Virus record (IMG/VR): IMGVR_UViG_3300023174_000011
Coordinates: 1 to 39,999 of that record
Reading direction: 5' to 3' (one strand)
DNA: 39,999 nucleotides
Source: a virus
Part shown: one piece after another, positions 1-39,999 of the stretch
Layout: each line of letters opens with the position of its first letter
How positions within the stretch are numbered: the stretch's first letter is position 1
Translations under genes and position numbers: made by a program
Notes under the pieces: generated by a model
The model's database searches: none
What the model was told of the DNA's origin: nothing
Seen by the model: only the letters and a program-made list of their open reading frames with translations

Positions 1-127
1 AGCAGCACCATCAATGGGTGCTGGTTCACGCAATTGCCCTCACGGTACAATGACACGTATCCATGGACTAACAGGTAAGTTCGGTCCATACAAGGGTTAC
101 TTCTGTCCTGCTAAGCAAGGTGACCCA
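1..127. repeat. Direct terminal repeat, left copy (circular closure)
   Basis: These 127 bases are identical to bases 39873-39999. The repeat lies inside a coding sequence that reads through without a break when the ends are joined. A 127-base overlap equals a common maximum k-mer of short-read assemblers, so it most likely marks a circularised complete contig, not a biological terminal repeat. Confidence 0.97.
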
Positions 128-205
128 AGCAAGTGTACTACTCAATACATCAAGGCTAACCAGCCTGAATGGAATAACTTCCAAGCAGATCAAACAAAGG
201 CATAA
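1..205 (+). CDS. Cys/His zinc-binding-like protein, 3' part (begins at 39616)
   Basis: This is the C-terminal part of the 153-residue protein that begins at 39616; codons are in phase from base 2. It holds the Cys/His motif (C98, H100, C121, C131 of the joined protein) and ends KADQTKA-like at a TAA at 203-205. The ATG at 14 is internal and should not be taken as a start: the true reading frame is open upstream across the circular junction. The next gene begins one base after the stop. Confidence 0.9.
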   Translation, partial: AAPSMGAGSRNCPHGTMTRIHGLTGKFGPYKGYFCPAKQGDPSKCTTQYIKANQPEWNNFQADQTKA

Positions 206-206
206 C

Positions 207-305
207 ATGATTGATGAATGGGAATGCGAAGGATGTAGTGCCGTATTTACAACAGAAAGTGAATACGATACACACATAGAAACAGCACACAAAGAAGACG
301 AATGA
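207..305 (+). CDS. Tiny C2H2 zinc-finger protein (32 aa)
   Basis: This 32-residue ORF starts one base after the previous stop and ends in an ATGA overlap with the ATPase gene (ATG at 302). It contains C7-x2-C10-x12-H23-x4-H28, with an aromatic/hydrophobic core (V13, F14, Y20). That is the classical C2H2 finger spacing and makes up nearly the whole protein. Single-finger mini-proteins of this type are common in phages and often bind DNA or protein. The tight coupling on both sides supports translation. The partner is unknown. Confidence 0.75.
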   Translation: MIDEWECEGCSAVFTTESEYDTHIETAHKEDE

Positions 306-1117
306 AAACATTACGCCGTAGTATCGGCAAGCCAGAGGTGGGGGGAGAACCATTACCCCCACCTTTTCAGGCTTTCCAACGAGAAGGAATGATTCTACGC
401 CGTGCTGAAGTAACAGTAATTGCTGGCACTCCTGGTGCTGGTAAGTCTAGTATCGCATTACATATTGCAGCAAGATTAAAACAACCAACATTATACTTCT
501 CTGCTGATACTAATGCGCATACTATGGCTATGCGTTTACTTGCAATGAAAGCAAAGATCACTCAGGCACATGCTGAGTACATGCTTAAGACAGACCCAGC
601 ACAAGCAGAAGAACAACTGCGAGAGTTCAGCAATCTATACTGGTCGTTTGAACCTAGCCCTACCCTCAAAGATTTAGATGAGGAAGTATCCGCATTTGAA
701 ACTATGTGGGGTAGAAGTCCAACGCTTATCGTAGTAGATAATCTTATGGACATAGCAATAGATGGACACGAAGAGTTTGCTGGCATGCGTGCGGTTATGA
801 AAGAACTTAAGTATCTCGCAAGAGATACTAATGCATGTGTGCTAGTGCTACACCATACTAAAGAAGGTGCGCAAGGATTCCCTTGTCAGCCACGTGCAGC
901 ATTACAAGGTATGGTTAGTCAGATACCAGCAATGGTACTTACAGTAGGACAGATGATGCAGGGGCAGGACGCATACTTATGCGTAGCCCCAGTAAAGAAT
1001 CGCTATGGTAAGGCTGACTTCACAGGTAACACCTACATCACACTATCATTTGACCCAGCGTCTATGTACTTAGAAGATGTAGTCCGTGACTATAGACAAA
1101 CAGAGATGACGGTATGA
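302..1117 (+). CDS. RecA/DnaB-like replicative helicase ATPase
   Basis: A 271-residue P-loop ATPase of the RecA/DnaB superfamily. Walker A is GTPGAGKSS at residues 42-50, Walker B is TLIVVDN at 141-147, and a sensor-like LVLHHT lies at 181-186. The protein lacks the N-terminal primase-interaction domain of full DnaB, so it is a helicase-core-only form, as in many small actinophages. It lies four genes upstream of the primase and beside a Holliday-junction-type nuclease, which supports a role as replicative helicase or recombination ATPase. The start is fixed by the ATGA overlap with the zinc-finger gene, and the stop overlaps the next start in the same way. A RadA/Rad55-like recombination role is the main alternative. 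Confidence 0.85.
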   Translation: MKTLRRSIGKPEVGGEPLPPPFQAFQREGMILRRAEVTVIAGTPGAGKSSIALHIAARLKQPTLYFSADTNAHTMAMRLLAMKAKITQAHAEYMLKTDPAQAEEQLREFSNLYWSFEPSPTLKDLDEEVSAFETMWGRSPTLIVVDNLMDIAIDGHEEFAGMRAVMKELKYLARDTNACVLVLHHTKEGAQGFPCQPRAALQGMVSQIPAMVLTVGQMMQGQDAYLCVAPVKNRYGKADFTGNTYITLSFDPASMYLEDVVRDYRQTEMTV

Positions 1118-1212
1118 GTAAAACATTACAAGATAAATTAGATGAAGCAGCAAAAGCATTAGAGCCTATCTTATGGGACGCATTAAATAACATAGAGCAA
1201 CCTAAAGAATGA
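1114..1212 (+). CDS. Hypothetical small protein (32 aa)
   Basis: A 32-residue ORF held between two ATGA overlaps: its ATG overlaps the helicase stop and its TGA overlaps the next start at 1209. The sequence is an amphipathic helix (KTLQDKLDEAAKALEPILWDAL), acidic overall. The double overlap strongly suggests real translational coupling. I do not recognise a family. It could be a small partner of the helicase or the nuclease. Confidence 0.7.
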   Translation: MSKTLQDKLDEAAKALEPILWDALNNIEQPKE

Positions 1213-1556
1213 GTAATCCAGCCAAAGCCAAAGGCTCGGGAGCCGAACGAGATGTGGTGAAGTATCTCAAACAATGGTTCCCTTATGTAGATAGGCGATT
1301 GGCTGGAGCAACCCTTGATAAAGGTGACATCTCAGGTATACCTGGAGTTACAATTGAAATCAAGAACCACGCTAAAATGAACTTGGCAGGGTGGTTAGAA
1401 GAGTTAGCATTGGAGATGGCTAACGATAAAGCGTGGACAGGTGTGGTGTGGCACAAGCGGAAGGGGAAGGGAAGCCCTGAAGACTGGTACTGCACCATGC
1501 CTGGACATGTGTATGTAGATTTACTAAGGAGAGCAATTGGAGAAACCAAGTATTGA
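1209..1556 (+). CDS. Holliday junction resolvase-like PD-(D/E)XK nuclease
   Basis: A 115-residue nuclease. The N-terminal GSGAERDV gives the conserved E13; D40 lies in KGDISGIP, and E50-x-K52 in IEIKN completes the E...D...ExK core of the archaeal Hjc-like/PD-(D/E)XK family. The length fits small phage resolvases. It probably resolves branched DNA intermediates during replication or before packaging. It overlaps the primase start by 20 bases and sits in the helicase-primase block. Confidence 0.82.
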   Translation: MSNPAKAKGSGAERDVVKYLKQWFPYVDRRLAGATLDKGDISGIPGVTIEIKNHAKMNLAGWLEELALEMANDKAWTGVVWHKRKGKGSPEDWYCTMPGHVYVDLLRRAIGETKY

Positions 1557-1914
1557 GGAATACCTCAACTACATAGGCGCAACCGTGCCTCCTATGGGCA
1601 GCGGTTGGCGCAAGATGAAGTGTCCGTTTCATATAGACACACATGCAAGTGCAGCAGTTAACTTCGACAAGAACGCCTTTGTATGCCACGGCTGTGGTGT
1701 CAAAGGCGATACCTATTCACTCATTATGTACAAAGAAGGCGGTGATTACCGTGAGGCTGTCAAGTTCGCAACGTCAGTTCTTACTACAGGCAACGCAGAG
1801 ATACGCCAGCAAGATAGATCAAGCAACAGATTATCTATTAAGCCGTCATCTCTCGGTAGAAGAGGCAAACATCTTTCATCTGGGAGTGGTAGACGACCCT
1901 CTTCCAGGGCATGA
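1537..1914 (+). CDS. DNA primase, N-terminal CHC2 zinc-finger part (frame 1)
   Basis: The start is a TTG at 1537 preceded by a strong ribosome site (aaggagag at 1527-1534). Residues 29-53 form the CHC2 primase zinc site: C29, H32, C50 and C53 within CPFHID and FVCHGCGVKGD. Meaningful sequence continues to about residue 85 (REAVKFATSVLTTGNAE), after which this frame becomes low-quality and stops at 1914. The rest of the primase continues in the +1 frame (1643-2383). The single-base crossover must lie near 1780-1830. It could be a programmed +1 shift, a disrupted gene or a consensus error. Confidence 0.85.
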   Translation: MEKPSIEEYLNYIGATVPPMGSGWRKMKCPFHIDTHASAAVNFDKNAFVCHGCGVKGDTYSLIMYKEGGDYREAVKFATSVLTTGNAEIRQQDRSSNRLSIKPSSLGRRGKHLSSGSGRRPSSRA

Positions 1915-2383
1915 AGCCTATAAAGGCAGGCTTGCTATCCCGTACATCACACCATCAGGTGTAGTAGACATTAGATTCCGTGGCATGAATAGTGAAGACC
2001 CTAAGTATATGGGTTTGATTGGTGCCAAAACTACAATGTTTAATACACAGGCTTGCTTTGTAGCAGATAAATATATCTGTGTCACCGAAGGTGAGTTTGA
2101 TTGTATTATGATGAGCACTAAAACAATCCATCCAACTATCGGTATACCAGGGGCTAACAACTGGAAGTCCCACTATGCTAAGATACTTGATGACTTTGAT
2201 ATAGTAATTGTACTAGCAGATGGTGATTCAGCAGGGCTAGAGTTTGGCAAGAAGATCAGTAGAGAACTAGGCAATGTCAACATCATCAGCATGCCTGAAG
2301 GTGAAGACGTTAATAGCATGATGATAAAACAAGGAAGCGAGTGGCTAGATGAGCGAATCAGAGAATGCGTTACCTCTGGATAG
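1643..2383 (+). CDS. DNA primase, C-terminal TOPRIM part (frame 2)
   Basis: This frame holds the catalytic half of a DnaG-like primase. After about 1800 it reads as a helical linker (KIDQATDYLLSRHLSVEEA), then LPGHEAYKGRLAIPYI and FRGM motifs typical of phage primases. The TOPRIM domain follows, with the Glu in VTEGEFD and the Asp pair in VLADGDSAG. The first 50 or so codons from the ATG at 1643 look like a shadow of the zinc-finger frame, and no ribosome site precedes that ATG. The true product is therefore probably a fusion with the 1537-1914 frame. It would make primers for lagging-strand synthesis together with the helicase. Confidence 0.82.
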   Translation: MQVQQLTSTRTPLYATAVVSKAIPIHSLCTKKAVITVRLSSSQRQFLLQATQRYASKIDQATDYLLSRHLSVEEANIFHLGVVDDPLPGHEAYKGRLAIPYITPSGVVDIRFRGMNSEDPKYMGLIGAKTTMFNTQACFVADKYICVTEGEFDCIMMSTKTIHPTIGIPGANNWKSHYAKILDDFDIVIVLADGDSAGLEFGKKISRELGNVNIISMPEGEDVNSMMIKQGSEWLDERIRECVTSG

Positions 2384-2657
2384 TACTATATGGGAGCACA
2401 TCTCCCACATGGATTTTACTATTGGAATCCCTGTATCAGAAAAGAAAACCCTTAACATATTAGGTGCGCTACAAGACATATATGAAACAGTAGATGACGA
2501 CCCTGATGAAGCCAAGCAATGCTTGGTTGCACTGGCTGCTATCTTTGTAGCATCACGTCACGACAGAGCAGACTTTGTATGGGAAGAACTATCAGTGCAA
2601 GAATCAATGGCTAACTTTGACAACGGACTTAAGGATATATTAAATGAAAAACCCTGA
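2349..2657 (+). CDS. Hypothetical acidic protein (102 aa)
   Basis: A 102-residue acidic protein, predicted mostly helical (NILGALQDIYETVDDDPDEA and a hydrophobic CLVALAAIFVASR helix). It overlaps the primase end by 35 bases in another frame and overlaps the next start at 2644. I do not recognise the family. The location between primase and the Nmad1-like gene suggests an accessory role in nucleotide or DNA metabolism. The start is uncertain. Confidence 0.65.
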   Translation: MSESENALPLDSTIWEHISHMDFTIGIPVSEKKTLNILGALQDIYETVDDDPDEAKQCLVALAAIFVASRHDRADFVWEELSVQESMANFDNGLKDILNEKP

Positions 2658-2979
2658 TGATGTATACACAATCCACAATGAACTAGCAGTTCTTATGCTT
2701 AAAAAGCATGAAGACTATGGTCCAATGAACATAGCAGGCGCACCTGGTGGTGCTATGAATGGACTGCGTGTACGCATGTATGACAAGTTGGCACGGCTTG
2801 CCCATCTTGGGGATAACGACACGCCGAACTACGAATCAGTAGAAGATACCCTCATTGACCTAGCAAACTATGCCATAATTGGGTTACTAGTCCAACGTGG
2901 ACAATGGGAAGGTATACCTAACAATGTTAAAGCACCTCGTATATGCGATTGCACGGACGGCAGTAAATGTCAACCATAG
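2644..2979 (+). CDS. Nmad1 / DUF1599-like (MazG-like) protein
   Basis: A 111-residue protein resembling nucleotide-modification-associated domain 1 (DUF1599). Visible hallmarks are KKHEDYGPMNI (20-30), the helix RMYDKLARL (44-52) and ESVEDTLIDLANYA (64-77), an acidic helix like the metal-binding helix of the all-alpha NTP pyrophosphatases. The family is linked by comparative genomics to modified-nucleotide metabolism in phages, but its reaction is not established for this protein. The C-terminus (ICDCTDGSKC) carries three Cys. It lies in the replication operon, nine bases before the phosphoesterase gene. Confidence 0.72.
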   Translation: MKNPDDVYTIHNELAVLMLKKHEDYGPMNIAGAPGGAMNGLRVRMYDKLARLAHLGDNDTPNYESVEDTLIDLANYAIIGLLVQRGQWEGIPNNVKAPRICDCTDGSKCQP

Positions 2980-2988
2980 GTTTAACCT

Positions 2989-3726
2989 ATGACACGGGTT
3001 GTTGTACTCAGCGACCTGCAGATACCGTATCAAAACAATAAAACTGTAGACGCAACTATAGAGTTCATCAAAGACTACAAACCAGATCAACTCTGGTGTG
3101 TAGGAGATGAACTAGATGCACCTGAACCTAGCCGCTGGAACAAAGGCATGGCAGGTGAATATGCAGAAACCCTACAAGATGGTATAGATCAAACGCACGA
3201 AATCATGGCTCGTTACCGCAAAGCATTAGGTAACAAGCCATTTTTTATTCAGCGTTCTAATCACACTGACCGCATTGATACTTACATGCGCAAGTATGCG
3301 CCAGCCTTTACATCTCTTAAGTCATTAGAGATTGAATCGCTATTAGGTTATGACAAGTTAAAGATTAATTACTTACACCGTATGCATGAACTGTTACCTG
3401 GTTGGGTAATGGCACATGGTGATGAAGGTGCGCTTAACCGTGCGCCTGGTGCTACAGCATTGAACTTAGCCAAGCGATTAGGTAAGTCAGTAGTATGTGG
3501 GCACACGCATCGCGTGGGCTTACAACATGAAACAACAGGCTTCTATGGCAAGACACATACATTGTATGGATTAGAAGTTGGACACATGATGGATATTAAA
3601 CAAGCATCTTACCTTACATCAGGTAGTGCTAACTGGCAGCAAGGCATTGGTATCTTAGTAGAACACAACCGTAAGGTTACTCCGTTTGCTGTACCTATTG
3701 TAAACGGTGAGGTCATTGTTCCGTAA
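2989..3726 (+). CDS. Calcineurin-like metallophosphoesterase
   Basis: A 245-residue metallophosphoesterase. The dimetal motifs appear in order: D9-x-Q11 in SDLQIP (Gln in place of the usual His), GD at 39-40, N91-H92 in RSNHTD (in place of GNHE), H143 in AHGDEG and GHTH at 171-174. These fit the phage branch of calcineurin-like enzymes, which act on phosphodiester or nucleotide substrates; the exact substrate cannot be read from sequence. The DxQ variant is known in phage members and need not abolish activity. The stop overlaps the sigma-like gene start at 3726. Confidence 0.85.
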   Translation: MTRVVVLSDLQIPYQNNKTVDATIEFIKDYKPDQLWCVGDELDAPEPSRWNKGMAGEYAETLQDGIDQTHEIMARYRKALGNKPFFIQRSNHTDRIDTYMRKYAPAFTSLKSLEIESLLGYDKLKINYLHRMHELLPGWVMAHGDEGALNRAPGATALNLAKRLGKSVVCGHTHRVGLQHETTGFYGKTHTLYGLEVGHMMDIKQASYLTSGSANWQQGIGILVEHNRKVTPFAVPIVNGEVIVP

Positions 3727-4394
3727 TGAATTACATTGAAGAATACAATGACATGGTACAACAACTTTCAACTGAATACGCTAAACGTTACGGCATGCTT
3801 GAAGGTGACGACATAGCACAAGAGTTGTGGGTCTGGTTTGTTAGTCACGTGCGTAAATACAAAGAGTGGTCAGCATTAGAGCAAAAAGATCGAGATAAAC
3901 TTATCGCTAAATCGCTACGAAATGCAGCGATTACATACTGTGAAAGGGAGAAAGCCAAGAAAATTGGGTACGATATGTCTGATTTGTACTACTATGACGT
4001 GTCTGTAGTCGAGGCTTTCTTGCCTTCTATCATCAGTGAATCCTATGTTATCCCTGCCAAGATACAAGACCTTAACTCTAAGTTTGGTAGCGGTGCGCTA
4101 AGTGATGGCAACAACTGGTTGGCATTGCGCAGTGACATAGCATTAGGTTACTACAAACTAACTGAAGCAAAGCAAAACATTTTACGTTTACGCTTTAGTG
4201 TTGAACAACCTGATTGGGCGACACTTGCTAAAGATATGGATAGCACACCAGATGGTGCGCGCATGAAAGTGCAACGTGCACTTAACTCATTAGTTAAAAA
4301 CTTAGGTGGATGGAAACCATACAATGACGCAGAGCAAGAAGAGATACAACCAGAATCAGATGCAGTTGAAGAGCACGCAGCAGCCGAAGAATGA
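3726..4394 (+). CDS. Sigma-70-like transcription factor
   Basis: A 222-residue protein with a region-2-like segment (GDDIAQELWVWFVSHVRKY, about 27-45) and a C-terminal helix-turn-helix resembling sigma region 4 (LTEAKQNILRLRFSV then WATLAKDMDSTPDGARMKVQRAL, about 145-193). An acidic tail follows. Divergent sigma-like proteins of this build occur in actinophages and could redirect host RNA polymerase to the late operon, since no phage RNA polymerase is seen here (inference). The C-terminal 89 bases overlap the glycosyltransferase frame. A non-sigma DNA-binding role is possible. Confidence 0.65.
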   Translation: MNYIEEYNDMVQQLSTEYAKRYGMLEGDDIAQELWVWFVSHVRKYKEWSALEQKDRDKLIAKSLRNAAITYCEREKAKKIGYDMSDLYYYDVSVVEAFLPSIISESYVIPAKIQDLNSKFGSGALSDGNNWLALRSDIALGYYKLTEAKQNILRLRFSVEQPDWATLAKDMDSTPDGARMKVQRALNSLVKNLGGWKPYNDAEQEEIQPESDAVEEHAAAEE

Positions 4395-5061
4395 AGCGAT
4401 TATATTATGTTGGTGCGACAACGGTACAACTGATGGTAAGTTTACTGAAGGCGTTGTCTATTCGGCACTAACATCTAAGTTACCTATTCAATCAGCCATG
4501 CGTGTGCAAGGCAATCAGATTGGAAGACAACGCCAAGAAGCGTTGGACTTCTGGTATGACAAGACAGACTTTGATTGGGTGCTGTGGGTAGATAGCGACA
4601 TAGTTCTTACTGAAGATGCATTACAAAAAGTATGGAACAGTGCTGACCCAATACATAAGCCAGTAGTTACAGGCACATATTTTATTTCAAAAGAAAATGA
4701 ACGTAGCCTTATGGCTCCATACCCTGCCCTATTTAATTGGACTGACAATGACTACAAGATATCTTACGTTCACCCCTTACCAGCAAATGCACTTATCAAG
4801 GTTGGTTCGGCAGGCTTTGGATTTGTGCTTATGCACCGCAACGCTGTCACAAAAATGCGAAAGATGTATGGTTCTGTCCCATACTTTAATGAAACTGGAG
4901 TCGGAGAAAACTTCGTATCCGAAGACATCAACTTCTTCAAACTCATGGGACAAGCAGGAGTCCCACTCTGGTCTCATACAGGAGCCACTGTTCAACACAT
5001 GAAACGGTTCTCATTAGATGTAAACTATTACAAATTCTTTTGGGAGAATGAACCACAATGA
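4306..5061 (+). CDS. Glycosyltransferase (GT-A-like)
   Basis: The open frame gives 251 residues. The glycosyltransferase fold begins near residue 30 (AIILCWCDNG), with the nucleotide-sugar/metal motif DSD at 96-98 in DWVLWVDSDIVLTEDA. A mid-domain GSAGFGFVLMHR and a C-terminal GENFVSEDINFF follow. This matches family-2/Anp1-like phage glycosyltransferases. It may decorate virion proteins, DNA or the host envelope; no acceptor is evident. The start is uncertain: in-frame ATGs lie at 4306, 4324 and 4360, all inside the sigma-like gene, and the first 29 residues look non-domain. The stop overlaps the next ATG at 5058. Confidence 0.78.
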   Translation: MDGNHTMTQSKKRYNQNQMQLKSTQQPKNEAIILCWCDNGTTDGKFTEGVVYSALTSKLPIQSAMRVQGNQIGRQRQEALDFWYDKTDFDWVLWVDSDIVLTEDALQKVWNSADPIHKPVVTGTYFISKENERSLMAPYPALFNWTDNDYKISYVHPLPANALIKVGSAGFGFVLMHRNAVTKMRKMYGSVPYFNETGVGENFVSEDINFFKLMGQAGVPLWSHTGATVQHMKRFSLDVNYYKFFWENEPQ

Positions 5062-5246
5062 TGAATGACCTTAGAGGTATACCAACCTTTGCTTGCCTTT
5101 GTGGTTCTAAAATGTTTCAAATTACAGTTATGTGGGATGAGGAAACAAGAGAGGTTGGTTGGTATGATCTATCTCAAAGATGTCATTCATGCGGTGACAT
5201 TACAACAGCACCTACACCGATAGATGAAGGATTTGATTGTGCCTAA
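5058..5246 (+). CDS. Zinc-ribbon-like small protein (62 aa)
   Basis: A 62-residue protein beginning in an ATGA overlap with the glycosyltransferase. C13-x-C15 and C42-x2-C45 flank a beta-hairpin (MFQITVMWDEETREVGWYDL), the layout of a zinc ribbon. I cannot assign a function. Its end overlaps the GTG start of the FmdB-like gene. It is one of several tiny Cys-rich proteins in this operon, along with the FmdB-like and WhiB genes downstream. Confidence 0.7.
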   Translation: MMNDLRGIPTFACLCGSKMFQITVMWDEETREVGWYDLSQRCHSCGDITTAPTPIDEGFDCA

Positions 5247-5400
5247 CTATGACTTCAAATGTTTGACTTGTAACATTATGGTGGAATTACAAGATACAGC
5301 GTTACCACCGTGCCCTACTTGCGGTGAAACTATGGCTCGTATATGGTCAGCACCAGCCGTTAAGTTTAACGGCAGTGGATTCTACTCAACAGGTGGTTAA
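5239..5400 (+). CDS. FmdB-like zinc-ribbon protein (53 aa, GTG start)
   Basis: A GTG at 5239, seven bases after a gaagga ribosome site, opens a 53-residue frame ending at 5400. It begins VPNYDFKCLTC, as FmdB-family zinc ribbons begin, with C8-x2-C11 and C25-x2-C28, then MARIWSAPAVKFNGSGFY, the family's C-terminal signature. FmdB-type proteins are putative regulators with little direct biochemistry. The gene is easily missed because of its GTG start and short length. It abuts the next ATG at 5401. Confidence 0.82.
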   Translation: MPNYDFKCLTCNIMVELQDTALPPCPTCGETMARIWSAPAVKFNGSGFYSTGG

Positions 5401-5529
5401 ATGGAAAAGAAACTCGGTAAGTATTGGTTTTACTACGGACGTAACTGTGGCTTTGGCATTGGGTTTCACGTTGATAAGTACCATTGGAGTCTTGATCTTG
5501 GCTTGTGGTATGTAGGTCAAGAGTTTTAA
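5401..5529 (+). CDS. Hypothetical small aromatic protein (42 aa)
   Basis: A 42-residue ORF starting immediately after the FmdB-like stop and sharing its TAA with the WhiB start (TAATG at 5527-5531). It is rich in Tyr, Trp, Phe and Gly (YWFYYGRNCGFGIGFHVDKY, then a WYVGQEF-like end) and looks like a small beta-sheet protein. No family is recognised. Tight coupling on both sides is the main support. Confidence 0.65.
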   Translation: MEKKLGKYWFYYGRNCGFGIGFHVDKYHWSLDLGLWYVGQEF

Positions 5530-5780
5530 TGTATAACTTTACCGAGCCAGCCAACTGTGAGGGTATTGACACTAACATGTTCTTCTCTGAAGAAGATAGC
5601 AAGAGTTACACCCATAAAGAGTACCTCATCAAAGTATGTGGTAACTGTAAAGCCAAGGCAGAATGCCTTGAGTATGCAGTCAACGACTATGAGATATTAG
5701 GCTGGTGGGGTGGCACTAGCGAGAAGCAACGGGAAGTATTACGCCGTGCCAGAAAAGCAGAAAAGACCCCCGTCAGGTAG
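5529..5780 (+). CDS. whiB: WhiB-family iron-sulfur transcriptional regulator
   Basis: An 83-residue WhiB-like protein. The four cluster-binding cysteines are C10, C37, C40 and C46, in the C...CxxCxxxxxC spacing of the family. The GWWGG turn lies at 58-62, followed by a basic tail (RRARKAEK). WhiB proteins carry a 4Fe-4S cluster and act with the primary sigma factor; they are restricted to Actinobacteria and their phages, which fixes the host phylum. Phage copies can act as dominant interferers with host WhiB regulation. The start is set by TAATG coupling at 5529, not the upstream ATG at 5505. The stop lies inside the downstream hairpin. Confidence 0.93.
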   Translation: MYNFTEPANCEGIDTNMFFSEEDSKSYTHKEYLIKVCGNCKAKAECLEYAVNDYEILGWWGGTSEKQREVLRRARKAEKTPVR

Positions 5781-5801
5781 GTTAATGTACCTGAACGGGG
5801 G
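5767..5801. terminator. Convergent terminator hairpin between the two operons
   Basis: The left arm (cccccg, then caggta, 5767-5779) pairs with the right arm (tacctg, then cggggg, 5788-5801) around an 8-base loop. The stem has about 13 pairs and a one-base bulge. On the minus strand the stem is followed by a short T run (tttt, complement of aaaa at 5761-5764), so it best fits the end of the late operon. It also lies exactly at the end of the plus-strand operon, with the whiB stop codon in the stem. Confidence 0.72.
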
Positions 5802-5843
5802 CTTCTAGTCTGTATTGGGCTGCTATGCCCTTTAAACGGGGTG

Positions 5844-6038
5844 TTATCCTTTTTTAGGGAATGAATCCTTTGGGTTTGCCCAACGCATTAAGATAGGCAA
5901 GATGGATGCAATGCCTGCTTTAACGTAATCTGATGGGTTAGTTGCACCTACAGCATAGGCTGTCGTTGCGCCAGCAACAAAAGCACGGATGTAAGTACCA
6001 ACAATGCTATTGATTTGTTCTTTGAACTTTGGGGACAT
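5844..6038 (-). CDS. Putative holin (64 aa)
   Basis: A 64-residue protein with two hydrophobic segments, IVGTYIRAFVAGATTAYAVGA (about 12-32) and YVKAGIASILPILMRWA (about 38-54), followed by a polar C-terminus ending FPKKG. This layout, the short length, and its place last in the late operon after the M15 peptidase fit a phage holin that forms the membrane lesion for endolysin release. The sequence ILMRWANPKD is typical of actinophage holins. Confidence 0.75.
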   Translation of the reverse strand: MSPKFKEQINSIVGTYIRAFVAGATTAYAVGATNPSDYVKAGIASILPILMRWANPKDSFPKKG

Positions 6039-6047
6039 GGTTCTTCC

Positions 6048-6512
6048 TTACTTTAGGTTTAGTTTTTTAATTAGTGCTTTGACCTGCTCAGGGGTTTGAG
6101 TGATCTCAAAATGCATATCATCCTTGCGATGGTTATAGGTGTAGCCTCCGCGCAACCCATACTTCTTGCAAAGAACATCTAATGTTTTACGTTGCTCAGC
6201 AGTAAATGTATTTTCTTTTCCAAGCGGATGCTTGGCAGCGTTCAAGTCTATCGCACTGCCCGATGAATGATTAGATAATCCTGTAGTTTCCCCACGAATT
6301 GGGCGGTATGCGTATCCCCAATCGTCAAGTTGTCCCTTGTCTAATGGCTCTACAGTTGCATGAAACTCTGCTGCAAATGCGGCAAGCACTGGTCCACATA
6401 CAGCATTACATCTTAACTTAATATCTGTACCTGCTACAGCAAACTGTTTAATATTAATCTTGGCTGGGTCTTTGCTTGCTGTCCAACCATTAGCACTAGT
6501 CTCAATAGTCAT
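6048..6512 (-). CDS. Endolysin: M15 D,D-/L,D-peptidase (VanY-like)
   Basis: A peptidase of 154 residues from the preferred start. The zinc site is H82 in SNHSSGSAID, D89 in the same motif, and H134 in DDMHFEI, with the preceding Asp pair as catalytic base. This is the peptidase M15 fold that cleaves peptidoglycan peptides. A run of ATG codons (6527-6510) makes the start ambiguous: the ATG at 6512 has a gagg ribosome site nine bases upstream and is preferred, and the longest reading adds five residues. No separate wall-binding domain is present. It lies in a lysis cassette with two membrane proteins. Confidence 0.88.
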   Translation of the reverse strand: MTIETSANGWTASKDPAKINIKQFAVAGTDIKLRCNAVCGPVLAAFAAEFHATVEPLDKGQLDDWGYAYRPIRGETTGLSNHSSGSAIDLNAAKHPLGKENTFTAEQRKTLDVLCKKYGLRGGYTYNHRKDDMHFEITQTPEQVKALIKKLNLK

Positions 6513-6591
6513 CATCATCATCCTCATAATCTGGGTCTAGGTCTGGCACAATTGGTTGCCATTGCCGTGGGATAATCTCAATGAATGACAT
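6502..6591 (-). CDS. Tiny acidic protein in the lysis cassette (29 aa)
   Basis: A 29-residue ORF from the ATG at 6591, which shares bases with the stop of the upstream gene (TAATG), to a TGA at 6504-6502 inside the endolysin start region. The product is PRQWQPIVPDLDPDY-like, then EDDDDDY. The gat repeat that codes its Asp tail also supplies the ATG run at the endolysin start, so the two genes are interlocked. The function is unknown. Coupling is the only support. Confidence 0.55.
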   Translation of the reverse strand: MSFIEIIPRQWQPIVPDLDPDYEDDDDDY

Positions 6592-6827
6592 TACTTGTGC
6601 TCTTCTACATGCTGTTCAAACTTGCCTTCAAGTTTTGCCAGTATAACTTCAATTCTATTTACAGTATCTTTGATTGATTTGCCACCATTAGGTTTTAATT
6701 CAGCAACAATCTCTTTAATGTTGTGTCGAAACCACCAACGAAACCACGCACCGCCTGTAATAATTACAAATAAATATCCACTAACAGCGGTAGCCACCAT
6801 GGAGACATTGTTAAGATCGAGTTTCAT
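6591..6827 (-). CDS. Membrane protein of the lysis cassette (78 aa)
   Basis: A 78-residue protein with one N-terminal transmembrane helix (about residues 9-32, MVATAVSGYLFVIITGGAWF), a basic Arg/Trp patch (RWWFRH), and a C-terminal amphipathic helix or coiled coil (DTVNRIEVILAKLEGKFEQHVEEH). It could be a second holin, an antiholin or a spanin-like factor; similar two-part proteins sit beside endolysins in actinophages. The stop is coupled to the tiny acidic ORF. Confidence 0.7.
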   Translation of the reverse strand: MKLDLNNVSMVATAVSGYLFVIITGGAWFRWWFRHNIKEIVAELKPNGGKSIKDTVNRIEVILAKLEGKFEQHVEEHK

Positions 6828-6833
6828 TCAAGT

Positions 6834-8777
6834 TTATACCGTTCTAATAGTTAGATTGATAATGCCACCAAAACCAGTAAGTCTTTTATCTGGTGGGGTT
6901 GTATTTACAAACGATACCTCTTCAATGAGGCACTGTTGAATTTCTCCCGTGCGAAAGTCTTGCCATGTTAGTACGTCACCAGTTGCTTCTGCTGCTTCTA
7001 GTGCTTGCAGTCTTTCCTTTGCTCTATCTTCATATCCTAATGTGCCGTTATACTTGTCTGTTTCTGTATCAAAACACATTAAAGGAATCTTAATAATACG
7101 CTGACGCGGTGAAGCAGGTACTGCTTTTAGTTGGTAGCCCTTAAATATAGAGGCTTTAGTTATGTCAGTTGCATCTCTGTATATTACAAAGCGCAACGCT
7201 ATTGCGTCTTGCGCTCCTATTGGCTGCGTGATTGTAGCCTCTGGATTACCTATTGCTAGGTCATATGACGTTACATCATAGATATTGCCATCTGTATCTA
7301 CAGTTTGTAGACTTAGTGAGCCGTAGTTAAAGTCACCTTGCGCATGGATGCGCTTAAAGTTTTTAAGTTCTAGCGTATTAAATCTAATTAAACCTGTCTT
7401 AATATAACCATTGTTTACTAGATCAGTTGTAGATTGAATAAGTATTCCATTGCTACCTGATGTAGTAAATGCAATCTGATCTGTGTTGCCTACAAAATCA
7501 ACAGTAGTTGCGTATCCAGTTATAGTTGTAGAGTAGGCATCAGTTGCATATGCAAACCGTAAGGTTTCAATTTCTTCGGCTAAGTTAATACGATATAGCC
7601 CAACATAACCATTGATAGAACCAGTAGCCCATACGTATGTATCTCTAAAAGCAAAGTCTAAGCCTGCATTAGCAGCCTCAATTGTAAGTGGACCATAAGT
7701 AATAGAACCAGTGCCATCACTGATACTAGCCACACGAATACCTTTATTAGTACCAATCAAAAGATAACCAAGATAAGATTCAATCTTATAGATTACCTCA
7801 CCTACTGGCATCTGTGCTGCTACAATTCCAGATGTTAATGTGGGCATAGAACCAGTAGTATTATCAAGTGTAAACTTGTAAATAGCAGAGTTACCACCAA
7901 GGTAACCAGCAGCATAAATAGCAGAACCAGACTCAGATATAGATGTCCAATTCCAATCAGAGTTTGGATGTGTGTATACAGGCGTAGGTAATGTATGGCT
8001 TGAACCTCTGGCAGCAGTCAGTTCATAAACTGATGCACCAATACAACCAACAAGACGTTGTTTAACCCAAGCAAGTACAATTTTTTCACTGCCAGTATTG
8101 TAATACTGAGTATATCCAGTAGTAGGTGTAGCAATTTCACCTGTATAAATGTGGTCATTGTCTGCTACAAAAAGATATGCGCCATCAGTTGCAATAGCAA
8201 GTGTAGCAGTATCTAATCCTGCAGTTACTACGCTTGTGTATGTGGCTGATGTACCTGCTGCGGTATAACTTTTAATAGTTGTATTAGCAGGAGTCCAAGC
8301 AAGAATCTTGTCAGTTGAGCCATCAACAATAGATATGGCTTTATATACACCAGTAGTTACACCAGTCATGTTTGCTGTGTCTTTTAACAAAGACACCTGC
8401 CCAGGTGTCCATATATCTACACCTAATGAATCAGCAATACGGTATGAGTTAGATGCAATTGTGGTTGAATATGGGTTAGCCAATGGGTCATAAAACTTAA
8501 TACCAGTACCAGTGTGAAAAGAAGACTGGCTGCGCAACCACCATCCAGTGAGCGACTGCTCACCTGGGTCGCGCTGCGAGTCAAACTGTGGCTTTCTAAA
8601 TGGTGCAGTAGCACGCTCGTATGGGCGTGCATCATTGACAGCAACCAGGAATGGTATACCAGCAATTGCAACGTCATACTCACTGCCAGTATTTTGCCAG
8701 ATAGTACCTGAAGCAATACCTAAATCAACAGCAATAGATCGCGTAGCACGACCTTCGGTTATGTCTCTGCCAGCCAT
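6834..8777 (-). CDS. Large beta-rich tail protein (647 aa, propeller-like)
   Basis: A 647-residue protein, almost all beta, with repeated short blocks of the kind SGSAIYAAGYLGGNSAIYKF, LLIGTNKGIRVAS and YVWATGSINGYVGLYRI. These suggest a beta-propeller as in the tail nozzle or tubular proteins of podoviruses. The N-terminus begins MAGRDITEGRATRSIAVDLG, and the C-terminus (FGGIINLTIRTV) is strand-rich. It starts after a clear aaggag site. The position just before the lysis genes and after the fibres suggests a distal tail component. A receptor-binding role is possible. Confidence is high for a virion tail protein and lower for the exact role. Confidence 0.75.
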   Translation of the reverse strand: MAGRDITEGRATRSIAVDLGIASGTIWQNTGSEYDVAIAGIPFLVAVNDARPYERATAPFRKPQFDSQRDPGEQSLTGWWLRSQSSFHTGTGIKFYDPLANPYSTTIASNSYRIADSLGVDIWTPGQVSLLKDTANMTGVTTGVYKAISIVDGSTDKILAWTPANTTIKSYTAAGTSATYTSVVTAGLDTATLAIATDGAYLFVADNDHIYTGEIATPTTGYTQYYNTGSEKIVLAWVKQRLVGCIGASVYELTAARGSSHTLPTPVYTHPNSDWNWTSISESGSAIYAAGYLGGNSAIYKFTLDNTTGSMPTLTSGIVAAQMPVGEVIYKIESYLGYLLIGTNKGIRVASISDGTGSITYGPLTIEAANAGLDFAFRDTYVWATGSINGYVGLYRINLAEEIETLRFAYATDAYSTTITGYATTVDFVGNTDQIAFTTSGSNGILIQSTTDLVNNGYIKTGLIRFNTLELKNFKRIHAQGDFNYGSLSLQTVDTDGNIYDVTSYDLAIGNPEATITQPIGAQDAIALRFVIYRDATDITKASIFKGYQLKAVPASPRQRIIKIPLMCFDTETDKYNGTLGYEDRAKERLQALEAAEATGDVLTWQDFRTGEIQQCLIEEVSFVNTTPPDKRLTGFGGIINLTIRTV

Positions 8778-8786
8778 TGCTGCTCC

Positions 8787-8876
8787 TTAGATAAACTCGT
8801 TTGATTCCATAATATCTACACCAGCAAGAGCATCATGTTGATGCTCTTTGCTGCAGTTCTCACATTGTTTACACAT
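8787..8876 (-). CDS. Tiny Cys-rich protein (29 aa)
   Basis: A 29-residue ORF beginning MCKQCENCSKEHQHD, with three Cys and two nearby His that could bind a metal. It starts three bases after the upstream stop (8879), and its stop overlaps the aaggag ribosome site of the 647-residue tail gene. No family is recognised. Short CxxCxxC late proteins recur in this genome (see also 16579-16764). Confidence 0.5.
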   Translation of the reverse strand: MCKQCENCSKEHQHDALAGVDIMESNEFI

Positions 8877-8878
8877 TG

Positions 8879-9253
8879 TTATTCGGTTGGTAGTACTAAT
8901 TCAGTCCAAGATAATGTTTCTTCATTCCAAGTGTATGGCTTTTTATCTGTTGGATAAGAAACAGGTGCTTGCCACTTAGCATTAGCATCTAATGTCCAAG
9001 ATGGATAAGGCTGAGGCGTAAAGAAGTGGTCAGCAATTGGGTCGTAAGACATTCCAATGCCAGCATAATTCTTGCGGAATGTAGCATTGTAAGAAGTTTG
9101 AACCCAACGAGTATCATCGCCTAGCAGAGACTTACAAAACATAATACCTTTAGTTTCATTCTCTACTCCGTCAAGAAGCAGTTCTTCATTAGCCACAACA
9201 ATAACTTGTATGACTACATTGTTTTCATCTAGTTGAGCAAAGTGTGCCATCAT
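8879..9253 (-). CDS. Tail-associated conserved phage protein (124 aa)
   Basis: A 124-residue protein of a type I recognise from aquatic phages: it opens AHFAQLDENNVVIQVIVVANEE, then GIMFCKSLLGDDTRWVQTSYN, FRKNYAGIGMSYD and a Pro/Trp-rich FFTPQPYPSWTLD. In cyanophages and pelagiphages this family sits among tail-fibre genes and is thought to be structural or a fibre accessory. Two adjacent ATGs follow a gggag site; the second (9250) may be the true start. It follows the three Gly-rich fibre genes. Confidence 0.72.
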   Translation of the reverse strand: MMAHFAQLDENNVVIQVIVVANEELLLDGVENETKGIMFCKSLLGDDTRWVQTSYNATFRKNYAGIGMSYDPIADHFFTPQPYPSWTLDANAKWQAPVSYPTDKKPYTWNEETLSWTELVLPTE

Positions 9254-9262
9254 TATTCTCCC

Positions 9263-10168
9263 TTAAAGAGTAATTGTTCCAGAACCTGTAAATTGATAAA
9301 TTCTATATCCACTGCTAGTTGTGACTGTTGGAGAACCTGTTGTTGTAGCAACAGGATAAGCCTCTGGATAACGAATAATTACAATACCAGAACCACCAAT
9401 TGTTCCTGCGGCTGCTTGATTAAAACGACCACCACCACCTCCGCCAGTGTTTGCAGTTCCATTTACCGCATTAGCAGCAGAACCACCAGCACCGCCTCCG
9501 CCATTACCACCAGCAGCGGTTACACCAGTACCGCCAGCAGATGAATTACCACCACCACCTCCGCCACGGAATACTGCGGAACCTGTAATTGAAGATGAAA
9601 TACCCACACCGCCCGCGCCTGGCGTTGAACCGCTACCGTTCCCACCTACTGCACCTGCTCCACCACCACCTGCTGCGGAGTTTGAAGTTGTAGTGCTACC
9701 GCCTGCGTAACCTTGATTTGCGGTACCAGTTCCGCCAGTTTTGGCTGCGGTGTAACCACCAGCGCCACCACCAGAACCACCGTTTCCACCATTTGACGAG
9801 TAAAGACCACCGTAACCGCCACCTGTTGAGGTGATAGTTGTTATGCCGCTTCCAGAAATAGATGAATCTGAACCATTATTACCATTTGCATTTGTTGCTG
9901 CAGTTCCACCAGCGCCAACGGTTATTGTATAAGTTACACCAGAAGCAAAAGTAATCATTGGCTCTGCGCTTGCTCCACCGCCAGAGGTCTCGCCTGTAAC
10001 TGAACAACGGTAACCACCAGCACCACCACCACCTGTTGAAGCATCAGCACCTGAATAAGAACCGCCACTACCGCCTCCAGCAATTACAAGGTATTGAAAG
10101 TTTGTTCCTAAGTTTCCTGCCAGTAAAGAACCTTTTTTAGTTTTTCCTTTAAGACTTGTAGTAGCCAT
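9263..10168 (-). CDS. Glycine-rich tail protein, paralog 3 of 3
   Basis: A 301-residue glycine-rich protein. The N-terminus is MATTSLKGKTKKGSLLAGN, then QYLVIAGGG and long GGGG-containing stretches alternating with short strands (YTITVGAGG, SSISGSG, SSITGSAVFRGGGGGG). The C-terminus is SGIVIIRYPEAY, then TTTGSPTV and YRIYQFTGSGTITL. This is the Gly-rich domain seen in aquatic phage tail fibres, probably a polyglycine-sandwich-like adhesin exposed to the host surface. It shares its ends with the two upstream paralogs. The start overlaps the previous stop (TAATG). Confidence 0.8.
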   Translation of the reverse strand: MATTSLKGKTKKGSLLAGNLGTNFQYLVIAGGGSGGSYSGADASTGGGGAGGYRCSVTGETSGGGASAEPMITFASGVTYTITVGAGGTAATNANGNNGSDSSISGSGITTITSTGGGYGGLYSSNGGNGGSGGGAGGYTAAKTGGTGTANQGYAGGSTTTSNSAAGGGGAGAVGGNGSGSTPGAGGVGISSSITGSAVFRGGGGGGNSSAGGTGVTAAGGNGGGGAGGSAANAVNGTANTGGGGGGRFNQAAAGTIGGSGIVIIRYPEAYPVATTTGSPTVTTSSGYRIYQFTGSGTITL

Positions 10169-11100
10169 TAGAAAGTTATGCTCCCACTTCCAGTAAATTG
10201 ATAAATCTTATATCCACCTGTATTAGTAAATGTAGGAGAGCCTGTAGTTGCTGTAGCATCATTATAAGTATTCGCATAGCGAATAATTACTATACCTGAT
10301 GAACCATTAGTTGGTCCGTATTGATTTCCGACTGCGTTGTTGGTGGCACCACCACCACCACCACTACCAGTGTTAACAGCAGGCGTTGTTGGTGAATAAC
10401 TGGTATTCCAATAAGTACTACCATTGCCTCCTACGCTTGAGCCGCCAAGTCCTTGAGTAACAGACTGTGCATCAAAATCTTGGTTTGCTGCGCCACCACC
10501 ACCGCCAGCACCACGAACAACGGCTGTTCCTGTAATTGAAGATGAAAGCCCTGCGCCACCATTACCGCCAGTTACGGGAGAAGCCGCATTTGACCCAGCA
10601 CCACCAGCGCCGCCACCACCAGCACCCATTCGTTTATTGTTGGTTACGCTTACACCTAGACCGCCAGCACTTCCCTGCCCTGATGTTCCTGAATTTGCTG
10701 TAGATGTTGAAATATAATTTCCACCACCTGAACCACCAGATGCAGCAACTTCACCACTTGTGTAACTCCAGGCACAAGCACCACCTCCACCGCCTGTGGA
10801 AGTTATTGAAGAAAATACAGAATTGCCACCATTAGAAGCAGTAGTTTGAGGGTCAGAAAATGGTCTACCAAATCCTGCGCCACCTGCGCCAACTGTAACT
10901 GTGTAGTTTGTACCGCCAGTAACAGATAAACCTGTTGCTGTAAGATACCCACCCGCACCGCCACCACCACCCATGCCACCACCACCACCGCCACCAGCAA
11001 GAACTAAGTATTCAACAGTTGGGGTAACTGGGTTGTAAAAGGTATTGCCGACAAGGAGACTACGACTAAATACGCCAGTCTTAAGACTTCTAATAGCCAT
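10168..11100 (-). CDS. Glycine-rich tail protein, paralog 2 of 3
   Basis: A 310-residue paralog with the same plan: N-terminus MAIRSLKTGVFSRSLLVGN, the strand VEYLVLAGGGGGGG, a polyglycine core, and C-terminus SGIVIIRYANTY, then TTGSPTFTNTGGYKIYQFTGSGSITF. Inner blocks NYTVTVGAGG and SSITGTAVVRGAGGGGG match those of the neighbours. Differences cluster in the Gly-rich loops, as expected for a variable adhesin. It lies between the other two copies with a 10-base gap upstream. Confidence 0.8.
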   Translation of the reverse strand: MAIRSLKTGVFSRSLLVGNTFYNPVTPTVEYLVLAGGGGGGGMGGGGGAGGYLTATGLSVTGGTNYTVTVGAGGAGFGRPFSDPQTTASNGGNSVFSSITSTGGGGGACAWSYTSGEVAASGGSGGGNYISTSTANSGTSGQGSAGGLGVSVTNNKRMGAGGGGAGGAGSNAASPVTGGNGGAGLSSSITGTAVVRGAGGGGGAANQDFDAQSVTQGLGGSSVGGNGSTYWNTSYSPTTPAVNTGSGGGGGATNNAVGNQYGPTNGSSGIVIIRYANTYNDATATTGSPTFTNTGGYKIYQFTGSGSITF

Positions 11101-11110
11101 TAATTACTCC

Positions 11111-11905
11111 TTAAAAAGTGATTGACCCTGAACCAGTAAATTTGTAAACACGATAACCACCACCAGTTGTAATTGTTGGTGAACCAGTTGTTGAAGTAGC
11201 GGCTTCAATAGTATCTACATAGCGAATAATTACAATACCGCTTCCACCATTTTTTCCATTTCGAGAAGTTGAATCTAAAACTCCACCGTTACCTGTATTA
11301 GCGGTTCCATCGGTTCCGCTCGCAACGCCTGAAGTTCCACCTGCAGAATAGGTAACTGATGAACCTGAAATAGATGATGCTAAACCTGAACCACCTGTTG
11401 TATTTGAACCAGCAGATGACTTACCTCCACCGCCTCCACCAACGCCACCAGCGTTGTAAGCAGCACCATTATTACCTTCGCCTGATGTGCCTGTTCCAGC
11501 AGTTGCTAATGTTGCGCTATAACCAGTACCACCGCCTGAGCCACCATTACGACCATTTGCTTGTGCGGTTGTTCCTGCGCCAGAACCACCGCCTCCACCG
11601 CCTTGAGTACTAACAGTACCAAATGCTGAAAAACCACCATCTCCACCTTGAGATGTTGAATTAATAGCAGTTCCAACACCTGCCGCACCAACGGTCACAG
11701 TGTAAGAAGTACCTTTTAGAACATTAAATCCTGATGCTGTTTTAAGACCACCTGCGCCTCCGCCACCACCATAGGAACCTGATGTTCCACCGCCAGCGCC
11801 ACCACCACCGCCAGCAACTAAATATTCAACTGAGAATGTATAACCATTACCAGCAAGTAAACTAGATGGAGAAACTACTCCAGTCTTGAAACTTGAAATA
11901 GACAT
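11111..11905 (-). CDS. Glycine-rich tail protein, paralog 1 of 3
   Basis: The shortest paralog, 264 residues: N-terminus MSISSFKTGVVSPSSLLAGN, the strand VEYLVAGGGGGAGG, inner SYTVTVGAAG and SSISGSSVTYSAGG blocks, and C-terminus SGIVIIRYVDTI, then TTGSPTITTGGGYRVYKFTGSGSITF. The polyglycine core is shorter than in the other two. It begins in a TAATG-type overlap with the stop of the upstream 108-residue gene and is the first translated of the trio. Confidence 0.8.
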   Translation of the reverse strand: MSISSFKTGVVSPSSLLAGNGYTFSVEYLVAGGGGGAGGGTSGSYGGGGGAGGLKTASGFNVLKGTSYTVTVGAAGVGTAINSTSQGGDGGFSAFGTVSTQGGGGGGSGAGTTAQANGRNGGSGGGTGYSATLATAGTGTSGEGNNGAAYNAGGVGGGGGGKSSAGSNTTGGSGLASSISGSSVTYSAGGTSGVASGTDGTANTGNGGVLDSTSRNGKNGGSGIVIIRYVDTIEAATSTTGSPTITTGGGYRVYKFTGSGSITF

Positions 11906-12231
11906 TAGACCGAAGCCTCATCTCCAAATGCTGAGAACGCTAGGTTCGCAGTTGACGCATATACTGAAATCACATCCGTAGTTGCTAATGTTAAACCAAC
12001 TGTAATAAGAGTTGAGTCAGATGCTCCTACTGTAATGTCATAACCAATATAATGTTGGTTAGCAATAGAAGCCCCTGCTGGGCGTACCGCAAGGCGGAAC
12101 GTAGCAGCAGTTGATGTTAAGTTAGCAACCGAAATAGTTGATACCACTGCTTCTTTAGCAGAAGGTACCGTGTATAGAGTTGTTAGTGTAGTTGCAGATG
12201 GGTTTGATTGCCCAAGAACTTTTTTAGCCAT
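11905..12231 (-). CDS. Small beta-rich tail structural protein (108 aa)
   Basis: A 108-residue beta-sandwich-like protein (LYTVPSAKEAVVSTISVANL, TFRLAVRPAG, IGYDITVGASDSTLITVGL, DVISVYASTANLAFSAFG). Proteins of this size and pattern lie beside fibre genes in aquatic phages and are probably tail or head-decoration components. A good ribosome site (aaggag) lies eight bases before the ATG. The exact role is unknown. Confidence 0.65.
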   Translation of the reverse strand: MAKKVLGQSNPSATTLTTLYTVPSAKEAVVSTISVANLTSTAATFRLAVRPAGASIANQHYIGYDITVGASDSTLITVGLTLATTDVISVYASTANLAFSAFGDEASV

Positions 12232-12248
12232 TTGTATTTCTCCTTAGG

Positions 12249-13925
12249 TTACGCACCCATCAGCATGAATACTGAAGGTGTTGGGTCGGTTACGATTGAT
12301 GCCCACGAAGCGGCTGTTCCGTTTGTGGTTAGATACTTTCCTGAGTTACCAGTTTGAGTCGGTAATGAGTTAACTGTTGCCCAAGATGCATTAGTACCAT
12401 CACTTGTAAGATATTTGCCACTAGCAGATGTTTGAGCAGGTACTACATAAACGCTAGATGTATTAAGGTTTACGGTTACAGCACCACTTGCACCACCACC
12501 TGTTAATCCCGTGCCTGCTGTTACTGATTCTATATCACCGCTTGTTGCCATAACAGACCAAGCGGAACCAGTCCATACATACATAGCAGCAAGAACTGAA
12601 TCAAAATAAAGTGCACCTGTAAGAAGTGCATTGCCATCATTGTCTACAGAAGGAGCAGATGATTTAGCACCAAGGTATCTATCATCAAAAGAATCATAAG
12701 AAGCAGCAGCAGAAGTTGCTGACGCAGCCGCACTAGTAGCACTAGTAGCAGCAGCAGTGGCTGATGTTCCTGCTGAAGTAGCAGATGTGGCTGCAGCCGT
12801 GGCAGAAGCCGCGGCAGATGTTGCTGAAGTCGTAGCAGCAGTAGCCTGTGTAGTGGCTGTAGCAGCCGAATTAGAGGCACTTGTAGCACTGGCTGCAGCA
12901 GAGGTTGCGCTTGTAGCAGCAGCCGTAGCAGAGGCTGCAGCACTGGTAGCAGATGTAGCAGCACTATTAGCAGAAGTAAGAGCATTAGAGGCGTAAGTTG
13001 AAATAGTTGCTACGCTTGCGGCTGCTGTTGTAGCAGAAGCAGCAGCACTAGTGGCTGAAGTTGTAGCAGCGGTAGCAGATGCAGCAGCAGATGTAGCACT
13101 GGTAGCAGCAGCGGTTGCTGAAGCAGCCGCTGATGTGGCAGAAGTTGCTGCTGCAGTAGCCTGAGTAGTTGCACTTGTAGCAGAAGTTGCTGCTGCTGTT
13201 TGAGATGTAAGAGCAGATGAGGCTGAAGTGGCAGCCGATGTAGCGGATGTAGCAGCAGATGCTGCTGATGTGGCTGCTGCAGTAGCAGATGCTGCTGCGC
13301 TTGTTGCGCTAGTAGAAGCAGCAACTGCTGAACCAAGGATAGAATCTACGTATGTTTTGGTGGTAGCGTCAGAACCAGCAGATGGAGCAGACAGTCCTGT
13401 TACTGAGGCACCCGTAATGGTGCCTCCTGATACTGTTGCTGTACTAGTAATTGTACCAGATAAGGTAGCCCCAGCAATGGTAGGTGTCGTAAATGTCTTA
13501 TTTGTGAGTGTCTGAGTCTTGGCTGTGCCTACTACGTCACCCTCACCTGTAGCAATGCCGTGCATAGCATGAGTGCCAGTACCATCATTGTAAGCAGTAG
13601 TTGCTTCAATGTGTAGGTTGGCTTCACGTAAGTCACGACCAATAACCATGTGTCGGACAATTGCACCTGATGAGTGATCTTGCGCAGATGAACCATCAAC
13701 AGCACGAGTTACTGTAAGGTTATTTGAACTTACAACCGTAACTTCTACAATTTCTTCAAGGGCTGTATCTGGGTCAACAACAATAGTAAATGTTTGACCA
13801 GCCGCAATGGTAGTACCACTGAGCAATGAAGTGGCAGAGGTAACTGGAAAAACTGTAGCACCAGAAGTAACTGGGCTAGTCAGCGATGTTTGCTGGGAAC
13901 GGGAAGTATACTTACGTGTTGTCAT
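12249..13925 (-). CDS. Tail fibre with long Ala/Ser/Thr repeat shaft
   Basis: A 558-residue tail fibre. Residues 1-200 are beta-rich and probably attach to the particle (EIVEVTVVSSNNLTVTRAVDG; a TLTNKTFTTPTI motif common in fibres). Residues about 200-412 are a near-continuous Ala/Ser/Thr repeat (units such as SATSAAASATAAAT), like the shaft of lambda-type side fibres. The C-terminal part has DDRYLGAK, LYFDSVLAAMYVWTGSAW and two related blocks (SGKYLTSDGTNASWA and SGKYLTTNGTAASWA). It is likely a trimeric rod with a distal head. The shaft is made of short DNA repeats prone to length change. Confidence 0.85.
   Translation of the reverse strand: MTTRKYTSRSQQTSLTSPVTSGATVFPVTSATSLLSGTTIAAGQTFTIVVDPDTALEEIVEVTVVSSNNLTVTRAVDGSSAQDHSSGAIVRHMVIGRDLREANLHIEATTAYNDGTGTHAMHGIATGEGDVVGTAKTQTLTNKTFTTPTIAGATLSGTITSTATVSGGTITGASVTGLSAPSAGSDATTKTYVDSILGSAVAASTSATSAAASATAAATSAASAATSATSAATSASSALTSQTAAATSATSATTQATAAATSATSAAASATAAATSATSAAASATAATTSATSAAASATTAAASVATISTYASNALTSANSAATSATSAAASATAAATSATSAAASATSASNSAATATTQATAATTSATSAAASATAAATSATSAGTSATAAATSATSAAASATSAAASYDSFDDRYLGAKSSAPSVDNDGNALLTGALYFDSVLAAMYVWTGSAWSVMATSGDIESVTAGTGLTGGGASGAVTVNLNTSSVYVVPAQTSASGKYLTSDGTNASWATVNSLPTQTGNSGKYLTTNGTAASWASIVTDPTPSVFMLMGA
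12700..13327. repeat. Short tandem repeats coding the fibre shaft
   Basis: This stretch is made of imperfect gcagcagta/gctgatgtagc-type units that code the Ala/Ser/Thr shaft of the fibre. The repetition gives long spurious open frames on both strands. It is a coding low-complexity repeat, not a CRISPR array: unit length varies and there are no unique spacers. Confidence 0.8.
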
Positions 13926-13933
13926 CTATACGC

Positions 13934-14827
13934 CTATCGTGAATAGTGGACGCGGGTTGGGTACTGAAGTTTCTGTTTTAGAGATTCTTCTTCAAGGCGT
14001 TGCAGGTACAACCCTTGTAAGTTTTTAGTAACATTTGTTCCTACACCGTAAGGACGTTTAACGTCTAACTCATCTGCTTGTGGAGATGAGATAGAGATAC
14101 GTGCTGGGTCTGTGTAAGAAGATAAACGCCATGCTGCACCGTAAATAATTACGTCACGCATAGAACTAGGCAACCCAGTAACTGTTTCAAAGTCATCTGA
14201 ATTGTTTGTTAATAGTGTAGGAATGTGTGCATAGATAATGTTGATGGTACGACCAGGAAGTACGTTGTCATAGATTGACACAGACTTACCTGTTGGGAAT
14301 GCAGTTGCATAAGCAAGCGGGTCCCAACGCCATTGGCGAATTGGGAGCCATTCTTTAGTTGGTCCAACAGATTGCCAAGCCATTGACAGAATCTGAATAG
14401 CATCCGCTGGTAGCGGATAAGTAGTACGACTAGCAAGGAATGAAACAGCAGTAGAACCTACTGCAAAAACTTTAGGGTATACAGCATTGACTGTATCGTT
14501 AATAGCACGCTTAACTGCTATGCGTGGGTATGTCGGCGTAACAGTAACTTTTGCATTGGACGAGTGAGCCGCTGCGGTAGTGCCGTTGTATCCGCGACCA
14601 AATGGGGCAATAGTAATAGTATTAGCCTGACGGTCATAAGAATCCACCCACATCATTTCATCATCAATTTCAATGATGCCTTTACCAATGTTGTCAGTTG
14701 CTGCTACGTTAATAACTAGATCGCTAGTTGTTACAGCAGATACTAGATAAGTAACACGGTCTTGACGGTAAGTAAAACCACTAAGGTCTAATTGAATATC
14801 ATCTACGAGATTACTAAGCGTTGTCAT
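13934..14827 (-). CDS. Head-tail adaptor / tail tubular A-like protein
   Basis: A protein of 297 residues from the ATG at 14827, one base after the upstream stop; an in-frame TTG at 14839 would add four residues. It begins TTLSNLVDDIQLDLSGFT. A beta block (GIIEIDDEMMWVDSYD, APFGRGYNGTTAAAH) follows, then a helical part IAVKRAINDTVNAVYPKVF and later LPSSMRDVIIYGAAWRLSSY. The order resembles podoviral head-to-tail adaptors (tail tubular protein A type). The position between capsid-region and fibre genes fits. Confidence 0.7.
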   Translation of the reverse strand: MTTLSNLVDDIQLDLSGFTYRQDRVTYLVSAVTTSDLVINVAATDNIGKGIIEIDDEMMWVDSYDRQANTITIAPFGRGYNGTTAAAHSSNAKVTVTPTYPRIAVKRAINDTVNAVYPKVFAVGSTAVSFLASRTTYPLPADAIQILSMAWQSVGPTKEWLPIRQWRWDPLAYATAFPTGKSVSIYDNVLPGRTINIIYAHIPTLLTNNSDDFETVTGLPSSMRDVIIYGAAWRLSSYTDPARISISSPQADELDVKRPYGVGTNVTKNLQGLYLQRLEEESLKQKLQYPTRVHYSR

Positions 14828-14828
14828 A

Positions 14829-15161
14829 TTAACTCGCAATCAATCGTAGGGCTGTAACAATTTCAAGATATTTGGCTGGGTCTGTAATGCCAGCAAGTTC
14901 TGAAGCAACAGCGTTAAAGCCTTTATACTCAGGATACTTACGGTTAGGGTCTGCTTTAAGATTAAGAGCAGATGCCATTGGTGTGCCGTTAGGTGTACCA
15001 GCCCAGTCATTTACTGCACCGTCTTCATCTTGGTATAATGTGTATGCTGGATACTCTCCGCCATTAGCAAGACGATTTATCTCGTCACGTAATGTAGAAC
15101 CAGGACGACCATAGAGTGTGTAACTTGTGCCGTTATAAGTTTGAGTTCCGTATACAGTCAT
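14829..15161 (-). CDS. Hypothetical virion-region protein (110 aa)
   Basis: A 110-residue protein beginning TVYGTQTYNGTSYTLYGRPG and ending EIVTALRLIAS, with a middle rich in Asn, Pro and Gly (DWAGTPNGTPMASALNLKAD). It directly precedes the adaptor gene, so a connector or tail-completion role is plausible. No family is recognised. Confidence 0.65.
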   Translation of the reverse strand: MTVYGTQTYNGTSYTLYGRPGSTLRDEINRLANGGEYPAYTLYQDEDGAVNDWAGTPNGTPMASALNLKADPNRKYPEYKGFNAVASELAGITDPAKYLEIVTALRLIAS

Positions 15162-15173
15162 TGCTTACCTTTC

Positions 15174-15410
15174 TTATCTATGCTTTGCAGTTTTTTTGGC
15201 TATTGCTTTAGGTTGTTTTACAAACTGTTTACCTTTAGCATTACCTTCTGCTTTGGCTTTATTGGTTGCAGCCTTTTCAGCAGGGGTTAAAGATGCCCAT
15301 GCTTTCTCAGGTAAGTATCTTTTCTTTCCTTTAGAAGGAGTACCGTCAGAAGTTTTCCACTTCTGCGCACTCCACTTCTTAAGTGATTCTTGTGGTTTAG
15401 CAAGTGCCAT
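15174..15410 (-). CDS. DUF5872-like basic protein (78 aa)
   Basis: A 78-residue Lys-rich protein with LKKWSAQKWKTSDG, KRYLPEKAWASLTPAEKAAT and the ending GKQFVKQPKAIAKKTAKHR. This matches my recollection of DUF5872, small basic proteins found in aquatic phages and large DNA viruses. It is probably DNA- or virion-associated. It shares its start with the stop of the upstream gene (TAATG), part of a run of small basic proteins. Confidence 0.68.
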   Translation of the reverse strand: MALAKPQESLKKWSAQKWKTSDGTPSKGKKRYLPEKAWASLTPAEKAATNKAKAEGNAKGKQFVKQPKAIAKKTAKHR

Positions 15411-15595
15411 TATTTGTAGCCTCCGCCAGCCTTCTTGTATTGAATAGCAAGCAACTGTGCTTTACGAGCAGACCATTCACCAGGGTCTCCACCCTTAGAG
15501 CCAGCCTTAATTTTTTTAAACAAAGAAGCACGCATAGTTGGCTTTGTGTAATTGCCAGCAGCATTAACTGTAGATTTTTTCTTAGCAGCAGCCAT
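15410..15595 (-). CDS. Small basic virion-region protein (61 aa)
   Basis: A 61-residue basic protein (MAAAKKKSTVNAAGNYTKP, RASLFKKIKAGSKGG, WSARKAQLLAIQYKKAGGGYK). The C-terminal WSARKAQ...KKAGGGY block recurs in aquatic phages next to DUF5872-like genes. It is likely a minor virion or DNA-condensing protein. It is coupled to both neighbours by overlapping start and stop. Confidence 0.68.
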   Translation of the reverse strand: MAAAKKKSTVNAAGNYTKPTMRASLFKKIKAGSKGGDPGEWSARKAQLLAIQYKKAGGGYK

Positions 15596-15897
15596 TATTT
15601 TTTACCTTTGTTACGCTTGCTAATTGCAGCAGCCTTTGCCTTAGCATCTGACTTTGAAGATGCCCCCCACGCTTGAAGCGATAGCAACAAGCGGGTAGGG
15701 TCACCATTAGGTTTACGTTCTGGTCCAGGCATACCACCCATGCGGGCAAGGAAACTTGCTCTGCGTGGATTGTCACCAGATTTGACAGGTGCTTTCAGAT
15801 TAGAGCCTTGAGCCTTAGCAGATGCACGTCCCTTTGCATTAAGTCCGCCTGCTGGATTCTTACCTTCTTTACGTTGCCATGCTGGTGATTTAGCCAT
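15595..15897 (-). CDS. DUF6321-like basic protein (100 aa)
   Basis: A 100-residue protein with AWQRKEGKNPAGGLNAKGRAS, DNPRRASFLARMGGMPGP, PTRLLLSLQAWGASSKSDA and a Lys-rich tail. I recognise this block order from a conserved aquatic-phage family (DUF6321-like, from memory). The RRASFLARM stretch and basic charge suggest nucleic acid or head association. It starts directly after the stop of the 53-residue gene. Confidence 0.68.
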   Translation of the reverse strand: MAKSPAWQRKEGKNPAGGLNAKGRASAKAQGSNLKAPVKSGDNPRRASFLARMGGMPGPERKPNGDPTRLLLSLQAWGASSKSDAKAKAAAISKRNKGKK

Positions 15898-16059
15898 TTA
15901 CTTTCCCTTAACCTTTTTCAAATTAGGATTTGCTTTCTTTGCTGCTGGGCTTGCCTTGCGTGTAGAGGATGCGAGGATTGCACCAGCAGACTTCATTGAT
16001 ACACCGCTCTTCTTTGCGATGCTCTTCTGTGCGGCTTTGAAGCCCATACCCTTTGGCAT
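15898..16059 (-). CDS. Small basic protein (53 aa)
   Basis: A 53-residue ORF from the ATG at 16059 to a TAA at 15900-15898, coupled to both neighbours. The sequence PKGMGFKAAQKSIAKKSGVS, AGAILASSTRKASPAAKKANPNLKKV is strongly basic, with a possible short helix-turn-helix-like segment (IAKKSGVSMKSAGAILASS) that may instead be a simple helix. No family is recognised. It is easily missed because a longer overlapping open frame occupies the same strand. Confidence 0.7.
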   Translation of the reverse strand: MPKGMGFKAAQKSIAKKSGVSMKSAGAILASSTRKASPAAKKANPNLKKVKGK

Positions 16060-16340
16060 TACTTCTGCTTGCCATTCTTGTCGTAACGTCTTCCTTGTAG
16101 GATTGCTCCCATTGCTTGACCAAACTCAGCCTTAGCCTTGTTGTCTTTAGACTTGCCACCCATGACAACACCTTTGCTGGTTTGTCTTGGTGTGTTTTTT
16201 GCAGCATCTGCATCAAGAATGTCTTTAACAGCAGCCTTGGCATACTGTCCAGTTTCTTTTACTGCATTTGTAAAATAACCAATTGGGCGATAGAGAGCGT
16301 TCATCTTTGAACGATCTTCTGCTGAGTTACGGTTAGCCAT
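16059..16340 (-). CDS. Small YRP...LQGRRY protein, copy A (93 aa)
   Basis: A 93-residue protein: ALYRPIGYFTNAVKETGQYAK, an Ala/Lys helix, and the ending GAILQGRRYDKNGKQK. The gene after the terminase (29930-30184) has the same plan, with IYRPFKAVGKAINRY and the ending GAALQGRRYNSSGKQVK, so the two are likely paralogs. The conserved C-terminal tag might bind a common partner such as capsid or portal (inference). The start overlaps the neighbouring stop region. Confidence 0.68.
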   Translation of the reverse strand: MANRNSAEDRSKMNALYRPIGYFTNAVKETGQYAKAAVKDILDADAAKNTPRQTSKGVVMGGKSKDNKAKAEFGQAMGAILQGRRYDKNGKQK

Positions 16341-16342
16341 AA

Positions 16343-16576
16343 TTAAATCTTGCTTCCGCCTGAAGGCTGTGTGTAGATGCCTTGGATTAGTTGAGCAGGA
16401 CCATTAGGAGTTCCGCCACCTGCACGTGGTGCAGACATTGGTGCAGCACCTGGTGCTACTCCACCCATAAAGTCAGCCTTGTTTACAGATGATGTATCTG
16501 TAGCAGCCTTGCGTACCTTTGCTGGAACAGTTAGTCCTGCACCAGTTACGTTGCTATTCATATATTCGTTAGCCAT
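16343..16576 (-). CDS. Hypothetical protein, Ala/Gly/Pro-rich (77 aa)
   Basis: A 77-residue protein of low complexity (GVAPGAAPMSAPRAGGGTPNGPAQ) with an N-terminal NSNVTGAGLTVPAKVRKA block. It is probably flexible or disordered and lies in the run of small late proteins between capsid and tail genes. No family is recognised. Confidence 0.6.
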   Translation of the reverse strand: MANEYMNSNVTGAGLTVPAKVRKAATDTSSVNKADFMGGVAPGAAPMSAPRAGGGTPNGPAQLIQGIYTQPSGGSKI

Positions 16577-16578
16577 TT

Positions 16579-16764
16579 TTATTTTCCTTTTCCGTATGGT
16601 GCTGGAACATTCCAGCCTTTGATGACCGATGCATCTGATTCATGCAGTTCTTGTCCACCAACCTGTGATGCACCCATGTATGAAGGTGCAACGTGCTTGG
16701 TGTTTGTACGTACTGCTGCGTCAATAGTTACTGCTGTGTCTCCACAGCCACATTGTGTACACAT
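16579..16764 (-). CDS. Small CxxCxC protein (61 aa)
   Basis: A 61-residue protein opening MCTQCGCGDTAVTIDA, with three Cys in a CxxCxC pattern, then a mainly polar chain ending WNVPAPYGKGK. The three Cys suggest a metal or redox site. It is a late gene two bases from each neighbour. No family is recognised. Confidence 0.62.
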   Translation of the reverse strand: MCTQCGCGDTAVTIDAAVRTNTKHVAPSYMGASQVGGQELHESDASVIKGWNVPAPYGKGK

Positions 16765-16766
16765 AA

Positions 16767-16967
16767 TTACTTGCTCTTCTTCTTCATGATCTTTGCACGT
16801 AGTGCAGTATCCATCTTCATGTCAGCCTTAGCGGATGGCTTCTTTTTGTCCATCTTTACATCAGCCTTCTTGAATGCAGCCTTTTGTCCAGGCTTCATGC
16901 CCTTCATCATCTTTGCGTCTTGCTTCTTATCTGCTTTAGCAGACATGCTCATACCCATTGCAGCCAT
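16767..16967 (-). CDS. Lys/Met/Ala-rich basic protein (66 aa)
   Basis: A 66-residue protein made almost only of Lys, Ala, Met and Asp (MAAMGMSMSAKADKKQDAKM, then repeats like KADVKMDKKKPSAKADMKMD). This histone-tail-like composition suggests DNA binding inside the head or a disordered virion protein. The start overlaps the upstream stop. No family is recognised. Confidence 0.6.
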   Translation of the reverse strand: MAAMGMSMSAKADKKQDAKMMKGMKPGQKAAFKKADVKMDKKKPSAKADMKMDTALRAKIMKKKSK

Positions 16968-17410
16968 TAGATTTGTCCTATCTCTTTCATTACAGACACG
17001 GTGTCTTTGTTTATGTCTTTGGCTTTCGGCATCTTTCCTGCGTCATAAGGTTTGTTTAAAACCTCTGATGCTTTCAGAGCCTTCTCAACGACTGCACGAT
17101 TAGTGCCTTCAGGTTGTACACCTTGAGCACGGGCATCCTTATAGAAAGCCAATTCTTTATCCCACTTCTTTTGCGTGGTACCACTGGCAACAATGTTGCC
17201 TGCTGCATCTCCAGTTGCAAGTTGCAGTCCTTTAGCCTTACAGCCAAAACAATCTTCATCACACATAGTGTGGTCAATTGAAATGTCTTCATACTCAAAT
17301 GGTTTATCTGCTGTTATTTTACATAACACGCAACCCCAAAGGGTTGCCATAAAGTCATGGTCTGCGTTGAATCCCCATTCAAGCACCTTGCTAATATGTT
17401 GGTGCTCCAT
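16967..17410 (-). CDS. Cys-containing hypothetical protein (147 aa)
   Basis: A 147-residue protein with an N-terminal His/Cys region: H3, H5, WGCVLC, HTMCDEDCFGCKAKG (six Cys within residues 25-65). A Lys-rich helical C-terminal half follows. The Cys/His set could hold one or two zinc ions. It follows the capsid gene region, coupled by overlap at 17410. The role is unknown. Confidence 0.65.
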   Translation of the reverse strand: MEHQHISKVLEWGFNADHDFMATLWGCVLCKITADKPFEYEDISIDHTMCDEDCFGCKAKGLQLATGDAAGNIVASGTTQKKWDKELAFYKDARAQGVQPEGTNRAVVEKALKASEVLNKPYDAGKMPKAKDINKDTVSVMKEIGQI

Positions 17411-17670
17411 TAAACCGCCCTTACGTTTGCCCCGTATCCTGCATTTGTTAACTCTGTATAAACACCTTGGCTTATTTCATGTTCATGCCCACCAAGATAA
17501 AACAGTTCTGCTTCTTTAATTACATCTTCAGTTGGAAATGAAGTTGTAGTCCATACGCCGTTATTGCGCATGAGACTAAGACCACGTGTCAAACGATAGC
17601 GAATAAACAAACGTCCTCCGCCTGCTGGACCATATTCCTCTGTAGGAGGTGTTAAGTAATACTTAGTCAT
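17410..17670 (-). CDS. Hypothetical protein downstream of capsid (86 aa)
   Basis: The ATG at 17670, placed after an aaggagcc site, is preferred over a longer reading from 17694. The 86-residue product begins TKYYLTPPTEEYGPAGGGRLF and ends NAGYGANVRAV. It is a likely beta-rich head-completion or connector candidate because of its position right after the major capsid gene. No family is recognised. Confidence 0.65.
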   Translation of the reverse strand: MTKYYLTPPTEEYGPAGGGRLFIRYRLTRGLSLMRNNGVWTTTSFPTEDVIKEAELFYLGGHEHEISQGVYTELTNAGYGANVRAV

Positions 17671-17682
17671 TAGGCTCCTTAG

Positions 17683-17726
17683 TTGACTTACCACAAGGCA
17701 GGGATTGCTCCCTGCCCTGCAGTCAA
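17683..17726 (-). terminator. Hairpin just downstream of the capsid gene
   Basis: An 8-pair stem (ggcaggga 17697-17704 with tccctgcc 17709-17716) closes a 4-base loop. An outer ttgact/agtcaa pair (17683-17688 and 17721-17726) extends it. It begins eight bases after the capsid stop. No strong T run follows on the minus strand, so it may be a partial terminator or an mRNA-end stabiliser that raises capsid expression over downstream genes. Confidence 0.6.
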
Positions 17727-17733
17727 TTAACTA

Positions 17734-18900
17734 TTAGTAGTTGATTGAAGATGAAGTCTCAACGCGGTAAAGCGCTTCTTCACGGTAACGAGCGAAGCCA
17801 AGAACGCCGTACCATCCAAGTGGACGGTGACGCATTAACTTGTCAACAACTGGTCCGATAACTACATGTGGCTCTTCGGCAACGGCTTCAGCCAATGCTT
17901 GCTGTCCAGCAAAGTAGGTATTGAACACGCGTGTTTCGTGTGTGAATGTAACTGATGTACCAGATGTAACCTGAGTTGCAATAGTCAAGTCAATTGTTAC
18001 AGTTGTTCCACTGATTGCTGTTACTTGTGAGTTTGTAGGAATATTAGTTCCTGCAACCAAGTCACCAACAAGAATTCCTGATGATGATGTAACAGTAAGA
18101 GTTGTAGCACCAACTGCAGATGATGCAGAAGTTGTTGTTGTAGATGTTGACTTAGCAGCACCTACTACATCGTTGTACAGACGTGGTGATTCAACATAGA
18201 ATGCACCTTCGTATGTACCAATTTCGCCTGCCCAGATTGAGTTAGCATCTGAGTATTCGTGTGGCTGACGCCATGAACCAACACCAGTTTCAGCACGAAG
18301 ATCGTGTGAAACTTCTGGGTGGATACCTGCCCAGTAAAGTGAACCCTTACGTGGGATAGCCTTGTTAGCACGCAACTTAGCAGTTGCCTTACGAGCAAGT
18401 GCTGAGGTGAATGTGTCAGAAGATGTTAGTGTTGCTGTTGAAGTACGTGTTCCACCGTAGAGAGCGTTGTCTCCACCGCGTAGTACTGTCTGAGCAACAT
18501 CATCAATTGAGTCTGCCATGTTGAACGCAATTACGTTAGCAACGGCTGGGTCTACATCAGCAAGGCTGAATAGTTCCAAAGCACGTGTAACAAGAACTGC
18601 ATTACCATACTCAGCAAGAGTAATGGTTGTGTATGTTGGTGTAGCCATTGCTACTGCATCTGGGTCTGTGGTTTCTGTAAGAGTTGAAGTAACCTTTGTA
18701 AGGTCAACGTAACGCTGCAAAACAACTGATGAACCAGGGATGCTTTGACGTGCAGGAGTCTTATCAGACACTGAACGGATTAGTGGTTGAGCACGTAGTG
18801 CGAACTCGATTAGACGGTCATACGCCTTTTGTACGAGACCAGCACCACCAACAGTACCTCCGAGAGAGGTTGAGCCTGTGGTTGTATATGCATTAGCCAT
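17734..18900 (-). CDS. Major capsid protein (N4-gp56-like)
   Basis: A 388-residue major capsid protein resembling the N4-gp56 family. The N-terminal part reads AYDRLIEFALRAQPLIRSVSDKTPARQSIPGSSVVLQRY-like (26-64). A spine helix FNMADSIDDVAQTVLRG and the P-domain GSLYWAGIHPEVSHDLRAETGVGSW follow. Residues about 250-321 are a Ser/Thr-rich beta insert (VGATTLTVTSSSGILVGDLVAG) that interrupts the fold and is probably a surface-exposed domain. The ATG follows a near-perfect aaggaggt ribosome site, fitting very high expression. The scaffold gene lies directly upstream. Confidence 0.9.
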   Translation of the reverse strand: MANAYTTTGSTSLGGTVGGAGLVQKAYDRLIEFALRAQPLIRSVSDKTPARQSIPGSSVVLQRYVDLTKVTSTLTETTDPDAVAMATPTYTTITLAEYGNAVLVTRALELFSLADVDPAVANVIAFNMADSIDDVAQTVLRGGDNALYGGTRTSTATLTSSDTFTSALARKATAKLRANKAIPRKGSLYWAGIHPEVSHDLRAETGVGSWRQPHEYSDANSIWAGEIGTYEGAFYVESPRLYNDVVGAAKSTSTTTTSASSAVGATTLTVTSSSGILVGDLVAGTNIPTNSQVTAISGTTVTIDLTIATQVTSGTSVTFTHETRVFNTYFAGQQALAEAVAEEPHVVIGPVVDKLMRHRPLGWYGVLGFARYREEALYRVETSSSINY

Positions 18901-18902
18901 TT

Positions 18903-18912
18903 ATTGCACCTC
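18903..18912 (-). promoter_or_regulatory. Strong ribosome binding site of the capsid gene
   Basis: On the minus strand aaggaggt lies about seven bases before the capsid ATG. It is the fullest match to the 16S tail seen in the late operon, consistent with the high output expected for the capsid. Confidence 0.75.
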
Positions 18913-18939
18913 CTTATGAGGGGTTAGATTTCGGTTGAG

Positions 18940-19416
18940 TTAAAATTCGCCCGACTGAATCATTGCTATAATCTCTTCTGCACTAGCAGCATTGTTGAGA
19001 CGTAGTAGTGAGTCAGCAGCGCGGTCAGGGGTGATAGCGCCCTGAGTTACAATGTCTTGCTGGCGTAATGCCGCACGATCAATTGTATTTTCTGGCTGTG
19101 ACTGTGGTTGAATGCCAAAGATGTCTGCGTTGTCATCAATCCAATTGGATACAGATTCTTCGTTTACATCTTGTATTTCATTCATCATTAGTCGTGCAGC
19201 CTTGGGGCTAACGCCCTTGCTTTCTAGGACTTTCTTAATGACGGATTCACGTTGAGCCTTGTTGAATAAATCAAGTTGGTCTGTTAAATCTTTGATACGT
19301 TTCTCATCAGCACGCTTGGCTTTACGTAACTTTTTAAGTAAGTCACTTCCATCCATAGGTGTATCAGTAGTGTCCATATCTTCGTCTTCGTCTTCGTCCC
19401 AGTAATTGTTGCTCAT
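18940..19416 (-). CDS. Capsid scaffolding protein
   Basis: A 158-residue acidic, helical protein placed directly before the capsid gene, the usual location of a scaffold. It has an Asp/Glu N-terminus (WDEDEDEDMDTTD), a long charged coiled-coil-like helix (LLKKLRKAKRADEKRIKDLTDQ), and a C-terminal helix (ASAEEIIAMIQSGEF) that could contact capsid subunits. It is assigned by size, composition and position, not by a sequence signature. Confidence 0.75.
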   Translation of the reverse strand: MSNNYWDEDEDEDMDTTDTPMDGSDLLKKLRKAKRADEKRIKDLTDQLDLFNKAQRESVIKKVLESKGVSPKAARLMMNEIQDVNEESVSNWIDDNADIFGIQPQSQPENTIDRAALRQQDIVTQGAITPDRAADSLLRLNNAASAEEIIAMIQSGEF

Positions 19417-19544
19417 AGCAACCGTCCTCCCATATATCGTTAGTTGATTTCGCAGACCTCAGTTCTATGTTGGGGAACATAGGCTGGCTTCTACTCCCAG
19501 TCTGTACACCGTGTAGGGCTGGTGGGTCTACACGGGATTCTTAT
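19417..19544 (-). promoter_or_regulatory. Late-operon intergenic gap with two hairpins
   Basis: This is the largest gap (128 bases) in an otherwise gapless late operon. It holds two perfect hairpins: ctatgtt/aacatag (19465-19471 and 19476-19482, loop gggg) and ccgtgta/tacacgg (19509-19515 and 19529-19535). It precedes the scaffold and capsid genes. It may be an internal promoter, a processing site or an attenuator that lets the capsid genes be expressed apart from the upstream genes. No clear -10/-35 pair is evident by eye. Confidence 0.55.
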
Positions 19545-21170
19545 TTAGAACTTGCCTTGTACGCTACGTACTAAGCCTGAGCCTTGGCTAATGCCAGTTT
19601 CACCTTGGAATGAAGCACGTTCTAGCGACTTGAGTCGCTTACGCTTTACTGCTGCATCTTGATTGCCCTTAAGAAATTCTGCTTCACCAGTTGCTTGGTC
19701 ATACTTAATACCAGTCTCACCGTAGATGTCGCCAAGTTTTTGTGTTGTAGGCAAAGCCTCTTTAATTTCTGAGTAACCCTGAACAGCGGCAGCCCTGTCA
19801 ATGCCAAACTTAGCAAGTTCAGTTGCTGATGCCATGCTTGTCTCAAGACCCTGAGCAACTGCGGCACTACCAATTTCAGCAGAAGTAACTTTTTCTTCCA
19901 ACTTAGACAAGGTATCGGCTGGGCTAAGAAAGTAAGCAACCAAGTCAGCATCTGTAAGATTAGGATAAAACTTTTTAAATAATTCTTTAGTCATAGCATC
20001 TGCATTCATAACACGATCACTTGCTAATTTAATGCGACTCTTAAACTCTGGTCCAGCAAGATCATTGCCCATATATTTAGCAAACATTGCTTCATTCTTT
20101 GTGCGATCAGTGCTAAGCATGTTACCTAAACCATAAGCACGCAAAGTATTTGCGTATGAATCTTCTAATTCAAGATAGGCTGCTTCGGATATAACATTAA
20201 GTCCTGCAGTTTTACGCAATGTATTACCATAAAAACGTTTGTTGTATTCTTCTGATTGCTTAAGAAGCAATACAGTTTCATTAGGACCTTTGCCTTGTTT
20301 CATGTATTCAGAAATTTTGCCAGCAAGAGACCCTAATCCATATGAATCAAACAAGTCTTGCAATTGAGCAAACGCATCCATGCGTGCCAGTTCAGCATCA
20401 GATGGACCTTCTAAGGTTACTCGTCCACCACCAGCAGGGTCATTAAAATCAGCCATGCTTTTTGCAACAGCACCCGAAGTTGTTCCACCTTTTACTCCAG
20501 CCTTGTAATCACTACCATTCCATGAACCTGTGTAAGGCTTGCCATCAAGAAGAAGTACACCAGTCTTGGAATCAAATGTGTAATTACCTGGTATCTGCGC
20601 TGCAGAAAAACCTGAGTTGCCTAACCCTTCATTAGTATCTAAGCCGCTAATAGCGGCTTGTTGTTCTGGAGTTAATTTATCAAACTCAACATTAGTAAGT
20701 TCTGTGCGATCACCATCAGCATCTACTGCATAAGATGAAGTATCCATGCCTGCTGCTGCATCAATTGATGCTTGAAAATTATCTACCTCAGCAGTAGGAG
20801 TAGGTGTAGGCGTAGGAGTTACAATTGGTGTAGGGGTTGGCGTTGGAGTAGGAGTAACAACTGGCGGATTTGCTGCAGCATAAGCAGCATTTGCTGCTGC
20901 TATACCAGCGGGACTTAAAGCATATGCTTTCTTTTCTTCTGCTATAAGTCTTGCTGCATTCTGCGCATCATTTGGTCCAGCAGGTGCTGGAGTAGATGCG
21001 GCAGGTGTTGTTGGTGTTGGTTTAGCAGTAATAACTACTTGTCCAGGTTTAATAAGATTTGGATTAGTAATCTGTGGATTAAGTTTAATTAATGCAGACA
21101 GACTTATACCAGCCTTGGCAGCAATTGCGCTAAGGGTATCACCCTTTTTAACTGTTACTGTATTTGCCAT
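19545..21170 (-). CDS. LysM-containing virion/ejection protein (541 aa)
   Basis: A 541-residue protein with an N-terminal LysM domain (VTVKKGDTLSAIAAKAGISL...NPNLIKPGQVVI, residues 4-48), which binds peptidoglycan. A Pro/Thr linker with tandem PT units (104-127) follows, then a long mostly helical part. No catalytic motif is seen. The position after two other large proteins and before the scaffold suggests a virion-internal or ejected protein that contacts the cell wall on entry. The start is coupled to the upstream stop (TGATG at 21172-21168). Confidence 0.72.
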   Translation of the reverse strand: MANTVTVKKGDTLSAIAAKAGISLSALIKLNPQITNPNLIKPGQVVITAKPTPTTPAASTPAPAGPNDAQNAARLIAEEKKAYALSPAGIAAANAAYAAANPPVVTPTPTPTPTPIVTPTPTPTPTAEVDNFQASIDAAAGMDTSSYAVDADGDRTELTNVEFDKLTPEQQAAISGLDTNEGLGNSGFSAAQIPGNYTFDSKTGVLLLDGKPYTGSWNGSDYKAGVKGGTTSGAVAKSMADFNDPAGGGRVTLEGPSDAELARMDAFAQLQDLFDSYGLGSLAGKISEYMKQGKGPNETVLLLKQSEEYNKRFYGNTLRKTAGLNVISEAAYLELEDSYANTLRAYGLGNMLSTDRTKNEAMFAKYMGNDLAGPEFKSRIKLASDRVMNADAMTKELFKKFYPNLTDADLVAYFLSPADTLSKLEEKVTSAEIGSAAVAQGLETSMASATELAKFGIDRAAAVQGYSEIKEALPTTQKLGDIYGETGIKYDQATGEAEFLKGNQDAAVKRKRLKSLERASFQGETGISQGSGLVRSVQGKF

Positions 21171-22363
21171 CAGGTCATCAATCCAAACGCTCTAAGGACG
21201 GTTTGTGCATAGTCAGCAGCAGTTTCATGTGCTGCTTTAGTCTTGCCGTAACGTGGGTCTTGGTACATTTTCTTTTGAAAATCACCAAGACTCATAAGAC
21301 TTGGACCACTAATAGCCTCAAAGATGTCTTTATCTTCTGATGGGTCTTTAATGTTTATCTGTGGTAATTCAAGAATCTTGCTCTTGTATTCAGCATAAGT
21401 ATCAATAACATCTTTAACTGTTCCACCTGCTTGAATGTGGCTAGTCAATGGCTTATAAAATAATGCTGCTTGTTGTTTAATCTTTTCTTTTTCAGCAGCC
21501 AAACCATCAGCACTAAGCATGTTCTGTGCAGCACTTAAGAAATAACCACTACTCTTTGGCATTCCCATTACGGCTGCATATTGCTGTAGATCATTAATGT
21601 TCTGAGCAGCCTTGCTGCCAGTAGCAAGCAACTTGTCAACATCCATATTAGCAAGCAATGGTTTGACAACTTTTGCTGCAGTTAGCAAACGCTCTGGGTC
21701 TCCTAGTCTGCCACCAACAACTGTTTGAGTAGAGATTTTGCCAGTAGCATCAGTGGTAGTAGTTACCTTCTGAGTAGAAGCAGTTTCTTGCTTATGAATG
21801 TCATCATAGTATGATTGCTTTTGCTCATCAGTTGCTGGTTGACCAAGCCAATCTTTAAGATACTCATCAATCTCTACATCTGTTTCAGCCTTAGTTGACA
21901 GAACAGTAGTAGTATCTTTTTCGGTACCAGCCTTAGATGTACTAGCACTACCACTACCTGCATTATAGCCAGCAAGGAATGTGTTAAAAGGAACAAAGTC
22001 TTTCTTATTATTATATGCATAGTTCTGTACATTTTGAATGCCTTGAACACTAATAGCACTATCTAAACCAGCAACATAATCATTGTTATTAAATTGCTCT
22101 TGAGTAATAAAGTTAGACTTAAGTAAGGCTTTCTTAAGTGCTTCTATTCCACCATACTTGGCTTTGTATTCGCTAATAAATGCTTGACGAGCATTTGCTA
22201 AACTATCATAAATTTTATATTTAATATCTTTGCCACTACCAGTAACAAATACATATACTTCACCAGTAGCATCTGCTACATACTTGCGACCATAAGCACT
22301 AACAATTTTGTATTTAGCATCTTTACCTAGAAAGTCTGCGTCACTTGCAGTTGTATCTGCCAC
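21170..22363 (-). CDS. Putative ejection/internal virion protein (397 aa, GTG start)
   Basis: A 397-residue protein from a GTG at 22363 that overlaps the giant gene's TAG and follows a consensus aggagg site. It has a small N-terminal beta part (YKIVSAYGRKYVADATGEVYVFVTGSG), then helices (ALKKALLKSNFITQEQFNN), a Ser/Thr-rich disordered middle (about 130-225), and a helical C-terminus (GDFQKKMYQDPRYGKTKAAH). No family is recognised. The grouping with the giant and the LysM protein suggests a three-part ejection or inner-core set (inference). Confidence 0.65.
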   Translation of the reverse strand: MADTTASDADFLGKDAKYKIVSAYGRKYVADATGEVYVFVTGSGKDIKYKIYDSLANARQAFISEYKAKYGGIEALKKALLKSNFITQEQFNNNDYVAGLDSAISVQGIQNVQNYAYNNKKDFVPFNTFLAGYNAGSGSASTSKAGTEKDTTTVLSTKAETDVEIDEYLKDWLGQPATDEQKQSYYDDIHKQETASTQKVTTTTDATGKISTQTVVGGRLGDPERLLTAAKVVKPLLANMDVDKLLATGSKAAQNINDLQQYAAVMGMPKSSGYFLSAAQNMLSADGLAAEKEKIKQQAALFYKPLTSHIQAGGTVKDVIDTYAEYKSKILELPQINIKDPSEDKDIFEAISGPSLMSLGDFQKKMYQDPRYGKTKAAHETAADYAQTVLRAFGLMT

Positions 22364-25300
22364 TATGACCTCCTGTTAAATGTTACGTATGTATCACGGG
22401 ATAATGTAAATAAAATGCTCTTAAACATTGAGCGATATGCTTCAGTTACTGCTAAGTCACCAACCATTAGTTCTTTTAAGTCAGCATCAACTTGGTCACG
22501 GCGTGTTTTTTTAGCATCAGCACCGCCACCAGCAAGACGTGGGTCTTTAGTAAAAGCAACAAAACCTTCTACCATTTGAATTGCTAGACTCATACGAGCA
22601 CGTGTTGCTGGGTTAATGTCAGCCTTTTGGTCAGCAATCAATTGCTTAACCTTTGACATTAGATACTGTTCATCACCAATAGCATTGCCAGTGCCAATAA
22701 GGGCACTGTTCAATAATGGATTAGATGACTTAAGACTGTTACGAGCAGCAGTTGAACTAGCAATAATACGCGCCCTTGCATTAGGGTCTGCTTCATTTGC
22801 TAGTAAATCTTTTTCACTGCCACCAATATCGTAGTAAGACTGCTTATCTTGGGCTACAAGAACATCCTTATAGTATGTCTCAAGGTCTTTATTCTCCATA
22901 AGACCTGCTGCTTGTATCCAACTATATGAGTCAGAAGTAAACTTACCTACTTGTGGAGCAAATACAAAGGCTGCTTCGCCATAAGTTTTAATCAAACGAT
23001 CATTAGTAATAGCCCAGTTTTTTAGTTCTTCTGTAGTTTTAATAAGAACTTTAGTTTGTTTATCTGTACGAGATACTGTATAGATAAGTTTGCCTGGGTA
23101 CTTACCAATGAATGTAGCCATTGCTAACTCATATGGGTCTGTAATATCACCTTGATTTTTTTCAGTGATCTTAGTAAGGATGTCAAAAAACTCAGGTCGC
23201 AGACCTGTAATTCCTACATTCTTTAAGTAGTCAGGAACACCTGTGCTTTCCTGAATAGTAGGCGCAACTGGCATAATAAGACCAAGAACAGAACGTAACA
23301 TAACAATGTTATGTGCGCTAATTCTTAAGTTCTTTAAGTATGCAGACTTTTCTTCTTCAGTAGAATCAGGTGTTAAGAACTTGCCATGTGCTGCCATGTA
23401 GGACATAGCCTGTTGCGCAGCGGTAACTTCTTGTCTTGATTTCTCATTAACAGGAAGTGTTGACCATAACTTCTGTATTGATGCTGGTACTAATGCACGC
23501 TGTATAGTCATGTTGTCGCCAATTTGACCAAGTGCTGCGGTGTCTACATACTCACTAAATCGCTTGGCTAATGGGTTATCTGTATACCCCAATAGACCTT
23601 TAATAGCAACAACACTTAGTCCCGCAACGGGACCAGATAGTGTAGGCAAACCAGAATCTTGCTGGAATGATGGGTTAACCATCTTTAACTTTAATGTAAA
23701 GTCATTAAAGGCTGGTTGTGAGTATCCAGTATTGCCAGTAAGCACACGCATTGTGGTATCAGTAGCCTTATAGATAATCTTATCCATAGGCATTACTACA
23801 TACGGGTCACCTTGTTCATCAATATGTACCTCACCACGAGCATCTAACCCTTGGTGTACCAAACGTAAACGATAGATAACACGTGGTGTTAATTTAGTTA
23901 AACGCCAGATACGGCGTTGAAAGTCTTCAGTTGCACGGTAGTAGCGACCCACAGTACGAGCACTAAATGCTGCATTACTACGAATAGCAGGGTTGTCAGC
24001 AAACATAAGTACTGTATCTGCTGCGTTGCGTGATGCTATTTCTGTATATCGCTTAGCGGCAATAGCATCTACTTGCTTACGCAAATACTCTTTGCTTCCT
24101 TTGCTCATGTAGCGTACTGTGTCAGCAGAAACTTGAGCATTAAACAATTTATCAGCAAAAGTTTTTTCAAGACCAGCATAAGAATCACGCAATTTAAAGT
24201 ATGTAACCATAACTGCTTGTTGACGGAACAGACCATTAACTTGTCTGTCCATACCTTCCATAAGTTTATTGCCTAACTTGCGGAATGCCCCTTCAGGGTC
24301 AACAAATGTAGGAAAATCAATGTTAGTGTTGATTTCACCACGTGGTTGGAAGCCATCAGTTAAATCACGAAAACGTTCGTAAGGAATACTTGCTACTGCT
24401 GTAGCCCATTTGCGATTAACAGCACGGGCTGGTATTGCTTTACCTGTTTCATCAGCAGCAATACCTTTTTCAATATCAGAATATCGAATAAACTCAGCAC
24501 GAACTGCATCTACTAACTTTTGATTGTAAGCATCTGCACTTCCGTGAAATACAATTTGCATATCAGTAAGCATACGAAACGCGGCATCGCGTATAATACC
24601 AGCATCATCAATACCTTGCTGACTTAATTCAACTGTGCGTGATGACATGCCCTTAACAGCATTAACAGCGACTTGATCTTCTACTTGCCACACTTTAAGT
24701 GTGTCATTGTACTTAAGACCAGAAGCAATTGACAGTTCATCCATTGCGCTTTCAAAGTTAGACTTACCTGTTGCAGAATTAATGCCAGGTTTAAGTGCAT
24801 TATTTCTAAAAAACACATCACCTGGGTCTAGAACTTTATTACCAGGAAGTGGTTTAATATTAGGGACAAATGTTAAGAACCAATTTTCATGGTGTGCTGC
24901 TGTTAGCCAACCTTTGTCCATTAGTTCTAGTTCATGTGTTGATATAGAACGTGTCTTTGAGCCACGTGTAAGTTTTTTGTCATTAAGATGTTTAGTTAAC
25001 GCACTAAAATCTATGTATGAAGCCATGTTCTCCTGTGTAAATCTAGGAGATAAACCAGTCTGAGCAACAATTGAGTTAGCAGTTGAGTTAAGCATTTCAG
25101 GTTGATGCATAAATGCATCTAATAAATACTTTTCAGCATCTTTATTACGACCAGCGCCATATGCTTCCATAGCAAGTTGACCAATGCGTTCACGTTTTTG
25201 TAAATTGCTTAGTTCAGCAATAGAAACACCACGTTCTTTTGCCAACTTACCAAGTTCTTCTGCACGTTTTACTGCATCAATAGCATCTTGTGGTGCTTTA

Positions 25301-27483
25301 CCAAATATTTTCTTTAAGCCAGATGAAATTGGACCAACTGCTGCAGCAGAACCAGTGAATGCGGTTGATGTTCTACCCATCTTGGCACCAAGACGGAATG
25401 CAAAGTGGAATAAATCCTTACCTGGCGCTGTAAGCGCATACATTAAACCTTCATCAATAGCAGAACGCATGCCTAGACGTGGGAAAAGAGTTAATACTGA
25501 CCATACATCTGTAATCTTGCGTGCGGTTTCACCGCCAATAGAGCCACCAATAGCATAAAAGATATTCTTTTTTGACTTAATGCTGTTAGCCATAGAAGCA
25601 ATTTCAGCATAAGGTAGTGAACCAATTGCTTTTGCCTCTTGATACGGATGAATAGTATTTGAACTTTGTGCTAGTTGCACTCCGTTTTCTTGACGAAGGC
25701 TATGTGCTGGTGCTGCCGCTAATGCATCAGCATTAATGTTAATATCTTTTAATACGCCTTGTCCTGCTTTGCTGCCATACTTTTCACTAAGAATTTTTTC
25801 CATTAGTGCTCTGCCTTCAGGCTCGCCATTTAGACCAGACTTAAACATAATTGCAGCATCAAGATTACGCATAATAACTACTTGTTCATCTTCTGTAGCA
25901 GCAAGGAACTTAGTTGTCATAAACTCAGCAAGGTCACGCGGCAAAAGCACGCGTGCTTTAGTAGTAAAGTTTTCTGCTGTAATAACAGCATCTGGTCCAA
26001 GTCGTACTTCTAAACCAATAGGGCTACGAGAAACAAATAAACCTAGTTTTTTTAAACCTTTAATTTCCGCTTGTGCATCTAATAATGTTTTTGATATAAC
26101 TGGATTAAGCATATTATCAATTGCATCACCAGCCTGTGAAAGCGCAGTATAAACATCTTCGCCTTTAGCGTCTAATGTTTCTACATCTCTACCTGTTGTT
26201 TTTAATCTACTAAGAGTTTTAGAAGTTGTAGGATTAAATACACTGTCAAGATAAGATGTAAGTCCATCGCCCATAGTGCGATACTTGCGAGCAGTAGCAA
26301 CACCATTGCGATAGTAACTAACACCATCTACCCGACCAGAAAGAAGTAACTGAACGTTATCTATTTCTTGAAAATATTTTTGAGCAGTAGGTGCATCAAA
26401 CAAACTATTCTTAGCAAACTTTTCAACTGCTTCACGGTTGCGATAACCTGGATTATTAGCAATTAATTCACGATAAGCAACAGTTTTTTCAGCAGTAGTT
26501 TTTGACTCAGCAAACTTACGCACTGCTGGACCAAGTTGGTCGTTCCATAGCGTAGCAACTTCTGGTTTAGCAAATACTTCTGCGACACCAAGTTTAAACT
26601 CGCCTCGACTAGCAGCATCGGTAATGTGCTGCGCTAAACGCTCACCAACAGTAGCAGCCTTTGTAGTGCCGCCAGTCATCCAAGTCATTGGGTCTACAAC
26701 AATTTGATATGTAAAGTCAATAGCACCAGAAATGTTTTTAGTTTTACCGCTAACATAGTCACCATGAACGCCACCATTAGCAGGTGGTTTATCATCTAAC
26801 ATACGTGCAATATCACGACCAGGTGAGAACTGTGCATACTTTGTAGCATCAAGAACTTGCTTAAATGCTGCCTCATCATTATAGGCTTTAGTTAGTGACG
26901 CAAGAATTGCGCTATCTACTTTGCCATACAACTCAACAATCTCACCAGGTTTTTTACCTGAAAGTAAACCACGTGCTACAAGCACGTCAGTTACACCAAA
27001 TGTATTTTCTGCTTCTTTTAATGCTTTAGGATTGTAAAGTTCTTTACCACTCCAAGCACGATCCCAAACTTTTTTATTAAGAACACTACCCTGTCCTGTA
27101 GCAACTTGCTGTCCTACTAGGTATGGCGTATTAATTGCACGACCATATTTACCAGCAACATTGTAAAGTTGAACTAATGGACTTGCTAAACCTTTAGCAA
27201 CAGATTTAACTGCACCAAATGCATAGTCCATAATGCCTGGGTCTTCTTGTGCGTATTTAGCATCTTTAAATAAAGTTCTAAGGCTATCTTGTTGGTCTTT
27301 ACCAAGAGAACGAAACTCACGCTTTGCTGTATCTTCGCTTAACTTGCCAAGTTTGCGGTGTTCTTTTAGAGCATAACTCAACTGTTCAAGTTGTAAACGT
27401 TCCGCAGCCTTTAAGTTAGCCTGTTTAGCAGCAGCATAAATGTTTGGTGATGCTTCCGCAACAATGGGGTCTAGACGGTCCAT
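22363..27483 (-). CDS. Giant virion-associated protein (1706 aa)
   Basis: The largest gene, about 13 percent of the genome, encoding a 1706-residue, mainly helical protein. The N-terminus reads LDPIVAEASPNIYAAAKQA; internal segments are long charged helices interspersed with hydrophobic ones (for example VWSVLTLFPRLGMRSAIDEGLMYAL, which could touch membrane). I see no lysozyme, protease, methylase or RNA polymerase signature. In podoviruses, proteins of this size packaged in the head are ejected to form a DNA-delivery channel (established for T7-type inner core proteins). The same role is inferred here from size, composition and neighbours. The start overlaps the upstream stop (TAATG). Confidence 0.75.
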   Translation of the reverse strand: MDRLDPIVAEASPNIYAAAKQANLKAAERLQLEQLSYALKEHRKLGKLSEDTAKREFRSLGKDQQDSLRTLFKDAKYAQEDPGIMDYAFGAVKSVAKGLASPLVQLYNVAGKYGRAINTPYLVGQQVATGQGSVLNKKVWDRAWSGKELYNPKALKEAENTFGVTDVLVARGLLSGKKPGEIVELYGKVDSAILASLTKAYNDEAAFKQVLDATKYAQFSPGRDIARMLDDKPPANGGVHGDYVSGKTKNISGAIDFTYQIVVDPMTWMTGGTTKAATVGERLAQHITDAASRGEFKLGVAEVFAKPEVATLWNDQLGPAVRKFAESKTTAEKTVAYRELIANNPGYRNREAVEKFAKNSLFDAPTAQKYFQEIDNVQLLLSGRVDGVSYYRNGVATARKYRTMGDGLTSYLDSVFNPTTSKTLSRLKTTGRDVETLDAKGEDVYTALSQAGDAIDNMLNPVISKTLLDAQAEIKGLKKLGLFVSRSPIGLEVRLGPDAVITAENFTTKARVLLPRDLAEFMTTKFLAATEDEQVVIMRNLDAAIMFKSGLNGEPEGRALMEKILSEKYGSKAGQGVLKDININADALAAAPAHSLRQENGVQLAQSSNTIHPYQEAKAIGSLPYAEIASMANSIKSKKNIFYAIGGSIGGETARKITDVWSVLTLFPRLGMRSAIDEGLMYALTAPGKDLFHFAFRLGAKMGRTSTAFTGSAAAVGPISSGLKKIFGKAPQDAIDAVKRAEELGKLAKERGVSIAELSNLQKRERIGQLAMEAYGAGRNKDAEKYLLDAFMHQPEMLNSTANSIVAQTGLSPRFTQENMASYIDFSALTKHLNDKKLTRGSKTRSISTHELELMDKGWLTAAHHENWFLTFVPNIKPLPGNKVLDPGDVFFRNNALKPGINSATGKSNFESAMDELSIASGLKYNDTLKVWQVEDQVAVNAVKGMSSRTVELSQQGIDDAGIIRDAAFRMLTDMQIVFHGSADAYNQKLVDAVRAEFIRYSDIEKGIAADETGKAIPARAVNRKWATAVASIPYERFRDLTDGFQPRGEINTNIDFPTFVDPEGAFRKLGNKLMEGMDRQVNGLFRQQAVMVTYFKLRDSYAGLEKTFADKLFNAQVSADTVRYMSKGSKEYLRKQVDAIAAKRYTEIASRNAADTVLMFADNPAIRSNAAFSARTVGRYYRATEDFQRRIWRLTKLTPRVIYRLRLVHQGLDARGEVHIDEQGDPYVVMPMDKIIYKATDTTMRVLTGNTGYSQPAFNDFTLKLKMVNPSFQQDSGLPTLSGPVAGLSVVAIKGLLGYTDNPLAKRFSEYVDTAALGQIGDNMTIQRALVPASIQKLWSTLPVNEKSRQEVTAAQQAMSYMAAHGKFLTPDSTEEEKSAYLKNLRISAHNIVMLRSVLGLIMPVAPTIQESTGVPDYLKNVGITGLRPEFFDILTKITEKNQGDITDPYELAMATFIGKYPGKLIYTVSRTDKQTKVLIKTTEELKNWAITNDRLIKTYGEAAFVFAPQVGKFTSDSYSWIQAAGLMENKDLETYYKDVLVAQDKQSYYDIGGSEKDLLANEADPNARARIIASSTAARNSLKSSNPLLNSALIGTGNAIGDEQYLMSKVKQLIADQKADINPATRARMSLAIQMVEGFVAFTKDPRLAGGGADAKKTRRDQVDADLKELMVGDLAVTEAYRSMFKSILFTLSRDTYVTFNRRS

Positions 27484-27905
27484 TAAGCACCATAGCCGTT
27501 GTCAGTCAAAGTTCTATAAAGTAATTCAGCATCGCCAGATGTATCAAATTGCATAATAGTTTTAAGAGTATCCATAACATTTGGTACAGTGTTAGGAAGA
27601 TCGCGCATAAGTTCAGTGCCACCGCCAGGACCAGAGTTAATACCAGCAGTAATAGGTTCATCTGGACGTGTTGATGGTGCCATTAAATCTAATAGCGGAG
27701 ACTTAAAAGGGTCTCCTGCCATTGAAGCAGCACCTTGTGAATCATTTACGGCTTTGTTTTCTCCGTAAGGAAGACCAGTGTATTCTTTAACTGGTTGTGT
27801 CATGCCTTCAATAGCACCGCCGTCTGTGCGCTGTGATAGCGCACCTGGTCCCGATACTGGTGCAGGATTAGTTGGTTGTTGATAACCGCCACGATTCTCA
27901 GCCAT
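27483..27905 (-). CDS. Hypothetical late protein, Gly/Pro-rich (140 aa)
   Basis: A 140-residue protein with a disordered-looking N-terminal two thirds (NRGGYQQPTNPAPVSGPGAL, GINSGPGGGTELMRDLP) and a helical C-terminus (VMDTLKTIMQFDTSGDAELLYRTL). It is coupled on both sides by TAATG overlaps and lies between portal and giant genes. It may be a linker or chaperone for the giant protein. No family is recognised. Confidence 0.65.
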   Translation of the reverse strand: MAENRGGYQQPTNPAPVSGPGALSQRTDGGAIEGMTQPVKEYTGLPYGENKAVNDSQGAASMAGDPFKSPLLDLMAPSTRPDEPITAGINSGPGGGTELMRDLPNTVPNVMDTLKTIMQFDTSGDAELLYRTLTDNGYGA

Positions 27906-28138
27906 TACTCATCCTCTTCATCTAAATATTTTTGAATGTCTAACTCTGTTGGGATACGCCATTCAACCCAATCTGGATAACATTCTTTGTCGGAAATAAT
28001 TGAGCGTGCAATAGGTTCTGAAAAACCAGCACGTACAAGTGAAGCATGGAACTCATGCAGCCAAATACAATACTGATCTAACTTTGAATAAGATTCATCA
28101 GCAACAGTTTTAATTTTTCTCTTGCGAGGCGTTGCCAT
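27905..28138 (-). CDS. Hypothetical late protein (77 aa)
   Basis: A 77-residue protein with a basic N-terminus (ATPRKRKIKTVADESY) and an acidic C-terminus (IQKYLDEEDE), with a central YCIWLHEFHASLVRAGFSEPIA helix. A ribosome site (aaggag) precedes it, nine bases after the portal stop. No family is recognised; a portal-associated role is possible. Confidence 0.65.
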   Translation of the reverse strand: MATPRKRKIKTVADESYSKLDQYCIWLHEFHASLVRAGFSEPIARSIISDKECYPDWVEWRIPTELDIQKYLDEEDE

Positions 28139-28148
28139 GATTTACTCC

Positions 28149-29903
28149 TTAGACTTGTCGTTCTCTTGTAGTTCTTACGGCAGCACGTGCATTACCTGCA
28201 CCGCTTAGGCTGCTAAGTAATGTTTGTAAATCTGGTCTGCCTTGAGGAAGAGCGCCTCCTGCTGGGGGTTGACCAGGAGCCGCTGGGACAGGCTGCTCAA
28301 CTGGAACTTCCGCACCAGCAGGAGGAGTTTCAGGTTTGAAGACTTCTTGAATAGCGTCTTCGATTGCTTTGCCTTTTTGACGCATCTGAATCACCTCAGA
28401 AATCTTACTGATGATTGCAGTTGGGTCTTGTCCCTGTGTAGCCATTTGTGGAATGGCTTGTGTCATAGCAGTTAATGAACCAATAAGCGCATCGCGCATC
28501 TTTTCAACTTCAATCTTCTCTTGTTCAAGAGTAACGTTGACGTTGAATGGTAGTTCACGCATTGCCATATCCTTGGAGATGAGTCCACCACCAAGTGCTT
28601 GTAGCATAAAGATAAGTCCCTGTGCTGGATTAAGACCAGCCAACATACCGTAGCGAACATCTGCTGAGTAATCAGACTTGATGTCTTTGCTTGGCATGTA
28701 TGTAACAATGTATGGAGAACCAGCGTCTACACCACGAATTGTTTTTTCAGTATTAAAAATCTTTTCATCAATCTCAAAACACAGGCTAATAACATCGCGC
28801 AGTGCTACAGAGAAAATTGCTTGAGCAGATTTGATTTGAGTATCAAATGCACCAAGCAGTGCTTGTACACCCTGTCCAGTGACAACACTAGCGTTGACGT
28901 TACCAGTTCTAGATTCTGGATAACGTGCGCCAACTCGTAGTTCTTCATTTAATAATGACTGCTCAGTGAATGCGCCTTGAGGTAGAGATAACTCTACACG
29001 GCGAACACCTGCTGGGTTGGCTGTACGAATGACAGCATCTCCACCAAGTTGTAGTTCCTGAACATCTTGTGGCAGTACAATCGGTGCCTGTACTGACTTC
29101 TCTGCTGCTTCCATCGCAAGTAATGCGAAACGGTTACGAAGCAACTGAATACCAAGTACATCATCAAACTGTCCACGTAATTCTCCATCCACGCCAGGAC
29201 GGCGTGCAATGATTACATTCATCTTACCAAGTGGATTAGCCGCTTGAGATAAAAGCATGTTGTTACGTGAAGGTAAATACAAAACAGACTGATCTTTGTC
29301 GTAGTAGCGAATCATCTCTACCATGCCATTGAGGTCTTGCTTGTAACCCATCTTGCCTAACAACGCATACTCTTGTTCAGGGAACTGGGCTACCAGTTCT
29401 CCAAGTGTCATTGAGTAACGTTTTGCAAATGCAACACAGCGTCCATAGCGATCAAACTCGGGATAGGCTCCCACTGGATTTTCTATTCGGATGCGTGGCA
29501 GTTGCGCTTCTTCGTCTAACTCAATAATGAGAGGGACGAAACCATATGTGATGTACATGTCTGCACCGTTGTACATCTGTACTTGTAAATCTGAGTGACG
29601 GAAATAGTTTGAAGCAATACGAGTGCGCTTGTCTGCAAACTGACGTGCACGATCTGATACTTGATTAGCAGCAGAACAGTTAACCGCTGGAAGCGGTGCA
29701 ATAACTTCTGCTAAGTCACGGGCAACAATGTCAATAAAGTTAGCAACTACGTTCTGGTCAATGCCATCTGGAAAGAAGTTAGGATATACCTGACTGATCT
29801 TTCCTTGGCGCACCATCTGTACGTCACCGTTGCGCTGGTCACGACCATGCGCACGGTAGCGAAGAGTTTGAACTCTTGCGCCAATCTGGTCCATTGATAA
29901 CAT
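28149..29903 (-). CDS. Portal protein
   Basis: A 584-residue portal candidate two genes after the terminase. Features: VVANFIDIVARDLAEVIAPLP near residue 52, a wing region (GADMYITYGFVPLIIELDEE, VGAYPEFDRYGRCVAFAKRY), a stem-like long helix (LLRNRFALLAMEAAEKSVQAPIVLP), and a Pro/Ala-rich C-terminal tail (about 525-560). The length and order match portals of N4-gp56-type podoviruses. It forms the dodecameric DNA entry vertex and docks the terminase. The start at 29903 has an agga site upstream. Confidence 0.8.
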   Translation of the reverse strand: MLSMDQIGARVQTLRYRAHGRDQRNGDVQMVRQGKISQVYPNFFPDGIDQNVVANFIDIVARDLAEVIAPLPAVNCSAANQVSDRARQFADKRTRIASNYFRHSDLQVQMYNGADMYITYGFVPLIIELDEEAQLPRIRIENPVGAYPEFDRYGRCVAFAKRYSMTLGELVAQFPEQEYALLGKMGYKQDLNGMVEMIRYYDKDQSVLYLPSRNNMLLSQAANPLGKMNVIIARRPGVDGELRGQFDDVLGIQLLRNRFALLAMEAAEKSVQAPIVLPQDVQELQLGGDAVIRTANPAGVRRVELSLPQGAFTEQSLLNEELRVGARYPESRTGNVNASVVTGQGVQALLGAFDTQIKSAQAIFSVALRDVISLCFEIDEKIFNTEKTIRGVDAGSPYIVTYMPSKDIKSDYSADVRYGMLAGLNPAQGLIFMLQALGGGLISKDMAMRELPFNVNVTLEQEKIEVEKMRDALIGSLTAMTQAIPQMATQGQDPTAIISKISEVIQMRQKGKAIEDAIQEVFKPETPPAGAEVPVEQPVPAAPGQPPAGGALPQGRPDLQTLLSSLSGAGNARAAVRTTRERQV

Positions 29904-29929
29904 TATTGTCCTAACGTAGTTTTAAAAAA

Positions 29930-30184
29930 TTATTTTACTTGCTTGCCACTACTATTATAACGGCGACCTTGTAACGCTGCTCCGCGGTATTGTGCTCTTT
30001 CGCTTTTTGCTTGTTTGCTATCCCAACCATATTTTTGTTCAGCAACTTTTGCATCATTATATTCTTTTGATGTTGTTGCCATATAACGATTAATTGCTTT
30101 GCCAACTGCTTTAAATGGTCTGTATATTGGATTTACATTTGCTCCGCTAGAACCAGAAATACCACCAGTAGTTCTATTAGCCAT
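29930..30184 (-). CDS. Small YRP...LQGRRY protein, copy B (84 aa)
   Basis: An 84-residue protein from the ATG at 30184, which has an aggaa site; a longer reading from 30214 overlaps the terminase. It contains NPIYRPFKAVGKAINRYMAT and ends GAALQGRRYNSSGKQVK, the same layout as copy A at 16059-16340. It lies between terminase and portal. It is probably a small virion or packaging component. Confidence 0.68.
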   Translation of the reverse strand: MANRTTGGISGSSGANVNPIYRPFKAVGKAINRYMATTSKEYNDAKVAEQKYGWDSKQAKSERAQYRGAALQGRRYNSSGKQVK

Positions 30185-30192
30185 GTTATTTC

Positions 30193-32097
30193 CTATCCAT
30201 AGTTTTCTTGCCATTGCTCAGCGAATGCTTCGTCTAAGTTAATAGCAAATCGGTTTTCCATTTGGGCACGTGTTGCCCAGCGGTTACTTGCGTATTGTGA
30301 GGTTCTGCTTCCCGCTTGCATTAACTCACGGATGCGTATAACCGCAAACCACATAGCCATCACGCAGTCAGTCTTACCTTTAGTTTCAGGTTTCCACGTT
30401 AGTAGTTGCTGAGTTAAGGCTTTGATTCCTTCACTACTTTCTGATGATGGTAGTTCAATAATGTTATTCTTTTGGAACTTCTCTTCACGTACTGTGCCAA
30501 ACAAGTTAGACATAGAAGCAACACCAAAGGATGTATCCCATTTGTTTTTGCCAGTAAAGTGAGCATCTAGGCGAACGCCATAAGCAGAAAGCCAATTGCG
30601 CAAATCATCATCTAATGAGTAAGCCTTTTGGTGTGCGTTAATTTCTACACGGAACTCTTGTGGCTTGTAGCGAACTGTAAGTTCTTCAATCATTGCACGA
30701 ATCTTTTGTGGAGTAGGTTCACTCATGTTTACGCAATCAACAACATATATTTTGCCGTCTGCTCTGTTGTAAGTTGCTACAACAAACGCAGCATTACCCG
30801 CCATAGCAGGGTCAAAGCCAATTACAGTGTGACCCTCAACTTGAGGTGGATGTCCAGCAGCACCAGCCTTTAATGGACCTCGCTTGCGCATCCCGTTAGT
30901 TGACCCTTGCACCAGCATGGGTGGGAAGATTGAATCTTCTTGGATGTCTTCCTGTTGGTAGACGAGTGCCCACGTGCTTGGAGTAACCTCGCTCCTTCTT
31001 TTAAATAAGGCTCTGCCATCCCACTTGGGGAAGTAGCCGTTTTCTTGAGGAGTGTCTGTATCGCCATCCCACGGGACATCCGACTCTTTCCAGAGCGTAA
31101 CCCAGTCTTCTGGTTTCTCAGCATATTCCAAGACAGCAGGCATCCCCATGTAAGTAAAGGGAGTCCTACCGCCAGACCAATGCTTAGGATTACGAAGTTC
31201 TTTATAAAGGTCGTTAGCAGCAATTCGTGTCCCAACTACTAGCAGTTTACCGTTTTTACCCAAACGAGTAATTACTTCTTTCTGAAGCCAATCCATCTGC
31301 TTCTCCCACTCATGGGCATTAGCAGTTGTAATGCAGTCATCAAGAATAATTAGATCAGCACGTGCACCGTAGATTTGACCACCCATACCAAGGGCTTGGA
31401 GGGTAGGGTCTTTCTCGGAAGAGTTACGCGCATCGCCGCCAAGGTAGACTGTATCTGTACGCCAAGTATCCGCGTCACCTTTCCAACCACCCTCGGGACC
31501 ATATGCGGTCTGTAACTTGAGCCAGCGGGGATGTGACAGTCGTTGCTTGATTGCGTAGACGAACTCTCTCGCCTTATTCAAAGTCTTTGATACCACAATG
31601 ATGCGGATGTTGGGATTGAGGGCGATGCGGTAAGTTGAGTAGTTCACCGTGATAACGGTGGACTTAGCGTGCTCAGGGGGAACATTTACCAATAGGCGGT
31701 TGCTCTCACCTGGCTCATAGATCATAGAAGGGTGGAGCCATGAAGGTTCAACACCCTCTAGTAGGTCTACCCAATCCTGATGGTGGGGGAATACTGTTTG
31801 ATCTAGAAAGGCTTTAGAAAAATCTTTAAAGGGGATAGACTCTTTAGCCACACCCATTTCGGTGAAGGAGTTCTTTTGACCCTCTTCTTTGGCTTCCTCA
31901 AGGTTGCGGGCAAACTCGGGGTCACGGTTCATCCACTGACGGATGGTATCTGCTTTCTTATCTACAGATGCCATGGCAGCAGGAATAGTCCACCCAGCCC
32001 GTACCTTCTCAAGGACATCAGATTTGGCGGCAGCCAATCCCTTTACGAGGTGGTGCTCCTTACCTTTTTGAAATCCTTTGTGCGCGGGTGTCGCCAT
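30193..32097 (-). CDS. terL: Terminase large subunit with N-terminal HTH-like segment
   Basis: A protein of 634 residues from the ATG at 32097, after an aggga site; a GTG at 32133 would add twelve. ATPase motifs: Walker A-like PPEHAKST (140-147), Walker B ADLIILDD (247-254), coupling motif LLVVGTR (285-291). RNase H-like nuclease acidic residues: D429 in GFDPA, E485 in FRVEINAHQ, D577 in TDCVMAMW. Residues about 29-72 (RAGWTIPAAMASVDKKADTI, then RQWMNRDPEF) look like a helix-turn-helix, the kind of DNA-binding element normally found in the small subunit. It packages DNA through the portal. It is the first gene of the late operon. Confidence 0.92.
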   Translation of the reverse strand: MATPAHKGFQKGKEHHLVKGLAAAKSDVLEKVRAGWTIPAAMASVDKKADTIRQWMNRDPEFARNLEEAKEEGQKNSFTEMGVAKESIPFKDFSKAFLDQTVFPHHQDWVDLLEGVEPSWLHPSMIYEPGESNRLLVNVPPEHAKSTVITVNYSTYRIALNPNIRIIVVSKTLNKAREFVYAIKQRLSHPRWLKLQTAYGPEGGWKGDADTWRTDTVYLGGDARNSSEKDPTLQALGMGGQIYGARADLIILDDCITTANAHEWEKQMDWLQKEVITRLGKNGKLLVVGTRIAANDLYKELRNPKHWSGGRTPFTYMGMPAVLEYAEKPEDWVTLWKESDVPWDGDTDTPQENGYFPKWDGRALFKRRSEVTPSTWALVYQQEDIQEDSIFPPMLVQGSTNGMRKRGPLKAGAAGHPPQVEGHTVIGFDPAMAGNAAFVVATYNRADGKIYVVDCVNMSEPTPQKIRAMIEELTVRYKPQEFRVEINAHQKAYSLDDDLRNWLSAYGVRLDAHFTGKNKWDTSFGVASMSNLFGTVREEKFQKNNIIELPSSESSEGIKALTQQLLTWKPETKGKTDCVMAMWFAVIRIRELMQAGSRTSQYASNRWATRAQMENRFAINLDEAFAEQWQENYG

Positions 32098-32580
32098 TAG
32101 TGTCCCTAATCTTAGGTTGGTCGCGGGAGTCACCCCACCAACACTCCACTCACAGGAGCAGCGATAGGCAGTATATACCCGCCTACAACAGTCTATTTGT
32201 ACAGATGTTTGTACAGTAGTGAGTAAGGCTCTAAAAAGACTTACGAACTATTTTACTCTCTATATATACTTAACCTGTTCAAATAGCCTAAACGAACATA
32301 TTCTAATAAACTATTTTTTATAGTTTATAAAACTGCAGGTCAGATAGTCTATCTAGCCCCCTGTAACTATACTGACAGAAATATATTGTCAGAGATACAA
32401 TACATAATACTACAGACTATTAACATATAGGGGGTCAAAGACTGACTATAGTTAATATACAGACAGACTGACTATAGACTGTGGGTTGTATGACAGAGGA
32501 CTGTCTGCCTGTCAGTCTGGGGCACAGTATATATACTGATACTGCCAGTTAAAAATAGAATACTGGGGCTGCCTGTTTAT
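32098..32580. promoter_or_regulatory. AT-rich repeat region upstream of the late operon (candidate promoter/origin)
   Basis: No convincing gene lies here. It is AT-rich (19 G/C of 60 bases at 32221-32280). Repeats seen: TTTGTACAG twice (32196-32204, 32208-32216); a 9-pair stem ataaactat/atagtttat (32306-32314, 32320-32328) with a T5 loop; agatag/ctatct (32342-32354); ctgaca/tgtcag (32372-32377, 32387-32392); gactgactatag twice (32440-32451, 32466-32477); and the perfect palindrome cagtatatatactg (32525-32538). It sits where two operons diverge, so late and early promoters and possibly a replication origin are expected. Confidence 0.6.
32196..32216. repeat. Twin TTTGTACAG direct repeat (operator-like)
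   Basis: Two exact 9-base copies start 12 bases apart, each with the palindromic core tgtaca. They lie about 100 bases upstream of the terminase start. The spacing, roughly one helical turn, suggests a protein-binding site. Confidence 0.5.
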
Positions 32581-33165
32581 AAACCATTGCCTTGGCAATG
32601 GCTGGCAAACCCTAACCAGTCCTATCGCACTGGTCGGTCGGGACAAGGCTGTACGGCGCGTTACCACGCGCCTCGCGCCGTTCGCTCCGCTCACTGGTCT
32701 CCGATGTCGGCTCACCGCTAAAGGGTTCGCCTCGTCAGTTGACCACGCACACAGCCTCACTCTCGCTTAGCCTGTCGGCGCAGGCTCCGTCATTCCTTCC
32801 GCTTCGCTCGTCATTCCTACGCCGCGCAACGCCATGCTCTGGCTCGCCCTCCTACGGTGCCTTCATCGTATCATGTCCGTCAAATCAACCCATGCTCTGC
32901 CTATTCAGCAGAGCAAAACTGGGCTGATTTCTCTCAGCGTGGGTTACGGCTCGGCGAACTCTATGAGTTCTAATCGCCTTCGCCTACACCCAACGCATCT
33001 GCCGAGTCTTCGCAGGCTCAGCCTCGCCCCGCCAATCTGGCAAGCCTGCCAGATTGTGTGACGACGGTTACTCGGACACCGTGTCTTCGCTTCGCTCGAC
33101 ACGCTGCTCGTAACCTACATGATACTTCTTACGGCGTTTCCACATCAGGTGGATACACCGAGAAA
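32581..33165. other. GC-rich non-coding block dense in perfect hairpins
   Basis: About 585 bases with no credible gene and a sharp rise in GC (41 of 60 at 32641-32700). Perfect hairpins: ccattgcc/ggcaatgg (32584-32601), accagt/actggt (32615-32634), ggcgcgt/acgcgcc with loop tacc (32655-32672), agcctg/caggct (32769-32786), gctctgc/gcagagc (32894-32914), caatctggca/tgccagattg with loop agcc (33033-33056), and a nested ggttac/gtaacc (33066-33115) enclosing cgtgtc/gacacg (33080-33103). The 11-mer cgcttcgctcg occurs at 32800-32810 and 33088-33098. It may be a structured RNA, an origin or a packaging site; the sequence does not decide. Confidence 0.6.
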
Positions 33166-33175
33166 GGAGTAAAAA

Positions 33176-33430
33176 ATGAAAGTATATAAAATAAATAAAG
33201 CACCTGCTGAGGCTGTGTATATAGGCAGAGGCAGTGCATGGGGTAATCCTTATATAATTGGAAAGCATGGGGATAGAGATAAAGTTATCGCTATGTATTA
33301 TGTTTATGCTTTAAAAAGGCTCGCAAACGAGCCAGAGTGGCTAAAGCCACTCGAAAAGGCTAATGGCTTAGTTTGTTATTGCGCTCCGTTAAAGTGCCAC
33401 GGAGATATATTGGTTAGTTTAATAAAGTAA
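33176..33430 (+). CDS. DUF4326 protein (84 aa)
   Basis: An 84-residue protein with YIGRGSAWGNPY (15-26), a GKHGDRDKVI block, and C67, C69 and C74 in CYCAPLKCHGD. These are the marks of DUF4326, a short phage and bacterial domain of unknown function, possibly nucleotide-related. It is the first gene of the rightward operon, with a clear aaggag site nine bases before the ATG. A hairpin follows. Confidence 0.85.
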   Translation: MKVYKINKAPAEAVYIGRGSAWGNPYIIGKHGDRDKVIAMYYVYALKRLANEPEWLKPLEKANGLVCYCAPLKCHGDILVSLIK

Positions 33431-33438
33431 ATAGTTCC

Positions 33439-33464
33439 ACCTGCTACGCACACTGCTAGCAGGT
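33439..33464 (+). promoter_or_regulatory. Intergenic hairpin, twin 1
   Basis: acctgcta (33439-33446) pairs with tagcaggt (33457-33464) around a 10-base loop, 22 bases before the next start codon. The core stem and loop length match the hairpin at 33951-33989, with a T:A pair here in place of a C:G pair there. No T run follows, so a terminator is unlikely. Confidence 0.6.
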
Positions 33465-33486
33465 TTCACAGAAAAAGGAGAAAGAA

Positions 33487-33933
33487 ATGTCAGAACGTAT
33501 CAGCAACGGAATCAGCATCACCACACAGTGCTACGATTGCCTCCAAGCAGATGACCTATGCCTCGAATGTACAGAAACACGTGAAGCACGGGACTCTCAG
33601 GTCGCCCATCAACTAGTTGATGAGGGCAACCTTCAGTACAAGCATCAGTGGCTATCAGTCACAGAGCCAAGTGCCCATGACTGGGTATCCTCAGTAACTT
33701 ACCTACCAAAGCCAGCAATACTACCTGATGGCACAATCCAAGAGTTCAGGTACGAATACCTCTCACCAATCGTACAACTAGTAGATGGTGGTGAATACGA
33801 GGAACTATGGGAGTTAGACGATATGACCCAACGCGCACGTGAGGTTGAGTGCCAATGGTGTCACCTCATGACTCCTAAAGCATTCAATGATTGTCAAGAC
33901 TGTGACAAACCACTAGAAAGCAACGTAAGATAA
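33487..33933 (+). CDS. Hypothetical protein with two Cys-pair sets (148 aa)
   Basis: A 148-residue protein. The N-terminal Cys set is C15-x2-C18 and C25-x2-C28; the C-terminal set is C122-x2-C125 and C136-x2-C139. Each looks like a zinc ribbon. The middle is acidic and beta-rich. An aaggag site lies before the ATG. I know no family name. The zinc ribbons suggest nucleic acid or protein binding. Confidence 0.7.
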   Translation: MSERISNGISITTQCYDCLQADDLCLECTETREARDSQVAHQLVDEGNLQYKHQWLSVTEPSAHDWVSSVTYLPKPAILPDGTIQEFRYEYLSPIVQLVDGGEYEELWELDDMTQRAREVECQWCHLMTPKAFNDCQDCDKPLESNVR

Positions 33934-33946
33934 TCCAAGTAAAAGG

Positions 33947-33989
33947 GGCAGATAGACCCGCTACACTACGTGATAGCGGGCTATCAGCC
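33947..33989 (+). promoter_or_regulatory. Intergenic hairpin, twin 2
   Basis: cccgcta (33957-33963) pairs with tagcggg (33974-33980) around a 10-base loop. gatag/ctatc (33951-33955 and 33981-33985) and ggc/gcc extend the stem to about 15 pairs with one bulge and one mismatch. It lies 45 bases upstream of the next gene. It is related to the hairpin at 33439-33464 by a compensatory base-pair change. Confidence 0.6.
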
Positions 33990-34025
33990 TTAAATCAACC
34001 AACGAAACTAACTAAGGAGAAACAA

Positions 34026-34382
34026 ATGGAACTACTAAATAACGTAGAGATCACTGGCACCATCAAGAATATCCGCTCATTCACAGGTTCAAAGGGAACG
34101 CTAGTCACAGGTTGGCTTAACCAACGCGACATGTCACGTCTATCAGACGGAACAGCAGACCGAGCAGTGTATGTAGTAGGTATGAATATCGTTGCGCTAG
34201 ATGAAAGCGCAGTCGCAGACCTGACAGCATTAGACAATGCCCGTCAGGGTAAAGAGGAAACAACCCCAGTGGTGCTAAAGGGTCGCCTGATTACACGGTT
34301 TGACCGCCGCACAGGTGTTGAGGAATCAGCACGCAGAGCACCACAGTTACAGTTCGAGGTACTAGAGGTTCATACAAACTAA
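34026..34382 (+). CDS. OB-fold / SSB-like protein (118 aa)
   Basis: A 118-residue protein with five strand-like blocks in OB-fold order: NNVEITGTIKNIRSFT, GTLVTGWLNQRD, RAVYVVGMNIVAL, PVVLKGRLITRFDRRTG and LQFEVLEVHTN. The opening resembles single-stranded-DNA-binding proteins. No SSB is otherwise seen in the genome. The acidic SSB tail is missing. It is preceded by an aaggag site and followed by a good terminator. Another beta-barrel function is possible. Confidence 0.5.
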   Translation: MELLNNVEITGTIKNIRSFTGSKGTLVTGWLNQRDMSRLSDGTADRAVYVVGMNIVALDESAVADLTALDNARQGKEETTPVVLKGRLITRFDRRTGVEESARRAPQLQFEVLEVHTN

Positions 34383-34388
34383 AAAACA

Positions 34389-34431
34389 AGGCAGGTGGGT
34401 GGCTAACACAGCACTCACCTGTCCTTTTTTT
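34389..34431 (+). terminator. Rho-independent terminator
   Basis: aggcaggtgggtg (from 34389) pairs with cactcacctgtcc (34412-34424) with one or two mismatches, followed by seven T (34425-34431). It lies seven bases after the SSB-like stop and would separate that gene from the next group, implying a promoter further on. Confidence 0.82.
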
Positions 34432-34500
34432 ATCTGCGGGGGCATGTAACCCCTACGGACAACAGCGAGTCCATCGTTCTATTATATAAGGGAGAAAGCA

Positions 34501-34680
34501 ATGTATATTACTTACTATGATTTAGTGGCTATGACAATATGTGCTGCGTTAAGCGCGTTCATGTTAATCATGTTATTCTATGCTAACTACGGATTGCTGC
34601 GTGAAAATAGATTCCTACGCAGTAGACTAAAAGCAGTACGCAAACAGTGTGAACAGGAGCATGCCCGTGTACCATTCTAA
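34501..34680 (+). CDS. Small membrane protein (59 aa)
   Basis: A 59-residue ORF after a gggagaaagca site. One transmembrane helix (about residues 8-29, LVAMTICAALSAFMLIMLFY) is followed by a basic cytoplasmic tail (LRENRFLRSRLKAVRKQ). The positive charge on the C-terminal side suggests an N-out orientation. The function is unknown. The 118-base gap before it holds the terminator and a gggg/cccc mini-hairpin (34439-34453); a tattatataag stretch at 34480-34490 could be a -10 element. Confidence 0.7.
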   Translation: MYITYYDLVAMTICAALSAFMLIMLFYANYGLLRENRFLRSRLKAVRKQCEQEHARVPF

Positions 34681-34921
34681 ACTAACTAGACCCAAGGTAT
34701 CTGATGTTACACATTGGGAACTAAACCCTGACATCAGCAACCAATATGCCAAGGTATACTACGCAGACATAGATCACTTCTTTATGAAAGTAGTGCCACT
34801 AAAGCAATACAAATTCAAAATGAAGTACTTCTATGGTGAGACAGCATGGCAAGATAGCCAACGCTATGCGCATGACATCTACTTCAAGATCATGGTAAAG
34901 GCTGACCCATGGGCGAAGTAA
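34661..34921 (+). CDS. Hypothetical protein (86 aa)
   Basis: A protein of 86 residues from the ATG at 34661 (a GTG at 34649 would add four), overlapping the membrane-protein gene by 20 bases. It begins PVYHSKLTRPKVSDV and has a Tyr/Lys-rich beta segment (VVPLKQYKFKMKYFYGE). No family is recognised. The stop overlaps the next ORF start. Confidence 0.6.
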   Translation: MPVYHSKLTRPKVSDVTHWELNPDISNQYAKVYYADIDHFFMKVVPLKQYKFKMKYFYGETAWQDSQRYAHDIYFKIMVKADPWAK

Positions 34922-35076
34922 AGAGTTACAACGTAAGCCTAACCTTTAGTTATACTATAAGAACAGATGATATTGAAAGAACTAAGCGTGACTATGAGTT
35001 CCCCACATTTCCTGACCTTATAGATGATGATGCAGTAGAATTCATAGACGGAACAGAAACATGGGAGGAAGAGTAA
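34909..35076 (+). CDS. Hypothetical small acidic protein (55 aa)
   Basis: A 55-residue ORF from the ATG at 34909, overlapping the previous gene end by 13 bases and coupled to the next start (TAATG at 35074-35078). The sequence is GEVKSYNVSLTFSYTIRTDD, then acidic (LIDDDAVEFIDGTETWEEE). It may be a small alpha/beta fold of the type abundant in this operon (compare 36104 and 37625). No family is recognised. Confidence 0.65.
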   Translation: MGEVKSYNVSLTFSYTIRTDDIERTKRDYEFPTFPDLIDDDAVEFIDGTETWEEE

Positions 35077-35306
35077 TGACACAGATAACAGCGGATGTAA
35101 TGTTCGCAGCAGATCATTTTATTATGGTCACAACAGTAGAGGTTGTCTATAGTCCCGACCAACGAGACATAGAGAAGGCAGCATGGGACAGACTCAGTGC
35201 TGAGTATGGAATTGATTGGGTAAGTATGACCAAGCAATTCATTAACCAAGTATCTATTGAGGTAGTGCCTGGTACTAGTGCAGATGAAGTAAACAAAGGA
35301 GAGTAA
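35076..35306 (+). CDS. Hypothetical protein (76 aa)
   Basis: A protein of 76 residues from the coupled ATG at 35076; an earlier in-frame ATG at 35061 lies inside the upstream gene. It contains ITADVMFAADHFIMVTTVEVVY and KAAWDRLSAEYGIDW. No family is recognised. The next gene follows two bases later after a ggag site. Confidence 0.65.
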   Translation: MTQITADVMFAADHFIMVTTVEVVYSPDQRDIEKAAWDRLSAEYGIDWVSMTKQFINQVSIEVVPGTSADEVNKGE

Positions 35307-35308
35307 CA

Positions 35309-35668
35309 ATGGGACTAGACATGTGGTTGTATGAGAAAGAAGTACATGAAGTAGCATACTGGCGTAAAGATAATGCTATACATGGTTGGTTCATTGAGAA
35401 CTATGCCAATGGTGTAGACGATTGCAGTCCAGTACCAGTACCTAAAGAAGGCATCATTAAACTACGTGATGTATGCCTTCAAGTATTAGAAGCAAACAAC
35501 GCAGAAGTAGCAATGGAATTGCTACCACCAGTAGCAGGATTCTTCTTTGGTTCAGACCAAATAGATGATTGGTATTGGGAAGCGGTTAAAGAAACCGCTA
35601 ACAAACTAACACAGATTATTGATGAGTCTATTGAAGATCAATGGTTCGAATACCAAGCCTCTTGGTAA
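35309..35668 (+). CDS. Conserved phage protein of unknown function (119 aa)
   Basis: A 119-residue protein beginning MGLDMWLYEKEVHEVAYWRK, then NAIHGWFIENYANGVDDC, a helix, PPVAGFFFGSDQIDDWYWEAV and a helical end. I recognise the MGLDMxLY start, AYWRKxNAIHxWF and GFFFGSxxxDxWYW blocks as a widespread phage family without a known function. An aggag site precedes the ATG. Confidence 0.75.
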   Translation: MGLDMWLYEKEVHEVAYWRKDNAIHGWFIENYANGVDDCSPVPVPKEGIIKLRDVCLQVLEANNAEVAMELLPPVAGFFFGSDQIDDWYWEAVKETANKLTQIIDESIEDQWFEYQASW

Positions 35669-35678
35669 GGAGTAATAC

Positions 35679-36104
35679 ATGAAACGCATACGTGCTATAT
35701 CAATAGTTACTAGTACATATCTAGCACTCTTTGGATTTCTAGGCATACACTTCAAGTCATACGCACAACAGGTGCACTATGACCCTAAGTGTATTGAGTT
35801 TGGTCCAAAGATATGGACTAAACAATTGATTAAGAGTTACGCTATCTCATATATGAAATGGCAATTTCCTGATTGGAATCGCAGCGAACATAAAGCATTG
35901 ATGAAACTATGGAATGCTGAGTCACATTGGAATCCAGAAGCAGACAACCCTGACTCATCAGCCTATGGTGTAGCACAAGTTCTTAACACAGAACCTGGAA
36001 CACCAGCCCCTCGACAAGTCGAGAGGGGGCTGGCGTATATTGTACACAGATACGAGAAACCATCAGTCGCTTGGTCACATCACAGAAAGCACGGTTGGTA
36101 CTAA
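35679..36104 (+). CDS. Secreted lytic transglycosylase-like protein (141 aa)
   Basis: A 141-residue protein with an N-terminal signal sequence (MKRIRAISIV basic start, hydrophobic TYLALFGFLG, possible cleavage after SYA at 27-29). An SLT-like domain follows: the catalytic Glu candidate E81 in WNAESHWNP, then AYGVAQ (95-100) and a C-terminal AYIVHRYEKPSVAWSHHRKHGWY-like block typical of actinophage and actinobacterial resuscitation/SLT domains. It would cleave peptidoglycan glycan strands outside the membrane. It is expressed from the early side, far from the lysis cassette. The gene contains a strong hairpin at 36003-36033. Confidence 0.75.
   Translation: MKRIRAISIVTSTYLALFGFLGIHFKSYAQQVHYDPKCIEFGPKIWTKQLIKSYAISYMKWQFPDWNRSEHKALMKLWNAESHWNPEADNPDSSAYGVAQVLNTEPGTPAPRQVERGLAYIVHRYEKPSVAWSHHRKHGWY
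36003..36033 (+). other. Strong hairpin inside the transglycosylase gene
   Basis: ccagcccctcgac (36003-36015) pairs with gtcgag-a-ggggg-ctgg (36018-36033) around a 2-base loop: about 13 pairs with a one-base and a two-base bulge. It lies within codons for the PAPRQVERG stretch. It could pause ribosomes, block RNA decay or be incidental. Confidence 0.6.
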
Positions 36105-36262
36105 TGAAAAGTTATTATATTATTCAATGTGAGATCGAAGTTGAAGCCAGTGATGATGACATGGCTTTAACTTTATTGCAAGATACAATAGGATTCAGCG
36201 GGTTCAGCATGACTCGCTGGATAGACACACGACTATCAGAAAGAGAGAGCACAAATGATTAG
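36104..36262 (+). CDS. Hypothetical small protein (52 aa)
   Basis: A protein of 52 residues from the ATG at 36104, which overlaps the transglycosylase stop (TAATG); an upstream in-frame ATG at 36071 is inside that gene. The sequence KSYYIIQCEIEVEASDDDMA, LLQDTIGFSGFSM resembles a beta-alpha mini-domain shared in style with the C-terminus of the 37625 gene (GTFNIEASDEDEAQSII). No family name. Confidence 0.65.
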   Translation: MKSYYIIQCEIEVEASDDDMALTLLQDTIGFSGFSMTRWIDTRLSERESTND

Positions 36263-36482
36263 CGTCCCACATACAGTTACATTCGTAACAGACTTCAATG
36301 AGAATCACCCAGCAGCACAACGGTTAACAAGTATGGAGCCTAAAGAACTAGAAGCATGGTTAATTGCTGCGCTTAAGACAATGATTACTAAAGAAGGTTG
36401 GCTTGAGAAAGCCAATGAAGGTAGTCACTTTGCAGAGTTACGTCTAGCAACTAAGGAGGAAGTCAATGGAAGTATCAACTGA
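36255..36482 (+). CDS. Hypothetical protein (75 aa)
   Basis: A 75-residue protein: SVPHTVTFVTDFNENHPAAQ, then helices (MEPKELEAWLIAALKTMITK). It overlaps both neighbours by several bases (8 upstream, 17 downstream), which supports translation. No family is recognised. Confidence 0.65.
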   Translation: MISVPHTVTFVTDFNENHPAAQRLTSMEPKELEAWLIAALKTMITKEGWLEKANEGSHFAELRLATKEEVNGSIN

Positions 36483-37491
36483 GTACAATGAGAAAGTAAT
36501 CAAGCAGTTACACAAGACAGCATGGATTAAAGCGGGCACAGCAGTGACCGCTACATCAGCAGCAGAAGCAGCCAAGCAAGCAGGGCTTGATTGGACTGTA
36601 TCTCTTACAGATTTACAGGCTGTATACACACAACCAATTGGTGTTGATGATACATTTACACACCGTATAGCAGTAGACAACAAGAAGGCAGTACTTAAGA
36701 CTATGCCTGGCTGTGATGTACCCGAGTCAGTCATTGGTGTGGTTGGTAACAAGTACAAGTTAGTTCAAAACATTGAGGTATTCAATGCGTTGGATACACT
36801 AATTGATTCAGGTGATGCACGGTACGCAGCAGCAGGTGAAATCAAGAATGGTTCACAAGTGTGGATGGTACTTGAACTACCTCATGGTGTACAAGTAGCA
36901 GATGACCCACATGTAGCAATGCTATTAGTTAAGACAGGACATGATGGTTCATCATCAGTTGTTATTAAACCAATCATTGAAAGATTGTTCTGTGCTAATC
37001 AGATCAATGGCTTAATTAATGGTAAGAAGTACAACAACTATACCTATCGTATGACACACACAACTAACCAACAGTTATCTATCAGTGACATCCGCAACAT
37101 TACACAACTAACTTACTCAGCCATTGACGACTATCAGAACACAGCGAATAGATTGCTAAGTGTTAAGATGTCACGTGATAAGGCAGTTGATTTCTTCAAA
37201 CGTGTATGGGCATTGCCTTCAGAAATTGAATCAGCACCTGTTCATTTACTTAGCAAGGGACAGGCTAAGCAACGCACCATAGCATTGAACGCACGTGAAA
37301 AAGCGTGGACAATTTATAGTGAATCACCTACACAGGAGAACATCAGAGACACAGCATTCGGAGCGTGGCAAGCAGTCATTGAATATGCTGACCACTATGG
37401 AGTTGGTGGCGCTGACCGCTTGGCAGCCGCCACCTTATCAGGACGTAATGACAAGGTTAAAACAAAAGCGTTGTCTTTACTAACCGTATAA
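36466..37491 (+). CDS. DUF932 / phage-plasmid-like protein (341 aa)
   Basis: A 341-residue protein of the DUF932 (TIGR03299-like) family. Blocks: TAWIKAGTAVTATSAAEAAKQAGLDW, a beta part (VDNKKAVLKTMPG), GVVGNKYKLVQNIEVFNALDTLID, GSQVWMVLELP, IKPIIERLFCANQINGLI, and a helical C-terminus. The family is common in actinophages and plasmids. It is often co-located with recombination functions, but its activity is unproven. It is the largest gene of the early block. An aaggagg site lies upstream of the ATG. Confidence 0.85.
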   Translation: MEVSTEYNEKVIKQLHKTAWIKAGTAVTATSAAEAAKQAGLDWTVSLTDLQAVYTQPIGVDDTFTHRIAVDNKKAVLKTMPGCDVPESVIGVVGNKYKLVQNIEVFNALDTLIDSGDARYAAAGEIKNGSQVWMVLELPHGVQVADDPHVAMLLVKTGHDGSSSVVIKPIIERLFCANQINGLINGKKYNNYTYRMTHTTNQQLSISDIRNITQLTYSAIDDYQNTANRLLSVKMSRDKAVDFFKRVWALPSEIESAPVHLLSKGQAKQRTIALNAREKAWTIYSESPTQENIRDTAFGAWQAVIEYADHYGVGGADRLAAATLSGRNDKVKTKALSLLTV

Positions 37492-37624
37492 CATTGGCTC
37501 GCAATGATACCCGAGTAAGAGTACTGTAGTCAGTACCGCCAACTTGCAGGCAGCCTTAGTTGCACCCGAGATAGCCGATTGCTGCGTAGGCTTTCTCACC
37601 TAAACAACAGAGAGAAGAGAGCAA
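37492..37624 (+). other. Intergenic spacer with a hairpin
   Basis: 133 bases without a gene. It holds the hairpin gtactg/cagtac (37521-37526, 37531-37536, loop tagt) and the repeated word acccgag (near 37509 and 37563). A tRNA fold was considered and does not close. The end carries the agagagaagagag purine stretch that serves as ribosome site for the next gene. Confidence 0.5.
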
Positions 37625-38044
37625 ATGAATACAATAACAATCAAGGCTACAAATGCACACACTCCTGACGTATCATACAATGAAGTAGAAGTACAACGAT
37701 TCATTGATGATAGCCGTGCACTTAAAGAGAGAGAGAAAATCTTACTTGATAAAATATACAACCTGCGCCGTCAAGTACGAGAGTTCTTTAAAGATCAGGA
37801 ATGGGATAGTGGTGATGTCACTATCAGTAAGACAAGTGTCAATGAGTTACTTGATGAACTCGGATGCGACAGACTTACAACCAAGTACCAAGGAACTTAT
37901 ACCATCACGGGAACATTTAACATTGAAGCATCTGATGAAGATGAAGCACAGTCTATAATTGCAGATGAATCAGAAGTAAGTAACTACGGGGCAGAGATGT
38001 CTATTGATCAGATCGAAACCTTTGACATTGAGGAAAACGAGTAA
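37625..38044 (+). CDS. Hypothetical protein (139 aa)
   Basis: A 139-residue protein with an N-terminal helical part (EVEVQRFIDDSRALKEREKI, then a coiled-coil-like LLDKIYNLRRQVREFF) and a C-terminal beta-alpha part (YQGTYTITGTFNIEASDEDEAQSII), the latter resembling the small protein at 36104. It is acidic. No family is recognised. The stop overlaps the next start (TAATG). Confidence 0.68.
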   Translation: MNTITIKATNAHTPDVSYNEVEVQRFIDDSRALKEREKILLDKIYNLRRQVREFFKDQEWDSGDVTISKTSVNELLDELGCDRLTTKYQGTYTITGTFNIEASDEDEAQSIIADESEVSNYGAEMSIDQIETFDIEENE

Positions 38045-38208
38045 TGCCTTTAGTAGGATATGAAGCAGTAGATGCAGATGACATGGTTCTAGCATTGTCT
38101 GATGTGTTAAAACCTATATCATCAGATGACAATCCTTGGCTATGGAACAGCCTATGGAAAACTAAAGACTTTATTGAAGGACTAATGGCAGAAGGAAGGT
38201 TTGAATAA
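38044..38208 (+). CDS. Hypothetical small protein (54 aa)
   Basis: A 54-residue ORF coupled at both ends by TAATG overlaps (38042-38046 and 38206-38210). The sequence PLVGYEAVDADDMVLALSDV, NPWLWNSLWKTKDF is acidic with several Trp. No family is recognised; coupling is the support. Confidence 0.65.
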   Translation: MPLVGYEAVDADDMVLALSDVLKPISSDDNPWLWNSLWKTKDFIEGLMAEGRFE

Positions 38209-38378
38209 TGAAAGTTAGAATCTCAATCTATCAAGAGATAGATACAAAAGACTTTGAGTTAGTTGGTAACACAGTTGAAGAAGAAATTGCTTATTTAGTT
38301 GATCGCTTTGCTGAAGACATTGATAAGTTAGTAAAGCACAATATAGTAAAAGAACAGATAGAGGTAGAGTATCTATGA
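38208..38378 (+). CDS. Hypothetical small protein (56 aa)
   Basis: A 56-residue ORF from the TAATG at 38208 to an ATGA overlap with the next gene. The sequence KVRISIYQEIDTKDFELVGN, EEEIAYLVDRFAEDIDKLVK suggests a small beta-hairpin followed by a helix. No family is recognised. Confidence 0.65.
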   Translation: MKVRISIYQEIDTKDFELVGNTVEEEIAYLVDRFAEDIDKLVKHNIVKEQIEVEYL

Positions 38379-38740
38379 GCACAGCATACGTTCCATACAG
38401 CGGAACAGCAGGATGGTCAGGCACTGACACATCTAAGGCTAGAGCAGTAGACAATCTCATAACACGCAGGGAAGAAACTAACCAGCAAAAAACGTTGTCT
38501 ATATTAAAACAATGTCCATACGGTTTGACATGGAAAGAGTTAGCAACATTAACTGAGTGGCACCACGGCACTGCAAGTGGCGTGTTGTCAGTACTACACA
38601 AAGTTGGTGTTATCATACGCAGTACAGAAGTTCGCAATAGGTGCAAGGTTTACTATCATCCCGATCACGCCGACTCCGTGATTGCGGAAGTGCATGGTAC
38701 TAAACCAAAGACGTGCACTAATTGCGGTCACGACATCTAG
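38375..38740 (+). CDS. Winged-helix DNA-binding protein (121 aa)
   Basis: A 121-residue protein with a winged-helix domain at about 38-92 (TLSILKQCPYGLTWKELATLTEWHHGTASGVLSVLHKVGVI) and a wing RNRCKVYYHPDHAD. The C-terminal CTNCGHD (C114, C117) adds a zinc-knuckle half. The TWKELAxxTxWHHGxASGxLSxLHK block is frequent in actinophages. It is likely a phage transcription regulator, last gene of its group, followed by a terminator. Confidence 0.8.
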   Translation: MSTAYVPYSGTAGWSGTDTSKARAVDNLITRREETNQQKTLSILKQCPYGLTWKELATLTEWHHGTASGVLSVLHKVGVIIRSTEVRNRCKVYYHPDHADSVIAEVHGTKPKTCTNCGHDI

Positions 38741-38771
38741 CATAGTCTCTGTTCCTATGCTAAGATGGGAC

Positions 38772-38824
38772 AACCAGTGGGCGGTAGGTTTTGCTCTCTC
38801 CTTGTCCTACCCCCACTGGTTTTA
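38772..38824 (+). terminator. Terminator/attenuator before the replication block
   Basis: aaccagtggg-c-ggtagg (38772-38788) pairs with cctaccccc-actggtt (38806-38821): 16 pairs with a single C bulge and a 17-base loop, followed by a short T-rich end (ttttat). It lies between the winged-helix gene and the nuclease and could separate early from middle genes. Confidence 0.75.
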
Positions 38825-38838
38825 TCTAAGGAGAATAT

Positions 38839-39612
38839 ATGGCAGCAGTAGAGATAACCCGTGATAGATACGGCAGACCAATGGTAGTGCCACCGAAGGG
38901 TGGCAAAGCAATACCATACACAAGAACAACTACAGTTGCTGGTTCATTAGACGATGGCACTGCACTAGTAGCATGGAAGTTACGTATGGCAGCAGCAGGT
39001 TTAACGCTACGTCCTGATCTATTGTTAGCAGCAAGTGCAATGAGAGATAACAAGTTAGAGATGGACAAGTTAGTTGAAGATGCAATGGAAGCAGCAGGTG
39101 CTACAGCAGCAGCAACTATAGGCACAGCCCTTCATACACTGACAGAGAAGCACGACAGAGGCGAAGACCTTGGCGTGATACCACAGGATTATGTTGCTGA
39201 TATACAGGCATATGCTGACGCAACTAAAAACTTTGAAAATGTAAACATCGAACAGTTCTGCGTCTTAGATAAATACAAGATTGCAGGTACGCCTGATCGT
39301 ATCGTTAGATACAAGGGCGAGTTGTTTATTTCTGATCTAAAAACTGGTAGTATTTCCTACCCAAATAAAATTGCCATGCAGTTAGCAGTGTACGCACACG
39401 GCTTGCCGTATGACCCAGCCACGGCAACCCGTGGTACATGGGGAGATGTGAACCAAGAGAAAGGAATCATCGTGCACCTACCAGCAGGTAGTGGCAAGTG
39501 TGAACTACACTTTGTTGACATCAAGCAAGGGTGGAAAGGTATTGAATTAGCAATGAAAGTTCGTGCCTTTCGTGACACCAAGAAAACCCTAGTAACATCT
39601 ATCAAGGAGTAA
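38839..39612 (+). CDS. RecB/Cas4-like PD-(D/E)XK exonuclease
   Basis: A 257-residue nuclease. Motifs in order: H99 in IGTALHTL, D153 in AGTPDRIV, D166-x-K168 in ISDLKTG, and Q181 in MQLAVYA, the RecB/Cas4-type active site. It probably degrades or processes DNA ends in recombination or replication, beside the helicase and resolvase. The N-terminus (EITRDRYGRPMVVPPKGGK, then YTRTTTVAG) resembles actinophage exonucleases. The start has an aaggag site. The CRISPR-associated Cas4 role is not implied: no cas genes or arrays are present. Confidence 0.85.
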   Translation: MAAVEITRDRYGRPMVVPPKGGKAIPYTRTTTVAGSLDDGTALVAWKLRMAAAGLTLRPDLLLAASAMRDNKLEMDKLVEDAMEAAGATAAATIGTALHTLTEKHDRGEDLGVIPQDYVADIQAYADATKNFENVNIEQFCVLDKYKIAGTPDRIVRYKGELFISDLKTGSISYPNKIAMQLAVYAHGLPYDPATATRGTWGDVNQEKGIIVHLPAGSGKCELHFVDIKQGWKGIELAMKVRAFRDTKKTLVTSIKE

Positions 39613-39615
39613 TAA

Positions 39616-39999
39616 ATGCCTAGTGCAGAAGCACCAATCAGTATCACCGTTAAGACAGCAGCAGGTTCTCTTGTTACTGTTCGCGCTGAAAGCGGAGAAG
39701 AGTTAGATCAAGTAGTAGCATTATCTCTTGCTTCAGTATCATCAGCAGTACAAGAACTAGAAGCAGCAGTACGCGGCGGTAACGCAGCCGTACCACCATC
39801 ACCACAGGTAGCATCTATTGCTGCAGCATTTAACACCACACCAGTAGCAGCACCTACAACATACGCAGAACCAGCAGCACCATCAATGGGTGCTGGTTCA
39901 CGCAATTGCCCTCACGGTACAATGACACGTATCCATGGACTAACAGGTAAGTTCGGTCCATACAAGGGTTACTTCTGTCCTGCTAAGCAAGGTGACCCA
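39616..39999 (+). CDS. Cys/His zinc-binding-like protein, 5' part (continues at base 1)
   Basis: The ATG at 39616 lies three bases after the stop of the nuclease gene (39612). The frame runs off the window end and continues at base 2, ending at 205. The joined protein has 153 residues. Residues 1-55 look like a small acidic domain (TVKTAAGSLVTVRAES, then an Ala/Glu helix). Residues 56-92 are an Ala/Pro-rich linker. Residues 97-131 carry C98, H100, C121 and C131 in NCPHG, YFCP and SKC, which could bind one zinc ion. I recognise this Cys/His pattern as recurring in actinophage proteins but cannot name a function. Its position right after a RecB-like nuclease suggests a role in DNA metabolism (inference). 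Confidence 0.85.
   Translation, partial: MPSAEAPISITVKTAAGSLVTVRAESGEELDQVVALSLASVSSAVQELEAAVRGGNAAVPPSPQVASIAAAFNTTPVAAPTTYAEPAAPSMGAGSRNCPHGTMTRIHGLTGKFGPYKGYFCPAKQGDP
39873..39999. repeat. Direct terminal repeat, right copy (circular closure)
   Basis: This is the exact second copy of bases 1-127. Removing one copy gives a circle of 39,872 bases. A true packaging terminal repeat cannot be excluded from sequence alone, but its position in the middle of a gene and its length favour an assembly overlap. Confidence 0.97.

Follow-up and report, generated by a model that had tools for sequence, protein, structure and literature searches.

The terL junction

The window, that is the whole stretch of DNA analysed here, comprises 39,999 nucleotides of IMG/VR virus record IMGVR_UViG_3300023174_000011. 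The gene for the large terminase subunit, terL (30193-32133, minus strand; PHROG 38, E = 1.4e-69), heads the late operon and is followed by the portal gene. On the opposite strand lies the first early gene, which encodes a DUF4326 protein (33176-33430, plus strand) and is absent at this place from most relatives; their conserved early neighbour is the next gene (33487-33933). The gap between terL and the DUF4326 gene consists of an AT-rich conserved spacer next to terL (32134-32574, no strand assigned; alignment A3) and a structured GC-rich block (32575-33165), which is given here on the minus (terL) strand as the likelier RNA strand and is defined by fold z-scores, homologues and compensatory changes. 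The DUF4326 gene is an insertion that separates the block from the conserved early gene, and a scan found relatives of it in only two viral contigs. TerL residues 30-84 weakly match phrog_4044, a family of small terminases. None of the genes checked was recognised as encoding a small subunit of its own; the N-terminal part of TerL is possibly a fused TerS-like domain.

The GC content of the block is 58.3%, compared to 43.4% record-wide. Only 0.05% of 585-base windows are as high, and the block is the GC maximum of the record at this scale. An earlier note on this DNA had described a gene-free block with an abrupt GC rise and dense hairpins, and its checkable statements on the block were all borne out. 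The GC counts are exact (41 of 60 bases at 32641-32700 versus 19 of 60 at 32221-32280). The position given for the block also stands, with the correction that the conserved unit begins a few bases further left and that the AT-rich stretch 32134-32574 is conserved too. The four ORFs touching the block (62-82 aa) have zero PHROG matches, and no stop-free frame of constant length was found in the relatives of the block. A protein-coding reading was rejected on these grounds; the block holds no credible gene and is non-coding.

The spacer carries inverted repeats and the short motifs CAGTCTG, TACAG and ACTGT. Across the spacer and its homologues (A3), CAGTCTG occurs about 26 times more often than expected, and TACAG and ACTGT about 5 times. 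The arms of the inverted repeats change together (e.g. GTAAG..CTTAC versus GAACT..AGTTC). Judged from these patterns, the spacer resembles a series of binding sites.

Homologous blocks in related phages

TerL relatives are abundant among IMG/VR contigs. The nearest isolate TerL proteins (64% identity) belong to two phages of Ca. Planktophila, followed by those of Streptomyces Beephvirinae (43-47%). Planktophila phages E7 and F5 form a cultured phage-host pair with Ca. Planktophila, a freshwater actinobacterium (PMC10202952). Because the nearest isolate TerL comes from Planktophila phages, the host is likely a member of the Nanopelagicales. A TerL search of bacterial genomes returned no relative and no prophage.

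An iterated profile search among the TerL relatives identified nine full-length copies of the block, the window included, and a scan with the conserved hairpin raised the total to about 45 related IMG/VR loci with a homologous block. A second search pattern, derived from Domain II (see below), returned loci of the same family again. Wherever a locus could be homologised, its block has terL or the conserved early neighbour next to it and occupies the gap between the divergent early genes and terL. In 30 of 32 regions (600-base windows; 31 TerL relatives plus the window), the fold z-score of one or both strands is below -3. Among these 30 are the two loci closest by TerL, L004 and L005, which carry a GC-rich block without sequence similarity to that of the window; since these dissimilar blocks are structured nonetheless, structure at the junction is more widespread than any single sequence. 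Between conserved flanks, pairing modules have been swapped among phages (e.g. L026 versus L033).

The two cultured Planktophila phages show mild structure only and no detectable homologue of the block, and the Streptomyces Beephvirinae relatives have no comparable structured block; both groups were dismissed as carriers. A DNA search of named phages with the block gave no match, and a search of open papers turned up no account of a comparable element in phages of this kind. In Streptomyces phage WRightOn a local fold of the early strand reaches a z of -8.5; it lies close to where the last gene starts, some 2.4 kb before terL.

Folding and compensatory change

The dense perfect hairpins of the earlier note are real. 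The block contains 10 perfect stems of at least 5 bp versus 3.1 in shuffles, 7 of at least 6 bp versus 0.8, and 4 of at least 7 bp versus 0.15; none of 200 dinucleotide-preserving shuffles reached the observed counts. Folding of both strands, which the same note had proposed as a check, gave z-scores of -6.8 on the plus and -13.5 on the minus strand (-6.0 and -8.2 with another shuffle set), while coding controls from the same phages lay mostly between +1 and -3. One stretch of the window, 35401-36000, has a coding-strand fold z of -5.0, below the other coding stretches tested.

Two domains can be mapped on the minus strand. Domain I (32857-33162; alignments A1, A4 and A6, with pair counts) is multibranched and closed by a long-range helix, P1, whose 5' arm GUAUCAUGU (33117-33125) forms 9 bp with the 3' arm ACAUGAUAC (32868-32876). 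Its most conserved element, which also served as search pattern, is a long hairpin at 32882-32930 with the loop CUGAAUAGG inside GCUCUG/CAGAGC; in L020 and L038 stem letters of this hairpin have changed and the pairing is kept. The 10-pair stem with a 4-base loop noted at 33033-33056 is present and occupies the P2 position, where relatives have another sequence with the same pairing. Also visible in the sequence is the nested pair reported for 33066-33115 (GGTTAC/GTAACC around GTGTC/GACAC), an extra hairpin inserted inside P1, which most relatives lack and whose A1 columns are filled only in the window. Domain II (32573-32869) is the variable second domain; its pairs were counted on relatives (A5), with the divergent copy of the window left out. 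At the terL end of the block lies a palindromic hairpin, CCATTGCCAAGGCAATGG (32584-32601, no strand assigned), conserved in A3. On the plus strand, the hairpin H0 (33136-33156), whose wobble pairs point to the early strand, lies just before the Shine-Dalgarno sequence that serves the first early gene.

The block shows no enrichment of GNRA loops, which counts against the RNA reading, and conserved loops across many stems give a weak signal. Recurrent mobile hairpins were also considered; a few hairpins do recur (e.g. GCGTGGTTTACCACGC), mostly at homologous places, so there is no case for mobility.

Pairing in the block is kept by compensatory change, the outcome of the covariation check that the earlier note had suggested for relatives. 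In Domain I (A4) 8 pairs and 20 cells are changed on both sides versus 3.8 and 7.1 after shuffling, and in Domain II (A5) 16 pairs and 25 cells versus 5.3 and 7.3; the observed double changes were reached in at most 1 of 500 shuffles for A4 and in 0 of 500 for A5, and the signal is lost in both when the structures are slid by 1-3 columns. Because the alignments scored here are also the ones that yielded the structures, a strand-neutral test matters more, in which both strands were folded without G-U pairs and only shared helices were retained. Here 15% of the changes at paired positions are compensatory; RNase P reaches 37%, and the coding sequence of terL 5% (p = 4e-13 for the block versus terL).

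Helix P1 spans about 190-290 bases, encloses the conserved hairpin and exists in several unrelated sequence versions: GUAUCAUGU/ACAUGAUAC in the window and L112, AUACUCC/GGAGUAU in the L033 group, AUCACAUG/CAUGUGAU in L114, AGCAUGGGC/GUCCAUGCU in L075, AACAUGGGG/CCCCGUGUU in L097 and AACAUAGGG/CCCUAUGUU in L110. The search for versions allowed G-U pairs on one strand, so that only the fully Watson-Crick versions and the aligned group count as evidence. Within one group 3 of the 9 pairs have changed on both sides with 0 mismatches. Both the multibranched domain with its long-range closing helix and the upkeep of pairing through compensatory change are shown.

Strand of the putative RNA

Several measures lean to the terL strand. 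The uncorrected minimum free energy is lower on this strand at 43 of 56 loci, alignment energies are better on it in all three groups, and both P1 wobbles in A6 are G-U on it. Internal wobbles favour it by 73:36 (59:35 in unique contexts, p = 0.06), and in compensated helices without H0 the ratio of G-U to A-C is 262:207 (p = 0.013); since the sequences are related to each other, these p-values are optimistic. The composition-corrected energy test (p = 0.15) and the alignment wobble count (18:14) are not significant for strand, the tetraloop and loop-composition tests were uninformative, and counting wobbles by substitution (134:129) gave no clear preference. RNase P, used as control, has wobbles at 162:80, and its G-U:A-C ratio in the same test is 2.0 overall and 4.5 in compensated helices, compared to 1.02 and 1.64 for the block.

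H0 votes the other way. Its seven distinct versions hold 0 G-U and 6 A-C pairs on the terL strand, equivalent to 6 G-U on the early strand, and H0 is probably a separate element in the early mRNA leader. No conserved promoter was seen upstream of a leftward RNA, whose 5' side abuts early genes that differ among relatives. Given a G-U lean far below that of RNase P and the opposite vote of H0, we take the terL strand to be only weakly favoured.

Interpretation

To our knowledge, few large structured phage RNA classes have been described, and none has an established function. The block shares their general features, being long, non-coding and folded into multibranched pairing that is supported by covariation. 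Compensatory change, the closing helix, the fixed place and the exchange of modules are observations; that the block acts as RNA is what we infer from them, as long-range covariation points to a folded single strand, most simply RNA. From the comparative evidence, the block is probably a large structured RNA family that has not yet been catalogued. We propose that it encodes a folded noncoding RNA of about 480-620 bases at the divergent early/late junction of one freshwater phage lineage. Its more probable reading direction is leftward, on the terL strand. Since the block never leaves the junction, the RNA most likely works in cis or nearby: as a structured leader of the late operon headed by terL, or as an RNA adjacent to that operon, it may for instance affect late transcription or the stability of the message. 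Taken as a whole, this proposal has in our judgement about an even chance of being correct. The earlier note had named a large phage RNA, an origin or a packaging site; its RNA suggestion stands in substance, on the strength of compensation, closing helix and synteny, and a fixed packaging end is not supported.

Alternatively, the block could form a long folded 5' leader on the early mRNA. Its transcription would start at promoters in the spacer (32134-32574) and proceed rightward, H0 and the Shine-Dalgarno sequence of the first early gene would mark its end, and it would control how the early operon is transcribed or translated. The conserved AT-rich spacer upstream does contain plus-strand promoter-like sites (CTGACA-18-TACAAT, 10 of 12 bases matching), although these fit the consensus only weakly. 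The block runs right up to the early ribosome site even where the first early gene differs, every wobble of H0 reads as G-U when taken on the early strand, and the early-strand fold z is low too. Against this stand the wobbles in the body of the block, which lean to the terL strand, and the alignment energies, which favour that strand in three groups; we regard an early leader as rather unlikely but a serious contender. The same standing, rather unlikely but serious, is given to a DNA element, be it a replication origin or similar cis site with an AT-rich repeat half and a GC-rich hairpin half, or a set of palindromes that template switching, and not RNA function, keeps perfect. Unlike those of RNase P, the wobbles show no clear strand preference (134:129; ratio 1.02), and this weak strand signature together with the iteron-like short repeats of the AT-rich half keeps a DNA role alive. 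The block is always found at the divergent junction, and cumulative GC skew is lowest at 32501-33000; this minimum, however, coincides with the point of divergent transcription and is no proof by itself. Nested helices as distant as P1 with double changes are not expected of local DNA palindromes, which could hardly explain them.

That packaging starts close to terL, at a cos or pac site, is in our view very improbable. The block does lie beside terL, and the linear records of Streptomyces phages in the Beephvirinae start some 620-680 bases ahead of terL, but the Streptomyces relatives with that record start have no structured block. In relatives with near-complete genomes (36-41 kb) the opening point lies at scattered distances from terL, which leaves the fixed packaging end of the suggested pac site unsupported. 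Two loci that end inside the block, L116 and L134, were discarded as candidates for such an end, as terL lies within those contigs.

Other structured phage RNAs offer partial parallels. The packaging RNA of phi29 (pRNA) is a structured phage RNA of about 174 bases, far from the size of the block, which also has packaging genes nearby but whose adjacency to terL is only suggestive. The put sites of HK022, which form a structured antitermination leader RNA, resemble the proposed RNA in that folding occurs where a phage operon begins; they are under 100 bases, and nothing in our data speaks for antitermination by the block. GOLLD is a large multibranched phage RNA of lake material with a variable part and unknown function, and ROOL is a phage-carried RNA of elaborate pairing (PMC12286853). 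The block resembles GOLLD in being large, multibranched, phage-borne, partly variable and from a lake, and ROOL in its about equal length, elaborate pairing and phage carriage. In contrast to both it has no covariance-model match, and its genomic setting differs, being fixed beside terL, whereas GOLLD lies near tRNA islands; near the block, one tRNA (L037) was found in 36 relatives scanned, although tRNA islands are often near GOLLD and ROOL. Size, phage and lake origin and multibranched fold notwithstanding, a divergent GOLLD, ROOL or HEARO RNA is therefore scarcely credible: no Rfam model matched the block of the window at gathering score, a permissive search of 32100-33500 found none of the three, and a scan of 26 relatives returned one tRNA only. 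The earlier note had seen no specific match to GOLLD or ROOL, and all three families are excluded as far as Rfam covariance models reach.

A further, tentative idea, which we think less likely to be right than wrong, is that the block represents a new large ornate phage RNA class of one lineage probably infecting Nanopelagicales, with helices replaced and exchanged while the architecture is kept, which could scaffold or self-assemble like GOLLD and ROOL. With helices replaced and long-range pairing preserved, the block documents the evolution of a folded nucleic acid with unusual clarity. A cultured comparison that lacks the block is available in Planktophila phages E7 and F5 (PMC10202952). 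The many sequence versions, the fixed neighbour terL and this related pair make strand, expression and role testable.

Contigs and tRNA genes

Among the contigs of the relatives, L101 (79,356 bases) carries two different terL genes with 88% and 62% identity to that of the window, and L037 (76,622 bases) two with 84% and 44%; each holds two phage genomes, either as an assembly chimera or as a real composite. In L037 a tRNA-Arg gene (4902-4974) lies between the structured block and terL, and at a comparable position L008 carries an insert that resembles a tRNA, which ARAGORN does not call. In the window, ARAGORN calls a 99-base tRNA-His (anticodon atg) at 4794-4892, inside a coding region and without Rfam support; this call is probably false. 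The two ends of the L036 contig (39,932 bases) both align to one and the same portion of the AT-rich spacer, which suggests that this genome probably closes into a circle there.
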